Shown in pieces: positions 1 through 48,682 of a stretch of DNA of 48,682 nt (within the stretch, counting starts at the first letter, position 1; the number at the start of each line of letters is the position of its first letter). The notes under the pieces were generated by a model. It saw nothing but the letters and a program-made list of their open reading frames with translations, was not told the DNA's origin and ran no database searches. A program made the position numbers and the translations under genes. Origin of the DNA: a virus. The stretch lies in the IMG/VR virus record IMGVR_UViG_3300046655_000380, positions 1-48,682 of that record, one strand, 5' to 3'.

Positions 1-2
1 AC

Positions 3-812
3 CTTGCAGCTAAAGTTGATTTTGAAATAGATGAATCTGTAAATCTTACTGAGAAGATTGCTGGTCTTGTTAAGAAATCACAACAAACTGGTGTTCCTTA
101 TGGTATTCTAAAGAAGAGTTATGATAGAGGACTTGCAGCTTGGAAAACTGGACACAGACCAGGCACTACTCCACAACAATGGGCATTTGCAAGAGTGAAC
201 TCAATGTTAACTGGTGGTAAAGCAGACCCAGATTTACAAAAACAAGCAAGAGCATCTAAAAAGAAAAAGAAGAAAGAATCATATGAAATAGGAGAACCTT
301 ATGCTAGACATACATTTGATGTTACACCAGGCCAAGATTATGAACAGTCAGTCAAGTCAAAGGTTGCGAGTGAATCCAACATACAAGACTGGTTTGAAAG
401 ACCGTCTACTAGAAAAGAGTATCAAGAAAGATACAAAGATGAATGGGAAGAAAAACTCCAAGAAACCTATAATCTTATGAGGTCAAAGATTTCTAAAGAT
501 GATTTAGAAGATAAATATATAGAGAAATTAGACATAGTAGAATCTGAATATCAAGGTCGTAAAGTTAAGTTAAATGACCCATTTAGACTACCTAGTGGAA
601 GTAATAAAAAATTTGGTGTTTATGTGAAAAATGAAAAAGGTAATGTAGTTAAAGTGACTTTCGGCGATCCAAATATGGAAATAAAAAGGGATGACCCTAA
701 CAGATTAAAGAGTTTTAGAGCAAGACATAATTGTGATAATCCTGGCCCAAAAACAAAGGCACGATACTGGAGTTGTTATCAGTGGAGAAAAGGTGCAAAG
801 GTTGATAATTAG
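3..812 (+). CDS. Virion-associated protein, 5' end cut by window edge
   Basis: The frame is open from the left edge to a stop at 812, so the N-terminus is missing; about 269 residues remain. An internal segment, KKSYDRGLAAWKTGHRPG, matches a short conserved motif found in many phage and giant-virus proteins (DUF5872-like). It is followed by a lysine tract and the motif ESYEIGE. The C-terminus RHNCDNPGPKTKARYWSC is typical of structural proteins of T4-like cyanophages and pelagiphages. An internal ATG at 195 is not the real start because homology continues upstream. The gene leads a plus-strand run of virion-type genes. The precise role is unknown. Confidence 0.8.
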   Translation, partial: LAAKVDFEIDESVNLTEKIAGLVKKSQQTGVPYGILKKSYDRGLAAWKTGHRPGTTPQQWAFARVNSMLTGGKADPDLQKQARASKKKKKKESYEIGEPYARHTFDVTPGQDYEQSVKSKVASESNIQDWFERPSTRKEYQERYKDEWEEKLQETYNLMRSKISKDDLEDKYIEKLDIVESEYQGRKVKLNDPFRLPSGSNKKFGVYVKNEKGNVVKVTFGDPNMEIKRDDPNRLKSFRARHNCDNPGPKTKARYWSCYQWRKGAKVDN

Positions 813-820
813 GAATAAAT

Positions 821-1876
821 ATGACAACATATAGAAAAACTATGACAGAGATGTATCAACAAGTTAGGGAAAGAACACTGACTCCAAATGAGTTGAAACG
901 CAGAGAAGAGATTGCAAAAGATTTACCTTTAAAAGATTTTGAAAAAAGATATGGTAAAGAAAAAGGTATGCAAGTTAAAATGGCAGTTGCAACTAAAATG
1001 GCAAAAAAAGAATCTTTTGAACTTGATGAAGTATCAATGACGAATCCTCAGTCATTGTCATTAACAACAAAAGATGCCCTTGTTGTAAGAGCAAAACAAC
1101 TTAGAGAAAAGGGACTTGGTTTGAAAGCAAGAATAGAAATTGCAAATAAAATTGAAATTAAATCACCATCTTTATTTAAGTATTATCGTGAATTAGAAAA
1201 AAAAGGTATTAAAAAGGGGCCTGAAGTTAAGAAGTTTGATAAACAACTTATGTCTGCACTTGCAAAGAAGTTTGGACAAGATATTGCAAAGAAAACAGAG
1301 AAGGCACTAAAAGAAGAACTTAATGAAGATGGACATAGTGATGTTCCATCAATGATTAGAAAATGTAAAACAGTTATTGAAGATGCAAATGAGATTATGA
1401 GTAAACTAAACTCTATGGACAAGGAAGGTTCACTACCAACTTGGTGGACTAATAAACTTGCAGTTGCATCAAACAGTATGAATAAAATGAGAGATTATAT
1501 TCTGAACCCTATTGAAGAAAGTGTTATTATGGAAAAAGAAGGTGATTTAGAGGATATGAAAAAAGTTGTTGAAGAACTTAAAGGTGCATCTAAAAAACAT
1601 TTAAGTCAGGCAGTTCGTATTGATAGATTAGATTTAGAAAACAAAACACTAGATACTATTTGTGATGAATTAAGAGCTGCATCTAAAATGCATTTAGGTC
1701 AATCCAAAAGAGTTCAATCGCATATTGGTATGATGGAAGGTGATGCTACTGATGCCGCCAAAGAATTGATTAATAGAGAAAAAGAGAGAATGAAAGATAA
1801 ACACGACACAATTATGCAAAGAGCAAAAATTAAAGATGTTACTGATGCAAGTCGTGATAAACAAGGAGAAAATTAA
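821..1876 (+). CDS. Conserved T4-like phage protein, probably virion-associated
   Basis: This is a 351-residue, highly charged and mostly helical protein. Residues 39-63 contain a YGKEKG...ATKMAKK segment recurrent in proteins of marine T4-like phages. It is followed directly by ESFELDE (residues 64-70), a motif shared with two other proteins here and compatible with a T4 prohead-protease (LxE) site. Two related segments near residues 250 and 290 (KGASKKHLSQ and RAASKMHLGQ) suggest an internal duplication. AGGA lies a few bases before the start. The stop overlaps the next start as TAATG. I do not recognise a specific function. Confidence 0.75.
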   Translation: MTTYRKTMTEMYQQVRERTLTPNELKRREEIAKDLPLKDFEKRYGKEKGMQVKMAVATKMAKKESFELDEVSMTNPQSLSLTTKDALVVRAKQLREKGLGLKARIEIANKIEIKSPSLFKYYRELEKKGIKKGPEVKKFDKQLMSALAKKFGQDIAKKTEKALKEELNEDGHSDVPSMIRKCKTVIEDANEIMSKLNSMDKEGSLPTWWTNKLAVASNSMNKMRDYILNPIEESVIMEKEGDLEDMKKVVEELKGASKKHLSQAVRIDRLDLENKTLDTICDELRAASKMHLGQSKRVQSHIGMMEGDATDAAKELINREKERMKDKHDTIMQRAKIKDVTDASRDKQGEN

Positions 1877-2694
1877 TGACAAAGTATTTTGATACAAAAA
1901 ATGGAACTTTGGAAAATGCCGTGTTATCTATTTACGAGAAAAAATTAGACCCAGTAAATAAAGACGCTGTAAAGAAAAAGTTTGACGATAGAAAAGATAA
2001 AGATATTGATAATGATGGAGATGTTGATTCAAGTGATAAATTTCTTCACAAGAAAAGAAAAGCAATATCTAAAGCAATGAAAAAAGAAACTGAAAAGGAA
2101 TCAAAAATGTCTAAGAATGAAAACGCATATTTTAGAGTTGATACTATGAGAGATGCTCTAAAAAAAGTATGGAGTGATTCAGTAAAAGAATCTGACGCTT
2201 ATGAGAATGATAGATTTATTGTTAAAGGTGGTAAGGTTAAAAAAGATAATTCAAATACGCCTAATAATAAGAATCACATTTTTGCCCCTAATGCTAAAAT
2301 TGCTAAACAACTTCATAGTCAAGGTAAAAGAGTTTATAAAGAATCATTAGAAGAAAATAAACTAGAAGATTCACCTAACCCAGCCAACCATTGGCATATG
2401 TGTGCAAAAAATGTAGTACACGAAAAATGGGGTAGAGGTAATACAATACACTCAATGCACGCCGACCCAGATAAAAAAGGTATGGTTGAATGGTATGATA
2501 TTTGGTTTCAACACGGAATTGAAAAACAAGTTCCAACTAAAGACTTAGAAATAGTTCACGAAGAAGGACACGAAAACCATAAGAAAGACAAAAAAGACAA
2601 AGAACTTATCAAAAGTAAAAAAATGAATAAAACTATGACTGGTAAACCAATGTCAGATATTGAAACTTCTAAAGAAGAAAAAAAATCTGCATAG
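1876..2694 (+). CDS. Virion-associated protein with EF-hand-like loop
   Basis: The protein has 272 residues. Residues 43-54 form an EF-hand or dockerin-like calcium loop, DIDNDGDVDSSD, with Asp at positions 1, 3, 5 and 12 and Gly at 6. A lysine-rich segment follows. The C-terminal half (about 165-235) carries HWHMCAKNVVHEKWG and a Trp/His-rich stretch seen in structural proteins of marine T4-like phages. It is translationally coupled to the upstream gene by TAATG overlap. Its stop lies just before a strong sigma70 promoter. The calcium loop is visible; the role in the capsid is inferred from context. Confidence 0.75.
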   Translation: MTKYFDTKNGTLENAVLSIYEKKLDPVNKDAVKKKFDDRKDKDIDNDGDVDSSDKFLHKKRKAISKAMKKETEKESKMSKNENAYFRVDTMRDALKKVWSDSVKESDAYENDRFIVKGGKVKKDNSNTPNNKNHIFAPNAKIAKQLHSQGKRVYKESLEENKLEDSPNPANHWHMCAKNVVHEKWGRGNTIHSMHADPDKKGMVEWYDIWFQHGIEKQVPTKDLEIVHEEGHENHKKDKKDKELIKSKKMNKTMTGKPMSDIETSKEEKKSA

Positions 2695-2696
2695 GG

Positions 2697-2724
2697 TTGA
2701 CAAGCTACGATAGTGTGTTATAAT
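2697..2724 (+). promoter_or_regulatory. Sigma70-type promoter (class B)
   Basis: A perfect -35 TTGACA (2697-2702) and perfect -10 TATAAT (2719-2724) are separated by 16 bases. The -35 follows the TAG stop of the preceding gene within a few bases. The predicted start is about 2731, giving a 17-base leader that contains GAGAGG before the GTG at 2748. Confidence 0.85.
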
Positions 2725-2747
2725 AACAGAATGAAAAGAGAGGTAAA

Positions 2748-3275
2748 GTGAAAAATTTTTATGATGTTTATAATTCTACATTAAGCGAGAAAGAGGAATT
2801 ACCAACACTATTTTGCGATATGGATATGGTGTTGGTTGATTTTTTAGGAGGTGCCGATAAAGAAGTCGGTCAAACCTTTGTAAAAATGGATAATGCAAAA
2901 AGATGGGCAACTATTCACAAGAATAAATCCTTTTGGGAAAACTTAGAATGGATGCCTGGAGCAAAGAGATTATGGAGTTTCGTTAATAAATATGGTTCAC
3001 ATATATTATCTGCATATTCAACAAAAGATAGTAATTGTGTGCCTGGTAAAATGAAATGGTTGAGAAAGAATTTGAGTTTAACACAGAGAAGCCGTATACA
3101 TTTAGTAAGGCGTTCTCAAAAACAAGATTTTGCAATGACAAACAATAAACCTAATGTTTTAATTGATGACCACGCTAAAAATATTAAAGAGTGGAAATCA
3201 AAAGGTGGTATCGGAATACATCATATGTCTGTGAGTACAACATTAAACGAATTGAAAAAATTAGGTTATAAATAG
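2748..3275 (+). CDS. HAD-superfamily nucleotidase-like protein
   Basis: The 175-residue protein starts at GTG, preceded by GAGAGG. Residues 24-32 (DMDMVLVDF) form HAD motif I, DxDx, with the nucleophile and acid/base aspartates. Near residues 140-145 LIDDHAKN gives the motif IV Asp-Asp pair, followed by KGGIGIHH. Length and motif layout resemble the 5'(3')-deoxyribonucleotidase branch, so dephosphorylation of nucleotides or a similar small phosphate ester is likely. It is driven by its own sigma70 promoter, so it may be expressed earlier than the flanking virion genes. Confidence 0.8.
   Translation: MKNFYDVYNSTLSEKEELPTLFCDMDMVLVDFLGGADKEVGQTFVKMDNAKRWATIHKNKSFWENLEWMPGAKRLWSFVNKYGSHILSAYSTKDSNCVPGKMKWLRKNLSLTQRSRIHLVRRSQKQDFAMTNNKPNVLIDDHAKNIKEWKSKGGIGIHHMSVSTTLNELKKLGYK
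3267..3274 (+). promoter_or_regulatory. T4-type late promoter TATAAATA
   Basis: The exact octamer overlaps the end of the HAD gene. With T4 spacing the +1 is about 3280, leaving a 20-base leader with AAGGAG (3288-3293) before the ATG at 3300. It fits late expression of the structural genes that follow. Confidence 0.75.
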
Positions 3276-3299
3276 TTATAAAACTATAAGGAGAAAACA

Positions 3300-4820
3300 A
3301 TGAGTTTATGGAGTATGAATGATGGCTCCGCTTTATCTGGTACTCACACTTACACGAATGGAAGTGCGATTGTACAAGCTAATGCAAGTGGAGCATACAA
3401 AACCGAAGTAAAAATCGGTGATGTAGTCACTACAGCTGGTGGAGAAAAAGTGAGAGTAAAAGACCTTACACCACCTAGAACAGTTGCTACATCTGCTGTA
3501 AACGCAAGTAATGAAAGAATTACCATTACTTCACACGGATATACTGCAAACACACCACTCACATATAGTGCAGCTGGTGGAACTGCAATCGCTGGAATCA
3601 CAGACGGACAAATCGTATTTGTTAAAACTGTTCACGATGCAAATACAATAGATGTATCTGCAACAGAAGGCGGTTCAGTAATTAATATAACTGGAACTGG
3701 TAATAATTCACAAACATTTATTGGTGAAACAAATACTGGTATGACATTAACATCTGATTTTGGTGGAAGTACAGAAAGTGGTGTTGCCGCAACTGTATCA
3801 AGACCACCAATAAACGGACACGGTGGAACTATTGATAGCACTGTATTTGGTATAGATGAAGGTGAATCTGTTGCTGGTGTTGATAATGTGACTGATATTG
3901 CATTAACATCAACTACTGGTGCAAGATATGTACAAGCACCAACTATTACTGTTGCAGGGCCAACTGCAAGAGTTCTTACAACTGCAAATGTTTCACTTGC
4001 AAACGATACATTTACCATTACAGGCCACAATATGAGAACTGGTACATCTATAACTTATAATAGTCAAGGTGGAACTAATCTTGCACAAAATAGTGGTAAC
4101 ATTACAGATGATACTGAATTATTTGTTATTCGTGTAGATGCAGACACTATTAAGTTAGCAAGTTCACTTTCTAATGCACAAGCTGGTACTGCACTTGATA
4201 TGACTGGTGGTTCTAGTAATGTTGGTAATAACTCACAAACATTAACTGGTACTACTGCAACTGCAACTGCCACAGTTTCTGGTGGAGCTGTTTCTGCAAT
4301 TACTGTAACAGCAGTAGGTTCTGATTATCAATCTACACCAGCTGTAACAGTTGAAGCACCAAAAATGACAATTCCAACTGGTAATGTAAATGCTGGTACT
4401 AATGTAATCACATTTACTGGACACGGACTAACAGATGCTGACCAAATCACTTACAACCAAGTAGGTGGTGGAACTTTAATGACCAATGTAACTAACGGAC
4501 AAACTGTATTTGTTAGAGATAAAACTGACGATACCTTTAAGATTGCAGCTACTGAAGGTGGAACTGCGATTAATATTGGTACTGGTCATAGTGCTCAAAC
4601 ATTTACTATTGTAACTGGTGCAACAACAGCAACTGCTGTAGCTTCAACTGGTTTAGGTAATGACGGTGATAGTAACACCACAGAACTTAGCCATGTAGGT
4701 TGGGTTAAGAAAACAGTAGGTACTGGTGGTCGTGCTGGTAGAGTTCAATATGAAACTCTAGTTGCTGCTTCAAGTATTTCTGGTGATGCTGCTGATGATA
4801 TCGCACTACCAGATAGCTAG
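3300..4820 (+). CDS. Repetitive virion structural protein
   Basis: The 506-residue protein is rich in Thr, Ser, Gly and Ala. About three copies of a roughly 80-residue beta-rich module are visible (approximately residues 66-141, 224-313 and 361-441). Each carries a GH(G/N)xxxxxxxITY motif, an F/LFVxxxxDxxTIxxA strand and an ending like SQTFxG. Between modules lie APTITVAGPT and TPAVTVEAP spacers. The N-terminus and the C-terminal HVGWVKKTVGTGGRAGRVQY match a shorter structural protein of marine T4-like phages, so the repeats look like an insertion between two conserved ends. A surface decoration or fibre role is inferred. It has a late promoter and a strong SD. Confidence 0.8.
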   Translation: MSLWSMNDGSALSGTHTYTNGSAIVQANASGAYKTEVKIGDVVTTAGGEKVRVKDLTPPRTVATSAVNASNERITITSHGYTANTPLTYSAAGGTAIAGITDGQIVFVKTVHDANTIDVSATEGGSVINITGTGNNSQTFIGETNTGMTLTSDFGGSTESGVAATVSRPPINGHGGTIDSTVFGIDEGESVAGVDNVTDIALTSTTGARYVQAPTITVAGPTARVLTTANVSLANDTFTITGHNMRTGTSITYNSQGGTNLAQNSGNITDDTELFVIRVDADTIKLASSLSNAQAGTALDMTGGSSNVGNNSQTLTGTTATATATVSGGAVSAITVTAVGSDYQSTPAVTVEAPKMTIPTGNVNAGTNVITFTGHGLTDADQITYNQVGGGTLMTNVTNGQTVFVRDKTDDTFKIAATEGGTAINIGTGHSAQTFTIVTGATTATAVASTGLGNDGDSNTTELSHVGWVKKTVGTGGRAGRVQYETLVAASSISGDAADDIALPDS

Positions 4821-4843
4821 AATCTAAATTATAGGAGTATATT

Positions 4844-5080
4844 ATGTCTTTGGAATTAAAAGATATTGAGACGAGAAAACAAGAATTACAAGTTGAATTA
4901 TCAAAGGTAGAGAATCAACTTGTAGAGGCACTCAAACAAGTAGAGTCGTTGAAACAAACTAAATTCTCTATCGCTGGTGCCATAGCGCTTTGTAATGAAT
5001 TCGGTGAGAAAACTGATGTCGGAAAAGATGAAAATTCTGATGCCGACAGTAACATTCCCCACACTATTGCTGGGGTTTAG
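4844..5080 (+). CDS. Small coiled-coil protein
   Basis: The 78-residue protein is preceded by TAGGAG. Residues 1-47 form a heptad-rich coiled coil (LELKDIETRKQELQVELSK and onward); the tail is acidic. It lies between two virion protein genes and is probably co-transcribed with them. No specific function is recognised. Confidence 0.7.
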   Translation: MSLELKDIETRKQELQVELSKVENQLVEALKQVESLKQTKFSIAGAIALCNEFGEKTDVGKDENSDADSNIPHTIAGV

Positions 5081-5097
5081 ACCATAGGAGATAAAAT

Positions 5098-5562
5098 ATG
5101 GCTGATAAGAAAATTACTGCGTTAACAGACTTAGGGTCTGGTATCGCAACTGCTGATTTATTTCACATTGTAGATGACCCAACTGGTACACCTATCAATA
5201 AGAAAATTTCAGCTGCGAATGTATTTAACTATATTCCAACATTTATTGCAACTAACAGTACAGAAGCACTAACTAATACTTCTACTGCTGTTTCAGTTTC
5301 TACTGCTGTTTCAACAGTTGATTCATCTGGTGGTGCAGTAACTGTAACACTTGCAGCTGGTGTAACTGGTCAGTTGAAGACAATTATTTGTACTACTGCT
5401 GGTAATAACATCACTGTAACTCCTGCCGCCACAGTTGGTTCTGGTACTACTGTTGTACTAGATGCCGCTGGTGAATCAGTATCATTAATGTATACTGGTA
5501 CTGCTTGGGCTGCAGTTGCAACTTCATCTTTCGCAACAAGTATTGCTACTGTCATTCAGTAA
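5098..5562 (+). CDS. Virion structural protein, tail-fibre-like N-terminus
   Basis: The 154-residue protein has TAGGAG upstream. Its N-terminus, [15 protein letters not shown] followed by [19 protein letters not shown], is the pattern seen at the start of many phage fibre and structural proteins. The remainder is a Thr/Val/Ala-rich beta structure ending AWAAVATSS, as in short surface-exposed modules of marine T4-like phages. The stop overlaps the next ATG (TAATG). Fibre or decoration protein is the likely role. Confidence 0.75.
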
Positions 5563-5735
5563 TGTCTGACTTAAAGATGAAAAGTAAAAAGATGGGTGAC
5601 CATCTAGATACTATGTTGAAAAAATATAAGAGAGGTGAAAAAATAGGTTTCACTGCTCTTGCAAGACTAAAGGCACGAGGTTTAATTCCTCGTGCTGATG
5701 GTTCAAAGAAAAAAAATAAATTAGGGAAATCATAA
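5562..5735 (+). CDS. Small basic protein
   Basis: The ATG at 5562 overlaps the preceding stop as TAATG, and the frame encodes 57 residues, lysine- and arginine-rich, with an ALARLKARGLIPRADGSKK segment. Upstream in-frame codons only duplicate the preceding gene in another frame, so this start is preferred. The stop overlaps the next ATG. No function is recognised. Confidence 0.7.
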   Translation: MSDLKMKSKKMGDHLDTMLKKYKRGEKIGFTALARLKARGLIPRADGSKKKNKLGKS

Positions 5736-6166
5736 TGATAGATTTTAAACAGTATATTACTGAACTACGAGGGCCGAAGCCTGCGAACTCTAATGCACAA
5801 CACGACTCCGACCACGATATGGTTGATGTGTCTGATGATGGTGTTGTTAGAAAACTTAATTCATTTTTGGGTTGTATTGCCGAAATGGATCATATGTTAC
5901 CAGAACAAACTATTAGTGTTGTGAGAAGAAGACTTGCAAGTATTGGATTAACATTTCCAAATATTGATGTAGTAGAAGATTCTGGAAACATATCTGCACC
6001 GTTAACACAATTCGGTGGTAGATTTGGTAAAGACATTGACACACCTCACAATGAGTTTGTTAATGATGATGGTATTTCACATAGAGTTGAAGGTGGTCGT
6101 TCCATTAATTTTGTTTATGAAAAAAAAGAAAATGGAAAATTCAAGGTCACTGCCGAAATTAAATAA
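5735..6166 (+). CDS. Conserved T4-like phage protein
   Basis: The 143-residue protein starts MIDFKQYITELRGPKPAN. Residues 40-75 (FLGCIAEMDHMLPE...RRRLASIGLTF) look helical, and the C-terminus is a predicted beta segment with RVEGGRSINFVYEKK. Similar proteins sit among structural genes of marine T4-like phages. Coupling at both ends is by overlapping stop and start codons. The role is unknown. Confidence 0.7.
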   Translation: MIDFKQYITELRGPKPANSNAQHDSDHDMVDVSDDGVVRKLNSFLGCIAEMDHMLPEQTISVVRRRLASIGLTFPNIDVVEDSGNISAPLTQFGGRFGKDIDTPHNEFVNDDGISHRVEGGRSINFVYEKKENGKFKVTAEIK

Positions 6167-6528
6167 TGTTTGAGAAAATAACTGTTGATAATGTTATGAT
6201 GTATGCGATGAAACATTATAATAATCCTCAAGGGGATAATGAAAAAGAATTTCTTGATGATATGAAGAGATTCAAATATATTAAGAGATTGTTGAGAAAG
6301 TATCAAGACAATGGGCCTTTGAAAGAACGATTGATTTTAAATCACATAATTGTTTTAAATAATGTCTTTGGTGCAGATGCGTGTTCAACACTTTTATTAT
6401 TTAAATTAGAAACTTCGTTATGGAAATATATAAAACCATTTATGGAATTTTTAAAAATTCTTCCAGAAGGTGAGTTAAAAAATATAGAGAATGACGAAAA
6501 AGTAGAAAGTATTTTAAGGAATATTTAA
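6166..6528 (+). CDS. Conserved small helical phage protein
   Basis: The 120-residue protein contains RFKYIKRLLRKY and the segment LKERLILNHIIVLNNVFG, a signature of a protein conserved in many T4-like and other phages next to the gene that follows here. It has no membrane segment and no catalytic motif. The pairing with the 212-residue neighbour suggests a shared, uncharacterised role. Confidence 0.75.
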   Translation: MFEKITVDNVMMYAMKHYNNPQGDNEKEFLDDMKRFKYIKRLLRKYQDNGPLKERLILNHIIVLNNVFGADACSTLLLFKLETSLWKYIKPFMEFLKILPEGELKNIENDEKVESILRNI

Positions 6529-7166
6529 TGGGAACTGCGATAGATTTATTTGTAACTTATAGGTTTATTAAATTATTAGTAACGCCTTTTGAAAAAACTG
6601 ATGCATTTAAACTTGGTATTATTAACGAAAAAGGTTTACGACAAGTCGTGCCTGGAACAACAAAACCAACACCTCTTTCAACAATCAAAGAAAGAAATGC
6701 ATATACTGTTCTCCACAAGTTAGTATTCAATATTAAAAGAATTTTTGCAAGAGTGCCTGGACTAGGTTCTAAAGTTGGAACTTATGCAGCTGCACTTTTT
6801 TTATTAAAGGACACATTCAAAGAGGGTGTTGACCCTAAAATGTTTGAAAGAGAATTTTTAAAGTTTATAAAAGAAAATGATATTAAACTAGATGACACGA
6901 TTACTGAAGAAGTTGATTTAGTTGATGGTAAATTACCAAAAGGTGTTTATAAACTGTCAAACGATATTATAAAAGATGATGATGAGGATATACCTTTATT
7001 AAAAAAAGATGATGATGTGGAAACATTAGAGGACACATTACCATCTGATACAGTATTAGGAGTTCCAGTTTTTGCAGTCCTACATACTAATAGTAATAGT
7101 AAGATTTTTGTAAGTATGGATGATATTGAACCAGTATCAGTAGAAGATGCATTAGGAGAAATTTAA
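6528..7166 (+). CDS. Conserved phage protein, partner of preceding gene
   Basis: The 212-residue protein has an N-terminal helical part (FVTYRFIKLLVTPFEKTDAFKLGII) and a hydrophobic patch YAAALFLLKDTF at about 85-96. An acidic linker and a short beta-rich C-terminus follow. The N-terminal FVTYRFIKLLVTPFxxTxAF pattern is widely conserved in large phages. Start and stop codons overlap the neighbours. Function unknown. Confidence 0.75.
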   Translation: MGTAIDLFVTYRFIKLLVTPFEKTDAFKLGIINEKGLRQVVPGTTKPTPLSTIKERNAYTVLHKLVFNIKRIFARVPGLGSKVGTYAAALFLLKDTFKEGVDPKMFEREFLKFIKENDIKLDDTITEEVDLVDGKLPKGVYKLSNDIIKDDDEDIPLLKKDDDVETLEDTLPSDTVLGVPVFAVLHTNSNSKIFVSMDDIEPVSVEDALGEI

Positions 7167-9049
7167 TGGATAAGAAAAAATATGTAAGAGTAGACCCTTT
7201 CACTGGATTCCCAGAAAAAGATGTAAAAGAAGATGCACCGACAACATCTACTGCTGGTGTTGCAGCCACTGGTGATGACCCAACAGTTGCTATGAAAAAG
7301 AAAAAGAAAAAATTATATGATGGTAGAACATCTATTGCAAAGAAATTTGTTCAAAGAATACTGAAACAAAGGGAAGCAAGAAGAGTTTCAGAAGAAGTTG
7401 AACTTGATGAAAAAGTAAAACAACCTAGACAATTAATTAATCCTAGTAAAGAAGTTATGGTTGTAAAAAATAATAAAGTTATCGTAGTTGATAAAAAAGA
7501 TTTGAAACAATACACATCAAAAGGTTGGTCTCTTGCAGAAGAAGTTGAACTTGAAGAAATGAAAAAAGTAGAGATAAAACTTAATAGAGGAAATGTTGAC
7601 AGAGATATACAAAAAATTGTAAACCATATAAATCTAATTAACAAAAAGAGTAGACCAAATCAGCGAATCAAAATAACACAGAATATGAGTGATGATTCAG
7701 TAACACTTGATGGTGGTAAAAATGTTGATATTGGTAGAGAAGTTGCTGATATAAAAAACTTCATAGGTTTTAAAAGTGCAAAAGTTGTAGAAGAGATTAC
7801 AGAAGGAACTATGTCTAGTGGTATTTTCAATAGAAACCCAGAAGTATCAAACAAATCTGGTTATGAATTAACTAAGTTTTTTAAGAAAAAACCTAATGCA
7901 AAACAAGCATATGATTTTGTAGATACACATATTCCAGATGATGAATTAGGTGATGATATAGCTGCACTTGCTGGTGAATTAGATGATGCACCAGGCAGAT
8001 TGGATGACTTTCCATATAAAAAACAAAAGAAAGCATATAGTAAAATTGACCCAAGAAGTGTTATCTTAAATAGACTTGCAGATTTTACTAATGACAGAAC
8101 TGCAATGTTGTTAGTTAAAACACTTATGAATATGGGTGTTAAACCAATTAAATTAGGTACTGGTAGGGCTGGTAAGGGTGAGTATGACCCTATAAAGATG
8201 AAAATTAATCCTAGTAAAATAGATGCAATCTTAAAAAAATTTGGTGTGTCAGACCCTAATCAAATTACATTCAAGGAAGAACCTATGATGAATGAGAAAA
8301 AACTAGCTGGATTTCTTGCATTTTATGGTGGTAAGAAAGTAGAAATTCCTTTAAATAAAGTAAAAGACATAAACCAAGCAAAACAAATTGCAATTAAAAT
8401 GATGAATGTTCCTAAATCTAAACAAGGTTTATTAGCAATACAACCAGCATACGAACACACAGTCAAGGAAGAAACAATGGAAATAACAGAAGAAGTTATG
8501 ACACTTAAAACAAAAGATAGTGTTATGGGACTTAAAGTATTTAATGGTGCAAAGGGTTTAGGTTTAAAAGCTGCACTCTTAGGAAAATATGTAAGAGTTA
8601 AAGGTAGTAAAAAACAAGTAAACGATTTTGGAAGAACAGTTATTGGTAAATCATCAATGGGTAGTCCTACTGAATTAAATCCCCCTCAACTAGATCAAAT
8701 ACCACAAGAAGATAGAATGTTAAATAAAAGGTTGAAAGAAGAACTAGAAATTCAAACAACATTTACTGCATCTATTCTAGAAAAAGTAAATGACTTTGGA
8801 AACGAACACGAACTTGTGGAAACTAATTTAAAAGTTTTACAAAACATTGTGAAAAGAAAACAAAATCAAAAAGTTAAGTTTAAAGACAAACAGGCAACTG
8901 TTGACTTGTTTACTGCAAATGCAATTATGAAAGTATATGATGCAGTAAAACCAGATAATAAAAAGAAAATAGAAAAATTGATGAACGGAACAATTACTGA
9001 CTTTTTAAAGTTACAAAAGTTTGCAATGAAACAAGTGAAGTTTGCGTAG
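7166..9049 (+). CDS. Large virion-associated accessory protein with LxE motifs
   Basis: The 627-residue, lysine-rich protein begins with MDKKKYVRVDPFTGFPEKDV. A PTTSTAGVAATGDDPT segment then precedes a poly-lysine tract and a KFVQRILKQREAR helix, an architecture typical of marine T4-like phages. EEVELDE (76-82) and EEVELEE (125-131) follow. The middle and C-terminal parts are mixed alpha/beta without a family I recognise. The repeated EExELxE elements may be prohead-protease targets. That is inference; the position among structural genes supports a role in or on the particle. Confidence 0.7.
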   Translation: MDKKKYVRVDPFTGFPEKDVKEDAPTTSTAGVAATGDDPTVAMKKKKKKLYDGRTSIAKKFVQRILKQREARRVSEEVELDEKVKQPRQLINPSKEVMVVKNNKVIVVDKKDLKQYTSKGWSLAEEVELEEMKKVEIKLNRGNVDRDIQKIVNHINLINKKSRPNQRIKITQNMSDDSVTLDGGKNVDIGREVADIKNFIGFKSAKVVEEITEGTMSSGIFNRNPEVSNKSGYELTKFFKKKPNAKQAYDFVDTHIPDDELGDDIAALAGELDDAPGRLDDFPYKKQKKAYSKIDPRSVILNRLADFTNDRTAMLLVKTLMNMGVKPIKLGTGRAGKGEYDPIKMKINPSKIDAILKKFGVSDPNQITFKEEPMMNEKKLAGFLAFYGGKKVEIPLNKVKDINQAKQIAIKMMNVPKSKQGLLAIQPAYEHTVKEETMEITEEVMTLKTKDSVMGLKVFNGAKGLGLKAALLGKYVRVKGSKKQVNDFGRTVIGKSSMGSPTELNPPQLDQIPQEDRMLNKRLKEELEIQTTFTASILEKVNDFGNEHELVETNLKVLQNIVKRKQNQKVKFKDKQATVDLFTANAIMKVYDAVKPDNKKKIEKLMNGTITDFLKLQKFAMKQVKFA

Positions 9050-9055
9050 GTTGAT

Positions 9056-9742
9056 ATGAAAAAGTTTAAAGAATATTACAATTTTCCTTATGCAGATTTA
9101 ACTACTAAACCTATGGCTGATTTAAATGCAGCTAAATTTAGTAATGATATGATTAACAAACTTAGAAAAGCATATGAACCTTTAAAAGGTAAAAAGATTA
9201 ATCCAACACCTTTGATGAAAATATTTGATAAGATTGATTCAAATAAAGATGGTTTAATTCAATTATATAAAGCAGATATACCTTTTGTTAGTACAATGGC
9301 AATGTCAAGACTTATGTTAAAACACAATTATAAAGCATCTGATATAAACAAACTTGGTAAAATTAGAATGGAAGATTTTGTAGATGAAAAATATGACAGT
9401 GATAAGTTTTTTGGTGGAAAGGGAACACCAGAACAAAGATTACAACTTCTTAAATTAACAAATAAAGCATTAAGAACTCTTGGTGGTTCACCTAAACAAA
9501 ATGCAATTAAAAAAGAAATAGATGCATTACGAAAAAAAATGGGAATGAAAGTTAAAGAAGGATTTGAACTTGATGAAAACAGATATATGAGAGGTGGAGT
9601 TAGATTATCTTTTGATGATGATAGATTTGGTGGTAAAAAAATGATGATACAAATAGGAACAGATACATTAGATGTTCCTAATAGTCAAATTAAAAATTTT
9701 TTAAAATTAATTAGAGGTTTATCTGATTCGGAGTTTAGATAA
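9056..9742 (+). CDS. EF-hand-like virion-associated protein
   Basis: The 228-residue protein has a degenerate EF-hand loop at residues 61-72 (DSNKDGLIQLYK; position 12 is Lys instead of Glu). A helical region and EGFELDE (168-174), shared with the gene at 821, follow. The C-terminal portion FDDDRFGGKKMMIQIG is beta-rich. It follows the 627-residue gene by six bases and ends where the i-spanin gene begins. A virion or injected protein is plausible but unproven. Confidence 0.7.
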   Translation: MKKFKEYYNFPYADLTTKPMADLNAAKFSNDMINKLRKAYEPLKGKKINPTPLMKIFDKIDSNKDGLIQLYKADIPFVSTMAMSRLMLKHNYKASDINKLGKIRMEDFVDEKYDSDKFFGGKGTPEQRLQLLKLTNKALRTLGGSPKQNAIKKEIDALRKKMGMKVKEGFELDENRYMRGGVRLSFDDDRFGGKKMMIQIGTDTLDVPNSQIKNFLKLIRGLSDSEFR

Positions 9743-10216
9743 ATGATATTTGGTTATGCAAAAATGGCTATTACTATTATTATGGTTGTTGGTATAGGTG
9801 GTGCAGTTGCATATGTTTACAAGCTTCGTGCAGATAATGCTGTACTCAAAGCAAATAATGTGTTATTAGAACAAAGTGTAGAATCACAAAAACAAGTCAT
9901 AGAACAACAAAAACAAGATTTTCAATCAATTATAGAAACAAATAAAAAACTTACTATTTTATCAAATAATCTACAAAAAGAATTAAGTGACCTAGATAAT
10001 AGATTTAATAAAGGTGGTAGAGATTTTGGTAAAACTGCGATTGCAAAAGATAAAGCAATTCAAAGAATAATTAACAAAGCAACTGCAAATGCGTTGCGAT
10101 GCGTTGAGATTTCATCTGGTTCACCACTAACAGAAAAAGAGTTGATGGCAACTAAAAAAAGTGAAATCAACACCGAATGTCCAAGTATAGCGAATCCAAA
10201 TTATGTATCGTATTAG
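9743..10216 (+). CDS. Inner-membrane spanin (Rz-like)
   Basis: The 157-residue protein has an N-terminal transmembrane helix (about residues 8-27, MAITIIMVVGIGGAVAYVY). A long Gln/Lys/Asn-rich coiled coil follows (about 30-95), then a periplasmic tail with Cys near residues 119 and 145. This is the i-spanin architecture. The next gene overlaps its 3' end by 14 bases and encodes a lipoprotein, which is the standard i-spanin/o-spanin pairing. The pair would disrupt the outer membrane after peptidoglycan degradation, so the host is Gram-negative. Confidence 0.85.
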   Translation: MIFGYAKMAITIIMVVGIGGAVAYVYKLRADNAVLKANNVLLEQSVESQKQVIEQQKQDFQSIIETNKKLTILSNNLQKELSDLDNRFNKGGRDFGKTAIAKDKAIQRIINKATANALRCVEISSGSPLTEKELMATKKSEINTECPSIANPNYVSY

Positions 10217-10553
10217 TCTAATTTTTCTCCTTTTATTTACTGTATCAAGTTGTTCTAGTATTAAGAAATTAGAAATCTTTTCAACAGAGGTTGAAAGACA
10301 GCCTCTTAATTTAGAAGAACCAATATTACCTAAACTTGAACCACTCAAGTGGATTGTTATCACATCAAACAATGCAGAAGAAGTGTTTAAAAAACTTGAA
10401 GAACAAGGTATTGACCCAGTATTATTTGGTCTTACAGATAATGATTATCAACTTATTGCAAAAAACTTTGCACAAATACGAAACAATCTAAAAAAGAAAT
10501 CAGAAATAATTAAGTCATACAAAGAGTATTATGAATCTAAGGAAAAGAAATGA
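10203..10553 (+). CDS. Outer-membrane lipoprotein spanin (Rz1-like)
   Basis: The 116-residue protein has a hydrophobic signal (MYRISLIFLLLFTVSSC) with lipobox VSSC, predicting a lipidated Cys17. The mature part contains LEPLKWIVITSNNAEEVFKK and ends with a helical NNLKKKSEIIKSYKEYY segment. This pattern is conserved in phage lysis lipoproteins encoded beside an Rz-like gene. It overlaps the i-spanin in another frame. The stop overlaps the following start. Confidence 0.85.
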   Translation: MYRISLIFLLLFTVSSCSSIKKLEIFSTEVERQPLNLEEPILPKLEPLKWIVITSNNAEEVFKKLEEQGIDPVLFGLTDNDYQLIAKNFAQIRNNLKKKSEIIKSYKEYYESKEKK

Positions 10554-11143
10554 TGGAAATGATATTATCACTTGCAGAACAATTTTGGCAATGGGCAGTT
10601 GTTATTGCACTAATAATCATTGGTTGTATAATAAACATTGTAGACAAAAAACAAATTAATAAATGGAGAGTCAATTTTAAATATGATGAGTACCCTCATA
10701 TGAAACCGATTAGAATCGCAACTAGAGATAAAGGTTTTTGGGGTGCAATATTGATGTGGTTATTAGGTAGTAGAAGATGGGAAATTTCAAAAGATTTTCA
10801 TTACCAACTAAATGGTGTTAAATATGTAATACCAAAAGGTTTTTCTTTTGATGGTGCAAGTGTACCTAAGTTTTTAGCAACTTTTTTATCACCAGTTGGG
10901 GTATTACTTTTAGGTGGTTTAATCCACGATTATGCTTATAAATATGCAGCTCTGAAACCTGCTTTACAACAAAGTTCTTTGTTGATGGTTGACCAAAAAC
11001 AAGCAGATAAAATTTTCAGAGATATCAATATAGAAATAAATGGTTTCTATTTTCTAAACTATCTTGCCTACTGGGCACTAAGACTTGGTGGTTGGTTTGC
11101 TTGGAATAAACATAGAAAAAGAAATTTAAAAATAGGAGAATAA
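10550..11143 (+). CDS. DUF1353 family membrane protein
   Basis: The 197-residue protein has an N-terminal membrane helix (about residues 11-30). A DUF1353 core follows with YVIPKGFSFDGASVPKFLA (about 95-115) and GGLIHDYAYKYA (about 121-133), the hallmark of this phage family. A hydrophobic, Trp-rich C-terminus follows. It sits directly downstream of the spanin pair, so a lysis or envelope role is inferred; the biochemical function is not known. Confidence 0.85.
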   Translation: MMEMILSLAEQFWQWAVVIALIIIGCIINIVDKKQINKWRVNFKYDEYPHMKPIRIATRDKGFWGAILMWLLGSRRWEISKDFHYQLNGVKYVIPKGFSFDGASVPKFLATFLSPVGVLLLGGLIHDYAYKYAALKPALQQSSLLMVDQKQADKIFRDINIEINGFYFLNYLAYWALRLGGWFAWNKHRKRNLKIGE

Positions 11144-11144
11144 G

Positions 11145-11330
11145 ATGGTAGAGTGGATTCAAAACGCTAGAGAATGGATTAGTGATAGAGTTCAAGAGAG
11201 AACATCTTGGGATGGAGCAATGCTAGTCGGTGTAGGTCTTGTTGGTTTATTATTTCAAGGTTTAATAACTTGGGCTGCTTACATTGCTATTGCATACGGA
11301 GTTTGGACTATTGTTAAGTCTGAATGGTAG
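11145..11330 (+). CDS. Small membrane protein
   Basis: The 61-residue protein has an amphipathic N-terminus (WIQNAREWISDRVQER) and one or two hydrophobic segments (about 25-57). AGGAG lies before the ATG. Its place after the spanin and DUF1353 genes makes it a holin candidate, although neither sequence nor topology proves this. Confidence 0.65.
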   Translation: MVEWIQNAREWISDRVQERTSWDGAMLVGVGLVGLLFQGLITWAAYIAIAYGVWTIVKSEW

Positions 11331-11388
11331 TCATTTGTTTGACTGTTTGTTTAGTCAAATTATGTAAGTTGTCAAATTTTTGAACACT

Positions 11389-11396
11389 TATAAATA
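11389..11396 (+). promoter_or_regulatory. T4-type late promoter TATAAATA
   Basis: The exact octamer ends six bases before the ATG at 11402. With T4 spacing (-13 to -6) the +1 is the A of that ATG, so the transcript would be leaderless. An alternative downstream ATG (11450) has a weak AGGA at 11436. Confidence 0.7.
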
Positions 11397-11401
11397 TAAG
11401 T

Positions 11402-11812
11402 ATGACTATCAAAACAGAACTAGAACTTCTTAAAAAGGATGTGAGTGATATGAAACATATTCACTCACGCCTTGATACTGCGATTAGTAAACTTACAGAT
11501 GTATCAAACTGTATTAACAAAATACTTGCAGTACACGAAGAAAAACTTGGAAGACAAGAAGAAGAAATAGTTAAACACGAAAAAGAAATAAAAAGAGAAA
11601 TACAAGAATTACATTCAAGGGTTACATCAAATTATAAAGAAATAGTAGCAGTTATAAGTAAACACAATTCAGATGATATTGAAAGATTTCATCAACTTCA
11701 AAGAGAATTATCTAATAGGGTAGGTATATTAGAAAAGTGGAGATGGATTATTATCGGTGGTTCAATAGTCGCTGGATTTATTCTTCACAAAGTAATAATG
11801 TTTGCAATATAG
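11402..11812 (+). CDS. Coiled-coil protein with C-terminal membrane anchor
   Basis: The 136-residue protein is almost entirely coiled coil (about residues 5-108) and ends with one transmembrane helix (about 113-132, WRWIIIGGSIVAGFILHKVI). The layout resembles XhlA-type phage lysis accessory proteins and conserved proteins of cyanophages. It has no SD before the ATG at 11402, which coincides with the predicted late +1; ATG 11450 is the alternative start. It ends the lysis and envelope cluster. Confidence 0.7.
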   Translation: MTIKTELELLKKDVSDMKHIHSRLDTAISKLTDVSNCINKILAVHEEKLGRQEEEIVKHEKEIKREIQELHSRVTSNYKEIVAVISKHNSDDIERFHQLQRELSNRVGILEKWRWIIIGGSIVAGFILHKVIMFAI

Positions 11813-11814
11813 TA

Positions 11815-11843
11815 TTGACAATCTTTTAATTATGGTATATAAT
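11815..11843 (+). promoter_or_regulatory. Sigma70-type promoter (class B) for primase
   Basis: Perfect TTGACA (11815-11820) and TATAAT (11838-11843) with a 17-base spacer. The predicted +1 (about 11850) is two bases before the primase ATG, so the mRNA would be effectively leaderless. Confidence 0.85.
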
Positions 11844-11851
11844 GTTTATCT

Positions 11852-12859
11852 ATGAACACTTTCGTTGATACAAAATATATTGGTCTTTTATCTTCAAAGT
11901 TATCACAGTTTAAAAAGAAATCTGGTAATTTATATAATTTCAGATGTCCATACTGTGGTGATTCAGAAAAGTCTAAAACTAAAGCTAGAGGTTATCTGAT
12001 ACTCAATAAGACATTTTATGTTTATAAATGTCATAATTGTGAGAAATCTACTGACTTTGGTAGTCTATTAAGATATGTAAATAGTGATTTGCACAAAGAA
12101 TATACATTTGAAATCTATAAAAATAAGAATGTATATATACAATCAGACGATAAAAAAAAAGATTTGAATTTATCTAAATCAGTATTTTTAAAAGGGGACT
12201 CTCCACTCAAAAAACTCAAGAAAATTTCACAACTTAGTCCAGACCACCCAGTAACTAAATGGGTCAGAAATAGACATATTCAAAGTCGTTTTCATTACAA
12301 GTTGTTTTTCTGCAACAAATTCTATGAGTGGGTCAACACATTTGCACCGAACAAGTTTCCATCTTTAAAGGGTGATCACCCTAGATTCGTGATACCTTTT
12401 TTAGATAAGAGTAATAAAATGTTTGCACTACAAGGTCGTGCATTTGGTAAAGAAGAACCGAAGTATCTGACTATAAGATTATCAGATGATAAAAAATTAT
12501 ATGGTTTAGATAGTGTTGATTGGAATAAAAGGGTTTATGTGGTAGAAGGGCCTATTGATAGTTTATTTTTAGATAATTGTATTGCAACTGCACACTCTGA
12601 TTTAAGAATTGATAAAAAGAATAGTGTAACTTTGATACCAGATAATGAACCAAGAAATAGGGAAATAGTAAAAAGAATTAGAAGTTTCATAGAAGATGAT
12701 TATTCTGTTTGTTTGTTTCCAGAACAAATAAAACAGAAAGACATCAACGAAATGGTTGTGTCTGGAGTAAAAGACATAAAAAAACTAATAGACAATAACA
12801 CATATAAAGGACTAGAAGCAAAAGTCCGATTTAACGAATGGAGAAAAATAGATGCTTAA
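11852..12859 (+). CDS. 61: DNA primase, T4 gp61 type
   Basis: The 335-residue protein has an N-terminal zinc-binding domain with CPYC (Cys32, Cys35) and CHNC (Cys60, Cys63). A central primase region follows, then a TOPRIM domain with VYVVEGPIDSLFLDN (about 229-243) and the acidic IPDNEPRNRE motif (about 264-273). This is the gp61 layout; it would make RNA primers with the replicative helicase. No SD precedes the ATG and the promoter places +1 two bases upstream. The end overlaps the RNR gene by 8 bases. Confidence 0.9.
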   Translation: MNTFVDTKYIGLLSSKLSQFKKKSGNLYNFRCPYCGDSEKSKTKARGYLILNKTFYVYKCHNCEKSTDFGSLLRYVNSDLHKEYTFEIYKNKNVYIQSDDKKKDLNLSKSVFLKGDSPLKKLKKISQLSPDHPVTKWVRNRHIQSRFHYKLFFCNKFYEWVNTFAPNKFPSLKGDHPRFVIPFLDKSNKMFALQGRAFGKEEPKYLTIRLSDDKKLYGLDSVDWNKRVYVVEGPIDSLFLDNCIATAHSDLRIDKKNSVTLIPDNEPRNREIVKRIRSFIEDDYSVCLFPEQIKQKDINEMVVSGVKDIKKLIDNNTYKGLEAKVRFNEWRKIDA

Positions 12860-14768
12860 TGGTAAACTTCCAACTAATTATCAAGAATTTATACACCTAT
12901 CAAGATACTCAAGGTGGATACCGAAAGAAGGTAGAAGAGAAACTTGGAGAGAAACAGTAACTAGATACTTTGATTTTTTTCAAGAACATTTGAAACAAAG
13001 TTGTAAATATAATCTAGATAAGTCATTGAGAGAAGAGTTGGAAGATGCAGTAATACATCTTGATATTATGCCTTCTATGAGATGTTTAATGACAGCTGGT
13101 GAAGCACTAAGAAGAGAAAATATTGCTGGTTATAATTGTAGTTATGTTGCAGTTGATAGACCACAAGCATTTGACGAAATACTATATGTATTGATGAATG
13201 GAACTGGGGTAGGATTCTCAGTTGAAAGACAATTTGTTGGTAATCTACCAACAGTTGCAGAAGAGTTTCACCCTAGTGATACAACTATTGTTGTTCAAGA
13301 CAGTAAAATGGGTTGGGCAAAAGCATTTAAAGAACTTGTTGCAATGTTATATCACGGACAAATACCTAAATGGGATTTAACTAAAGTAAGACCAGCTGGT
13401 GCTCCACTAAAAACTTTTGGTGGTCGTGCATCTGGGCCTGAACCATTACATAGATTATTTGAATTCACAACAGAAATATTTCAAAATGCACACGGAAGAA
13501 AATTAAGTTCTATTGAATGTCACGATATTGTTTGTAAAACAGCAGAGATTGTTGTTGTTGGTGGTGTTAGAAGAAGTGCATTAATTAGTTTATCTAATCT
13601 TTCTGACGATAGAATGAGAGTTGCAAAGTCTGGTCAATGGTGGATTGATAATGGTCAAAGAGCACTTGCGAATAACTCTGCTTGTTATACTGAGAAACCA
13701 GACATAGGCATTTTTATGGACGAATGGAAAGCACTTTATGATTCTAAGTCTGGTGAACGAGGAATATTCAACAGAGAATCTGCAAAGAGAATTGCAGAGA
13801 AGAATGAAAGAAGAGATGTTGGATATGATTTTGGAACAAATCCTTGCTCAGAAATAATTTTACGAAGTAGAGAATTTTGTAACTTATCTGAAGTTGTTGT
13901 CAGACCAAAGGATACAGAAGATACATTACTAAGAAAAGTAAAACTTGCAACAATACTTGGAACATTTCAATCTACACTTACTAATTTTAAATATGTAAGT
14001 AAAGATTGGAAAAAGAATTGTGTTGAAGAAAGATTATTAGGTGTATCTCTTACTGGTATTATGGATAATAAATGGACTGCTGGTAAACTAAATGGTTTAG
14101 ATTCATTGTTAAAGAACCTTAAACAAATGTCAGTAGATACTAACAAAGATTGGTCTAAGAAATTAAAGATTAATCACTCAGCTGCGATTACTTGTGTGAA
14201 ACCGTCTGGAACTGTTTCACAATTAGTAGATAGTGCAAGTGGTATTCACGCTAGACACAATCCTTATTATATTAGAACTGTAAGAGGTGATAAGAAAGAC
14301 CCACTTACAAAGATGATGGTAGAAGAAGGTTTTCCTAATGAAGATGATGTTATGAAACCAAATGATACTACTGTGTTTTCTTTTCCAATAAAATGTAGTC
14401 CAGATGCAGTATTTAGACAAGATTTAACTGCGATTGAACAACTAGAACTTTGGAAAACATATCAAGTACATTGGTGTGAACACAAACCTTCAGTTACTAT
14501 TTCTGTAAAAGAAGAAGAATGGATTGATGTTGGAGCTTGGGTATATAAGAACTTTGACTTAATGAGTGGAGTAAGTTTCTTACCATATAGTGAACATACA
14601 TATAAACAAGCACCGTATCAAGATTGTGATGAAAAAGAGTATAATGATTTATTGAATAAAATGCCTATTACTGTTGATTGGAATAAGTTATCAGAGTATG
14701 AGAAATCCGATATGACAGTAGGTTCACAAGAACTTGCGTGTTCGTCTGGTTCTTGTGAGATTCAGTAA
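12852..14768 (+). CDS. nrdJ: Class II (B12-dependent) ribonucleotide reductase
   Basis: The 638-residue protein matches the monomeric adenosylcobalamin-dependent ribonucleoside-triphosphate reductase family. Visible features include NCSYVAV (first redox Cys, about residue 96), GVGFSVERQ, the active-site loop NPCSEIILRSREFCNLSE (about 337-354, catalytic Cys and Glu) and KPSGTVSQLVDSASGIH. A C-terminal Cys pair (ACSSGSC) would regenerate the active site. It makes deoxynucleotides without an oxygen-dependent radical subunit, so host B12 supply matters. It is coupled to primase by overlap and to a zinc-ribbon gene by TAATG. Confidence 0.93.
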   Translation: MLNGKLPTNYQEFIHLSRYSRWIPKEGRRETWRETVTRYFDFFQEHLKQSCKYNLDKSLREELEDAVIHLDIMPSMRCLMTAGEALRRENIAGYNCSYVAVDRPQAFDEILYVLMNGTGVGFSVERQFVGNLPTVAEEFHPSDTTIVVQDSKMGWAKAFKELVAMLYHGQIPKWDLTKVRPAGAPLKTFGGRASGPEPLHRLFEFTTEIFQNAHGRKLSSIECHDIVCKTAEIVVVGGVRRSALISLSNLSDDRMRVAKSGQWWIDNGQRALANNSACYTEKPDIGIFMDEWKALYDSKSGERGIFNRESAKRIAEKNERRDVGYDFGTNPCSEIILRSREFCNLSEVVVRPKDTEDTLLRKVKLATILGTFQSTLTNFKYVSKDWKKNCVEERLLGVSLTGIMDNKWTAGKLNGLDSLLKNLKQMSVDTNKDWSKKLKINHSAAITCVKPSGTVSQLVDSASGIHARHNPYYIRTVRGDKKDPLTKMMVEEGFPNEDDVMKPNDTTVFSFPIKCSPDAVFRQDLTAIEQLELWKTYQVHWCEHKPSVTISVKEEEWIDVGAWVYKNFDLMSGVSFLPYSEHTYKQAPYQDCDEKEYNDLLNKMPITVDWNKLSEYEKSDMTVGSQELACSSGSCEIQ

Positions 14769-14914
14769 TGCCTGGAAAAACAATTTATTGCGATTCTTGT
14801 GAAGCAGAATTTAAAATAAGTCACAATATGGACGATGAATACTATAAAGTTAATCATTGTCCTTTTTGTGGTGAAGAACTTGATGAAGATAATGTAGATG
14901 AAGACACAGAGTAA
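14768..14914 (+). CDS. Small zinc-ribbon protein
   Basis: The 48-residue protein starts at an ATG that overlaps the RNR stop (TAATG). CDSC (residues 8-11) and CPFC (31-34) give a four-cysteine zinc ribbon, followed by an acidic tail. It overlaps the next gene by 17 bases. Such ribbons are common small phage proteins; the partner is unknown. Confidence 0.75.
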   Translation: MPGKTIYCDSCEAEFKISHNMDDEYYKVNHCPFCGEELDEDNVDEDTE

Positions 14915-15233
14915 AAAATCTAAAGGTAGAAGATTACAGAAATGGGTTAGGGAACAACTCATAGAAAAATTAGATATACACGAAGAGGATATTGAAAGTC
15001 GTTCAATGGGTGCTGGTGGTGAAGATTTAATTATGGCAAGAGCTGCAAGAGAAAAGTTTCCATATTCTATTGAATGTAAAAATCAAGAAAAATTAAATAT
15101 ATGGGAATCATATAAACAGGCATCTGATAATGCTGGTAAATATGAACCGATTGTTGTTATAAAAAGAAACAATCAAAAACCATTAGTTTTAATTGATGCA
15201 GAATATTTTATGAGGTTACATAATGGACATTGA
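14898..15233 (+). CDS. PD-(D/E)XK nuclease-like protein
   Basis: The 111-residue protein has KGRRLQKWVREQL, then SMGAGGEDLIMARAAREKFP with an Asp in the GEDL motif, then SIECKNQ (E-x-K) and a helical WESYKQA. This spacing matches small Holliday-resolvase-like PD-(D/E)XK folds found in marine phages. It probably cleaves DNA. It overlaps both neighbours. Confidence 0.75.
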   Translation: MKTQSKKSKGRRLQKWVREQLIEKLDIHEEDIESRSMGAGGEDLIMARAAREKFPYSIECKNQEKLNIWESYKQASDNAGKYEPIVVIKRNNQKPLVLIDAEYFMRLHNGH

Positions 15234-15774
15234 ACAACATTATATTGACTTGTATAGGTCAATGCACGAAGATAAAAACACCTATCAAGGTGTTAGTTTA
15301 TTTAAAGAAACCCCAAACATTGCGAATATTGTTTTGATAACAAATTCTCAAACAGTATTAGATTATGGTTGTGGAAAGGGTAGTCAATACACAGATTCAC
15401 ACCTTAACATCTTATTTCATATAAATGATGAAAACATCTATATGTACGACCCAGGCTTTCCAGAACACGAAAACATACCAGAGGATAAGTTTGATGGTGT
15501 TATATCAACAGATGTTTTAGAACATATACCAGAAGAGATAGTACCTAAAATACTTGATGAGATATACAGTAAGGCAAACAAATTTGTATATCTTGCGATT
15601 TGCACTAGACTTGCACAAGCAATACTACCAAACGGTGAAAATGCACATTGTACTGTAAAAGAACCAGATTGGTGGGAAAAACACATTATAAAATCCAATA
15701 AAAACAAGATTCATACCGAAGTTCATTGGTATGGAAACCACAATGATTACAGAAAATATAACATATCTTCGTAA
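15223..15774 (+). CDS. SAM-dependent methyltransferase-like protein
   Basis: The 183-residue protein carries motif I VLDYGCGKGSQ (about residues 45-55) for S-adenosylmethionine binding. The acidic YMYDPG strand follows, and DGVISTDVLEHIPEE (about 87-101) is typical of class I methyltransferases. The substrate cannot be read from the sequence. It overlaps the nuclease gene by 11 bases and is followed by a T-rich gap and the first repeated promoter cassette. Confidence 0.8.
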   Translation: MDIEQHYIDLYRSMHEDKNTYQGVSLFKETPNIANIVLITNSQTVLDYGCGKGSQYTDSHLNILFHINDENIYMYDPGFPEHENIPEDKFDGVISTDVLEHIPEEIVPKILDEIYSKANKFVYLAICTRLAQAILPNGENAHCTVKEPDWWEKHIIKSNKNKIHTEVHWYGNHNDYRKYNISS

Positions 15775-15822
15775 GTCATTGATTTAATTCATATCTTTTT
15801 TTCATTTTTTTAACTTTTTTAC

Positions 15823-15877
15823 TTGACATTGTTCTCAAAACAAGGTACAATAGATACATAAAGTCAAGAAAGAAAGG
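15823..15877 (+). promoter_or_regulatory. Class A promoter cassette, copy 1
   Basis: TTGACA at 15823-15828, dyad TTGTTCTCAAAACAA at 15829-15843, TACAAT at 15846-15851 (17-base spacer), then the shared leader with AAGAAAGAAAGGA as SD before the ATG at 15886. One of seven copies in the window. Confidence 0.85.
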
Positions 15878-15885
15878 ACAAAAAA

Positions 15886-16185
15886 ATGGGTAAAAGAGTT
15901 AAATCTTCAAATAAAAAAACAATAAGTTTAAGACAGTATGCTGGTTTTGGTGGTGCAAGATTGAGTGTATTGACTGTAAGAAATCCAAAGACTAATTGGA
16001 TGCAATCTGATAATTCTATGAATGTTGTTAATCTTAGTAAAACAGAGGCAAAAAAGTTAGCAAATGATTTGTTAGCGTGGGTTAATGATACAATAGAAGA
16101 TGACCACGAGTGGCCTTCTTTACAAGTTCAAGAAGAAGTTTGGAACGAACAACAAAGAAGAAAACAAAGAAAATTAACAAAATAA
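15886..16185 (+). CDS. Small early protein, unknown
   Basis: The 99-residue basic protein starts MGKRVKSSNKKT and includes RQYAGFGGARLSVLTVRNPK and a helical segment rich in Lys and Trp. It is the first gene under a class A cassette. Its last codons (RKLTK) and the following spacer are nearly identical to those of the gene at 44471, marking a duplicated junction. Function unknown. Confidence 0.75.
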   Translation: MGKRVKSSNKKTISLRQYAGFGGARLSVLTVRNPKTNWMQSDNSMNVVNLSKTEAKKLANDLLAWVNDTIEDDHEWPSLQVQEEVWNEQQRRKQRKLTK

Positions 16186-16199
16186 TTTAAAAAAAAGAC

Positions 16200-16253
16200 T
16201 TGACATTGTTCTTAAAACAAAGTATAATAATAATATAATCAAGAAAGAAAGAG
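16200..16253 (+). promoter_or_regulatory. Class A promoter cassette, copy 2
   Basis: TTGACA at 16200-16205, dyad TTGTTCTTAAAACAA at 16206-16220, perfect TATAAT at 16223-16228 (17-base spacer), then the shared leader with AAGAAAGAAAGAGAG before the ATG at 16262. Confidence 0.87.
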
Positions 16254-16261
16254 AGAAAAAT

Positions 16262-16510
16262 ATGGAAAAAAAAGATATATTTAATAGTCTAAAATTTGCA
16301 AAACGAATGAATGAATTTGTAGAGTATGTTTATGATTTTTATGGTAAAAATGGTATCTATGATATGGGTGCAACTAGAGATAATATCACTACTGCAACTA
16401 TTGACTATGTTTCAAGTGATGATTCTTTACCATTTTATGGTGATAGTCTTGACAGAGAAAGAGTAAGAGATATTCTTACAAGTAAATTTAATTTGAAAGA
16501 GGTAAAATAA
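16262..16510 (+). CDS. Small early protein, unknown
   Basis: The 82-residue protein has an aromatic-rich middle (FVEYVYDFYGKNGIYDMG) and an acidic C-terminal half. It is driven by cassette copy 2 and shares its last base with the next ATG (TAATG). No family is recognised. Confidence 0.75.
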   Translation: MEKKDIFNSLKFAKRMNEFVEYVYDFYGKNGIYDMGATRDNITTATIDYVSSDDSLPFYGDSLDRERVRDILTSKFNLKEVK

Positions 16511-16794
16511 TGGAAAAATGTTATAAAGTTTTAGATAAAAAAGGTCGGACTATGACACCTTGTGGTAATTGGTGGTATGACGAATGGAGCCCTAAATTTA
16601 ATGCTCTATTTGATATAGATTTAAATCCAGATACATTTTATACTGATACTGTAAATAATGCATTTTGTGCCATAGAAGGTCAAAATAAAGGTTATTACGA
16701 TATTGTAGAGTGTGAAGCTGATGGCAGAGGAGATGTTAAACCTACTGATAAAGAAACAAGATGTTATTACAATGGAGGCAAAATTGCAGTATAG
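16510..16794 (+). CDS. Small early protein, unknown
   Basis: The 94-residue protein has four scattered cysteines and a Trp-rich patch (CGNWWYDEWSPKF, about 18-30). The C-terminus ends CYYNGGKIAV. It is translationally coupled to the gene before it. No function is recognised. Confidence 0.7.
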   Translation: MEKCYKVLDKKGRTMTPCGNWWYDEWSPKFNALFDIDLNPDTFYTDTVNNAFCAIEGQNKGYYDIVECEADGRGDVKPTDKETRCYYNGGKIAV

Positions 16795-17023
16795 AGTAGA
16801 AGTAAATTTAAACGGCCCAGACGGAAATGCATTTGCATTGATGAGTAAGGCAAAATATTTAGGAGTTAAATTAAATTTATCAAAAGATGAGATTGACACA
16901 ATAGTCAAAGAAATGATGTCTGGAGATTATGATAATTTAGTAGAAGTTTTCAAAACAAACTTTGGTCAATTAGTTAGATTAGTTAAAATAGAAAATGGTG
17001 AGTTAGTAGAAACTTTAAATTAG
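16772..17023 (+). CDS. Conserved small phage protein
   Basis: The ATG at 16772 gives 83 residues, beginning MEAKLQYRVEVNLNGPDGNA. The VNLNGPDGNAFALMSKAKYLG segment is shared by a conserved protein of marine T4-like phages and supports this start over an in-frame ATG at 16712. The gene overlaps its upstream neighbour by 23 bases. Its stop is followed at once by a class B promoter. Role unknown. Confidence 0.7.
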   Translation: MEAKLQYRVEVNLNGPDGNAFALMSKAKYLGVKLNLSKDEIDTIVKEMMSGDYDNLVEVFKTNFGQLVRLVKIENGELVETLN

Positions 17024-17025
17024 GG

Positions 17026-17053
17026 TTGACAATATTAATTTTTATGGTAAGAT
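17026..17053 (+). promoter_or_regulatory. Sigma70-type promoter (class B), leaderless
   Basis: TTGACA (17026-17031) and TAAGAT (17048-17053) with a 16-base spacer. The -35 is three bases after the stop of the preceding gene, and the predicted +1 is exactly the A of the ATG at 17060. Confidence 0.8.
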
Positions 17054-17059
17054 GTAATT

Positions 17060-17248
17060 ATGGAATGGAAAGAAATAAAAACAAATAAACAACTCGCTAT
17101 TGAAAATCTTTCAGAGATTGTCAAGATGATGAATGAAAAAGTTAATAATACAGAAAAACACGGTATTAATGACTCTGGAGTAAGTTATCTTAAACATTAT
17201 TCTGAAATGATTAAAAGTGAGATAGAAAGGTACAATTTTAAATTATGA
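17060..17248 (+). CDS. Small protein, leaderless start predicted
   Basis: The 62-residue helical protein (MEWKEIKTNKQLAIENLSEI) has no SD, because the promoter places transcription start at its first base. It begins an operon that continues into bS21. The stop overlaps the next ATG (ATGA). Function unknown. Confidence 0.7.
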   Translation: MEWKEIKTNKQLAIENLSEIVKMMNEKVNNTEKHGINDSGVSYLKHYSEMIKSEIERYNFKL

Positions 17249-17442
17249 TTTTTTTTTATAATACACACGAAGATATCCCTAATCACATTGTAGACTATGT
17301 TATGAAGTGTGCAGATGTTTCGGATATTACAAAACTATCAATAACAGATATCAATGCTTTTTTAACAGGCATTGACCAATATGAAGCAGAAGTTACTAAT
17401 CAATTAATGGAGGATATGTATGAAATTCAAACAAGTACATAA
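17245..17442 (+). CDS. Small acidic protein
   Basis: The 65-residue protein starts in an ATGA overlap with the gene before it. It is helical and acidic, with NAFLTGIDQYEAEVTNQL. Its 3' end contains the GGAGG that serves as SD for the rpsU-like gene, and it overlaps that gene by 23 bases. No family recognised. Confidence 0.65.
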   Translation: MIFFYNTHEDIPNHIVDYVMKCADVSDITKLSITDINAFLTGIDQYEAEVTNQLMEDMYEIQTST

Positions 17443-17686
17443 GTTTAATAAAAAGAAAAGATTTCCAGAGAAAAGATTGCCTGGTACTGCTGTTGCAGTA
17501 GAAAACGGTAATATTGATAAGGCAATCAGAAAACTTAAAAAGAAGTTACAAAAAGAAGATATGTTCAATGAACTTCGCAAAAGAGAGTTCTTTGAAACTA
17601 GAAGTGAAAGAAAAAGAAAAGAGAAGGCTGCGAGTACAAGAAGATGTATAAGAAAAATAGAAAAAGAAAAGATGTTAGAGGTCTAA
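17420..17686 (+). CDS. rpsU: Ribosomal protein bS21
   Basis: The 88-residue protein matches bS21 along its core: AVENGNIDKAIRKLKKKLQK (about 27-46), then NELRKREFFETRSERKRKEK (about 50-69) and a basic tail. GGAGG (17409-17413) is a strong SD six bases before the ATG. bS21 sits near the anti-SD of 16S rRNA and affects mRNA selection, so a phage copy could change which messages host ribosomes initiate. It is slightly longer than typical bacterial bS21 at the N-terminus. Phage bS21 genes are known from pelagiphages. Confidence 0.93.
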   Translation: MKFKQVHKFNKKKRFPEKRLPGTAVAVENGNIDKAIRKLKKKLQKEDMFNELRKREFFETRSERKRKEKAASTRRCIRKIEKEKMLEV

Positions 17687-17886
17687 AATGGTTTGGTTCT
17701 ATCCTATTGTTGACAGGCTTATGTTTTACATCTTTTAATATCTATCCACTAAACCTATACTTTATGACCATTGGTAGTGTTGTATGGGTTAGTGTTGGAT
17801 ATTATTGGAAAGACGGTTCTATCATACTATTAAACTCTGTTGGGTTTATTATATCAGTTGTTGGTTTAATGAACTTTTGGACATAA
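17644..17886 (+). CDS. DUF6552-like membrane protein
   Basis: The 80-residue protein has a basic N-terminus and three hydrophobic segments (about 15-31, 38-53 and 58-78). GLKWFGSILLLTGLCFTSFN and IYPLNLYFMTIGSVVWV match a small membrane protein conserved in cyanophages (DUF6552-like). It overlaps bS21 by 43 bases. Function unknown. Confidence 0.75.
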   Translation: MYKKNRKRKDVRGLKWFGSILLLTGLCFTSFNIYPLNLYFMTIGSVVWVSVGYYWKDGSIILLNSVGFIISVVGLMNFWT

Positions 17887-17889
17887 ATA
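17882..17889 (+). promoter_or_regulatory. Late-promoter variant CATAAATA
   Basis: The octamer differs from TATAAATA only at the first base. It lies six bases before the ATG at 17895, so the T4-type +1 would be the first base of the start codon. No SD is present. Confidence 0.4.
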
Positions 17890-17894
17890 TTATT

Positions 17895-18287
17895 ATGGAA
17901 AAGAAAAACGATAACATAATTACATTTCCTAAAAGATTTAAGGGTAAAAGAAAAGTGGTTAAGCCAGACAAAAATTTGTTAAGACTTAATGAAGATATGT
18001 CTTTTGCAGATACACTTACTGAAGCCTTGATAGTACAATTAGTACACGCTTTAGATGATAATGGATTGAAAGTTAATAACCCAACATTTATAAAAGATTT
18101 ATCTTTTGTTATTGAATCAATCAAGAGCTCTATTTACAGAGATTTAGATATTAAACACGAAATGCAACCTTTAGTTGATAAGTTTATGGTTCAAGAAAAA
18201 GATAAAAAGGGTAATACTAACACAATATTTAAAATGGAATTGATACCTAAGTTTTTAAAAGCTTTGGACAAAAAAAAGAATAAATGA
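17895..18287 (+). CDS. Conserved phage protein with NIITFPK N-terminus
   Basis: The 130-residue protein starts MEKKNDNIITFPKRFKGKR; the NIITFPK element at the N-terminus is typical of this family in marine T4-like phages and sets the start at 17895. The rest is helical, with LTEALIVQLVHALDDNGLKV and a lysine-rich tail. Its stop overlaps the RNase H start. Function unknown. Confidence 0.7.
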   Translation: MEKKNDNIITFPKRFKGKRKVVKPDKNLLRLNEDMSFADTLTEALIVQLVHALDDNGLKVNNPTFIKDLSFVIESIKSSIYRDLDIKHEMQPLVDKFMVQEKDKKGNTNTIFKMELIPKFLKALDKKKNK

Positions 18288-19129
18288 TATTAGTTGATAT
18301 GAATCAAGTTACAATTAGTAATTTGATGATACAGATAAAAGATGAACCTTTGAGTGAAGATTTGGTAAGGCATATGGTACTAAATTCTTTAAGGTCATAT
18401 AAAACAAAATTCAGTAAAGATTTTGGTGAATTGGTGCTTTGTTATGATGACAGACATTGTTGGAGAAAAGATTACTTTCCATATTACAAACAAAATCGTA
18501 AAAAAGCAAGAAGTGAAAGTAGTTTAAATTGGAATGAACTATTTGATATACTAACTAAAATTCAAAATGAGTTAGAAGAAAATTTCCCATATAAAGTTTT
18601 AAAAATTGAAGGTGCAGAAGCTGATGATATTATTGCGATAATATCAAATAGGATTTCTTCTACACCAAATTTATATGAAGATATATTAATTATATCTGGA
18701 GATAAAGACTTCATACAATTACACGAAAAGAATAATGTAAAACAATATTCACCGACTTTGAAAAAATTTGTGGTTGATGACAACCCAGAACAATATAAGT
18801 TTGAACATATTATAAGAGGTGATAAAGGTGATGGTGTTCCAAATGTTTTATCACAAGATACTGTCTTTGTAGATGAATTAAGACAAAGACCTATAACGAA
18901 AAAGAAATTAACAGAATGGAAAGAGAATGGTATTCCAGAGGGTGAGATAAAAAGAAACTATCAAAGAAACAAAACATTGATAGACTTTGATAGTATACCA
19001 AATGAGTTGGGGGAACTTATATATAATATGTGGGTAAATAAAATTACTCAAAGTGATAGGAGTAAAATATTACCTTATTTTATGAAACATAGACTAAAAG
19101 AACTAACTGAAAAACTAGGAGATTTTTAA
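18284..19129 (+). CDS. rnh: RNase H / 5'-3' exonuclease, T4 Rnh type
   Basis: The 281-residue protein has the FEN/PIN-type metal-binding aspartates: LVDMNQ at the N-terminus, LCYDDRHCWRKDYFPYYKQNR (about 49-69), EGAEADDIIA (about 107-116) and ISGDKDFIQL (about 134-143). HIIRGDKGDGVPNV follows (about 171-184), as in T4 Rnh. It would remove RNA primers and flap DNA on the lagging strand. It is coupled at both ends by overlaps. Confidence 0.9.
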   Translation: MILVDMNQVTISNLMIQIKDEPLSEDLVRHMVLNSLRSYKTKFSKDFGELVLCYDDRHCWRKDYFPYYKQNRKKARSESSLNWNELFDILTKIQNELEENFPYKVLKIEGAEADDIIAIISNRISSTPNLYEDILIISGDKDFIQLHEKNNVKQYSPTLKKFVVDDNPEQYKFEHIIRGDKGDGVPNVLSQDTVFVDELRQRPITKKKLTEWKENGIPEGEIKRNYQRNKTLIDFDSIPNELGELIYNMWVNKITQSDRSKILPYFMKHRLKELTEKLGDF

Positions 19130-19608
19130 TGGCATATGATGTTGTAAGACCTTTAATACACGAAGTATTAACAATGGTCAATAATGCAAAAGTAAAAGAT
19201 AAAAAAATAGAAGTATTAAGAAAATACAGAAGTGATGGATTGAAAATGATTTTGAAATCTAGCTTTGACCCTAAGATTGTATGGAGATTACCAGACGGTG
19301 ATGTACCATTTATTAAAAATGATGCACCAGCTGGAACTGAACATACAAGGTTAGAACAAGAAGCAAGTAAACTATTTCACTTTATAAGAGGTGGAAACGA
19401 TAAATTAAAACAAGTTAAATGTGAAACTATGTTTGTCCAAATGTTAGAAGGATTACAAGAGGCTGAAGCAGAAGTTTTAATACTTGCAAAGGATAAGAGA
19501 TTACATCAAAAATATAAAGGATTATCAAAACAAGTAGTACAAGAGGCATTTGATTGGGATGACAATTTTTTAAATGTTAAACACAAAGATTATAAAAAAT
19601 CTGCATAG
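19129..19608 (+). CDS. DUF6433-like conserved phage protein
   Basis: The 159-residue protein begins MAYDVVRPLIHEVLTMVNNA and contains VLRKYRSDGLKMILKSSFDP and PFIKNDAPAGTEHTRLEQEA. These are hallmarks of a protein conserved beside RNase H in marine T4-like phages (DUF6433-like). It is mostly helical, and its stop abuts a class B promoter. The molecular role is unknown; the context suggests replication. Confidence 0.75.
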   Translation: MAYDVVRPLIHEVLTMVNNAKVKDKKIEVLRKYRSDGLKMILKSSFDPKIVWRLPDGDVPFIKNDAPAGTEHTRLEQEASKLFHFIRGGNDKLKQVKCETMFVQMLEGLQEAEAEVLILAKDKRLHQKYKGLSKQVVQEAFDWDDNFLNVKHKDYKKSA

Positions 19609-19611
19609 GGG

Positions 19612-19639
19612 TTGACATTTAATTAGAATATGTTATTAT
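19612..19639 (+). promoter_or_regulatory. Sigma70-type promoter (class B)
   Basis: TTGACA at 19612-19617 with TATTAT at 19634-19639 (16-base spacer), or TATAAT at 19637-19642 with a 19-base spacer. The leader to the ATG at 19680 is about 30 bases, AT-rich, with only a weak AGG. Confidence 0.7.
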
Positions 19640-19679
19640 AATAACATATATTATTAACATTTAAATTTATAGGTATATT

Positions 19680-19841
19680 ATGTTTTATTTTTTGATTGGA
19701 TTTATATTCAGTATTCTTGCGGCTGGTGCTGTTGATGGTGACGCCTCTCTCACTACTCTTTCCATCCTCGCAGTCGCTGGGATTGGGTTTATGAGTCTTG
19801 GCACTTATATTATGAATAAGAAAGATGACCAAGAGAACTAA
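19680..19841 (+). CDS. Small two-helix membrane protein
   Basis: The 53-residue protein reads MFYFLIGFIFSILAAGAVDG, then DASLTTLSILAVAGIGFMSLG, with two membrane helices and a charged tail (MNKKDDQEN). Very similar small proteins occur in marine T4-like phages. Its end overlaps the SleB-type hydrolase by 17 bases, which could suggest a lysis role, but none is proven. Confidence 0.75.
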   Translation: MFYFLIGFIFSILAAGAVDGDASLTTLSILAVAGIGFMSLGTYIMNKKDDQEN

Positions 19842-20475
19842 ACCCAGAGTTGTAAGGGAACAAGTTGGATTACCAGACCGTTCCCTACAATTCAAAAACA
19901 CAGAGGGGCACAGAGTGTTTTTTAAAGTTTTTATATCAATATTATCAACAGTTGTTATTATTGCTGGTATCAATAGACCAGACAGAACACCAAAAATGCA
20001 ATATATGGAAATTGCACAATATGATAGATATATTGACGAACAAGAAATTACTTGTCTTGCAAAAAATATGTATTTTGAAGCTCGTAATGAGGGAACAGCT
20101 GGAGTTCTAGGTGTAACCAATGTAGTTTTAAATAGAGTAAAAAGTGAATTATATCCAAACACAATTTGTGGTGTTATAGAAGATGCTAAAATATCACAAT
20201 GGTGGTTAAAAGAAAAAGGTTTAAAGAAACCCATTAAAAATATGTGTCAATTTAGTTGGTACTGTGATGGTAAATCAGATGAGATAAAAGATTACTACAC
20301 ATATAATCAACTGTTTACACTTGCAGAGGGTTTAGTTGCATCAAATTTCAAAACTTTGCTTGACATTACAGACGGTGCGTTGTATTATCACGCTGACTAT
20401 GTTAAACCAAAATGGTCAAGAGATTTTGAAAAAACTGTTAAAATTGGTAGACATATTTTTTATAGAAGGAGATAA
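19825..20475 (+). CDS. SleB/CwlJ-type cell-wall hydrolase
   Basis: The 216-residue protein has a hydrophobic segment at about 33-48 (signal anchor or SAR-type export signal). The Hydrolase_2 domain follows: CLAKNMYFEARNEGTAG (about 77-93, with catalytic Glu), VTNVVLNRV, CQFSWYCDG (about 142-150) and ALYYHADYVKPKW (about 184-196). It would cleave peptidoglycan glycan strands, as an endolysin or in virion entry. The membrane segment points to export without a holin. Confidence 0.85.
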   Translation: MTKRTKPRVVREQVGLPDRSLQFKNTEGHRVFFKVFISILSTVVIIAGINRPDRTPKMQYMEIAQYDRYIDEQEITCLAKNMYFEARNEGTAGVLGVTNVVLNRVKSELYPNTICGVIEDAKISQWWLKEKGLKKPIKNMCQFSWYCDGKSDEIKDYYTYNQLFTLAEGLVASNFKTLLDITDGALYYHADYVKPKWSRDFEKTVKIGRHIFYRRR

Positions 20476-20476
20476 T

Positions 20477-21034
20477 GTGAATATATTTTATACTAATGAA
20501 GACCCAAAGATTGCATCTTTGGAACATTGTGATAAACACGCTGTAAAAATGTGTGTAGAGTATGCACAACTATTATCTACTGCACATAGATTACTAGACG
20601 GAAAAGAATATGCTGGTAAATCTAAAACTGGTAGAAATGTAAAAAGATGGAAACACCCAACAGACTTTATGGAAGAAAACCTAATGTTGGCGTGTCATAC
20701 TAAACACCCATCTGCAATATGGTGTAGAGAAACCAAAGGTAATTATTCTTGGTTATTACATTTACTAATGAATTTACTAAAAGAATATACATTTAGATAT
20801 GGTAAGAAACACTCAGTAGAAAATAGATTACCATACTTAAATATTATACCAAAGAATATTAATCCAGATACTAGACTAACTGAGATGCCCCAATGTATGC
20901 CAGATTATTGCAAGATTCCTAATCAACCAATCGCAGCTTATAAGAACTACTATATAAAAGAGAAGACTAGATTTGCGACTTGGAAGAATAGGAGTATACC
21001 ATTATGGTTTCAAGAAAAGGATATTGGGATATGA
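20477..21034 (+). CDS. Conserved phage protein, pyrimidine-dimer-glycosylase-like N-terminus
   Basis: The GTG at 20477 is preceded by GAAGGAGAT, so this start is preferred over in-frame codons upstream inside the hydrolase gene. The 185-residue product begins with a V-N-I-F-Y-T-N-E-D-P pattern followed by HCDKHAVKMCVEYAQLLSTA. That pattern is widespread in marine phage proteins and sometimes linked to the pyrimidine dimer DNA glycosylase family. HPSAIWCRETKGNYSWLL follows. A DNA-repair role is tentative. Confidence 0.7.
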   Translation: MNIFYTNEDPKIASLEHCDKHAVKMCVEYAQLLSTAHRLLDGKEYAGKSKTGRNVKRWKHPTDFMEENLMLACHTKHPSAIWCRETKGNYSWLLHLLMNLLKEYTFRYGKKHSVENRLPYLNIIPKNINPDTRLTEMPQCMPDYCKIPNQPIAAYKNYYIKEKTRFATWKNRSIPLWFQEKDIGI

Positions 21035-21234
21035 TTAATGAACACATTGTAAAAGGTGACTTAGAATATTTAGAGAGTGAAGAAGTGAAAAAAAAGAGAG
21101 AAGAGTTAAAGAGAAACTGGTTAGGTAAAGATGAATTGTATCAGTTTGAGATTGCACAAATGCAAAAACAAATACACGATTTACAAATTAGAGTTAAGGA
21201 ACTTATAGAAGAATTGGAGAGAAAAAATGGGTGA
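21031..21234 (+). CDS. Small coiled-coil protein
   Basis: The ATG at 21031 overlaps the upstream stop as ATGA and gives 67 residues. The protein is a charged coiled coil (ELYQFEIAQMQKQIHDLQIR and onward). It overlaps the next gene by 8 bases. Function unknown. Confidence 0.65.
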   Translation: MINEHIVKGDLEYLESEEVKKKREELKRNWLGKDELYQFEIAQMQKQIHDLQIRVKELIEELERKNG

Positions 21235-21358
21235 ATTATTACTATTTTTTACTGGCTTCTTTTTTGGTATGTTTGTAATGCAAACAATAGATATGTTTAC
21301 AATACTAAAAGAGTTTAAAGGTGAGATTAAAAATTATAAAAAAAAACTAAGGAGATAA
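21227..21358 (+). CDS. Small single-pass membrane protein
   Basis: The 43-residue protein MGELLLFFTGFFFGMFVMQT... has one N-terminal membrane helix and a basic C-terminal tail. GGAGAG precedes the ATG. The stop lies within the SD of the next gene. Function unknown. Confidence 0.65.
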   Translation: MGELLLFFTGFFFGMFVMQTIDMFTILKEFKGEIKNYKKKLRR

Positions 21359-21362
21359 TATT

Positions 21363-21533
21363 ATGACAAGTAAACTTGATAGACTTATGATGCTTCAAGA
21401 TGAAGTACACATTGCAAAAAAGTTTGTAGAAGAACACGGCCCAGAAGATATGGGTTATGTAAATACTGCAATCAATTATATAGAAGAAAGAATTCTTGAC
21501 TTGAGATTAGAGATTGATAAGAAGTTAGATTAA
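21363..21533 (+). CDS. Small helical protein
   Basis: The 56-residue protein MTSKLDRLMMLQDEVHIAKK... is preceded by AAGGAGAT and ends immediately before the next ATG. It is helical and acidic, with a VEEHGPED turn. No family is recognised. Confidence 0.7.
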   Translation: MTSKLDRLMMLQDEVHIAKKFVEEHGPEDMGYVNTAINYIEERILDLRLEIDKKLD

Positions 21534-21836
21534 ATGCCTAGATACGATTTTTACAATAAAAAAGAAAATAAATATTTTGACGAATTTATGTCTTACGAAG
21601 AGAAAGTTGAGTATTTAAAAGTCAATCCTAACATTGAACCTGCTGATTATTTAAATATGAATGTAGTTAGTGGAGTTACTAAAAGTGAAAAGGGTGATTC
21701 TGGTATGAGAGAGGTGTTTAGTAAGATTGCAGAAAAACACCCTACTAGCCCACTCGCAGATAGATATGGTAAAAAATCAATTAAGAAATTAAAAGCAAAA
21801 AGAGCATATGATAAACATAAAAAGCGTAGTCCTTAG
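21534..21836 (+). CDS. Conserved MPRYDF phage protein (FmdB-like N-terminus)
   Basis: The 100-residue protein begins MPRYDFYNKKENKYFDEFMS, resembling the N-terminus of FmdB-type zinc-ribbon proteins but with no cysteines. The middle holds VVSGVTKSEKGDSGMREVFSKIAEKHP, as in a conserved protein of cyanophages. A basic tail follows. It abuts the gene before it and overlaps the SoxYZ-like gene by 29 bases. Function unknown. Confidence 0.75.
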   Translation: MPRYDFYNKKENKYFDEFMSYEEKVEYLKVNPNIEPADYLNMNVVSGVTKSEKGDSGMREVFSKIAEKHPTSPLADRYGKKSIKKLKAKRAYDKHKKRSP

Positions 21837-22524
21837 TCTTATTATTTTACTATTTCCAATATCTGTTTGTTCAGATAGTTGGAAAGAATGGTTGAAAGAT
21901 AATTTATATAAAGAACAGTTTTTAGAACGAACTGATGACATAATTATTGTATCACCTTATCGTGCAATAGATAGTGGAAATGTTCCTATTGTTATCACAA
22001 CAAAGTCAAAAGACTTAATTAAATTTACTTTAATTATAGACGAGAATCCAACACCTTGTTGTGCAACATTTGAGTTTGTAGGTTTATTACCATATATTGA
22101 AACTAATATAAGAGTAAATGCATACACACACTTAACTGTTGTTGCAGAAGATATAGATGGTAATTTATTTTATAATAGAAAGTATATTAAGGCAGCTGGT
22201 GGTTGTTCTGCAACACCATTAGTTGATAGTAGTGTACCAAAAGATAGAGTAGATATTATTGATGATAAATTACATTTTGATAAAAAAAGAATTCAATTCA
22301 ATCACCCAAACTATTCTGGACTACAATTTGATCAATTAACTAGAACAGAAATACCAGCAGATTATATTGACTCTGTTGTTGTTAAAACAAGTAAAGGTAT
22401 ATTCTCATATGAGGGAACAATCGGTATATCACAAAATCATTACTTTACTTTGTTTAGTGGAGATATAGAAAAAATAGTATATACTGATAATTTAGGAAAT
22501 AATTACGAGGAAAGTTATGAGTAA
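21808..22524 (+). CDS. SoxYZ-like carrier of the quinoprotein-associated type
   Basis: The 238-residue protein has an N-terminal signal peptide (about 1-22, SVVLSLIILLFPISVCS). A SoxY-like domain follows: VPIVITTKSKDLIKFTLIID, then ENPTPCCATFEF and KYIKAAGGCSATP (Cys in the GGC carrier motif, about 131-134). A SoxZ-like domain follows: IQFNHPNYSGLQFDQLTR, IPADYIDSVVVKTS and a GISQNHYF strand. Fused SoxYZ-like carriers of this kind are known next to PQQ-dependent dehydrogenases in methylotrophs. The protein would act in the periplasm. With pqqA in the same window it suggests support of host quinoprotein oxidation. The carrier role in infection is inferred. Confidence 0.8.
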   Translation: MINIKSVVLSLIILLFPISVCSDSWKEWLKDNLYKEQFLERTDDIIIVSPYRAIDSGNVPIVITTKSKDLIKFTLIIDENPTPCCATFEFVGLLPYIETNIRVNAYTHLTVVAEDIDGNLFYNRKYIKAAGGCSATPLVDSSVPKDRVDIIDDKLHFDKKRIQFNHPNYSGLQFDQLTRTEIPADYIDSVVVKTSKGIFSYEGTIGISQNHYFTLFSGDIEKIVYTDNLGNNYEESYE

Positions 22525-23221
22525 AAAACAAGACATTAAATTAGATAATTTAGTTACTGTGAAACCAATTACAGATAATCAAAAGGTAGTCTTTAATGCC
22601 TGGAGAAAAGACAATAAGAATTTGTTTTTGTTTGGTGCAGCTGGTACTGGAAAAACTTTTATATCAATGTATCTAGCATTAGAGCAAGTGTTAGACCCAA
22701 AAACTAAGTACGAAAATGTTATCATTATTCGTTCAGTTGTTCCAACAAGAGATATGGGGTTTCTGCCTGGTGATGAAGAAGATAAGTCTGCATTGTACCA
22801 AGTACCATATCACAATATGGTTCAGTTTATGTTTGAACAATCAAGTGATAATGCATTTAGTATGTTATACGACAGATTAAAAAATCAAGGTAGTGTTACC
22901 TTCTTGACAACTTCATATCTTCGTGGTATAACATTAGATAACGCTGTCGTAATTGTTGACGAATCTCAGAACTGTAACTTTCACGAGTTAGATACGATTG
23001 TTACAAGAGTTGGTCAAGACAGTAAAATTATATTTTGTGGTGATTTCTTTCAATCAGATTTGACCAAGATGAGTGAAAAAGAAGGACTACAAGATTTTAT
23101 GAGAATATTAGAACAAATGAAAGAATTTGAAACAGTAGAATTTACAATAGGTGATATTGTTCGTTCTGGTTTTGTTCGTAATTATTTAATAGAAAAAACA
23201 AAACTTGGTCTAGGAGAGTAA
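22517..23221 (+). CDS. phoH: PhoH-like ATPase
   Basis: The 234-residue protein has Walker A GAAGTGKT (about 39-46), IIIRSVVPTRDMGFLPGD (about 71-88) and Walker B VVIVDESQN (about 138-146). GDFFQSDL follows. This is the PhoH-family NTPase common in marine phages. Its role is not settled; RNA-related or phosphate-stress functions have been proposed. It overlaps the SoxYZ-like gene by 8 bases and is followed by a small gene with AGGAGA. Confidence 0.92.
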   Translation: MSKKQDIKLDNLVTVKPITDNQKVVFNAWRKDNKNLFLFGAAGTGKTFISMYLALEQVLDPKTKYENVIIIRSVVPTRDMGFLPGDEEDKSALYQVPYHNMVQFMFEQSSDNAFSMLYDRLKNQGSVTFLTTSYLRGITLDNAVVIVDESQNCNFHELDTIVTRVGQDSKIIFCGDFFQSDLTKMSEKEGLQDFMRILEQMKEFETVEFTIGDIVRSGFVRNYLIEKTKLGLGE

Positions 23222-23227
23222 TATATT

Positions 23228-23440
23228 ATGCAAAGTACAAAACAAAGATGGGATTGGAGAATACAAGAAACATTAGTGAAAGAAGTATTAAGACTTGAAC
23301 CAGAAAACGAATATATTAAAAAGTGGTGTGAGATGGGAAATCATCACGGTGCGAATATTCGTAAGGCTAGAGATTATTATTTAAAACACGGAAAATCACC
23401 AGAAGAAAATGGCGAACACCCAAAGGGAAGTTGTCAATAA
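23228..23440 (+). CDS. Small conserved protein
   Basis: The 70-residue protein has AGGAGA upstream and contains RIQETLVKEVLRLEPENEYI, then HHGANIRKARDYYLKHGKSP. It is basic and helical, probably nucleic-acid related, but no family is recognised. The stop shares a base with the next ATG. Confidence 0.7.
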   Translation: MQSTKQRWDWRIQETLVKEVLRLEPENEYIKKWCEMGNHHGANIRKARDYYLKHGKSPEENGEHPKGSCQ

Positions 23441-24000
23441 TGAAAAAATATTTGATGATTGCAAGTATTGTTGCATTACCTATTACTGTAAGTGCAGATG
23501 GTTATTATGCAAAATTTGGTTATGGTTTACAAGATGGATTGAATGGTGGTAAAAATGCATCAGAGTATGGACTTACTGTTGGTAAGAAACTAAATGATGT
23601 ATTCTCTGCTGAAATAAAAACAAGATTAAAAGTAAAAGATAGTTCTACCAGTAATGACCAGAGAGCAGAATTTGCATTGATAAGTTCTAAAAAAGTTTAT
23701 GGTAAACTTAGTATGTACATACGAGGTGGTGCTGGATATAAGTTCACTAGAGATAAAAGTCACGAATACTGGCACATAGAGCCTGGTCTAAAATATAAAT
23801 TAAATGATGTCTGGAGTATTAAAGGTGGTGTAAGATTCAGAGATAGTTTTGATTCTATATACGAACAATCAGACATTACATATAAGGCAGGAATATCTTA
23901 TAAACTTAATAAGAATAATAGTATAGGTATCGGAAGTAAATTTAAAAGAGGTGATAGTCAATACAATTCAATAGGTGTAAGTTACAAGGTAAATTTTTAA
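23440..24000 (+). CDS. Outer-membrane beta-barrel protein
   Basis: The ATG at 23440 (AAAGGGAAG upstream) gives 186 residues. The first 20 (MKKYLMIASIVALPITVSAD) form a classic Sec signal with cleavage after VSA. The mature protein alternates beta strands with aromatic girdle residues and ends in YKVNF, the C-terminal aromatic expected for BamA-dependent barrels. An 8-10 strand barrel is likely. Phage-made outer-membrane proteins can change surface receptors or permeability; that role is inferred. Confidence 0.8.
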   Translation: MKKYLMIASIVALPITVSADGYYAKFGYGLQDGLNGGKNASEYGLTVGKKLNDVFSAEIKTRLKVKDSSTSNDQRAEFALISSKKVYGKLSMYIRGGAGYKFTRDKSHEYWHIEPGLKYKLNDVWSIKGGVRFRDSFDSIYEQSDITYKAGISYKLNKNNSIGIGSKFKRGDSQYNSIGVSYKVNF

Positions 24001-24009
24001 GGAGAAAAT

Positions 24010-24480
24010 ATGTCTGAAAAATTAAGTGAAAATTTTACAGTTGCAGAATATATTAAATCACAAACTGCAACACGACACGGAATAGATAATTCATTAAGTG
24101 AAGAACATTTACAAAATGCAAAAAAGTTATTTGCAAATGTTGTACAACCAATAAGAGAAAAGTTTGGTATAACACTCATTACATCTGGGTATAGAAGTCC
24201 AGATTTAAATGCAAAGATAGGTGGTTCTTCTAAATCACAACATTGTAAAGGTCAGGCGGTTGACCTTGAGTGTTTAAAAGAAAGTAATGCAGATGTGGCT
24301 ATGTGGATAGAAAACAATCTAGATTTTGACCAGCTCATTTTAGAGTTCTATACACCAGGCGACCCTAGAAGTGGGTGGATTCATATATCTTATAATGAAG
24401 ATGGAAAAAATAGAAAATCGGTATTGACAGCAAGTAAAATAAATGGTAAAGTAGTATACACAAATGGTCTTAATATATGA
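24010..24480 (+). CDS. M15-family peptidase (endolysin-like)
   Basis: The 156-residue protein has the peptidase M15 signature: SGYRSPDLNAKIGGSSKSQH (about 58-77), CKGQAVDLE with the metal-binding His and Asp, and GWIHISYNE (about 120-128, second His). It would cut peptide cross-links of peptidoglycan. AAGGAG lies before the ATG. There is no signal peptide, so export by a holin or use inside the virion is expected. It neighbours the outer-membrane barrel gene. Confidence 0.88.
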   Translation: MSEKLSENFTVAEYIKSQTATRHGIDNSLSEEHLQNAKKLFANVVQPIREKFGITLITSGYRSPDLNAKIGGSSKSQHCKGQAVDLECLKESNADVAMWIENNLDFDQLILEFYTPGDPRSGWIHISYNEDGKNRKSVLTASKINGKVVYTNGLNI

Positions 24481-24581
24481 TAGACAAAGAAGGTTATACT
24501 CAAAGAGAATGGGATAGAGTTGTAGGTTATGGAAAAGTACCAGATGAATATAAGAAAAAGAATGTTCCAACACAAAAATAA
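24477..24581 (+). CDS. Very small protein
   Basis: The 34-residue frame starts in an ATGA overlap with the M15 gene (MIDKEGYTQREWDRVVGYGK...). It is charged and soluble and overlaps the exonuclease start by 20 bases. The tight coupling argues for a real gene, but there is no homology evidence. Confidence 0.5.
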   Translation: MIDKEGYTQREWDRVVGYGKVPDEYKKKNVPTQK

Positions 24582-25248
24582 TTTAGATATACCAGACATA
24601 AGTGCTAAGACTTCTGATGGCATAAGGTTATACGAAACACCAGAGGGTAAGTTTTATCCATCTATCACTACTGTTTTAAAAAACAGAGGTAAAGAAGGTT
24701 TATTTGAGTGGAGAAAAAGAGTTGGTGAAGATGTTGCAACTTATGTTTCAAGAAAATCTGCAACAAGAGGAACTCAAGTACATCATTATTGTGAAAAGTA
24801 TTTAGACAATGGTTATGAGAACAAAGATTGGAATGAATATAAAAAAGGTAGATTTCTATCTTATTGTTTGTTCTCACAACTAAAACCATATTTAGATAAA
24901 AGAATTGGATTGATACATTGTCAAGAAAGAGCATTATGGCACGACTTTTATAAGATTGCTGGTAGGGTTGATTGTATTGCAGAGTGGAACGGAGAGTTGT
25001 CTGTAATTGATTTCAAAACAAGTACCAAAGAACGAGAAGATAATTGGAATGAGAACTATTATATACAAGCCTCTGCATATGCAGAGATGTATCAAGAAAG
25101 AACATCACAAGAGATAAACCAGATAGTTATATTAGTGGTTACAGAAGACGGTACAGTTCAAGAGTTTGTAAAAGATAAACATAAATATTTGCATCTACTT
25201 GACAAAGAGTTAAATCTATATTATAATACTGTAAAGACTGGTAAATGA
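24562..25248 (+). CDS. RecB/Cas4-like exonuclease (PD-(D/E)XK)
   Basis: The preferred start at 24562 gives 228 residues beginning MFQHKNNLDIPDI, as in homologues of marine T4-like phages. Motifs are FYPSITTVL (about 42-50), a His in GTQVHHYCEKY, and the catalytic core GRVDCIAEWN...LSVIDFKTS with the D and E/D-x-K residues. A QASAYAEMYQE helix with conserved Gln and Tyr follows. It belongs to the RecB-like or MGME1-like exonucleases. It precedes the tmRNA gene. Confidence 0.85.
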   Translation: MFQHKNNLDIPDISAKTSDGIRLYETPEGKFYPSITTVLKNRGKEGLFEWRKRVGEDVATYVSRKSATRGTQVHHYCEKYLDNGYENKDWNEYKKGRFLSYCLFSQLKPYLDKRIGLIHCQERALWHDFYKIAGRVDCIAEWNGELSVIDFKTSTKEREDNWNENYYIQASAYAEMYQERTSQEINQIVILVVTEDGTVQEFVKDKHKYLHLLDKELNLYYNTVKTGK

Positions 25249-25272
25249 AAAATTAACAGTTTGTTCATATAA

Positions 25273-25301
25273 CTTACAGAAATGTAATTTATAGATATAA
25301 A
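25273..25301 (+). promoter_or_regulatory. Possible promoter of the tmRNA gene
   Basis: CTTACA (25273-25278) and TATAAA (25296-25301) are 17 bases apart, giving a +1 near 25308, just before the acceptor piece. A small hairpin, TTACA-GAAA-TGTAA (25274-25287), overlaps the -35. The match is weaker than in classes A and B. Confidence 0.4.
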
Positions 25302-25307
25302 GGATAC

Positions 25308-25366
25308 TTGACGAAGATGACTTTGAGATAGACTGGACGAGGGGGCAGTACCCTCCACCTCCACCA
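25308..25366 (+). ncRNA. ssrA: Two-piece (permuted) tmRNA, acceptor piece
   Basis: The piece ends in an encoded CCA (25364-25366). A T-arm is visible with stem GAGGG/CCCTC (25339-25343 and 25351-25355) and loop GGCAGTA, which lacks the usual TTCGA. The 3' acceptor strand CACCTCC (25356-25362) pairs with GGGGGTG at 25382-25388 of the coding piece. The third pair is G-U, the alanyl-tRNA synthetase identity element. TTAAAG (25407-25412) can pair with CTTTGA (25321-25326). The 5' end is approximate. A 15-base spacer (25367-25381) separates the pieces, as in alphaproteobacterial permuted genes. Confidence 0.9.
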
Positions 25367-25381
25367 AAAAGCCTCTAATGA

Positions 25382-25603
25382 GGGGGTGAAATAGGGTAGA
25401 CAGATGTTAAAGGGTTATTGGAGAGTATGGGTTGACTTCCTTATAGGTCAAACACTATAAACGCAAACGATAACTTTGCATCTCAAGATTTCGCACTAGC
25501 TGCTTAATCTGATAGGGTTCGGTGAGTTCCTAGTAACAGAATACTCACCATTTAATAATGAGTGGTCTGCGGCCCAAGGCAACCAGCACTCCAATACTAG
25601 TTA
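25382..25603 (+). ncRNA. ssrA: Two-piece (permuted) tmRNA, coding piece
   Basis: The 5' end GGGGGTG (25382) closes the acceptor stem. The resume codon GCA is at 25463-25465; the tag reads ANDNFASQDFALAA and stops at TAA 25505-25507, with the ALAA end recognised by ClpXP-type proteases. A hairpin TTGAC/GTCAA (25432-25436, 25447-25451) lies before the tag. After it GGTGAGT/ACTCACC (25521-25527, 25543-25549) forms a stem whose loop base CTAGTA (25530-25535) pairs with TACTAG (25595-25600) as a pseudoknot, with a nested GAGTG/CACTC stem. The RNA would rescue stalled ribosomes with SmpB. The 3' end is approximate. Confidence 0.93.
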
Positions 25604-25614
25604 GGAGAATAACT

Positions 25615-25692
25615 ATGGCTTGGTCAAAACCAACTATTACTGAAATTTCAGTAGGTCTTGAAATTAATTCATACGCTTGCGCTGAGAAGTAA
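25615..25692 (+). CDS. pqqA: PQQ precursor peptide PqqA
   Basis: The 25-residue peptide MAWSKPTITEISVGLEINSY plus ACAEK matches PqqA: W-x-x-P near the N-terminus, then G-x-E-I/V-x-x-Y. Glu16 and Tyr20 keep the E-x-x-x-Y spacing of the residues cross-linked by PqqE to build pyrroloquinoline quinone. AGGAGA (25603-25608) is a strong SD and touches the end of the tmRNA pseudoknot. No pqqB-E genes are present, so host enzymes would have to process it. It is closed by a terminator. Extra cofactor for host methanol or other quinoprotein dehydrogenases is the inferred purpose. Confidence 0.85.
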   Translation: MAWSKPTITEISVGLEINSYACAEK

Positions 25693-25704
25693 TTTCACTA
25701 AATT

Positions 25705-25748
25705 GGGTGGGGTATAATACCCTTGAGGTTTGAACCCACCCTTTTTTT
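25705..25748 (+). terminator. Rho-independent terminator after pqqA
   Basis: GGGTGGG (25705-25711) pairs with CCCACCC (25735-25741), followed by seven Ts. The 23-base loop can itself form GGGTA/TACCC with the 5' side. It ends the tmRNA-pqqA unit. Confidence 0.85.
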
Positions 25749-25777
25749 ATTAATTTTTATTAGATTGTGAATACATT

Positions 25778-25987
25778 ATGACACCAAAAACATTTTCAAT
25801 ATACATAGAATCTCAAGTCAGAGAGAAAAACATATCACATATGGATGCAATATTAGAATATTGTACCAAGAACGAAGTAGAACCAGATAGTATAACTGGT
25901 CTAATCCAAAAACCACTTAAAGATAAAATAGAAGCAAACGCAAGAGATTTAAACTTTTTACCTAAAATGGGTAAACTACCAGTATGA
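25778..25987 (+). CDS. 33: gp33-like late transcription co-activator
   Basis: The 69-residue protein MTPKTFSIYIESQVREKNIS... contains MDAILEYCTKNEVEPDSITG and LKDKIEANARDLNFLP. Short proteins of this pattern directly upstream of gp59 are annotated as gp33 in marine T4-like phages, and T4 itself has 33 next to 59. gp33 links RNA polymerase to the sliding clamp for late transcription. It is shorter than T4 gp33 (about 112 residues), and the assignment rests partly on position. Confidence 0.65.
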   Translation: MTPKTFSIYIESQVREKNISHMDAILEYCTKNEVEPDSITGLIQKPLKDKIEANARDLNFLPKMGKLPV

Positions 25988-26577
25988 TTCATATTATGGA
26001 CGCCTTTAATGCATTTAAAATTTATATGGGTTTGAAAGCACATTTCAACTCAGACTACGACTTTACAAAGTATGGTGGTAAAACTAGAGCTAGTAAATCT
26101 AGTTATCTACAAAGAAAAGACAAACACTTTTTTGGTAAAGTTGCAAGAAAGTATGGTGATGAAACTCAAGACTTTTTTGTTTCTAATTTTTTAAGAAATG
26201 AAAAAGGATACATTGGAGAGTTCAATGATAGGAACTTTACAGATTGGAAAAAAAGACATCAATCATTAAGATATATGTTTGAACAAGATATGAACTTGTT
26301 GTTAAATCAAGTTACAGATTTTAATAAATTATTTACTGTTGAAAACGGACAACACCCAATATTGTTTAGAAATTATTTATCACAAAGAATCAATATAGAA
26401 ACAATGATTATATTAAACAAGTTAGTAAACTATCAAAAGGATTGGGATAAACAAATAAATGAAAACATTATCTGGCCTAATCATAGAAACAAATTAAATA
26501 ATTACGATTCACTATTGACAATTAATGAAACAGAGTATAAAATGAAAGTTCTAAATTTAACAAAAAATAAAAAGTAA
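25984..26577 (+). CDS. 59: Helicase loader, T4 gp59 type
   Basis: The 197-residue protein begins MIHIMDAFNAFKIYMGLKAH and contains YDFTKYGGKTRASKSSYLQRKDKHFFGKVARKY, in which the FTKYGGK region and KDKxFFxKxAxKY are signatures of gp59. The rest is helical. It would load the replicative helicase on gp32-coated DNA. It overlaps gp33 (ATGA) and the following gene (TAATG), in the T4-like order 33-59-32. Confidence 0.88.
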   Translation: MIHIMDAFNAFKIYMGLKAHFNSDYDFTKYGGKTRASKSSYLQRKDKHFFGKVARKYGDETQDFFVSNFLRNEKGYIGEFNDRNFTDWKKRHQSLRYMFEQDMNLLLNQVTDFNKLFTVENGQHPILFRNYLSQRINIETMIILNKLVNYQKDWDKQINENIIWPNHRNKLNNYDSLLTINETEYKMKVLNLTKNKK

Positions 26578-27524
26578 TGCATACAATACCAATATACGAT
26601 AAACAAGGTACAGAAGTAAACAGATTAGAAATAGACGATGATTTAAATCATTGTGGTGGAAGGGTCTGGAAAGGTAAAGAACACTATTACAAAGGTTTAG
26701 GTATTCCTTACTCTCATCATCAATTACTAGAAAAAGATATTACAGATGATTCTGAATTTGATATGATACAGAATACAAATATATTTTATCTAGGGTATCT
26801 TGTGTGTAGAAAAAATTGGAAGAATAAAGTAGGAATATTCCAAGAGAGATATCAACCATTTTTTCCAGATTTTATTGGTGCTTGTAGTGTTAAAGAAAAA
26901 ACAATTACTGGTAACTCAAGAGGTTTTAAAAGGTCATCAGTTGATGTGATAGAAGTTATTAATTATGATGCAGTAAATAAACAGTATTATTTTAAAATGG
27001 ATTATAAGTGTAAAAGAAAAAGTTATATTAAAGATGATGGTAAACCACAAAAATTACAAGATTTATTAGAATATATGTTAGAAAGTGATTGGAACTTTCT
27101 GTGGGATAAAGGTGCAATCAATGATATAACACCAGAGGGCCTGGTGTCAGATGTAGCTGACCTATTTGAGTCAGATGAATTGCACCATCAATTAGGAACT
27201 GTGTATTCAGTTTTATACAGTTTACACAATGTTAATGTACAAAAATATTTTGAGTTTCTTAAACATATGAAATTAGAACATAAGAATCAATCTTCTTTTA
27301 TTACTAATTCCATATTGATTTTAGAGAATAATGGTATTGATACTTTACCATTAAAACCTTTTAATGAGGATATGAAAAACTTTAAACATACAGTTTTGAA
27401 TTTCTTATTGCAAGGTAAAAATTGTGCATATTGTTCTTGTGATATGTTTATCCACGAGGGTGATTTGGTCAGAGATGATTATGTACGAAAAGTGTCAAAA
27501 CAACTACAACACATACAATATTAA
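26577..27524 (+). CDS. Unknown protein between gp59 and gp32
   Basis: The 315-residue protein starts MHTIPIYDKQGTEVNRLEID. It shows a Trp/Tyr/His-rich N-terminal half and, near the C-terminus, CAYCSCDMF (about 282-290), which with a nearby His could bind metal. A helical region covers about 190-260. I recognise no family. Its location in the replication cluster and TAATG coupling to gp59 suggest a DNA-related role. Confidence 0.75.
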   Translation: MHTIPIYDKQGTEVNRLEIDDDLNHCGGRVWKGKEHYYKGLGIPYSHHQLLEKDITDDSEFDMIQNTNIFYLGYLVCRKNWKNKVGIFQERYQPFFPDFIGACSVKEKTITGNSRGFKRSSVDVIEVINYDAVNKQYYFKMDYKCKRKSYIKDDGKPQKLQDLLEYMLESDWNFLWDKGAINDITPEGLVSDVADLFESDELHHQLGTVYSVLYSLHNVNVQKYFEFLKHMKLEHKNQSSFITNSILILENNGIDTLPLKPFNEDMKNFKHTVLNFLLQGKNCAYCSCDMFIHEGDLVRDDYVRKVSKQLQHIQY

Positions 27525-27542
27525 TTTTAATTTGGAGTAAAT

Positions 27543-27749
27543 ATGAATATGGAACAAAAACAATCTAACGAATCTTTAGTAAGAGAAAGAGATTTTTATC
27601 GTTCTAAATTTGAAGGTATGGAAGATAAAATAAAACTTCTATCATCTGATTGTGCATATCTTAAAAAAGATAATGACAGTTTAAGAGATAGATTAAAAGA
27701 AGTAAACAAACAAGCTTTTATTAAAAATAAAAGAAACTTTAGGAGATAG
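27543..27749 (+). CDS. Small coiled-coil protein
   Basis: The 68-residue protein has TTGGAG before the ATG and a charged coiled coil over most of its length (LVRERDFYRSKFEGMEDKIK onward), ending in a basic tail. No function is recognised. Confidence 0.7.
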   Translation: MNMEQKQSNESLVRERDFYRSKFEGMEDKIKLLSSDCAYLKKDNDSLRDRLKEVNKQAFIKNKRNFRR

Positions 27750-27751
27750 GT

Positions 27752-28060
27752 GTGGAACAAAGATTTACATTTATTAAGACAAATGAAATTAAAGACGATT
27801 TTGACTCCGAAGAAAGAGTTGAAGTTGAAGTTGTAATAGAAGAAAATGATTTAGGACAACTAGAAGAAAAGTTTAATAATTTTCTTAAAGGTTGTGGTTA
27901 TGAAGACATTACAGTATCAATAACAGAACCTAGTATAGAACAAGATGGTGATGTTCTTGGTGACTTAGATGATGAACTAGAAGATGTTGACGAAGTGGAC
28001 AATATTCACGCTTTCAAAAAAACTAGTGATTATAATGATAAACCATCTGACACAGAGTAA
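27752..28060 (+). CDS. Small acidic protein
   Basis: The GTG start at 27752 follows AGGAGATAG. The 102-residue protein has a predicted alpha/beta start (RVEVEVVIEENDLGQLEEKF) and a strongly acidic second half (GDLDDELEDVDEVD). It could be a DNA mimic or a partner-binding protein; nothing proves this. Its stop overlaps the next ATG. Confidence 0.65.
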   Translation: MEQRFTFIKTNEIKDDFDSEERVEVEVVIEENDLGQLEEKFNNFLKGCGYEDITVSITEPSIEQDGDVLGDLDDELEDVDEVDNIHAFKKTSDYNDKPSDTE

Positions 28061-28971
28061 TGCAACAACTATCTTTATTGGATTTTATAGTGGATAATAG
28101 TAAACCTAAAAATGTATTTGTACTTGGTAATGGTGAGTCCAGAGATGGATATGACCTAAAACAATTTAGACAATGGGGAAAGATATATGGGTGTAATGCA
28201 CTTTATAGAGATTTCCAACCAGATGGATTAATATCAACAGATTGGGCTATGATGCACGAGATATATTCATCTGGTTATTGTTCTAATAACAAATGTTATT
28301 TTAGACAATGGAAACTGTTACCAGAACAATTCTTTGAGATGTTACAATATACTGGATTAGAACAATCAAGTATGGAACAACTGAATGAACAACTCAAGAG
28401 TTTAGATTTAGATACAGTAGATAAATTTTTACATCAAAATGAAAAAGGTTCTAGAACACAATTAGTTTGTCACGGAATAGACCCAGAGAGATTTAAAGAT
28501 GCGATATTAGAAATATTATCAAAGTTTAAAGGATTACCGAAAGGTGATGTAAGACAAAAACTAGGTAATGCTGGTTTATGGATTACTTGGGTAGATGATA
28601 ATGATATGGCTGAAGATTTAGATACTTTCTTTGATGGTGAATTTATGGGTTGGAGTTCAGGCCCTACTGCTGTTAGAGTTGCAATAGAAGAAAATAAAGA
28701 TATAGATAACATCTATATGTTAGGATTTGATATGCCAAGAGATGGTAAAGTAAATAATGTGTATAAAGACACAGATTGTTACATTACTTCTGATTGTAAA
28801 TATGTAAGTCCTATGAACTGGATAGAACAACACGAAAATAATTTTAAGAAATATCCAGACAAAAAGTTTTACAGAGTTATAGATGATGGTTCTGAAATAC
28901 CAGAATGGTCAGACTATAACAATGTGAAAACAATCACCTACGGAAATATGTGGGGTAGAGTGGTTGTATAA
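28060..28971 (+). CDS. Conserved phage protein with Rossmann-like GNGES motif
   Basis: The 303-residue protein contains VFVLGNGESRDGYDLKQFRQ near residue 20, GKIYGCNALYRDFQPDGLIS, and DNIYMLGFDMPRDGKV near residue 220. The GNGxSR and LGFD elements recall DUF115 and sialyltransferase-like folds and occur in proteins of marine T4-like phages. A transferase acting on a nucleotide-activated group is possible. Its stop codon lies inside a late promoter. Confidence 0.7.
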   Translation: MQQLSLLDFIVDNSKPKNVFVLGNGESRDGYDLKQFRQWGKIYGCNALYRDFQPDGLISTDWAMMHEIYSSGYCSNNKCYFRQWKLLPEQFFEMLQYTGLEQSSMEQLNEQLKSLDLDTVDKFLHQNEKGSRTQLVCHGIDPERFKDAILEILSKFKGLPKGDVRQKLGNAGLWITWVDDNDMAEDLDTFFDGEFMGWSSGPTAVRVAIEENKDIDNIYMLGFDMPRDGKVNNVYKDTDCYITSDCKYVSPMNWIEQHENNFKKYPDKKFYRVIDDGSEIPEWSDYNNVKTITYGNMWGRVVV

Positions 28972-28974
28972 ATA
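28967..28974 (+). promoter_or_regulatory. T4-type late promoter TATAAATA for gp32
   Basis: The exact octamer overlaps the preceding stop codon. The predicted +1 is about 28980, giving a 60-base, AT-rich, G-poor leader with CGGAG before the gp32 ATG at 29042. Confidence 0.75.
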
Positions 28975-29041
28975 ACATTATATTATGATTAAGTGAAATA
29001 AAATAACATATAAAACATATAATAACATACGGAGATATAAT

Positions 29042-29932
29042 ATGTCATTAGATACTTTAAAAAAGTCTAATTCTTTAGACAAGATACTGGCTGCAGTTGA
29101 ATCAGAAAATGCACCAGTAGAAAAACAATCATATGTAGATGAGAGATTGTGGAAACCAGAACTAGATAAGTCTGGTAATGGTTATGCAGTTATTCGTTTT
29201 CTGCCTGCACCAGATGGTGAAGATATGCCTTGGGCAAAACTTTGGAATCACGCATTTCAAGGGCCAACTGGTAAGTGGTACATTGAAAACTCATTAACTA
29301 CATTAACTCAAAAAGACCCAGTTTCAGAATACAATTCTCAACTGTGGAACTCTGGTGTTGAAAGTGATAAAGAAATCGCTAGAAAACAAAAGAGAAAACT
29401 ACAATACTACTCAAACATATATGTAGTGTCTGACCCAAAGCATCCAGAAAATGAAGGTAAAGTTTTCTTATTCAGATATGGTAAGAAAATTTATGATAAA
29501 TTGATGGAAGCTTTACAACCTCAGTTTGAAGATGAAACTCCAGTAAATCCATTTGATTTCTGGGAAGGTGCAAACTTTAAATTGAAAATCAGAAAGGTTG
29601 ACGGATACTGGAACTACGACAAGTCAGAGTTTGATAGTCCATCAAAATTAAACGAAGATGATTCCGAATTAGATAAGATTTGGAAGACAGAATACTCTTT
29701 AAAAGAGTTTAATGCACCATCTAACTTTAAGACTTATGATGAACTCAAAAATCGTCTTGACGATGTTCTAAGTGGAACTCAATCATCAACAAGTTCTGCC
29801 GAAGATGTAGAACTTCCTAAGACAGAAGTTGACGGAGATGACAAGTCTTATGTAGACAATGTTGTCAAAACAACTTCTAATGAAAGTGATGATAGTTTAG
29901 ATTACTTTCAGAAATTAGCAAAAGAAGCCTAA
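29042..29932 (+). CDS. 32: Single-stranded DNA-binding protein gp32
   Basis: The 296-residue protein has the gp32 layout: N-terminal cooperativity region (LDKILAAVES), OB-fold core with GYAVIRFLPAPDGEDMPWAK (about 47-66) and KVFLFRYGKKIYDKL (about 140-154), and an acidic Ser/Asp-rich C-terminus ending DYFQKLAKEA for partner contacts. The core has no cysteines where T4 gp32 has its zinc site (the region reads SLTTLTQKDPVSEYN), so it probably binds no zinc. A late promoter lies upstream and a terminator downstream. Confidence 0.93.
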   Translation: MSLDTLKKSNSLDKILAAVESENAPVEKQSYVDERLWKPELDKSGNGYAVIRFLPAPDGEDMPWAKLWNHAFQGPTGKWYIENSLTTLTQKDPVSEYNSQLWNSGVESDKEIARKQKRKLQYYSNIYVVSDPKHPENEGKVFLFRYGKKIYDKLMEALQPQFEDETPVNPFDFWEGANFKLKIRKVDGYWNYDKSEFDSPSKLNEDDSELDKIWKTEYSLKEFNAPSNFKTYDELKNRLDDVLSGTQSSTSSAEDVELPKTEVDGDDKSYVDNVVKTTSNESDDSLDYFQKLAKEA

Positions 29933-29957
29933 ACTTCCTTTGTTTCTCCTTATTGAA

Positions 29958-29990
29958 GGGGTGTTACACTTTTGTGTACACCCCTTTTTT
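29958..29990 (+). terminator. Rho-independent terminator after gp32
   Basis: GGGGTG-T-TACAC and GTGTACACCCC form an 11-base-pair stem with a TTTT loop (29958-29984), followed by six Ts. A late promoter starts three bases downstream. Confidence 0.88.
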
Positions 29991-29992
29991 AT

Positions 29993-30000
29993 TATAAATA
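29993..30000 (+). promoter_or_regulatory. T4-type late promoter TATAAATA
   Basis: The exact octamer lies right after the gp32 terminator. The predicted +1 (about 30006) excludes an ATG at 30004 and leaves TAGGAGAGG as SD for the ATG at 30025. Confidence 0.8.
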
Positions 30001-30024
30001 GTAATGAGAGTAGGAGAGGCAAAT

Positions 30025-30471
30025 ATGGTAGACCCAATTACAGCATTTGGAGCTGCAACAGCAGCCTTTAGTGCAATCAAAAAAGGATTTGAAATCGGCC
30101 GAGATGTGGAATCTATGTATGGAGACATCGGTAGGTGGATGACAAGTTGTGAAACTGTAACTAAAGAAGCAGCTAGAGCAAAAAAATCTGGTATGAGTGT
30201 TGAAGAAGAAGCACTTGAAGTCTTTGCACACAAAAAGAAAATCGCCGCAATGGAACAAGAACTCAGAACTTTCGTGAATATGAATCACGGCCCTGATGCG
30301 TGGAATGAAGTTTTAAGAATACAAGCAGAGATAAGAAAAAAAAGAAAAGAAGCAATAGCACTTGCAAAGAAAAAGCAAGAAGAAATGATTATGTGGATTA
30401 TGATAGGTGTGGGTTCATTATGTTCCCTATGGGTAGTATTTTATGTTATCTGGAAGGCTATGGGACAGTAA
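30025..30471 (+). CDS. Conserved late protein with C-terminal membrane helix
   Basis: The ATG at 30025 is chosen because TAGGAGAGG lies five bases upstream and the late +1 falls after the earlier ATG. The 148-residue protein has an N-terminal hydrophobic amphipathic region (VDPITAFGAATAAFSAIKKG), a charged helical middle and a C-terminal transmembrane helix (about 123-144). Similar proteins are conserved in T4-like cyanophages; the function is unknown. Confidence 0.75.
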   Translation: MVDPITAFGAATAAFSAIKKGFEIGRDVESMYGDIGRWMTSCETVTKEAARAKKSGMSVEEEALEVFAHKKKIAAMEQELRTFVNMNHGPDAWNEVLRIQAEIRKKRKEAIALAKKKQEEMIMWIMIGVGSLCSLWVVFYVIWKAMGQ

Positions 30472-30498
30472 AATGGTAATATCCATAGGAGTATTAGA

Positions 30499-30609
30499 AT
30501 GAAAAATAATATTTTGAGTAAATTAATGAAAAGTCATTGGTTTTGGATTTATTTATTTGTTATAATTCTTTTTACAGTATTGACTTTTATTGATTTCATA
30601 ACAAGTTAA
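30499..30609 (+). CDS. Small membrane peptide
   Basis: The 36-residue frame MKNNILSKLMKSHWFWIYLF... has one hydrophobic helix and AGGAG (30487-30491) at good spacing. It follows the late gene above and is probably in the same transcript. Function unknown. Confidence 0.6.
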   Translation: MKNNILSKLMKSHWFWIYLFVIILFTVLTFIDFITS

Positions 30610-30613
30610 TTTA

Positions 30614-30802
30614 ATGAAAAAGTTTAAATGGACTCGTTGGCCGAGATTCAGATCACAGTGGAGACACTCAATGCCATACAAGAGTCCAGTAGTAATGTGG
30701 GATAGTGAAATGGTATTAGTTGAGATTAAAGAAATAGATGGTGAGAAAGTTCCTATTCATATGTGTAGAGGGAAAAGTACCAGAAAGATACCAGAATATT
30801 AA
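30614..30802 (+). CDS. Small basic protein
   Basis: The 62-residue protein has a Trp/Arg-rich N-terminus (KKFKWTRWPRFRSQWRHS) and a beta-like VLVEIKEIDGEKVPIH segment. It ends tail to tail with the minus-strand tape-measure gene, overlapping it by four bases. Function unknown. Confidence 0.65.
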   Translation: MKKFKWTRWPRFRSQWRHSMPYKSPVVMWDSEMVLVEIKEIDGEKVPIHMCRGKSTRKIPEY

Positions 30803-32502
30803 CCAAATTGTTGTCTTACAACTTGACTATGGAAACTATCTGTAATTTTTGTATCCATAACTATTGTTTGTTCAGATGGATTAGTTGTAATATTAGTGTT
30901 ACCACCAGCCATCATAAATGATGCAGTTTGATTATCTTTTTCTGCAACTAATTTCTTATTATCTTTCATAAGTTCAACTAACTCATTTATTTTATCAACT
31001 TGTCTTATACTACTTTTTTCAATAATCTCATTATTCTTATCCATCACTTTTTTAATTTTTTCATTGTTTCTTTTCATACTCTCAACAGTAGCAACTCTTT
31101 TTTGTTCAATGAGTTTATCAAATTGTTCTTGAGTTATATCACCTGCTTCTAATCTTTTTTGTTGAAACTTCTCAAATTTTTCAAAACTAAGTTGACTCTT
31201 TTCAACTTGTTTTGCATATCTTTCAATCTTGTCGCCTGGTGTATCAATTAAATCTTCTGCTTTTATTAAACCAAATGTGAAACCTTCAACTGCACCAGCG
31301 CCCCCTGCTAATATTTTTTCAAACTTATTTGCCTCTTTACCAAAAAGTTCATTCGCATTTCCAAATGCTGCGACTGCGTCTACTGCCGAAACAGCCACAG
31401 AACCAACTGCAAATCCTACTGGGCCTGCAGCTCTAAGTGCAGTACCAGCAACTCTCGCACCACCTTTTGCAATATTTTTTACACTACCTAATTTTGATAC
31501 TTTATCTGGTTTAATCGTTTGTTTAGACTGACCCATTTTGGAAACATCAAAGCCTGATGATTTACCACCCTTTACACCTTTTGCACCTTTACCACCTTTA
31601 CCAAAACCCATCATTCCACCAATACCTCTAACCATTTTGGTTGCAGTGGATATCGCAAAATATATTGCAGCTGCAAATGCGGCGACTGCTATACCTATAC
31701 CAATTAAAAATGTTTTTTTGAAATCACCTAATGCTTCAGTCGTATCAGTAAACAGTTTACTTACAACAGCACCTAAACCCTCTTCTTTAAATAGTGTGTA
31801 TAAGTCTTCAACATAAGCAAAAAATGCTTTAGTTATCTCTATGGTTGCACGGATAGTATTTTTTAATCCCTCAAGGAACTTAGGCCACATATCACTATTA
31901 ATAAATTTTTGTAAAGCAAATAGTGCAGTCAATAAAAGACCACCAGTGATTAAATTTTTTAAAATTGCACCTATACTTTTAAATGTAGTTTCTATTGGTG
32001 ATGTAATTGCACCCAATATACCTTTACCAAGATTTTGAACAGATGTTAGTAATTTACTACGGTCTCTTTTTTCATCTTTTTTATCTTCGTTACTTTTTGT
32101 TACAGACTCTTTTATACCCAATGCAAAGAATTTTATTCTTTCACCAAAAGTTAAAAACCCTTTTTTATTAGCCTCTATAATTTGTTGTTGTAATTCACTT
32201 TGTTCTTCTTTTTGTTCTTTTGTTTCATCAATACCTTGAGTTTGTATTTTTTGTAATTTTACTACTTCGTCTGTTGTTTCTTTTTGTAGATTATCAGTTT
32301 CAGTAATACCTTCTTTTTTATCAAAAGATTCTCTTTGAGCTGCAAGTCTAGTATCATTAATTATTTCTGGTAATGCATCTTTTAGTCTTTCACCAGCATC
32401 ATCACCTCTATCATTTTGTTGAATAATAGTTTGTAGACTATCAGTAGTCTCTTTTTGTCTTTTGATAAGTTCTTGAAAGTCTCTTGAAGTAATATCAGCC
32501 AT
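30799..32502 (-). CDS. Tail tape-measure-like protein
   Basis: The 567-residue protein has long coiled coils at both ends (about 1-115 and 425-520), hydrophobic segments in the middle (about 180-200 and 270-295) and Gly/Ala-rich stretches (GGMMGFGKGGKGAKGVKGG). That is the usual composition of tape-measure proteins. It follows gp54-, gp26- and gp51-like genes, where T4 has its hub and tape-measure gene 29. The sequence has no specific gp29 motif I can name, so the call rests on composition and context. Confidence 0.6.
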   Translation of the reverse strand: MADITSRDFQELIKRQKETTDSLQTIIQQNDRGDDAGERLKDALPEIINDTRLAAQRESFDKKEGITETDNLQKETTDEVVKLQKIQTQGIDETKEQKEEQSELQQQIIEANKKGFLTFGERIKFFALGIKESVTKSNEDKKDEKRDRSKLLTSVQNLGKGILGAITSPIETTFKSIGAILKNLITGGLLLTALFALQKFINSDMWPKFLEGLKNTIRATIEITKAFFAYVEDLYTLFKEEGLGAVVSKLFTDTTEALGDFKKTFLIGIGIAVAAFAAAIYFAISTATKMVRGIGGMMGFGKGGKGAKGVKGGKSSGFDVSKMGQSKQTIKPDKVSKLGSVKNIAKGGARVAGTALRAAGPVGFAVGSVAVSAVDAVAAFGNANELFGKEANKFEKILAGGAGAVEGFTFGLIKAEDLIDTPGDKIERYAKQVEKSQLSFEKFEKFQQKRLEAGDITQEQFDKLIEQKRVATVESMKRNNEKIKKVMDKNNEIIEKSSIRQVDKINELVELMKDNKKLVAEKDNQTASFMMAGGNTNITTNPSEQTIVMDTKITDSFHSQVVRQQFG

Positions 32503-32867
32503 TATTTTTTCTTCTCTGTTTTCTTATCTACATATGCATTTGCACCGAAATATGCGGCGACTAGTGCTGAAATTGCAACAAAATATGTTGGTGCAATATC
32601 AGCGATTAATTTTGCAGCTGTGTCTTGTCCTAACATTGCAGTAATTAATATACCACTAGGATAAAATAACATACCAAACAATGCGAACCAAGTCATAGTT
32701 CTCATTGCATCTCTACGAGCATCTGCATCTTCTAATTCTTTTCTTTTAAATTCCAAATCCATCTCCAATTCTTCTTGGGAGATGTGTCCATCTCCATTCA
32801 AGTCTTTTTTAGCTAACTCTGGGTCAACTGTTTTAGGTATTTTGTTGTTGTTGTTTAAGTCGTTCAT
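32502..32867 (-). CDS. EF-hand membrane protein
   Basis: The 121-residue protein has a canonical EF-hand loop DLNGDGHISQEE (residues 22-33, Glu in the last two places). A charged helix and two transmembrane segments follow (about 57-80 and 85-110), with a lysine-rich tail. This combination is conserved in marine T4-like phages next to gp26. It overlaps the 44-residue gene upstream and shares TAATG with the tape-measure gene. A calcium-linked membrane role is possible. Confidence 0.75.
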   Translation of the reverse strand: MNDLNNNNKIPKTVDPELAKKDLNGDGHISQEELEMDLEFKRKELEDADARRDAMRTMTWFALFGMLFYPSGILITAMLGQDTAAKLIADIAPTYFVAISALVAAYFGANAYVDKKTEKKK

Positions 32868-32967
32868 TTTCGTCTCTTATATGTTCGTTTAATAGTCCAA
32901 CATATATTTCTCTTTCCCAAGGCACCATATTTTCTAATTCGGACAAACTGTATTTATGATGTTGCAT
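32833..32967 (-). CDS. 51: gp51-like small baseplate assembly protein
   Basis: The 44-residue frame MQHHKYSLSELENMVPWERE then IYVGLLNEHIRDENERLK lies right after gp26 and overlaps the next gene by 35 bases. The HHKYSLSELENMxPWERxIY pattern is typical of the small gene that follows gp26 in marine T4-like phages, matching the place of T4 gene 51. No good SD is visible, so coupling to gp26 is likely. Confidence 0.6.
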   Translation of the reverse strand: MQHHKYSLSELENMVPWEREIYVGLLNEHIRDENERLKQQQQNT

Positions 32968-33017
32968 AAATGAAAAGTTTGTTTTAAAATGGTTCTCAAG
33001 AGTATCGTGAGAAAGAG

Positions 33018-33728
33018 CTATGTAAAAAAACTATTCAAACCCTCCAATCTTACTTTTGAAGAAACATTAGTGTTTGGATTATTAATTTCAACATCCTTAT
33101 ACAATTTTGGTATATTATCAAAGAATGTTCTTACTTTGTTAAATTGTGCAGAAGACAAACTTTCAATGAAATCTTTAGTTTCTTTTTCATTAAAGTCTGT
33201 TTTTTCATACACCTTTTCACCATCTATTACTCTATGCACACAATTTATAATAATTTTAAATAAGTCTTCCAAAGTAGGACTTTTAAAATCTTTCAAGTGT
33301 GATAAATCATCAATAGATGGATATCTAAATTCTATTGAAATCTTATCATCTAGTCTAACTAAATTACTATCTGGTAAAGGTTTATCTACCACCAAATCAG
33401 TAAGGTTAACTTCTTTTGTCACATATGTATTTTCTTCATCTGGACATTTTATAGAAACTTTAGTCATTTCCCCAGATGATTTTGCACGAATATTTACAAA
33501 TAAATACTCTAAATCTGCCATAGGTATTACACCACTTTTTATAGTGTTGTTAGTGCAATTCTCTATAAGATTTTTTACTGCATTAATTACATCTCTTTGT
33601 TCACCAGTTTCATTGGCAATCATAAGGTTCTTTTCTTCTTTTACTAGATATGGTCTATATTTAACATCTAGTTGAGAAATTGGTAGTTTTATGTCATAAG
33701 TTGACACTTCAAATTTTGGCAAAGCCAT
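33018..33728 (-). CDS. 26: Baseplate hub subunit, T4 gp26 type
   Basis: The 236-residue protein begins MALPKFEVSTYDIKLPISQL and continues DVKYRPYLVKEEKNLMIANE, the signature of the gp26 family (KYRPFLVKEEKILLIA). IKNCV-like and ISIEFRYPSIDD segments follow. It takes part in baseplate hub assembly. AAAGGAGT precedes the ATG. It lies between the gp54-like and gp51-like genes. Confidence 0.85.
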   Translation of the reverse strand: MALPKFEVSTYDIKLPISQLDVKYRPYLVKEEKNLMIANETGEQRDVINAVKNLIENCTNNTIKSGVIPMADLEYLFVNIRAKSSGEMTKVSIKCPDEENTYVTKEVNLTDLVVDKPLPDSNLVRLDDKISIEFRYPSIDDLSHLKDFKSPTLEDLFKIIINCVHRVIDGEKVYEKTDFNEKETKDFIESLSSAQFNKVRTFFDNIPKLYKDVEINNPNTNVSSKVRLEGLNSFFT

Positions 33729-33739
33729 AATGTACTCCT

Positions 33740-34534
33740 TTATCTAACAAATTTACCGATAGTGTTACCAACACCACCAGTGATTATATCTGCGGCTGAA
33801 CCAGCGGTTGCAATCGCAGTAGGTGATGCACCAGATTTACCAAGAATATCATAAAGAACACCTTTAGGACTTATGATACTGTATCTGGAATCATCTCCAA
33901 TATATATATCCGACCCTCTCAACCTTAAACTCTTATCTGCAATACTATCATCAACACCTTCTTCTTTGATAGTATGCCACTCTCTATATGCAAGTTCAAC
34001 GGTTACTCTTTGAATTTCACTAGATGCTTGGTTTAAATCTTGAGGTGAAATTGATTTAGGCCAAACCTCTTTTACTGAAACTCCATAACTGGTTTTTTCT
34101 TCTTTTGCACCAGTAAATGCAAAGAAATTAAATGGTATAACTGTATTACTACCTTTACCCATTTGAAATATATCTAGTTCACCTATGTAATTATTATAAT
34201 AGTTTAAATTGTGATTTACTGGATTGTAAATGTTTTTCATCCACATTTCAAAGAATCTTTTTTCAGACATATCTGCATTACATAAGAATGTTGCTTGTAA
34301 TGATGCATATTGACCAACACCTTGAGGTAATTCTCTTGGTGGGCCGTATATATTATCATCTGGTGCAGAACGAATACTTCTGCCTGGAAACTGTAAATTT
34401 TCTGCTCTTAAACTAACATAACGATTACTTTCACCAGTAAATAATTTACACTTTAAAAATATCTCAAATCTATTTTGTTGTGCTTGTTCTCTACCATATA
34501 AAGAACTTTTAAAATCTCTTAATGAAAATACCAT
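33740..34534 (-). CDS. 54: Baseplate tube protein, gp54-like
   Basis: The 264-residue protein has NRFEIFLKCK near the start, LRAENLQFPGRSIRSAPDDN (about 43-62), NYYNNYIGELDIFQMG (about 110-125) and SSEIQRVTVELAYREWHTI (about 176-194). This is the gp19/gp54-type tube fold, which in T4-like marine phages forms the baseplate-tail junction. It would start tail-tube polymerisation together with gp48. AGGAAAG is the SD. Confidence 0.75.
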   Translation of the reverse strand: MVFSLRDFKSSLYGREQAQQNRFEIFLKCKLFTGESNRYVSLRAENLQFPGRSIRSAPDDNIYGPPRELPQGVGQYASLQATFLCNADMSEKRFFEMWMKNIYNPVNHNLNYYNNYIGELDIFQMGKGSNTVIPFNFFAFTGAKEEKTSYGVSVKEVWPKSISPQDLNQASSEIQRVTVELAYREWHTIKEEGVDDSIADKSLRLRGSDIYIGDDSRYSIISPKGVLYDILGKSGASPTAIATAGSAADIITGGVGNTIGKFVR

Positions 34535-35043
34535 TAGATTGCTTTCCTACTATCTGACCACACTTTACTTGCAGATGATTTCTTGAATCTCTGTACTGGT
34601 AACATAATTGCAGTCATAAAATCTTCTTCTTCTAATTTCCTAAATCTACTTCTAACATTACTATTTAAGTATCTTTTTAAAGTTGGTTTAATAAGTCTTA
34701 CTTTTTTCAACGCACTATAATTTGCATTTGGGTCTAAACGACTTAATAGTTGGGCCCTCAACGCATATGGTAAATAGTGAAAATTTATTCCTAAGAAACC
34801 ATCTCTATATTTTTCTATTGGTAATACCAACGGAAATGTATCATAATATGGTAGTTTGTTTTTCAATTTAGGGTCATATATAAACATATTCAACGCACCA
34901 AAGTTAACTCTACCAGTAATCTTTCCATCTCTTATAAGTTGTGATTGAGATGGTGTACCGAGTTCTTTTATACGATTACGATACCATTGGTATGGTTCTT
35001 TACCACTTTTCCTTAACTTTGATATTTCGTCAAATATACTCAT
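34534..35043 (-). CDS. Conserved T4-like structural protein (possibly gp2-like)
   Basis: The 169-residue protein contains EPYQWYRNRIKELGTPSQSQ, GALNMFIYDPKLKNKLPYYD and TFPLVLPIEKYRDGFLGINF followed by HYLP. It is conserved beside gp4 in marine T4-like phages. Because T4 genes 2 and 4 are neighbours, a gp2-like (DNA end protector) role is possible but not shown by motifs. No SD is present; a TATAAATA places the +1 one base before the ATG. It overlaps gp4 by ATGA. Confidence 0.7.
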   Translation of the reverse strand: MSIFDEISKLRKSGKEPYQWYRNRIKELGTPSQSQLIRDGKITGRVNFGALNMFIYDPKLKNKLPYYDTFPLVLPIEKYRDGFLGINFHYLPYALRAQLLSRLDPNANYSALKKVRLIKPTLKRYLNSNVRSRFRKLEEEDFMTAIMLPVQRFKKSSASKVWSDSRKAI

Positions 35044-35492
35044 TTATTATATTTATAAGTGGGATTGAGGTGGTCTTCAGTCAATATTACAAAATCCATA
35101 TTTCTATCTCTACAATATTCTTTTGCAGCTTTCCATTTTGCAGTGTTCTTTCCCCACTCGTAAACCTCTTTTATGAACGATTTTGTTTTTCTTTTAGGTA
35201 TTTTAGGTTCAACAGTATATTTTTTAGGTTTGACTTCTATTATCATTTTTTTTAATTTACCATCTGCTCTTTTGACTTTGACATAAAAATCTGGGAAATA
35301 TCTATGATATTTGCCATCTGTTGGTAAAAAATAAGGTATTATCAGTTCTTCTGACCCCCACTCTAATACTCTAGGATTTTTATCACAATACACCATAAAT
35401 TTTCGTTCCCACAAACTTCTGTAATAAATAGTAGTAGGATTACCTTTATACTTTTTAGTATCAGAAGGAATGAAACGACCACTATAACTCAT
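35040..35492 (-). CDS. 4: Head completion protein gp4
   Basis: The 150-residue protein begins MSYSGRFIPSDTKKYKGNPT, then IYYRSLWERKFMVYCDKNPR and LEWGSEELIIPYFLP, the T4 gp4 signature. It has a nuclease-like core (YRSxWE...EW..E, FPDFYVKVK and MIIEVKPKKY), consistent with the PD-(D/E)XK-like fold proposed for the family. It would finish DNA-filled heads for tail joining. The start is fixed by homology, and the late promoter puts the +1 exactly on it. It is divergent from gp48. Confidence 0.88.
   Translation of the reverse strand: MSYSGRFIPSDTKKYKGNPTTIYYRSLWERKFMVYCDKNPRVLEWGSEELIIPYFLPTDGKYHRYFPDFYVKVKRADGKLKKMIIEVKPKKYTVEPKIPKRKTKSFIKEVYEWGKNTAKWKAAKEYCRDRNMDFVILTEDHLNPTYKYNK
35050..35057 (-). 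promoter_or_regulatory. T4-type late promoter (minus strand)
   Basis: TATAAATA on the minus strand, inside the end of gp4. With T4 spacing the +1 is 35044, one base before the ATG at 35043, so a leaderless message is predicted for the 169-residue gene. Confidence 0.6.
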
Positions 35493-35497
35493 AGGAA

Positions 35498-35505
35498 TAT
35501 TTATA
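35498..35505 (-). promoter_or_regulatory. T4-type late promoter of gp4 (minus strand)
   Basis: TATAAATA on the minus strand ends six bases before the gp4 ATG, so the +1 equals the first base of the start codon. The octamer overlaps the ATG (35505) of the divergent gp48 gene. Confidence 0.7.
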
Positions 35506-36740
35506 TGGTTAATTATAAAGACATTGCAATGGGAAAACCTTCAACTGAGGGTTTGACAAATGATTTTGATGCAGACCCATTTAAACAAAGAGTGAGTCTT
35601 GACCAAAACACTAGAAAAAGTAAATTCAATCAAGAGATTTTACAATATCCATTAAATGCTGGTAATGATGGTGGTAGAACACCAGCTGGACATCATATTC
35701 AATTTGAAATATTAGAACAAGATGTAGGTTCAATTAAATTTGGTGAATTACCTAAAGAAACGACTGATGAAGTAGTTGGTATCAGTTCATTAATAAGTAA
35801 CTCTGCTGTTGCAAGAGATGTTGTTGTAAGTAAAAATGGTTCTGTGTTTACTTTAGTTCCAGCATTATCACAGAAAGCACAAGCTGCAAGTGAGTCTGGA
35901 AATTCAAGTAGAGCTGCACAAGAGTTAGGTCTTAATCCATTTATTAGTGGTGCGGCAGAAGTTAAAAGAGTTCAAAAACAAGGTGCAAGAATTAGAAACC
36001 AAACATTTGCAAGAGCACCGACAAGTAGACTACAAAGTCTTATAAAATTGTTTATGCCTCCGTCTGTTGAGGTTACATATGCACCACAGTATACTGATAT
36101 GGAAATAGGACTTGGTGCAAAAACAGCTGCTGGAGCAGTTGATACATTTGTCAACACCAAAGGTGATTTTGCTGAAAAAATAGCTGCGGCAACTGATGAA
36201 GTTATGAGAAAAAATAATTTAGTTGAGAAAGCTGGGATTGGTACGATAGATACAATGGCGCCTGGTTTTAAAGCAATATTATTTGGTAGGTCTGGTAAAG
36301 CAGTTAACAACAGAATGGAATTAATATTTTCTGGATTACAAAAAAGAAGTTTTTCATTTAATTTTAAATTTTTACCAAAAAGTTATCAAGAAGCAAAAGC
36401 AGTTTACAATATTGTAAGAAGATTTAAGTTTCATATGTTACCAGAAATTGCTGGTGATGTAACAACATCAAGAACATTTGTTACACCAGATGTTTTTGAT
36501 ATTAAGTATATGATGAATGATGGTAAAGAAAATGAATATATCAACAAAATATCAACTTGTGTATTAGAAAATATGAATGTAAAATATGGCGGTGATAGAT
36601 ATCAAACATTTGACCCATCTATGGCAGAGGCAGGAGCGCCAGATGGAATGAAAGCTCCACCAGTACAAACAGAAATGACACTTCAATTTAAAGAATTAGA
36701 ATTAGTGACACAAAACAATGTATTAGCAAGAGGTTTTTAA
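35505..36740 (+). CDS. 48: Baseplate tail-tube cap, T4 gp48 type
   Basis: The 411-residue protein has LIKLFMPPSVEVTYAPQYTD (about 178-197) and MELIFSGLQKRSFSFNFKFL (about 274-293). PKSYQEAKAVYNIVRRFKFH follows, ending in MLPE. These are the hallmark of gp48 in T4-like phages. It would cap the baseplate and seed the tail tube with the gp54-like protein. ATAGGA supplies an SD eight bases before the ATG. Its start is 12 bases from the divergent gp4 start. Confidence 0.87.
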   Translation: MVNYKDIAMGKPSTEGLTNDFDADPFKQRVSLDQNTRKSKFNQEILQYPLNAGNDGGRTPAGHHIQFEILEQDVGSIKFGELPKETTDEVVGISSLISNSAVARDVVVSKNGSVFTLVPALSQKAQAASESGNSSRAAQELGLNPFISGAAEVKRVQKQGARIRNQTFARAPTSRLQSLIKLFMPPSVEVTYAPQYTDMEIGLGAKTAAGAVDTFVNTKGDFAEKIAAATDEVMRKNNLVEKAGIGTIDTMAPGFKAILFGRSGKAVNNRMELIFSGLQKRSFSFNFKFLPKSYQEAKAVYNIVRRFKFHMLPEIAGDVTTSRTFVTPDVFDIKYMMNDGKENEYINKISTCVLENMNVKYGGDRYQTFDPSMAEAGAPDGMKAPPVQTEMTLQFKELELVTQNNVLARGF

Positions 36741-37273
36741 TGGCATACTTTCAGAATTTTGAAACTCTAGTATATGATATAGTAGGTGATGACAATCCAA
36801 AACTGTTTACACATATATTAAGAAGGGTTAAGATAAATGATTTAGTAAAAGATAATATTTTACTGTATGATTATTATCAAGTTAAACCAGGCGAAAAACC
36901 AGAAGATGTTGCATATGATTTTTATGGTAGTGCAGAATTACATTGGTTAGTGTTGTATGCAAACAATATAGTTGATAGATACCATCAATGGCCTATGAGT
37001 GTTAGAGGATTTGAAGATTATATAAAAGACAAATATGCAAGTCCACTTGGAACTCATCATTATGAAATTAGTCAAAAGTCTGGTGATACAACAACAAAGA
37101 TAAACATAGGTTTAGACTCTACTGGTCATAGTGGTGATACAGTAAGTGAAGTAACAAACAGAGAGTATGAGGAAAATTTACAAACTCAATATAGTAAAAT
37201 AAGATTAGTAAGAAAAGAATTCGTAAATCAAATTAGGAAAGAATTAAGAACCTTATTACAAAGTGATAAATAA
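36740..37273 (+). CDS. 53: Baseplate wedge subunit gp53
   Basis: The 177-residue protein begins MAYFQNFETLVYDIVGDDNP. It contains DYYQVKPGEKPEDVAYDFYG, then SAELHWLVLYANNIVDRYHQ and WPMS (about 55-85), matching the LysM-like core of gp53. The C-terminus is a charged helix (RLVRKEFVNQIRKELRTLL). It belongs to the baseplate wedge. It is coupled by TAATG at both ends to gp48 and the hub gene. Confidence 0.87.
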   Translation: MAYFQNFETLVYDIVGDDNPKLFTHILRRVKINDLVKDNILLYDYYQVKPGEKPEDVAYDFYGSAELHWLVLYANNIVDRYHQWPMSVRGFEDYIKDKYASPLGTHHYEISQKSGDTTTKINIGLDSTGHSGDTVSEVTNREYEENLQTQYSKIRLVRKEFVNQIRKELRTLLQSDK

Positions 37274-38682
37274 TGTCTGTTGGATTAAGTCAATACAATT
37301 ATAGTGGTACATTTGAAGTTGAAGAATGTAAACTTAAAACACATCACGGAACTGATGTGAGCCTTGAAGGTGTATTAAGTATTGTAAGTGTGTATGAAGA
37401 TATAATGCAAGGTTTTATGACTGCAAACATATCTTTTGCAGATACAAATGATTTGGTATTAAATAATGGTATTGTAGGTAATGAATTTTGTTACTTAAAA
37501 TTAGTTACACCCTCCACCGAAGATGTTTCAATAGATTTCACAACAGACCCACTTATCGTTACATCAGTAACACAAAGAACTGAGGGGCAAGGTAAATTTG
37601 TTACATTAACTCTTGCATCAAGAGAATATATGAGAAATTCTAGAACCAGAATATCCCAAAGTTTTTCTGGTAATATGTCAGAAATAGTTCGTAGATTAGT
37701 AAAAGAGAAACAATTTTTAGGTAGTAATAAAAGATTTTTAACTGATGATAGTGTTGGTTTAGAAAGAGTGGTGATTCCTAATTTACGACCTTTAACTGCA
37801 ATACAAATGATTGCACAAAGAGCTAAAACAAAAAAAGACTCACCTTTTGTGTTTTTTGAAACTAGTAAAGGTTTGCATTTTTTATCTTTTGATATGATTA
37901 ATAGACAAAATACTAAAACAACATTTACATTAGGTGCATCAGATACTTATGATAATAAACCATCTAAATCATCTCAATTAGAAGCAAATATAGTTAGACA
38001 ATTAGGACAAGTAGAAAGTGACCATAGTATAAGTAATAGTGTACTGTTAAACACAATGAATGGAATGTATTCTTCAAGAATGTTGTTACACGATATATAC
38101 AATAAAACTTATCACGATTTAAAGTTTAGATACTCTGATGCGTTTTCCAAAAAAAATGATATAGAGAGTGGTATTGGTGAAACTGGTTATCCAGTATTTC
38201 CAATATCAAGTCCAGTAGATGAAGATGGAAAAACAGTAGAAGACTTTCACGATTCTTATTTGTCTGTACAATCCTCTTCTGGATTTAATAATCCAAAAGG
38301 TTCAATCCACAATATCAATCCTTACCCAAATACGATTTATCCTTTTGAGGAATCCTCAATAAGTGATCATTTGTTATCTAGAAATCATAAAATGGCATTT
38401 TTAGATAGAATGGGTATGACTATTGAAATGGTGGGTAACTTATCAATACAGGCTTCAGATGTAATAAGATTGAATGTATATAAAGCAAAAACTGATTCAG
38501 ATAATGAAGATGAAGAATTATATGATGAAAGATTAACTGGTAGATATGTTATAACAAGATTAAGACACACTTTTGATTTTGGTAGACCTAAAAAACATAC
38601 TATACAAGCGACAGTCATTAAAGATAGTGTGACTAAACCTTATTCAAATAATCTACCACCCAACCCTAAGAGGTTAATTTAA
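37273..38682 (+). CDS. 27: Baseplate hub subunit, gp27-like
   Basis: The 469-residue protein opens with YNYSGTFEVEECKLKTHHGT and has VSVYEDIMQGFMTANISFAD (about 33-52). SREYMRNSRTRISQSFSGNM and IPNLRPLTAIQMIAQRAKTK follow. The C-terminus carries RLTGRYVITRLRHTFDF. This layout matches the large hub protein (T4 gp27 type) of marine T4-like phages, which forms the trimeric torus above the spike. It is coupled to gp53. AAAGGAAG after its stop serves the next small gene. Confidence 0.75.
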   Translation: MSVGLSQYNYSGTFEVEECKLKTHHGTDVSLEGVLSIVSVYEDIMQGFMTANISFADTNDLVLNNGIVGNEFCYLKLVTPSTEDVSIDFTTDPLIVTSVTQRTEGQGKFVTLTLASREYMRNSRTRISQSFSGNMSEIVRRLVKEKQFLGSNKRFLTDDSVGLERVVIPNLRPLTAIQMIAQRAKTKKDSPFVFFETSKGLHFLSFDMINRQNTKTTFTLGASDTYDNKPSKSSQLEANIVRQLGQVESDHSISNSVLLNTMNGMYSSRMLLHDIYNKTYHDLKFRYSDAFSKKNDIESGIGETGYPVFPISSPVDEDGKTVEDFHDSYLSVQSSSGFNNPKGSIHNINPYPNTIYPFEESSISDHLLSRNHKMAFLDRMGMTIEMVGNLSIQASDVIRLNVYKAKTDSDNEDEELYDERLTGRYVITRLRHTFDFGRPKKHTIQATVIKDSVTKPYSNNLPPNPKRLI

Positions 38683-38692
38683 AGGAAGTAAA

Positions 38693-38842
38693 ATGACTAA
38701 TAAACAAACTCGTAAGTTAAGAACATTAAATTTTCAAAAACAAGAACGATATATAAATAATGATGTAAATGACTTAACAACGGAGGTGAGTAAACTCTAC
38801 CTCGCAAGAACGAGAAAGTTTTTAGGAAGAAGAACAGCGTGA
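38693..38842 (+). CDS. Small basic protein
   Basis: The 49-residue frame MTNKQTRKLRTLNFQKQERY... is preceded by AAAGGAAG and ends in a GTGA overlap with the kinase start, so coupling is likely. It is rich in Lys and Arg (LYLARTRKFLGRRTA). Function unknown. A TATAAATA lies inside it. Confidence 0.65.
   Translation: MTNKQTRKLRTLNFQKQERYINNDVNDLTTEVSKLYLARTRKFLGRRTA
38752..38759 (+). promoter_or_regulatory. Possible late promoter TATAAATA
   Basis: An exact octamer inside the 49-residue gene, about 80 bases before the kinase GTG at 38839. It could drive the kinase late but may also be a chance Tyr-Ile-Asn codon run. Confidence 0.4.
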
Positions 38843-39522
38843 AGACATTTGACCAATTACAAGAGGGTGTATACGACCCTAATATATTTAAAGCATTTTT
38901 TCTAGCAGGCGGGCCTGGTAGTGGTAAATCTTTTGTAGTAAGAAAGACCACTGGTGGGCTCGGTCTGAAAGTTGTAAACTCTGATAATGCATTTGAAAAA
39001 CTACTAAAAGATGCAGATTTTGATTTGGATTTTAGAGATATGAATCCAGAGAAAACTCTTGAAAGAGATAAAATAAGAAAAAGAGCAAAAGAAGTTACAT
39101 CTAAAATGCAAAAGAATTTTGTTGCTGGTAGACTTGGTATGATTATAGATGGTACTGGTGCAGAATATGGTAAAATAGAAATACAAAAAAAATTACTAAA
39201 CCATTTAGGTTATAACACTTATATGATTTTTGTTAATACTTCATTAGATACTGCAATAGAAAGAAATAACAAAAGAGATAGAAAACTACCATCAGATATT
39301 GTAAAAACATATTGGAACAATGTACAATCAAACATTGGTAAATTTCAAAATTTATTTGGTACTAAAAACTTTGTTGTTGTTGACAATAATAATGCAGGCG
39401 AAGATGTATTTAATAAAGTATTTAAGACAGTTAGAAAACTTGCAAATAAAAAACCCAACAATTACATTGCAAAACAATGGATTGATAATCAGTTAAGAAT
39501 GAAAAAATTGGCAAAGGGTTGA
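38839..39522 (+). CDS. P-loop kinase (AAA/zeta-toxin-like)
   Basis: The 227-residue protein starts at GTG with AGGA upstream. It contains IFKAFFLAGGPGSGKSFVVR (about 15-34, Walker A GGPGSGKS), a LGLKVVNSDNAFE segment, and LGMIIDGTGAEYGKIEIQKK (about 98-117, Walker B). RNNKRDRKLP is a possible Arg lid. The family resembles zeta-toxin and polynucleotide kinases and is conserved in T4-like cyanophages. The substrate is unknown. The TGA stop is inside the -35 of the next promoter. Confidence 0.8.
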   Translation: MKTFDQLQEGVYDPNIFKAFFLAGGPGSGKSFVVRKTTGGLGLKVVNSDNAFEKLLKDADFDLDFRDMNPEKTLERDKIRKRAKEVTSKMQKNFVAGRLGMIIDGTGAEYGKIEIQKKLLNHLGYNTYMIFVNTSLDTAIERNNKRDRKLPSDIVKTYWNNVQSNIGKFQNLFGTKNFVVVDNNNAGEDVFNKVFKTVRKLANKKPNNYIAKQWIDNQLRMKKLAKG

Positions 39523-39547
39523 CAAACATAATTTTCTATGTTAATAT
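39519..39547 (+). promoter_or_regulatory. Sigma70-type promoter (class B)
   Basis: TTGACA (39519-39524) contains the TGA stop of the kinase gene. TTAATA (39541-39546) or TAATAT (39542-39547) is the -10, with a 16- or 17-base spacer. The leader to the ATG at 39581 is about 27-30 bases with GTGAGG as SD. Confidence 0.75.
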
Positions 39548-39580
39548 GTAAACAATAATAATTATAATTAGTGAGGTATA

Positions 39581-40009
39581 ATGACTAAACGAAAAATGTC
39601 TGAAGAACAACGACAGGCTGCGATTGAAAGACTTGCACTCGCAAGAGAAAAACGACTAAAAGAAAATCCACCACAATATAAAAACATTGCACCAGAGGTA
39701 CTTGCGATACCAGATGATGGTTTTATGTCTATGAAAAAAGTTAGACAATGGATTAAGACACAAAAAGATATCGCATCAAGTTCTGAAAAGGCGTCAAGAA
39801 GACACGGTATTGATACTAAAATTAAGAATCAAGAAAGAGCAAAAGGACTTAATGCACGAGGATATATTAGGTGGTTAAATAACTATCTTGAGTCTGGTAT
39901 TTTTGCTGGTGAATTTATTGGTGAGTATGAAAATATACCAGTTACTAGAAAAATTGTTGCAGGCCCAAGAGAGGGTTGTAAAATAAGAGGTGGAAAGGTT
40001 ATAGACTAA
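39581..40009 (+). CDS. Conserved T4-like phage protein
   Basis: The 142-residue basic protein has MSEEQRQAAIERLALAREKR, MKKVRQWIKTQKDIASSSEK and ARGYIRWLNNYLESGIFAGE followed by FIGEYE. The last region is shared by a protein conserved in marine T4-like phages. It may bind nucleic acid, judging by charge. It has its own class B promoter. Function unknown. Confidence 0.75.
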   Translation: MTKRKMSEEQRQAAIERLALAREKRLKENPPQYKNIAPEVLAIPDDGFMSMKKVRQWIKTQKDIASSSEKASRRHGIDTKIKNQERAKGLNARGYIRWLNNYLESGIFAGEFIGEYENIPVTRKIVAGPREGCKIRGGKVID

Positions 40010-40137
40010 TGGAAGAGTTTATGAAGTGTATAGGTATTAGTTGGTGGCAATGGTGGATACTTGTTGCAGTTACTGTAAACACTTCTATAAACTTAATAGT
40101 TTATATTAAAGGTAGGAAAATAAAAAAAGACAAATGA
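40009..40137 (+). CDS. Small membrane protein
   Basis: The 42-residue frame MEEFMKCIGISWWQWWILVA... has one membrane helix and a lysine-rich tail. It is coupled by TAATG to the gene before and by ATGA to the oxygenase. Function unknown. Confidence 0.6.
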   Translation: MEEFMKCIGISWWQWWILVAVTVNTSINLIVYIKGRKIKKDK

Positions 40138-40649
40138 TACAATTATACAAGAACATTTTACCAGATGATTTGGTAAAAGACTTGTTGGATTATTATGAAT
40201 CATATGAACCTATTGATTATGGTAATTTCACACAAGTTGAGATAGATACTAAACATAAACTTACAGACTATATGAAAGATATAGTTTATAAAGTTGCAGA
40301 CCATTATTTTGAGTTGCACGATAAAACAAACCAACACCCAGAACCATTTGCATTAGAGGGTTTTAGGATAAAAAGGTATGAACCTAATAAAGGTAGTTTT
40401 CCTTGGCATACTGACGCTGGTAATATACAAAACTGCACAAGGTTTCTTGCATTGTTGTTTTATTTAAATACAAGTGAAGCTGGTACTAAATTTGAAAAGA
40501 CATATGTACCAGCAGAAAAAGGTAGTGTGGTTGTATTCCCACCAATGTGGATGTTCCCACACGAGGGTGAGATGCCTAAGAAAAAACCTAAGTTTATAAT
40601 GAGTACATATTTACACTTTATGGGGGTTGACAAATCAAGACAAGTGTGA
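40134..40649 (+). CDS. 2-oxoglutarate/Fe(II) oxygenase
   Basis: The 171-residue protein has the HxD...H facial triad: FPWHTDAGN (His92, Asp94) and MFPHEG (His143), with KPKFIMSTYLHF for the 2-oxoglutarate side. It resembles prolyl-4-hydroxylase-like oxygenases common in marine phages. The substrate is not known; modification of a protein or nucleic acid is typical. Its 3' end contains the next class B promoter. Confidence 0.87.
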   Translation: MIQLYKNILPDDLVKDLLDYYESYEPIDYGNFTQVEIDTKHKLTDYMKDIVYKVADHYFELHDKTNQHPEPFALEGFRIKRYEPNKGSFPWHTDAGNIQNCTRFLALLFYLNTSEAGTKFEKTYVPAEKGSVVVFPPMWMFPHEGEMPKKKPKFIMSTYLHFMGVDKSRQV

Positions 40650-40655
40650 TAAAAT
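40627..40655 (+). promoter_or_regulatory. Sigma70-type promoter (class B), leaderless
   Basis: TTGACA (40627-40632) and TAAAAT (40650-40655) with a 17-base spacer and an extended TGA before the -10. The predicted +1 is exactly the A of the ATG at 40662. The promoter lies in the last codons of the oxygenase gene. Confidence 0.8.
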
Positions 40656-40661
40656 ACTGAT

Positions 40662-40946
40662 ATGAAAGAATTTACATTACTAATAACTATTCTATTTAAT
40701 TTTCCTAATGGTGAACACCAAGAGATACAAGTAGAACGAAAACAAATGAGTGAAATTGACTGTCGTACTGAGTTGGAAAAACAAGATGATGTTACAATCA
40801 ATTTCTTGGGTAATAACATAGACTTATTCTTTGAGTGTACTTCTACTGTTGATAATGAAGATACTTATAAATATGAATATGATTATAGAATGGACGAAAA
40901 GACTTTACAAGATATATTAATAAAGAAAGGTGGGGCAAATATATGA
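40662..40946 (+). CDS. Small protein with hydrophobic N-terminus
   Basis: The 94-residue protein MKEFTLLITILFNFPNGEHQ... has a short hydrophobic start that may be a signal, and then IDCRTELEKQ with a conserved-looking Cys. The pattern resembles the minus-strand protein at 48045-48239. No SD exists because transcription is predicted to start at the ATG. Its stop overlaps the next ATG. Confidence 0.65.
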   Translation: MKEFTLLITILFNFPNGEHQEIQVERKQMSEIDCRTELEKQDDVTINFLGNNIDLFFECTSTVDNEDTYKYEYDYRMDEKTLQDILIKKGGANI

Positions 40947-41137
40947 TTGGTGTAAAGAATGGTGTTGGATATTTGAATTATAAAGGTGTATTAAAATGGT
41001 TAGAATCTATTCATAAAGATACATTAGAATATGGAAATGAAGACCAACAATTTGTTTTAGAACAAATGATTGATTATATAAAAACAGAGTATAAAGAGGG
41101 TAAACCTCTTAAAAACAATAACATTATAGGATATTAA
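40943..41137 (+). CDS. Small protein, unknown
   Basis: The 64-residue protein starts in an ATGA overlap. It contains YKGVLKWLESIHKDTLEYGN and a helical acidic middle. It is followed after one base by the next ATG. No family recognised. Confidence 0.65.
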   Translation: MIGVKNGVGYLNYKGVLKWLESIHKDTLEYGNEDQQFVLEQMIDYIKTEYKEGKPLKNNNIIGY

Positions 41138-41138
41138 A

Positions 41139-41390
41139 ATGGAAATATTATCAGCAATAAGTATAGTTTTCTCAATTTTCTCTTCATTATTTGTTTATGA
41201 TGAATCAGAATTTTTTGCACACAAAAAGAAAATGCAAGAACTGTATGGCCCCTGCAGCTGGGAATTTGTGGGAAAACAATCCCTAGACCCTACTGCAAAG
41301 TCCATACCTTTTAACCCACCAATTGGCGAAAAGTTCATATTTTTTAAACAAGTTTGCGAAAATGACCCACATAGAAAAGATAAAGATTAG
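41139..41390 (+). CDS. Small protein with signal-like N-terminus
   Basis: The 83-residue protein begins MEILSAISIVFSIFSSLFVY, a hydrophobic segment that may be a signal or anchor. An exported-looking remainder with two cysteines follows (CSWEFVGKQ and FFKQVC). TAGGA lies upstream. It overlaps the next gene by 29 bases. Function unknown. Confidence 0.65.
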   Translation: MEILSAISIVFSIFSSLFVYDESEFFAHKKKMQELYGPCSWEFVGKQSLDPTAKSIPFNPPIGEKFIFFKQVCENDPHRKDKD

Positions 41391-41520
41391 ATATCAAAGA
41401 CTAATCAATAATTGCGATACTGCATTAAAAGATTGCCAAGACTTAGATATGAAAGAGTTTTGGTTAAAAACTAAATTGCTTGTAACAGAGAAGTATCAGA
41501 AATTATGTTCTTTGGATTAG
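41362..41520 (+). CDS. Small helical protein
   Basis: The ATG at 41362 gives 52 residues (MTHIEKIKIRYQRLINNCDT...), basic and helical with three cysteines. It overlaps both neighbours. It has no SD of its own in clear position, so translational coupling is assumed. Function unknown. Confidence 0.55.
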   Translation: MTHIEKIKIRYQRLINNCDTALKDCQDLDMKEFWLKTKLLVTEKYQKLCSLD

Positions 41521-42386
41521 TAACATTAGCTGTTGCACTATGCATTAGTGCAGTTGCAGCCTATTATAGTATTGTTGGTTTAATGGCAATATTCTCTGCG
41601 GCTGCATTTTCTATTGCAGTAATGGGAATTGTTCTAGAGATAGGTAAACTTGTTACTGCATCTTGGTTATATCAAAACTGGAAAACTGTTCCCAAAGTTC
41701 TAAAATATTATCTGACAAGTGCAGTAGTAATATTAATGTTTATTACTTCTATGGGTATATTCGGTTATCTATCTAAGTCACATATTGACGCTGGTACAAA
41801 TACATCTCAAGTGTCAATAAAACTTGACAGAGTAAACAGTAGAATTACATCAGAACAAAAGACAATAGATAGAGCAGAAAGACAATTAGAAAACCTAGAC
41901 AAGGCTCTTGAGAGATATGTAGAATTAGGTGCAGTATCAAAAGGTTTAGATAGAAGAGAAAGTCAAGAAGAAGAACGAACAAAACTAACCAATATGGTTA
42001 ATAAATCACAAGAAAAAATAGATGTATATTTAGATGAGAAGTCAGAGTATGAACTAGAGATTAAGAACTTTGAGGTTGAGGTCGGCCCACTAAAATATAT
42101 TTCTGCATTGTTATATGGTGATGATGCACTTACATTTTTAGAAAATGCAGTAAGATGGGTTATATTAATTTTAGTATTTGTATTTGACCCACTTGCAGTT
42201 CTTTTAGTTGTGGCTGCAAACATAACGATTAGAGATGTTTTAAATAAAAGAAAAAGAATTAAAGATAAGTTGTTGCGAAAACAAAGAAAGAATAAGATAC
42301 TTGTTAAAGAAGAACCAATCGGTGATGGTACTGCGAGAAAGATTACAAAAACTAAAAATGGTGTTACTATGGAGTATTACGAATAG
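41505..42386 (+). CDS. Membrane protein with coiled-coil loop
   Basis: The 293-residue protein has three hydrophobic segments near the N-terminus (about 2-22, 25-48 and 70-90). A long coiled coil of about 100 residues follows (LDRVNSRITSEQKTIDRAER onward), then another membrane region (about 215-240) and a basic cytoplasmic tail. The layout is conserved in marine T4-like phages. A scaffold or superinfection role can only be guessed. Confidence 0.75.
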   Translation: MFFGLVTLAVALCISAVAAYYSIVGLMAIFSAAAFSIAVMGIVLEIGKLVTASWLYQNWKTVPKVLKYYLTSAVVILMFITSMGIFGYLSKSHIDAGTNTSQVSIKLDRVNSRITSEQKTIDRAERQLENLDKALERYVELGAVSKGLDRRESQEEERTKLTNMVNKSQEKIDVYLDEKSEYELEIKNFEVEVGPLKYISALLYGDDALTFLENAVRWVILILVFVFDPLAVLLVVAANITIRDVLNKRKRIKDKLLRKQRKNKILVKEEPIGDGTARKITKTKNGVTMEYYE

Positions 42387-42397
42387 AGGAGAGAACT

Positions 42398-42502
42398 ATG
42401 CCATATATACCAGCAATAAAGGTAATTATAACATTATTGATTATAGAGATAGTTTTACACATTTCTGAAATTTTGATTGACTTAAATTTAATAAATATTT
42501 AA
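42398..42502 (+). CDS. Small membrane peptide
   Basis: The 34-residue frame MPYIPAIKVIITLLIIEIVL... is one membrane helix. GAGGAGAG lies upstream, and its stop abuts the iscA ATG. A strong SD and exact packing make it likely real. Function unknown. Confidence 0.6.
   Translation: MPYIPAIKVIITLLIIEIVLHISEILIDLNLINI
42490..42497 (+). promoter_or_regulatory. Late-promoter variant AATAAATA
   Basis: The octamer differs from TATAAATA at the first base and ends six bases before the iscA ATG (42503), so the +1 would be the first base of the start codon. There is no SD for iscA. Confidence 0.35.
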
Positions 42503-42823
42503 ATGATTACTATAACAGAAAACGCAAAAAAATACTTGTACGACATTGCAAAAAAGAACGACAAGAAGTTTGTTTCTTTTGGTGTAAGTGGTGGTGGTTG
42601 TGCTGGTTTCAGTTACAAATGGGATTATATAGATGAGCCTGATAGAGGACATACCATATTTCACATAAAAGACGAAGTATCACTTGCAGTAGATAAAGTT
42701 GCAGAGATGTATATAATGGGTGCTGAAATAGATTATGTACAAGAGATAATGGGTAGTTTCCTAAAAATAAATAATCCACTCACAAAGTCAAGTTGTGGTT
42801 GTGGAGAATCCTTTAGTGTTTAA
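42503..42823 (+). CDS. iscA: A-type Fe-S carrier IscA/HesB
   Basis: The 106-residue protein matches the A-type carriers over its length: MITITENAKKYL, VSGGGCAGFSYKWD (Cys33), MGAEIDYVQEIMGSFLKINN and the C-terminal SCGCGESF (Cys98, Cys100). These three cysteines bind the cluster. It would carry Fe-S clusters from a scaffold to targets in the cytoplasm. HesB/IscA genes are known in marine T4-like phages. An IscU scaffold gene lies 330 bases downstream. Confidence 0.92.
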   Translation: MITITENAKKYLYDIAKKNDKKFVSFGVSGGGCAGFSYKWDYIDEPDRGHTIFHIKDEVSLAVDKVAEMYIMGAEIDYVQEIMGSFLKINNPLTKSSCGCGESFSV

Positions 42824-43121
42824 AAATATATTAACTGCAATATTGTTTAGAATATTTGTAACAACGATAATATTTTTAATTATATGTTTCACTATTGGGG
42901 TTGCAGTATCAAGAGGAATAGACCCTAGTAAGGGTAGATATTATGGAGAACGAAAAGAGTATTATGTATTTTGTAGAATATATGATGAGAAATTAGATAG
43001 AAGTAGAAAAGATGAAGAAAGAAAATGTTTTTATGAGTGTAGTGATAAAGAAACCGTTGTTGTTACAACAAGCATAGGTTATCCTTGTCAAAATAGTATT
43101 ACAGAGAAGAGAAAACCATAA
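42795..43121 (+). CDS. Small membrane-anchored protein
   Basis: The frame runs 108 residues from a GTG at 42795; GTG 42801 or 42816 are alternatives, and the overlap with iscA favours a later start. One membrane helix (about 14-40) is followed by a charged exterior part with four cysteines (VFCRIYDEK, CFYECSDKE and GYPC). The cysteines could form disulfides in the periplasm. Function unknown. Confidence 0.6.
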   Translation: MVVENPLVFKNILTAILFRIFVTTIIFLIICFTIGVAVSRGIDPSKGRYYGERKEYYVFCRIYDEKLDRSRKDEERKCFYECSDKETVVVTTSIGYPCQNSITEKRKP

Positions 43122-43124
43122 ATA
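43117..43124 (+). promoter_or_regulatory. Late-promoter variant CATAAATA before iscU
   Basis: One mismatch to TATAAATA. The predicted +1 near 43130 leaves a 25-base leader with TAGGAG before the iscU ATG at 43155. Confidence 0.4.
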
Positions 43125-43154
43125 TATATGCAATAACTATTGTAGGAGTTTTAA

Positions 43155-43547
43155 ATGGCGTACAGTAAACAATTATTAGACCATTATGAGAACCCAAGAA
43201 ATGTTGGGACTTTAGATAAAAATAAGAAAAATGTAGGTACTGGTTTGGTAGGAGCGCCAGCGTGTGGTGATGTTATGAAACTTCAGATAGAAGTTAATGA
43301 CAAAGGTACAATAACAGATGCAAAATTTAAAACATTTGGATGTGGTTCTGCAATAGCCAGTAGTTCGCTAGTTACTGAGTGGCTGAAAGGAGCTCACATT
43401 GACGATGCACAATCAATTAAAAACACCGAGATTGCAACCGAACTTGCACTTCCCCCAGTTAAGATACATTGTTCAGTTCTTGCTGAAGATGCTGTCAAGT
43501 CTGCGATCTCTGATTATAAAAGAAAGTGCAGTTGTGATGATAGCTAG
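43155..43547 (+). CDS. iscU: Fe-S scaffold protein IscU
   Basis: The 130-residue protein is a complete IscU. Cys37, Asp39, Cys63, His105 and Cys106 sit at the same positions as in E. coli IscU. ALPPVK (98-103) is the HscA chaperone-binding motif. APACGDVMKLQI and FGCGSAIASSS are intact. It could assemble [2Fe-2S] clusters using host IscS and HscA/HscB. It has a good SD (TAGGAG). Codon use looks richer in G and C than that of its neighbours (for example GCG-CCA-GCG and CTT-CCC-CCA), which fits recent capture from a bacterium. The tail CSCDDS has two extra cysteines. Confidence 0.93.
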   Translation: MAYSKQLLDHYENPRNVGTLDKNKKNVGTGLVGAPACGDVMKLQIEVNDKGTITDAKFKTFGCGSAIASSSLVTEWLKGAHIDDAQSIKNTEIATELALPPVKIHCSVLAEDAVKSAISDYKRKCSCDDS

Positions 43548-43677
43548 TTCATTCTGTTCAAATTGTGGCCACGATTCTCATTGTGGAACAAGGTATGTAG
43601 ATGACATAGACAGAAGTGGAAATGAAATAGAAATTTGTAAGTATTGTAGATGTGAAAAATGCCAAGACAGAGATTAA
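43537..43677 (+). CDS. Small cysteine-rich zinc protein
   Basis: The ATG at 43537 gives 46 residues with CSNCGHDSHCG and CKYCRCEKC, so seven cysteines and two histidines in two clusters, as in zinc ribbons or small metal-binding proteins. It overlaps iscU by 11 bases, which may link it to metal handling. The next gene overlaps its end. Confidence 0.65.
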   Translation: MIASSFCSNCGHDSHCGTRYVDDIDRSGNEIEICKYCRCEKCQDRD

Positions 43678-43868
43678 AGGGACAAAAACCCATAGAATCG
43701 TTTGACATTTTTCACGGATATGACCAAGATTTGAATACTTGGTTTGTGGAAATTCAGATACCGAAATTCGGTAGTGGACAAATATTAGAATGGTTTAAAT
43801 CAGAAGAGGCATACGAAAAGAGAATTAAAGAATTAAGACACACATTGTTTGATATACAATGGGATTAA
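43659..43868 (+). CDS. Small protein, unknown
   Basis: The 69-residue protein MPRQRLKGQKPIESFDIFHG... contains WFVEIQIPKFGSGQILEWFK and a basic helical end. It overlaps the zinc protein by 19 bases. No family recognised. Confidence 0.65.
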   Translation: MPRQRLKGQKPIESFDIFHGYDQDLNTWFVEIQIPKFGSGQILEWFKSEEAYEKRIKELRHTLFDIQWD

Positions 43869-43918
43869 TTTCTTTACTTTTTGTATGCCTCATTATTACT
43901 CTTATGTGGAGAGATTAA
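43859..43918 (+). CDS. Possible 19-residue membrane peptide
   Basis: The frame MGLISLLFVCLIITLMWRD starts inside the end of the preceding gene and is one hydrophobic helix. No SD is clear. It is listed because very small membrane genes are frequent here, but it may be chance. Confidence 0.35.
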   Translation: MGLISLLFVCLIITLMWRD

Positions 43919-43929
43919 CACATAATTAG

Positions 43930-43937
43930 TATAAATA
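43930..43937 (+). promoter_or_regulatory. T4-type late promoter TATAAATA
   Basis: The exact octamer with +1 near 43943 gives an 83-base leader holding two hairpins: ACCAT/ATGGT (43943-43956 region) and CTGAT/ATCAG (43968-43982 region). AAAAGGAGA precedes the ATG at 44026. Confidence 0.7.
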
Positions 43938-44025
43938 GTAGTACCATCCATATGGTTCAAAAGTGGCTGATAGTCCATCAGTTAAAAGGGCGTAATGTTC
44001 AAATTAATAGCAAAAGGAGAATATT

Positions 44026-44148
44026 ATGCAAATTACAAAGAACATAATAAAATTTAATAGCTTTCTAGTCAATATTCCTAGACAAATGAAGGGTCTGTGG
44101 GATAAATCTGAAAACCGTTGGGGTTACCGTAAGATTTCTGACAAGTAA
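44026..44148 (+). CDS. 40-residue basic peptide with structured leader
   Basis: The frame MQITKNIIKFNSFLVNIPRQ then MKGLWDKSENRWGYRKISDK follows a strong SD (AAAAGGAGA). The peptide is basic and amphipathic with several aromatics. It sits under an exact late promoter and a structured leader. No family recognised; it could act on host machinery. Confidence 0.65.
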   Translation: MQITKNIIKFNSFLVNIPRQMKGLWDKSENRWGYRKISDK

Positions 44149-44211
44149 GTCTGTCAAATTAAAAAGGGCGTCATTTTTCTGACTCTGAATAAATATTAAT
44201 AGGAGAGAGAA

Positions 44212-44355
44212 ATGTTAGAGATAATCAATTCATTATGGCCAATGTTTATAGGTTTCATTACACTAGTAGTAGTGTTATCACAAATGTATATGAGAATCCA
44301 AGTATTAGAAGAGAAGGTTAAAGCCCTTTTTGATTTACACAACAAATCCAAGTAA
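44212..44355 (+). CDS. 47-residue membrane protein
   Basis: The frame MLEIINSLWPMFIGFITLVV... has one membrane helix and a short coiled tail (IQVLEEKVKALFDLHNKSK). GGAGAGAG is a strong SD. Its leader repeats AAAAGGGCGT from the leader of the 40-residue gene. The size and topology would suit a small holin partner, without proof. Confidence 0.65.
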   Translation: MLEIINSLWPMFIGFITLVVVLSQMYMRIQVLEEKVKALFDLHNKSK

Positions 44356-44408
44356 TGTTGTAATTCTACAACAATTCAAAAAAAAATAAAAAAAAATATA
44401 AAAAAGAC

Positions 44409-44461
44409 TTGACTTGTTTTTAAAACAATGTTAAGATCAAGACATAATCAAGAAAGAAAGG
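44409..44461 (+). promoter_or_regulatory. Class A promoter cassette, copy 3
   Basis: TTGACT at 44409-44414, perfect dyad TTGTTTTTAAAACAA at 44414-44428, TAAGAT at 44432-44437 (17-base spacer), leader with AAGAAAGAAAGG before the ATG at 44471. A long A-tract, UP-element-like, lies upstream, and a 7-base-pair hairpin without U-run precedes it (44356-44373). Confidence 0.83.
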
Positions 44462-44470
44462 CAATATATT

Positions 44471-44746
44471 ATGAAAGAACTTTGTAAAATGAATCAAATG
44501 GAAAGAATAGAACACAGAAAAAAGATTGAGAAGTGGTCTAAGGATAATGTACAAGAATTACTAATGGGTAATGATTGGTTAAAAAGTGGTGAGTATACAC
44601 CAAGTAGAAAACTACAAGAAAATGTTAGTTGGTTTGAATTAGAATCAATGTCGTTGAATAAGTTTTTAGAACTTGCAGATTTAGTTACAGCTGAATCGCC
44701 TGGAACTTATACAATGAACGATTTAGTAAGAAAATTAGCAAAATAA
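44471..44746 (+). CDS. Small early protein, unknown
   Basis: The 91-residue protein MKELCKMNQMERIEHRKKIE... is helical and charged, with WFELESMSLNKFLELADLV. It is under cassette copy 3. Its last codons (RKLAK) and the spacer after it nearly equal those of the gene ending at 16185. Confidence 0.72.
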   Translation: MKELCKMNQMERIEHRKKIEKWSKDNVQELLMGNDWLKSGEYTPSRKLQENVSWFELESMSLNKFLELADLVTAESPGTYTMNDLVRKLAK

Positions 44747-44759
44747 TTTAAAAAAAGAC

Positions 44760-44813
44760 TTGACATTGTTGTCAAAACATAGTACAATATAAACATAATC
44801 AAAAAAGAAAGAG
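44760..44813 (+). promoter_or_regulatory. Class A promoter cassette, copy 4
   Basis: TTGACA at 44760-44765, dyad variant TTGTTGTCAAAACAT at 44766-44780, TACAAT at 44783-44788 (17-base spacer), leader almost identical to copy 2 up to the ATG at 44822. Confidence 0.83.
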
Positions 44814-44821
44814 AGAAAAAT

Positions 44822-45238
44822 ATGACAAATTATATAACATTAGATAGGACTGATGATATTGGAAAAGAGGTATTAATTAATAATGCTTTTAAAAAGTTCA
44901 ACAATCAAAATGTTGACAAGAATGGTAATTACATCAAGTATAGTGATTTAGAACAAAACTTTGATGGTGTTACTCAAATGTATGAGGGTCTTAATGATTT
45001 AGAAGATGCATTGATTGACTACATTAAAGTTATCAAAACTGTTAAAGGTATAGTTAAAGATAAGTTAAAAGACGGAAACTTCAAAACTGATGATAAGGTT
45101 AAAGACAAATTGTTCTATGAAGTTCAAGATTTACAAACTTATGCAAACCAATGGTTGCCTGATTATTCTGGTAATGTTGTTAGTGGTTTTAACAAACTTG
45201 TCGGTGATATTGATGAAGAACATTTTCACCAACTTTAA
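44822..45238 (+). CDS. Small early protein, unknown
   Basis: The 138-residue protein MTNYITLDRTDDIGKEVLIN... is largely helical with a conserved-looking FDGVTQMYEGLNDLEDALID segment. It has its own class A promoter and is followed after a few bases by the next one. No family recognised. Confidence 0.72.
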   Translation: MTNYITLDRTDDIGKEVLINNAFKKFNNQNVDKNGNYIKYSDLEQNFDGVTQMYEGLNDLEDALIDYIKVIKTVKGIVKDKLKDGNFKTDDKVKDKLFYEVQDLQTYANQWLPDYSGNVVSGFNKLVGDIDEEHFHQL

Positions 45239-45249
45239 TAAAAAAAGAC

Positions 45250-45302
45250 TTGACAATGTTCTTAAAACAAAGTATAATAGTAATATAATCAAGAAAGAAA
45301 GG
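45250..45302 (+). promoter_or_regulatory. Class A promoter cassette, copy 5
   Basis: TTGACA at 45250-45255, dyad ATGTTCTTAAAACAA at 45256-45270, perfect TATAAT at 45273-45278 (17-base spacer), AAGAAAGAAAGG before the ATG at 45308. Confidence 0.85.
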
Positions 45303-45307
45303 TAATT

Positions 45308-45532
45308 ATGAATAAAAAAGATGCACTAAAATGTATAGATTTAGTTCTAAATGAACAAGCAAGTTTAGCTGGTCAATATCCAGAGGGAAATTACTATGGA
45401 GAATTTGCAGTTATTTGTAAGAAGTATGACATTGACCCAGAAACACATTGGGAAAATGTTTTAGATGGAATGTATAACCCAGATGTAGAAGGTTATACTG
45501 TTAACAATGGAGGTGAATATGTCAAAAACTAG
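45308..45532 (+). CDS. Small early protein, unknown
   Basis: The 74-residue protein MNKKDALKCIDLVLNEQASL... is acidic and contains DPETHWENVLDGMYNPDVEG. Its 3' end carries the SD of the next gene, which overlaps it by 14 bases. Function unknown. Confidence 0.7.
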   Translation: MNKKDALKCIDLVLNEQASLAGQYPEGNYYGEFAVICKKYDIDPETHWENVLDGMYNPDVEGYTVNNGGEYVKN

Positions 45533-45692
45533 AAGAGTTTGGAAAAATTTGGGTTATCCCCACTATGCAAGTAGAAAGTTTACACCAGAAGAATACAAGG
45601 TGTATGTAAAGAACAATAACAAGATTTTTGAGTATACAGGCGAGGACAATATCGTGTCTGTTACTGAAAAAGAATATAAACTTCCATTTTAG
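45519..45692 (+). CDS. Small basic protein
   Basis: GGAGGTGA (45509-45516) is a near-perfect SD for the ATG at 45519, so the in-frame ATG at 45507, which overlaps the SD, is not used. The 57-residue product MSKTRRVWKNLGYPHYASRK... is basic and aromatic. Function unknown. Confidence 0.7.
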   Translation: MSKTRRVWKNLGYPHYASRKFTPEEYKVYVKNNNKIFEYTGEDNIVSVTEKEYKLPF

Positions 45693-45705
45693 AAAGAGAG
45701 AAAAT

Positions 45706-45852
45706 ATGAATGAATGTGTAAATTGTAATGATAAATTTAATTCAGATGAGCCATCATATGATGGTTATAAGTTATGTAATTTATGTAGAGATGAAATGAA
45801 AAGTACATTACCACCAGTTTATTGGAATCAATATAAATTAAATGATTTTTAA
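45706..45852 (+). CDS. Small zinc-ribbon protein
   Basis: The ATG at 45706 follows AAAGAGAG and gives 48 residues with CVNC (4-7) and CNLC (25-28), a four-cysteine zinc ribbon. It lies directly before cassette copy 6. Function unknown; nucleic-acid or protein binding is possible. Confidence 0.7.
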   Translation: MNECVNCNDKFNSDEPSYDGYKLCNLCRDEMKSTLPPVYWNQYKLNDF

Positions 45853-45853
45853 C

Positions 45854-45910
45854 TTGACAATGTTGTTAAGAAGTAGTATAATATTAATATAATGAAAAAA
45901 GAAAGTGAGT
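45854..45910 (+). promoter_or_regulatory. Class A promoter cassette, copy 6 (diverged dyad)
   Basis: TTGACA at 45854-45859 and perfect TATAAT at 45877-45882 with a 17-base spacer. The dyad is degraded to ATGTTGTTAAGAAGT (45860-45874), so repressor binding, if any, may be weakened. The leader keeps AAGAAAG. Confidence 0.78.
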
Positions 45911-45916
45911 AAAATT

Positions 45917-46117
45917 ATGGGAAAAAGAATGGAAGCTGGTTATACAGTAGAAGAAATTCAAGATATCATACAAGGTGCAATAGATACTGCAAATGACGAT
46001 AAAGGTTATGGAGTAGAAGGTGCATTAGATGATTTGTATTCTTTGGTGGAAGATTTAGATGAACACCAAAATATTGAGATACCATTAGTTGGTGAGGGTA
46101 ATAGTGCCACTCAGTAA
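45917..46117 (+). CDS. Small early protein, unknown
   Basis: The ATG at 45917 matches the leader-to-start distance of the other class A genes, so it is preferred over GTG 45905. The 66-residue protein MGKRMEAGYTVEEIQDIIQG... is acidic and helical. Function unknown. Confidence 0.68.
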   Translation: MGKRMEAGYTVEEIQDIIQGAIDTANDDKGYGVEGALDDLYSLVEDLDEHQNIEIPLVGEGNSATQ

Positions 46118-46238
46118 TCAAAAAAAAGTGCAACTCTTGGGTAAGATATACAATGATATTCAAGATGCACTTTTAAAACAAGACTTTAATAGAATAAAAA
46201 CCCTACAAAAAAGAAAGAGTAGATTATATAATGATTAA
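46104..46238 (+). CDS. Small basic helical protein
   Basis: A GTG start (46104) with GGTGAGG upstream opens a 44-residue frame (VPLSNQKKVQLLGKIYNDIQ...) that overlaps both neighbours by 14 and 8 bases. The packing supports a real gene. It is basic and helical; function unknown. Confidence 0.5.
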   Translation: MPLSNQKKVQLLGKIYNDIQDALLKQDFNRIKTLQKRKSRLYND

Positions 46239-46587
46239 CAGTAGTAATTATGAGAATCAAAAGAAGTTAGGTATACCATTTTTTGCAGTACCTAATACAT
46301 TTAAACATTTCACAGACCCAGGCCACGGTTGGTATAGGGTATCAAGAGAGATGTTATTTAAAATGGATATACTAGATAAGATTTCTAGTTATTCATATCA
46401 AAAAGGTGATTGGGTTTATTTAGAAGAAGATTGTGATGCAACGATATTCTTTGATAGGTACAAAGAGTTATTCGGTGATGACTATCAAATCAAAATCACT
46501 CAGAATATCGCAGACAATATGAGTTCTATAAGATACTACCATCATTTTCAGATGGGTGTTGGTAGTGGTATTCCTACACCAGTTTAG
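46231..46587 (+). CDS. Unknown protein
   Basis: The 118-residue protein MINSSNYENQKKLGIPFFAV... contains FTDPGHGWYRVSREMLFKMD and VYLEEDCDATIFFDRYKELF. The compact alpha/beta pattern is shared by a small protein seen in some phages and plasmids, but I cannot name it. AAGAAAGAG is a likely SD. Confidence 0.7.
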   Translation: MINSSNYENQKKLGIPFFAVPNTFKHFTDPGHGWYRVSREMLFKMDILDKISSYSYQKGDWVYLEEDCDATIFFDRYKELFGDDYQIKITQNIADNMSSIRYYHHFQMGVGSGIPTPV

Positions 46588-46619
46588 AGTAAGAAAATTT
46601 TTTACATATACATATTAGT

Positions 46620-46802
46620 ATGGGAAGAATAATATCATTCGCCGAACACCGAGAGAGGATTAAACTAGAGAAGATACGAGAGCATCTCAATACTTCTTTA
46701 GGACTTAATCTCTCACAGAAATCGGTGAAGTTTTTATTTACGCCCCCAGACGATATAATGGAGAAATGGTATGACAAGCCAAAAGAAGTCAAAGATACTT
46801 AA
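46620..46802 (+). CDS. Small basic protein
   Basis: The 60-residue protein MGRIISFAEHRERIKLEKIR... is helical and charged. No SD is visible before the ATG. It overlaps the next gene by 32 bases. Function unknown. Confidence 0.6.
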   Translation: MGRIISFAEHRERIKLEKIREHLNTSLGLNLSQKSVKFLFTPPDDIMEKWYDKPKEVKDT

Positions 46803-46926
46803 TTTCAAACACGCTCAGAATCGTAAGTTTAACGAAGACAACACAGTTGAATTCACAACAGATGATGAAGAGATAACATTTGAATTTGAACTAGAAGAAA
46901 GTGATGAAGAGGATAATATTCGCTAA
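46771..46926 (+). CDS. Small protein with acidic tail
   Basis: The 51-residue frame MTSQKKSKILNFKHAQNRKF... has GGAG (46760-46763) upstream and changes from a basic start to a very acidic end (DDEEITFEFELEESDEED). It overlaps both neighbours. Function unknown. Confidence 0.55.
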   Translation: MTSQKKSKILNFKHAQNRKFNEDNTVEFTTDDEEITFEFELEESDEEDNIR

Positions 46927-47107
46927 ACAACAGAAAGAGTGTTTATTTCTTGATGTATATTCTGGTAATGTTGGGTTAGTTTATGACCCAGAAGAAAATT
47001 CTTTTGCACGAGAAGTATTCTGTGTAGATGCAAGTAATATGCCTTATATTGAGGAACAAATGTCTTTACACGGATTTAGAAGAATGTATAACATATATGG
47101 AGTATAA
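46904..47107 (+). CDS. Small protein, unknown
   Basis: The ATG at 46904 (or GTG 46901) opens a 67-residue frame, MKRIIFAKQQKECLFLDVYS..., mixed alpha/beta with FCVDASNMPYIEEQMSLHGF. It overlaps the acidic gene by 23 bases. Function unknown. Confidence 0.6.
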   Translation: MKRIIFAKQQKECLFLDVYSGNVGLVYDPEENSFAREVFCVDASNMPYIEEQMSLHGFRRMYNIYGV

Positions 47108-47110
47108 TTA

Positions 47111-47272
47111 ATGTGTGGTTGGTATCCCTATGAGATAGAATGGAAGAAACCTTTTATAGAGGAAAGTAAACTATCTCAATTTAATACAGAGAAAGAAATA
47201 GGTGGACGAGAGGGCTTAGAACCGACTCGTTATGGTGATTGGGAAAAAAAGGGAATATGCTACGATTTTTGA
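47111..47272 (+). CDS. DUF1674 / SdhAF4-like protein
   Basis: The 53-residue protein ends with EIGGREGLEPTRYGDWEKKG followed by ICYDF, which matches the C-terminal signature of DUF1674 (SdhAF4, succinate dehydrogenase assembly factor 4): GGxxGxEPTRYGDWxxKGxxxDF. The N-terminus MCGWYPYEIEWKKPFIEESK is unrelated to the motif. SdhAF4 proteins bind flavinylated SdhA and are usual in alphaproteobacteria and mitochondria. A role in host respiration is inferred. It overlaps the next frame by 16 bases. Confidence 0.75.
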   Translation: MCGWYPYEIEWKKPFIEESKLSQFNTEKEIGGREGLEPTRYGDWEKKGICYDF

Positions 47273-47397
47273 AGAATTTATTGTATGAGTACAGAGTGCC
47301 TGATAAGTATTGTGGAAGACAGAGAGGTAAAACTATGTGGGTAGATGGTAAGAAAATAGAACTTCCAGATAACGACCCAGGCGGTGAGCATCAATGA
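47257..47397 (+). CDS. Small basic protein
   Basis: The 46-residue frame MLRFLKNLLYEYRVPDKYCG... starts inside the SdhAF4-like gene and ends in an ATGA overlap with the following one. It is basic at the start and acidic at the end. Function unknown. Confidence 0.55.
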   Translation: MLRFLKNLLYEYRVPDKYCGRQRGKTMWVDGKKIELPDNDPGGEHQ

Positions 47398-47531
47398 ACT
47401 ATGACAGACTAATAGACGGATTCAAAGAAGGATATGATATGTACAACTTTGAAGGTAATCCAAATTGGCACGCTTGGAATGGTAAGAATGGTTATACTGA
47501 GGGTAAATGGTTAGCACAAAACAAGGAATAG
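47394..47531 (+). CDS. Small aromatic-rich protein
   Basis: The 45-residue frame MNYDRLIDGFKEGYDMYNFE... is rich in Trp, Tyr and Asn, with HAWNGKNGYTEGKWLAQ. It overlaps both neighbours. The pattern resembles short GKxxxxGYxxGxWL proteins, but no function is known. Confidence 0.55.
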   Translation: MNYDRLIDGFKEGYDMYNFEGNPNWHAWNGKNGYTEGKWLAQNKE

Positions 47532-48061
47532 ATTTCATAGAATCATATCAATGCGATGTAGATTTCAGTTTCCTACAAAACAAACACAAATATCTGGTAG
47601 AGGGTGCGATTAACACTCATTTTGGAAGAGAAGTAGATAAAACAATAAAGAGTTGTAAAGAATACGGATATAAACCTAATGACCCAACAATCGCACCGTA
47701 TCGTAATCATTTACAAGAATGTCTAAACGATTATATACAGAAGTATGACCTTCTAAACAAACACCCACATTTTAATGTCTATGAGAAAATCAATTATCAA
47801 CGATATGATAAGGGAGAAGGATATTATGATTATCACTTTGAGAACTTTAATTGTGGTCGTGTAATCGTGTTTATGACTTATCTTACGAATACACCTAATG
47901 GAGGTACTGAATTTCTCTATCAGAATATAAAGACTGAATGTGTTAAGGGAACAACTCTCTTATGGCCTGCGTATTGGACTCATACTCATAGAGGTATTAT
48001 ATCTAAAACACATAGAAAAGAGATATTAACTGGTTGGTTTACAACTAAAGTTCAGTCTTAG
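47507..48061 (+). CDS. 2-oxoglutarate/Fe(II) oxygenase-like protein
   Basis: The 184-residue protein has NYQRYDKGEGYYDYHFENF (iron ligands His110 and Glu112, an HxE variant). VIVFMTYLTNTPNGGTEFLY and GTTLLWPAYWTHTHRG (distal His159 or His161) follow, then a KTHRKEILTGWF strand. This is the prolyl-hydroxylase-like fold frequent in marine phages. The substrate is unknown. GAGGG precedes the ATG. It ends tail to tail with the minus-strand gene. Confidence 0.83.
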   Translation: MVSTKQGIDFIESYQCDVDFSFLQNKHKYLVEGAINTHFGREVDKTIKSCKEYGYKPNDPTIAPYRNHLQECLNDYIQKYDLLNKHPHFNVYEKINYQRYDKGEGYYDYHFENFNCGRVIVFMTYLTNTPNGGTEFLYQNIKTECVKGTTLLWPAYWTHTHRGIISKTHRKEILTGWFTTKVQS

Positions 48062-48239
48062 TGATACATTGACTACGAATCACAACATCTCTGTTGGCTT
48101 CATCAATAAATGCAAGGTTAAAGATGTACTCTAATTCCATACAAACTTGGTGCGAATCCATATACATCTCAATAGAATAAGACTTACTGAACTCACCAGA
48201 TTGAATATAGATTACAAGTGCGAGAATAAATGACTGCAT
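48045..48239 (-). CDS. Small minus-strand protein with hydrophobic start
   Basis: The 64-residue frame MQSFILALVIYIQSGEFSKS... has a signal-like start, then SYSIEMYMDSHQVCMELEYI and two cysteines. Its pattern (hydrophobic start, GE, polar strand, Met, Cys, ELE) resembles the plus-strand protein at 40662. The SD is poor, and it is the only minus-strand gene in this end of the window. It may be real. Confidence 0.5.
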   Translation of the reverse strand: MQSFILALVIYIQSGEFSKSYSIEMYMDSHQVCMELEYIFNLAFIDEANRDVVIRSQCITKTEL

Positions 48240-48376
48240 AGTTCTATTTAGTAGATTAGCGTAAGAATATTAAAAAGGTTAAAATAAAGTGTATGTGGTG
48301 TTCTTTTGATTTCAACATTTATCGTTGCAAAAATACAACAATCCTCAGAAAAATTACGAAAAAAATAAAATAACAC

Positions 48377-48429
48377 TTGACTTGTTTTCAAAACAATGGT
48401 ACTATAGAGACATAATTAAAAAAGAAAGG
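48377..48429 (+). promoter_or_regulatory. Class A promoter cassette, copy 7
   Basis: TTGACT at 48377-48382, perfect dyad TTGTTTTCAAAACAA at 48382-48396, TACTAT at 48400-48405 (17-base spacer), leader with AAAGAAAGGG before the ATG at 48438. Its A-rich upstream arm resembles that of copy 3. The rest of 48240-48376 holds no gene I can support. Confidence 0.83.
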
Positions 48430-48437
48430 GAATAATT

Positions 48438-48682
48438 ATGTTTAATTTTGTAACAAATCGTGAATATACTGGTCAGAACTATGATGTGCTATCAGCTTCT
48501 GGTAAAGGTGAAGCGTTTGCTGGATTCCATCAAGGTAAGAAATTCTTTGGTGTTAAGGGAACTGACCTTAAAGGTATCAAGGCAGCCGCCTCTGTGATGT
48601 TCGTTGTTAAGAAGACGAAGGAAGATGGAGATGAGTCTAAGTCTATTAGATATAAGTCTGTGTTCGCAAAGTCTGACTTTGA
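48438..48682 (+). CDS. ArdC-like ssDNA-binding domain protein, 3' end cut by window edge
   Basis: About 81 residues are visible, starting MFNFVTNREYTGQNYDVLSA. EAFAGFHQGKKFFGVKG, a VMFVVKKTKED strand and YKSVFAKSDF follow. The REYTGxN...L, FAGFxQ and VFxxxxF spacing recalls the N-terminal domain of ArdC antirestriction proteins. That domain binds single-stranded DNA. It is under class A copy 7. The full length and any C-terminal metalloprotease part lie outside the window. Confidence 0.55.
   Translation, partial: MFNFVTNREYTGQNYDVLSASGKGEAFAGFHQGKKFFGVKGTDLKGIKAAASVMFVVKKTKEDGDESKSIRYKSVFAKSDF

Follow-up and report, generated by a model that had tools for sequence, protein, structure and literature searches.

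What might a marine T4-like phage gain from a gene for PqqA, the peptide precursor of the cofactor PQQ? The question is raised by a stretch of 48,682 nucleotides (hereafter the window; IMG/VR record IMGVR_UViG_3300046655_000380), a linear 48.7-kb fragment of such a phage, the rest of whose genome lies outside the record. A preliminary description of the window, based on its letters, had proposed that the phage encodes PqqA and feeds the PQQ pathway of its host.

The open reading frame in question occupies positions 25615–25692 of the plus strand, begins with ATG, ends with TAA and encodes the 25-residue peptide MAWSKPTITEISVGLEINSYACAEK. It had been taken for a PqqA with the residue pair Glu16/Tyr20, and a profile search had been named as the check. 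Both profiles searched agreed: the peptide scored 32.0 bits (E = 1.2e-7) against Pfam PF08042, the cut-off of which is 21.1 bits, and 39.4 bits (E = 3.8e-10) against the NCBIfam equivalog model TIGR02107 (cut-off 20 bits), spanning the full length of the latter. A degenerate DNA pattern for W-x-K-P...E was found at one site in the window and at none in 100 shuffles. With both curated cut-offs exceeded and the peptide conserved among relatives, the open reading frame is a genuine PqqA gene. Glu16 and Tyr20, the reactive pair of the peptide, are the residues that end up in PQQ and are present as described; the motif given earlier as GxEI was too loose, the actual string being VGLEI. The claim of a strong Shine-Dalgarno sequence also held, since AGGAG is located at 25603–25607 (plus strand), 7 nt upstream of the ATG, and is kept in relatives.

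Genomic context and apparent transcription unit

The gene is flanked by phage genes on the same strand, which bears out the earlier view that it is phage-borne. Upstream lies an exonuclease gene (phrog_298, E = 9.6e-68; 24529–25248), as does an endolysin-like gene, with homologues of PhoH and gp32 further away. Downstream follow the genes for a gp33-like late promoter transcriptional regulator (phrog_254, E = 9.2e-19; 25778–25987) and a gp59-like DNA helicase loader (phrog_269, E = 2.3e-61; 25984–26577). A pqqA of the host kind that sits among such genes and is under selection is a candidate auxiliary metabolic gene. The preliminary description was right about the gene and overlooked two RNAs directly upstream of it, a tmRNA and a structured leader, here called R1.

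The tmRNA (ssrA) is a permuted two-piece molecule of the alphaproteobacterial type at 25249–25550 (plus strand). It scored 107.8 bits against Rfam RF01849 (gathering score 50 bits) and, over 25304–25507, 113.6 bits against RF04321 (47 bits), and it contains a reading frame for the tag ANDNFASQDFALAA at 25463–25507; ARAGORN did not pick it up, whereas the Rfam models did. Within the 3' end of the exonuclease gene there is a perfect sigma-70-type promoter, TTGACA-17-TATAAT (25199–25227, plus strand; 12/12 consensus match), both hexamers of which are kept in nearly all aligned relatives. The promoter is presumably used in the phage, and pqqA is probably co-transcribed with the tmRNA from it. Downstream of pqqA, a terminator-like hairpin, GGGTGGG...CCCACCC followed by a T run, is present at 25705–25748 (plus strand); its pairing is partly conserved among relatives, and the fold of 25690–25770 is no better than that of shuffled sequences (z = −0.92). 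The promoter, the two-piece tmRNA, R1, the Shine-Dalgarno sequence, pqqA and the hairpin thus follow one another between the T4-like exonuclease gene and the gp33-like gene, and this stretch appears, from the order of its signals, to constitute one transcription unit.

Enzymes that could act on the peptide were not found beside it. Searches of the 48.7-kb fragment with host PqqB–E (tblastn) returned nothing, so that the claim that the phage lacks modification enzymes holds for this fragment, and PqqB, PqqC and PqqD were likewise not found in the examined phage loci. None of fifty longer pqqA-bearing viral records contained a PqqE above the cut-off or a match to PQQ alcohol dehydrogenase; PqqE-like matches in two phage records fell far under the cut-off and were dismissed as generic radical-SAM similarity. 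Because viral records are fragments, this absence is not final. PqqE is an Fe-S enzyme. The window also contains Fe-S cluster assembly genes (A-type carrier family, NifU/IscU-like; 42503–42823 and 43155–43547), and a link between them and PqqE is conceivable.

Distribution, conservation and probable hosts of phage pqqA

IMG/VR was searched with two DNA pattern scans, the results of which were pooled with loci collected by their flanks. Approximately 243 viral contigs at least carry pqqA, a few of them possibly being overlapping pieces of one contig. The peptides comprise an S type (...NSYACAE; at least 85 contigs), to which that of the window belongs, a C type (...NCYACAE; at least 58) and a B type (...FGFEVTMY and similar; at least 100). 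The genomic position of the gene varies: in T4-like phages it occupies the gap between the tmRNA and gp33, and in another group it is found near portal and GroES-like genes. This portal/GroES-like co-chaperonin neighbourhood marks a second phage group with pqqA, which spans all three peptide types. Several C-type genes have a terminator-like hairpin with a T run just 5' of the Shine-Dalgarno sequence, possibly an attenuator.

The B-type peptide matched cultured phages of Methylophilales, namely Venkman, P19250A, MEP301, MEP401, MEP402 and four Melnitz isolates. The five loci that were checked (Venkman, P19250A, MEP301, MEP401 and Melnitz, the context of MEP402 being left out) each have an ATG, a ribosome-binding site and a stop codon, and all pass TIGR02107. 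At these sites the published genomes have either no annotation or a 'hypothetical protein' drawn on the opposite strand. PQQ is unmentioned in the main text of the Venkman, MEP301 and MEP401/402 papers, and in the Melnitz paper it appears solely as a medium component (PMC9004378). All these carriers infect methylotrophs; they are those within the searched collection, and universality among the methylotroph phages of GenBank is not claimed. The SAR11 phage HTVC008M, present in the same collection, gave no pqqA match. A record named 'Acinetobacter phage' MD-2021a was excluded as a phage case because the ppk and pqqB–E genes beside its pqqA look like a bacterial chromosome.

Relatives of the window locus were collected via the neighbouring exonuclease gene. 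All 18 relatives with contigs extending past the exonuclease gene (85–100% identical there) have pqqA at the same place, and the gene is missing in nine more distant exonuclease relatives (57–68% identity). A pattern scan in which both codons were left free recovered Glu16 and Tyr20 in 139 of 139 phage contigs. The strictest set was fetched by R1 alone, blind to the peptide, and comprised 32 distinct coding sequences. In these, pN/pS is 0.10, synonymous codons vary freely, and the C-terminal GLEINSYACAEK, Glu/Tyr pair included, is unchanged in every sequence. In related phages, purifying selection acts strongly on the Glu/Tyr pair. The preliminary description had stated that it would give way if there were neither a profile match nor conservation of Glu16 and Tyr20 in related phages; in view of the model matches, the conserved pair and C-terminus and the low pN/pS, its identification of the peptide stands.

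For the cellular counterpart of the peptide, OM43, SAR11 and Roseobacter had been suggested as the set for comparison. The closest cellular PqqA belongs instead to HIMB59/AEGEAN-169 bacteria, and not to OM43, SAR11 proper or Roseobacter; the chromosomal peptide MAWTKPMISEISVGLEINSYACAEK is nearly identical to that of the window. A scan of GTDB genomes with a pattern specific for the ...EINSYACAEK peptide yielded 100 stretches in all, almost confined to apparent HIMB59/AEGEAN-169-type genomes, as assigned by database labels and near-identical peptides, plus a few contigs binned elsewhere. Judged by the 25-residue peptide only, the host is probably a HIMB59-type bacterium. Host assignment via the tmRNA tag was dropped, as HIMB59-type genomes encode tags such as ANDNEMALAA, unlike that of the phage.

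PqqE was above the cut-off in nine and PQQ alcohol dehydrogenase in eight of ten genomes with the window type of peptide, a set in which one member may be a different alphaproteobacterium. At two examined host-type loci pqqABCDE occur in this order, other pqqA copies standing alone. The likely host therefore has the pathway that the preliminary description had presumed. HIMB59-type genomes contain lone pqqA genes beside unrelated genes, in addition to the copy preceding pqqBCDE. Unlike the pqqA of the window, host copies in HIMB59/AEGEAN-169 bacteria, whether before pqqBCDE or alone, are without R1.

Lone pqqA copies beside unrelated genes are found in some SAR11-V genomes, so that PqqA outside operons is not rare. 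The phage peptide could in principle have a role unrelated to PQQ, perhaps that of a small regulator or of a peptide modified in another way, with its PqqA sequence as a relic. However, the match over the whole of an equivalog model specific to PQQ, the strong purifying selection and the infection of methylotrophs by the cultured carriers all argue for a role in PQQ synthesis, and we consider an unrelated one highly improbable.

R1, a structured RNA upstream of phage pqqA

In the window, R1 occupies 42 nt at 25555–25596 (plus strand) and is composed of three short helices, P1 (25561–25564/25587–25590), P2 (25567–25569/25584–25586) and P3 (25572–25574/25578–25580), with a GU bulge and a CG/AAC internal loop; it scored 48.6 bits with the R1 model, the training alignment of which included the window sequence. 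In its general form the element is about 42–46 nt long, has three short helices, a GN bulge and the CG/AAC internal loop, and is located 5' of most S-type phage pqqA genes; it was not seen 5' of C- and B-type phage genes. Among 35 distinct sequences, nine of the twelve R1 pairs display double compensatory changes. The covariation score was reached by none of 500 shuffles, a count that is not a probability because the sequences are related, and was lost when the strands were slid. RNAalifold gave 7/10, and the window leader taken alone folded no better than shuffles. R1 is not a piece of the tmRNA, the model of which stops at 25550, and some phages that have R1 lack a tmRNA next to it.

When 501 loci were screened with a structural grammar, 83 R1 matches emerged with pqqA as the next gene in all 83, although most of these loci had been chosen because of their pqqA. 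Linkage is tested more fairly by a scan of all viral contigs with the exact R1 pattern, which returned 84 stretches; 83 of them precede pqqA, and the remaining one reaches the end of its contig after ATGTGGTCAAAACC, with which pqqA begins. With a degenerate version of the pattern most matches look like chance sites, and a structural filter kept pqqA-linked ones only. A covarying structure and linkage to one gene (84/84 viral pattern matches) mark R1 as a structured RNA with a probable cis-regulatory role. Its carriers include T4-like phages with and without tmRNA as well as the portal–GroES phages, so that it is not tied to one phage lineage. A phage-type R1–pqqA arrangement also occurs on contigs binned as Maricaulis and Flavobacteriaceae; these appear to be phage contigs wrongly assigned to MAGs.

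R1 was also considered as a leader of host pqqA, but the R1 model gave none 5' of the host copies across the 32 HIMB59-order genomes searched. The single match in these genomes is on a 191-kb chromosomal contig with housekeeping genes, directly 5' of rpoH (heat-shock sigma factor; identified from its sequence), and R1 is missing from 27 other rpoH orthologues fetched from the order. None was found in 385 sampled alphaproteobacteria, a result which says little because the filters applied lose weak matches.

R1 most likely sets the translation or the stability of the pqqA message. Its 5' half pairs with the start codon in some MWSK-type folds. A simple switch between the 3' strand of P1 and the Shine-Dalgarno sequence is unsupported, their pairing being no stronger than that of permuted pairs (P 0.63–0.92, for this switch geometry alone). 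This result, together with the R1 before rpoH in one HIMB59 genome, which suggests that the element is portable, is consistent with an element of general use in translation or message stability, for instance the site of a host RNA-binding protein, used for pqqA by happenstance and not a pqqA regulator as such. Since all 84 viral pattern matches lie before pqqA and none before another gene, we put the chances of such a general element at somewhat below even. R1 could also represent a riboswitch class not described before, which would respond to PQQ, to an intermediate of its synthesis or to a related redox signal and control whether phage pqqA is translated. Unrelated phage lineages would in that case meter host cofactor supply, one host lineage having put rpoH under the same element; we regard this as an unlikely, speculative reading.

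Small structured leaders 5' of phage genes have precedents in the glutamine riboswitch of Melnitz and the putative psbA-linked riboswitch of a cyanophage, as described in PMC9004378. R1 resembles them in this respect, but Rfam 15 contains no credible match to it. Melnitz is the closest cultured relative at the pqqA locus. It is a related T4-like phage in which a two-piece tmRNA occupies the corresponding position ahead of gp59, just 3' of an early promoter, and its tmRNA region has the glutamine riboswitch where the window phage has R1 (PMC9004378). Melnitz also has pqqA, but of the beta type, sited elsewhere near tRNA-Leu and unannotated.

Proposed supply of PqqA to the host pathway

We propose, with a probability of roughly 70%, that the phage supplies a functional PqqA substrate to host PqqB–E and thereby keeps the cofactor of PQQ-dependent dehydrogenases in production during infection. 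Host PqqE with PqqD, and then PqqB and PqqC, would convert the phage peptide to PQQ, which would serve the PQQ-dependent dehydrogenases of the host while infection runs. Each PQQ made consumes one PqqA peptide, whereas the enzymes are catalytic and can outlive host mRNA. Being the sole stoichiometrically consumed part of the pathway, pqqA might be carried alone for this reason, and a gene of ~75 bp and nothing more could suffice for PQQ synthesis to continue where a phage shuts off host transcription. In HIMB59-type phages the expression of this gene would be set in cis by R1.

In the preliminary description, precursor supply was suggested to limit host quinoprotein activity during infection. 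We prefer the weaker claim that a consumable substrate is kept in supply. Overexpression of single pqq genes, pqqA included, raises PQQ in Gluconobacter (Wang et al. 2016, as cited in PMC7936290). On the other hand, substrate may not be limiting in the host, because most of the twelve host-type genomes checked already hold 2–5 pqqA copies.

Phage PqqA might alternatively act as a decoy or inhibitor: bound to PqqD/PqqE, it would block or divert the synthesis of PQQ in the host. Competition between a short peptide and host PqqA is plausible, and the processing enzymes were not found alongside pqqA in the searched records. Nevertheless, both PQQ-forming residues are invariant, which a decoy would not need, and the phage sequence follows the substrate of the likely host; a decoy is therefore, in our estimate, very unlikely.

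Phage pqqA as such is already known. Methylophilaceae phages VP_266 and VP_139 from Lake Baikal were reported to carry pqqA alongside a methanol dehydrogenase of their own (PMC7678222), and a reservoir study lists virus-encoded pqqA, pqqE and pqqD (PMC13188868). Like the window phage, VP_266 and VP_139 are T4-like phages of PQQ-using bacteria, and their pqqA was proposed to support host PQQ. The window phage differs in its alphaproteobacterial-type peptide and in the tmRNA and R1 leader upstream, and no dehydrogenase was found either in the window or among 50 related records. New, within the open literature searched, are the breadth of the distribution, the presence of the gene in methylotroph phages that have been cultured, peptide types matched to the host, the position behind the tmRNA, and R1.

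A little-reported phage gene thus becomes a widespread and apparently host-matched trait of aquatic phages, and one that illustrates how gene callers overlook genes of ~75 bp that may matter for carbon cycling. As published cultured methylotroph phages carry unannotated pqqA, the feeding of host PQQ synthesis by phages is testable in existing phage–host pairs. R1, being compact, covarying and almost perfectly associated with one gene, is a ready candidate for ligand discovery.
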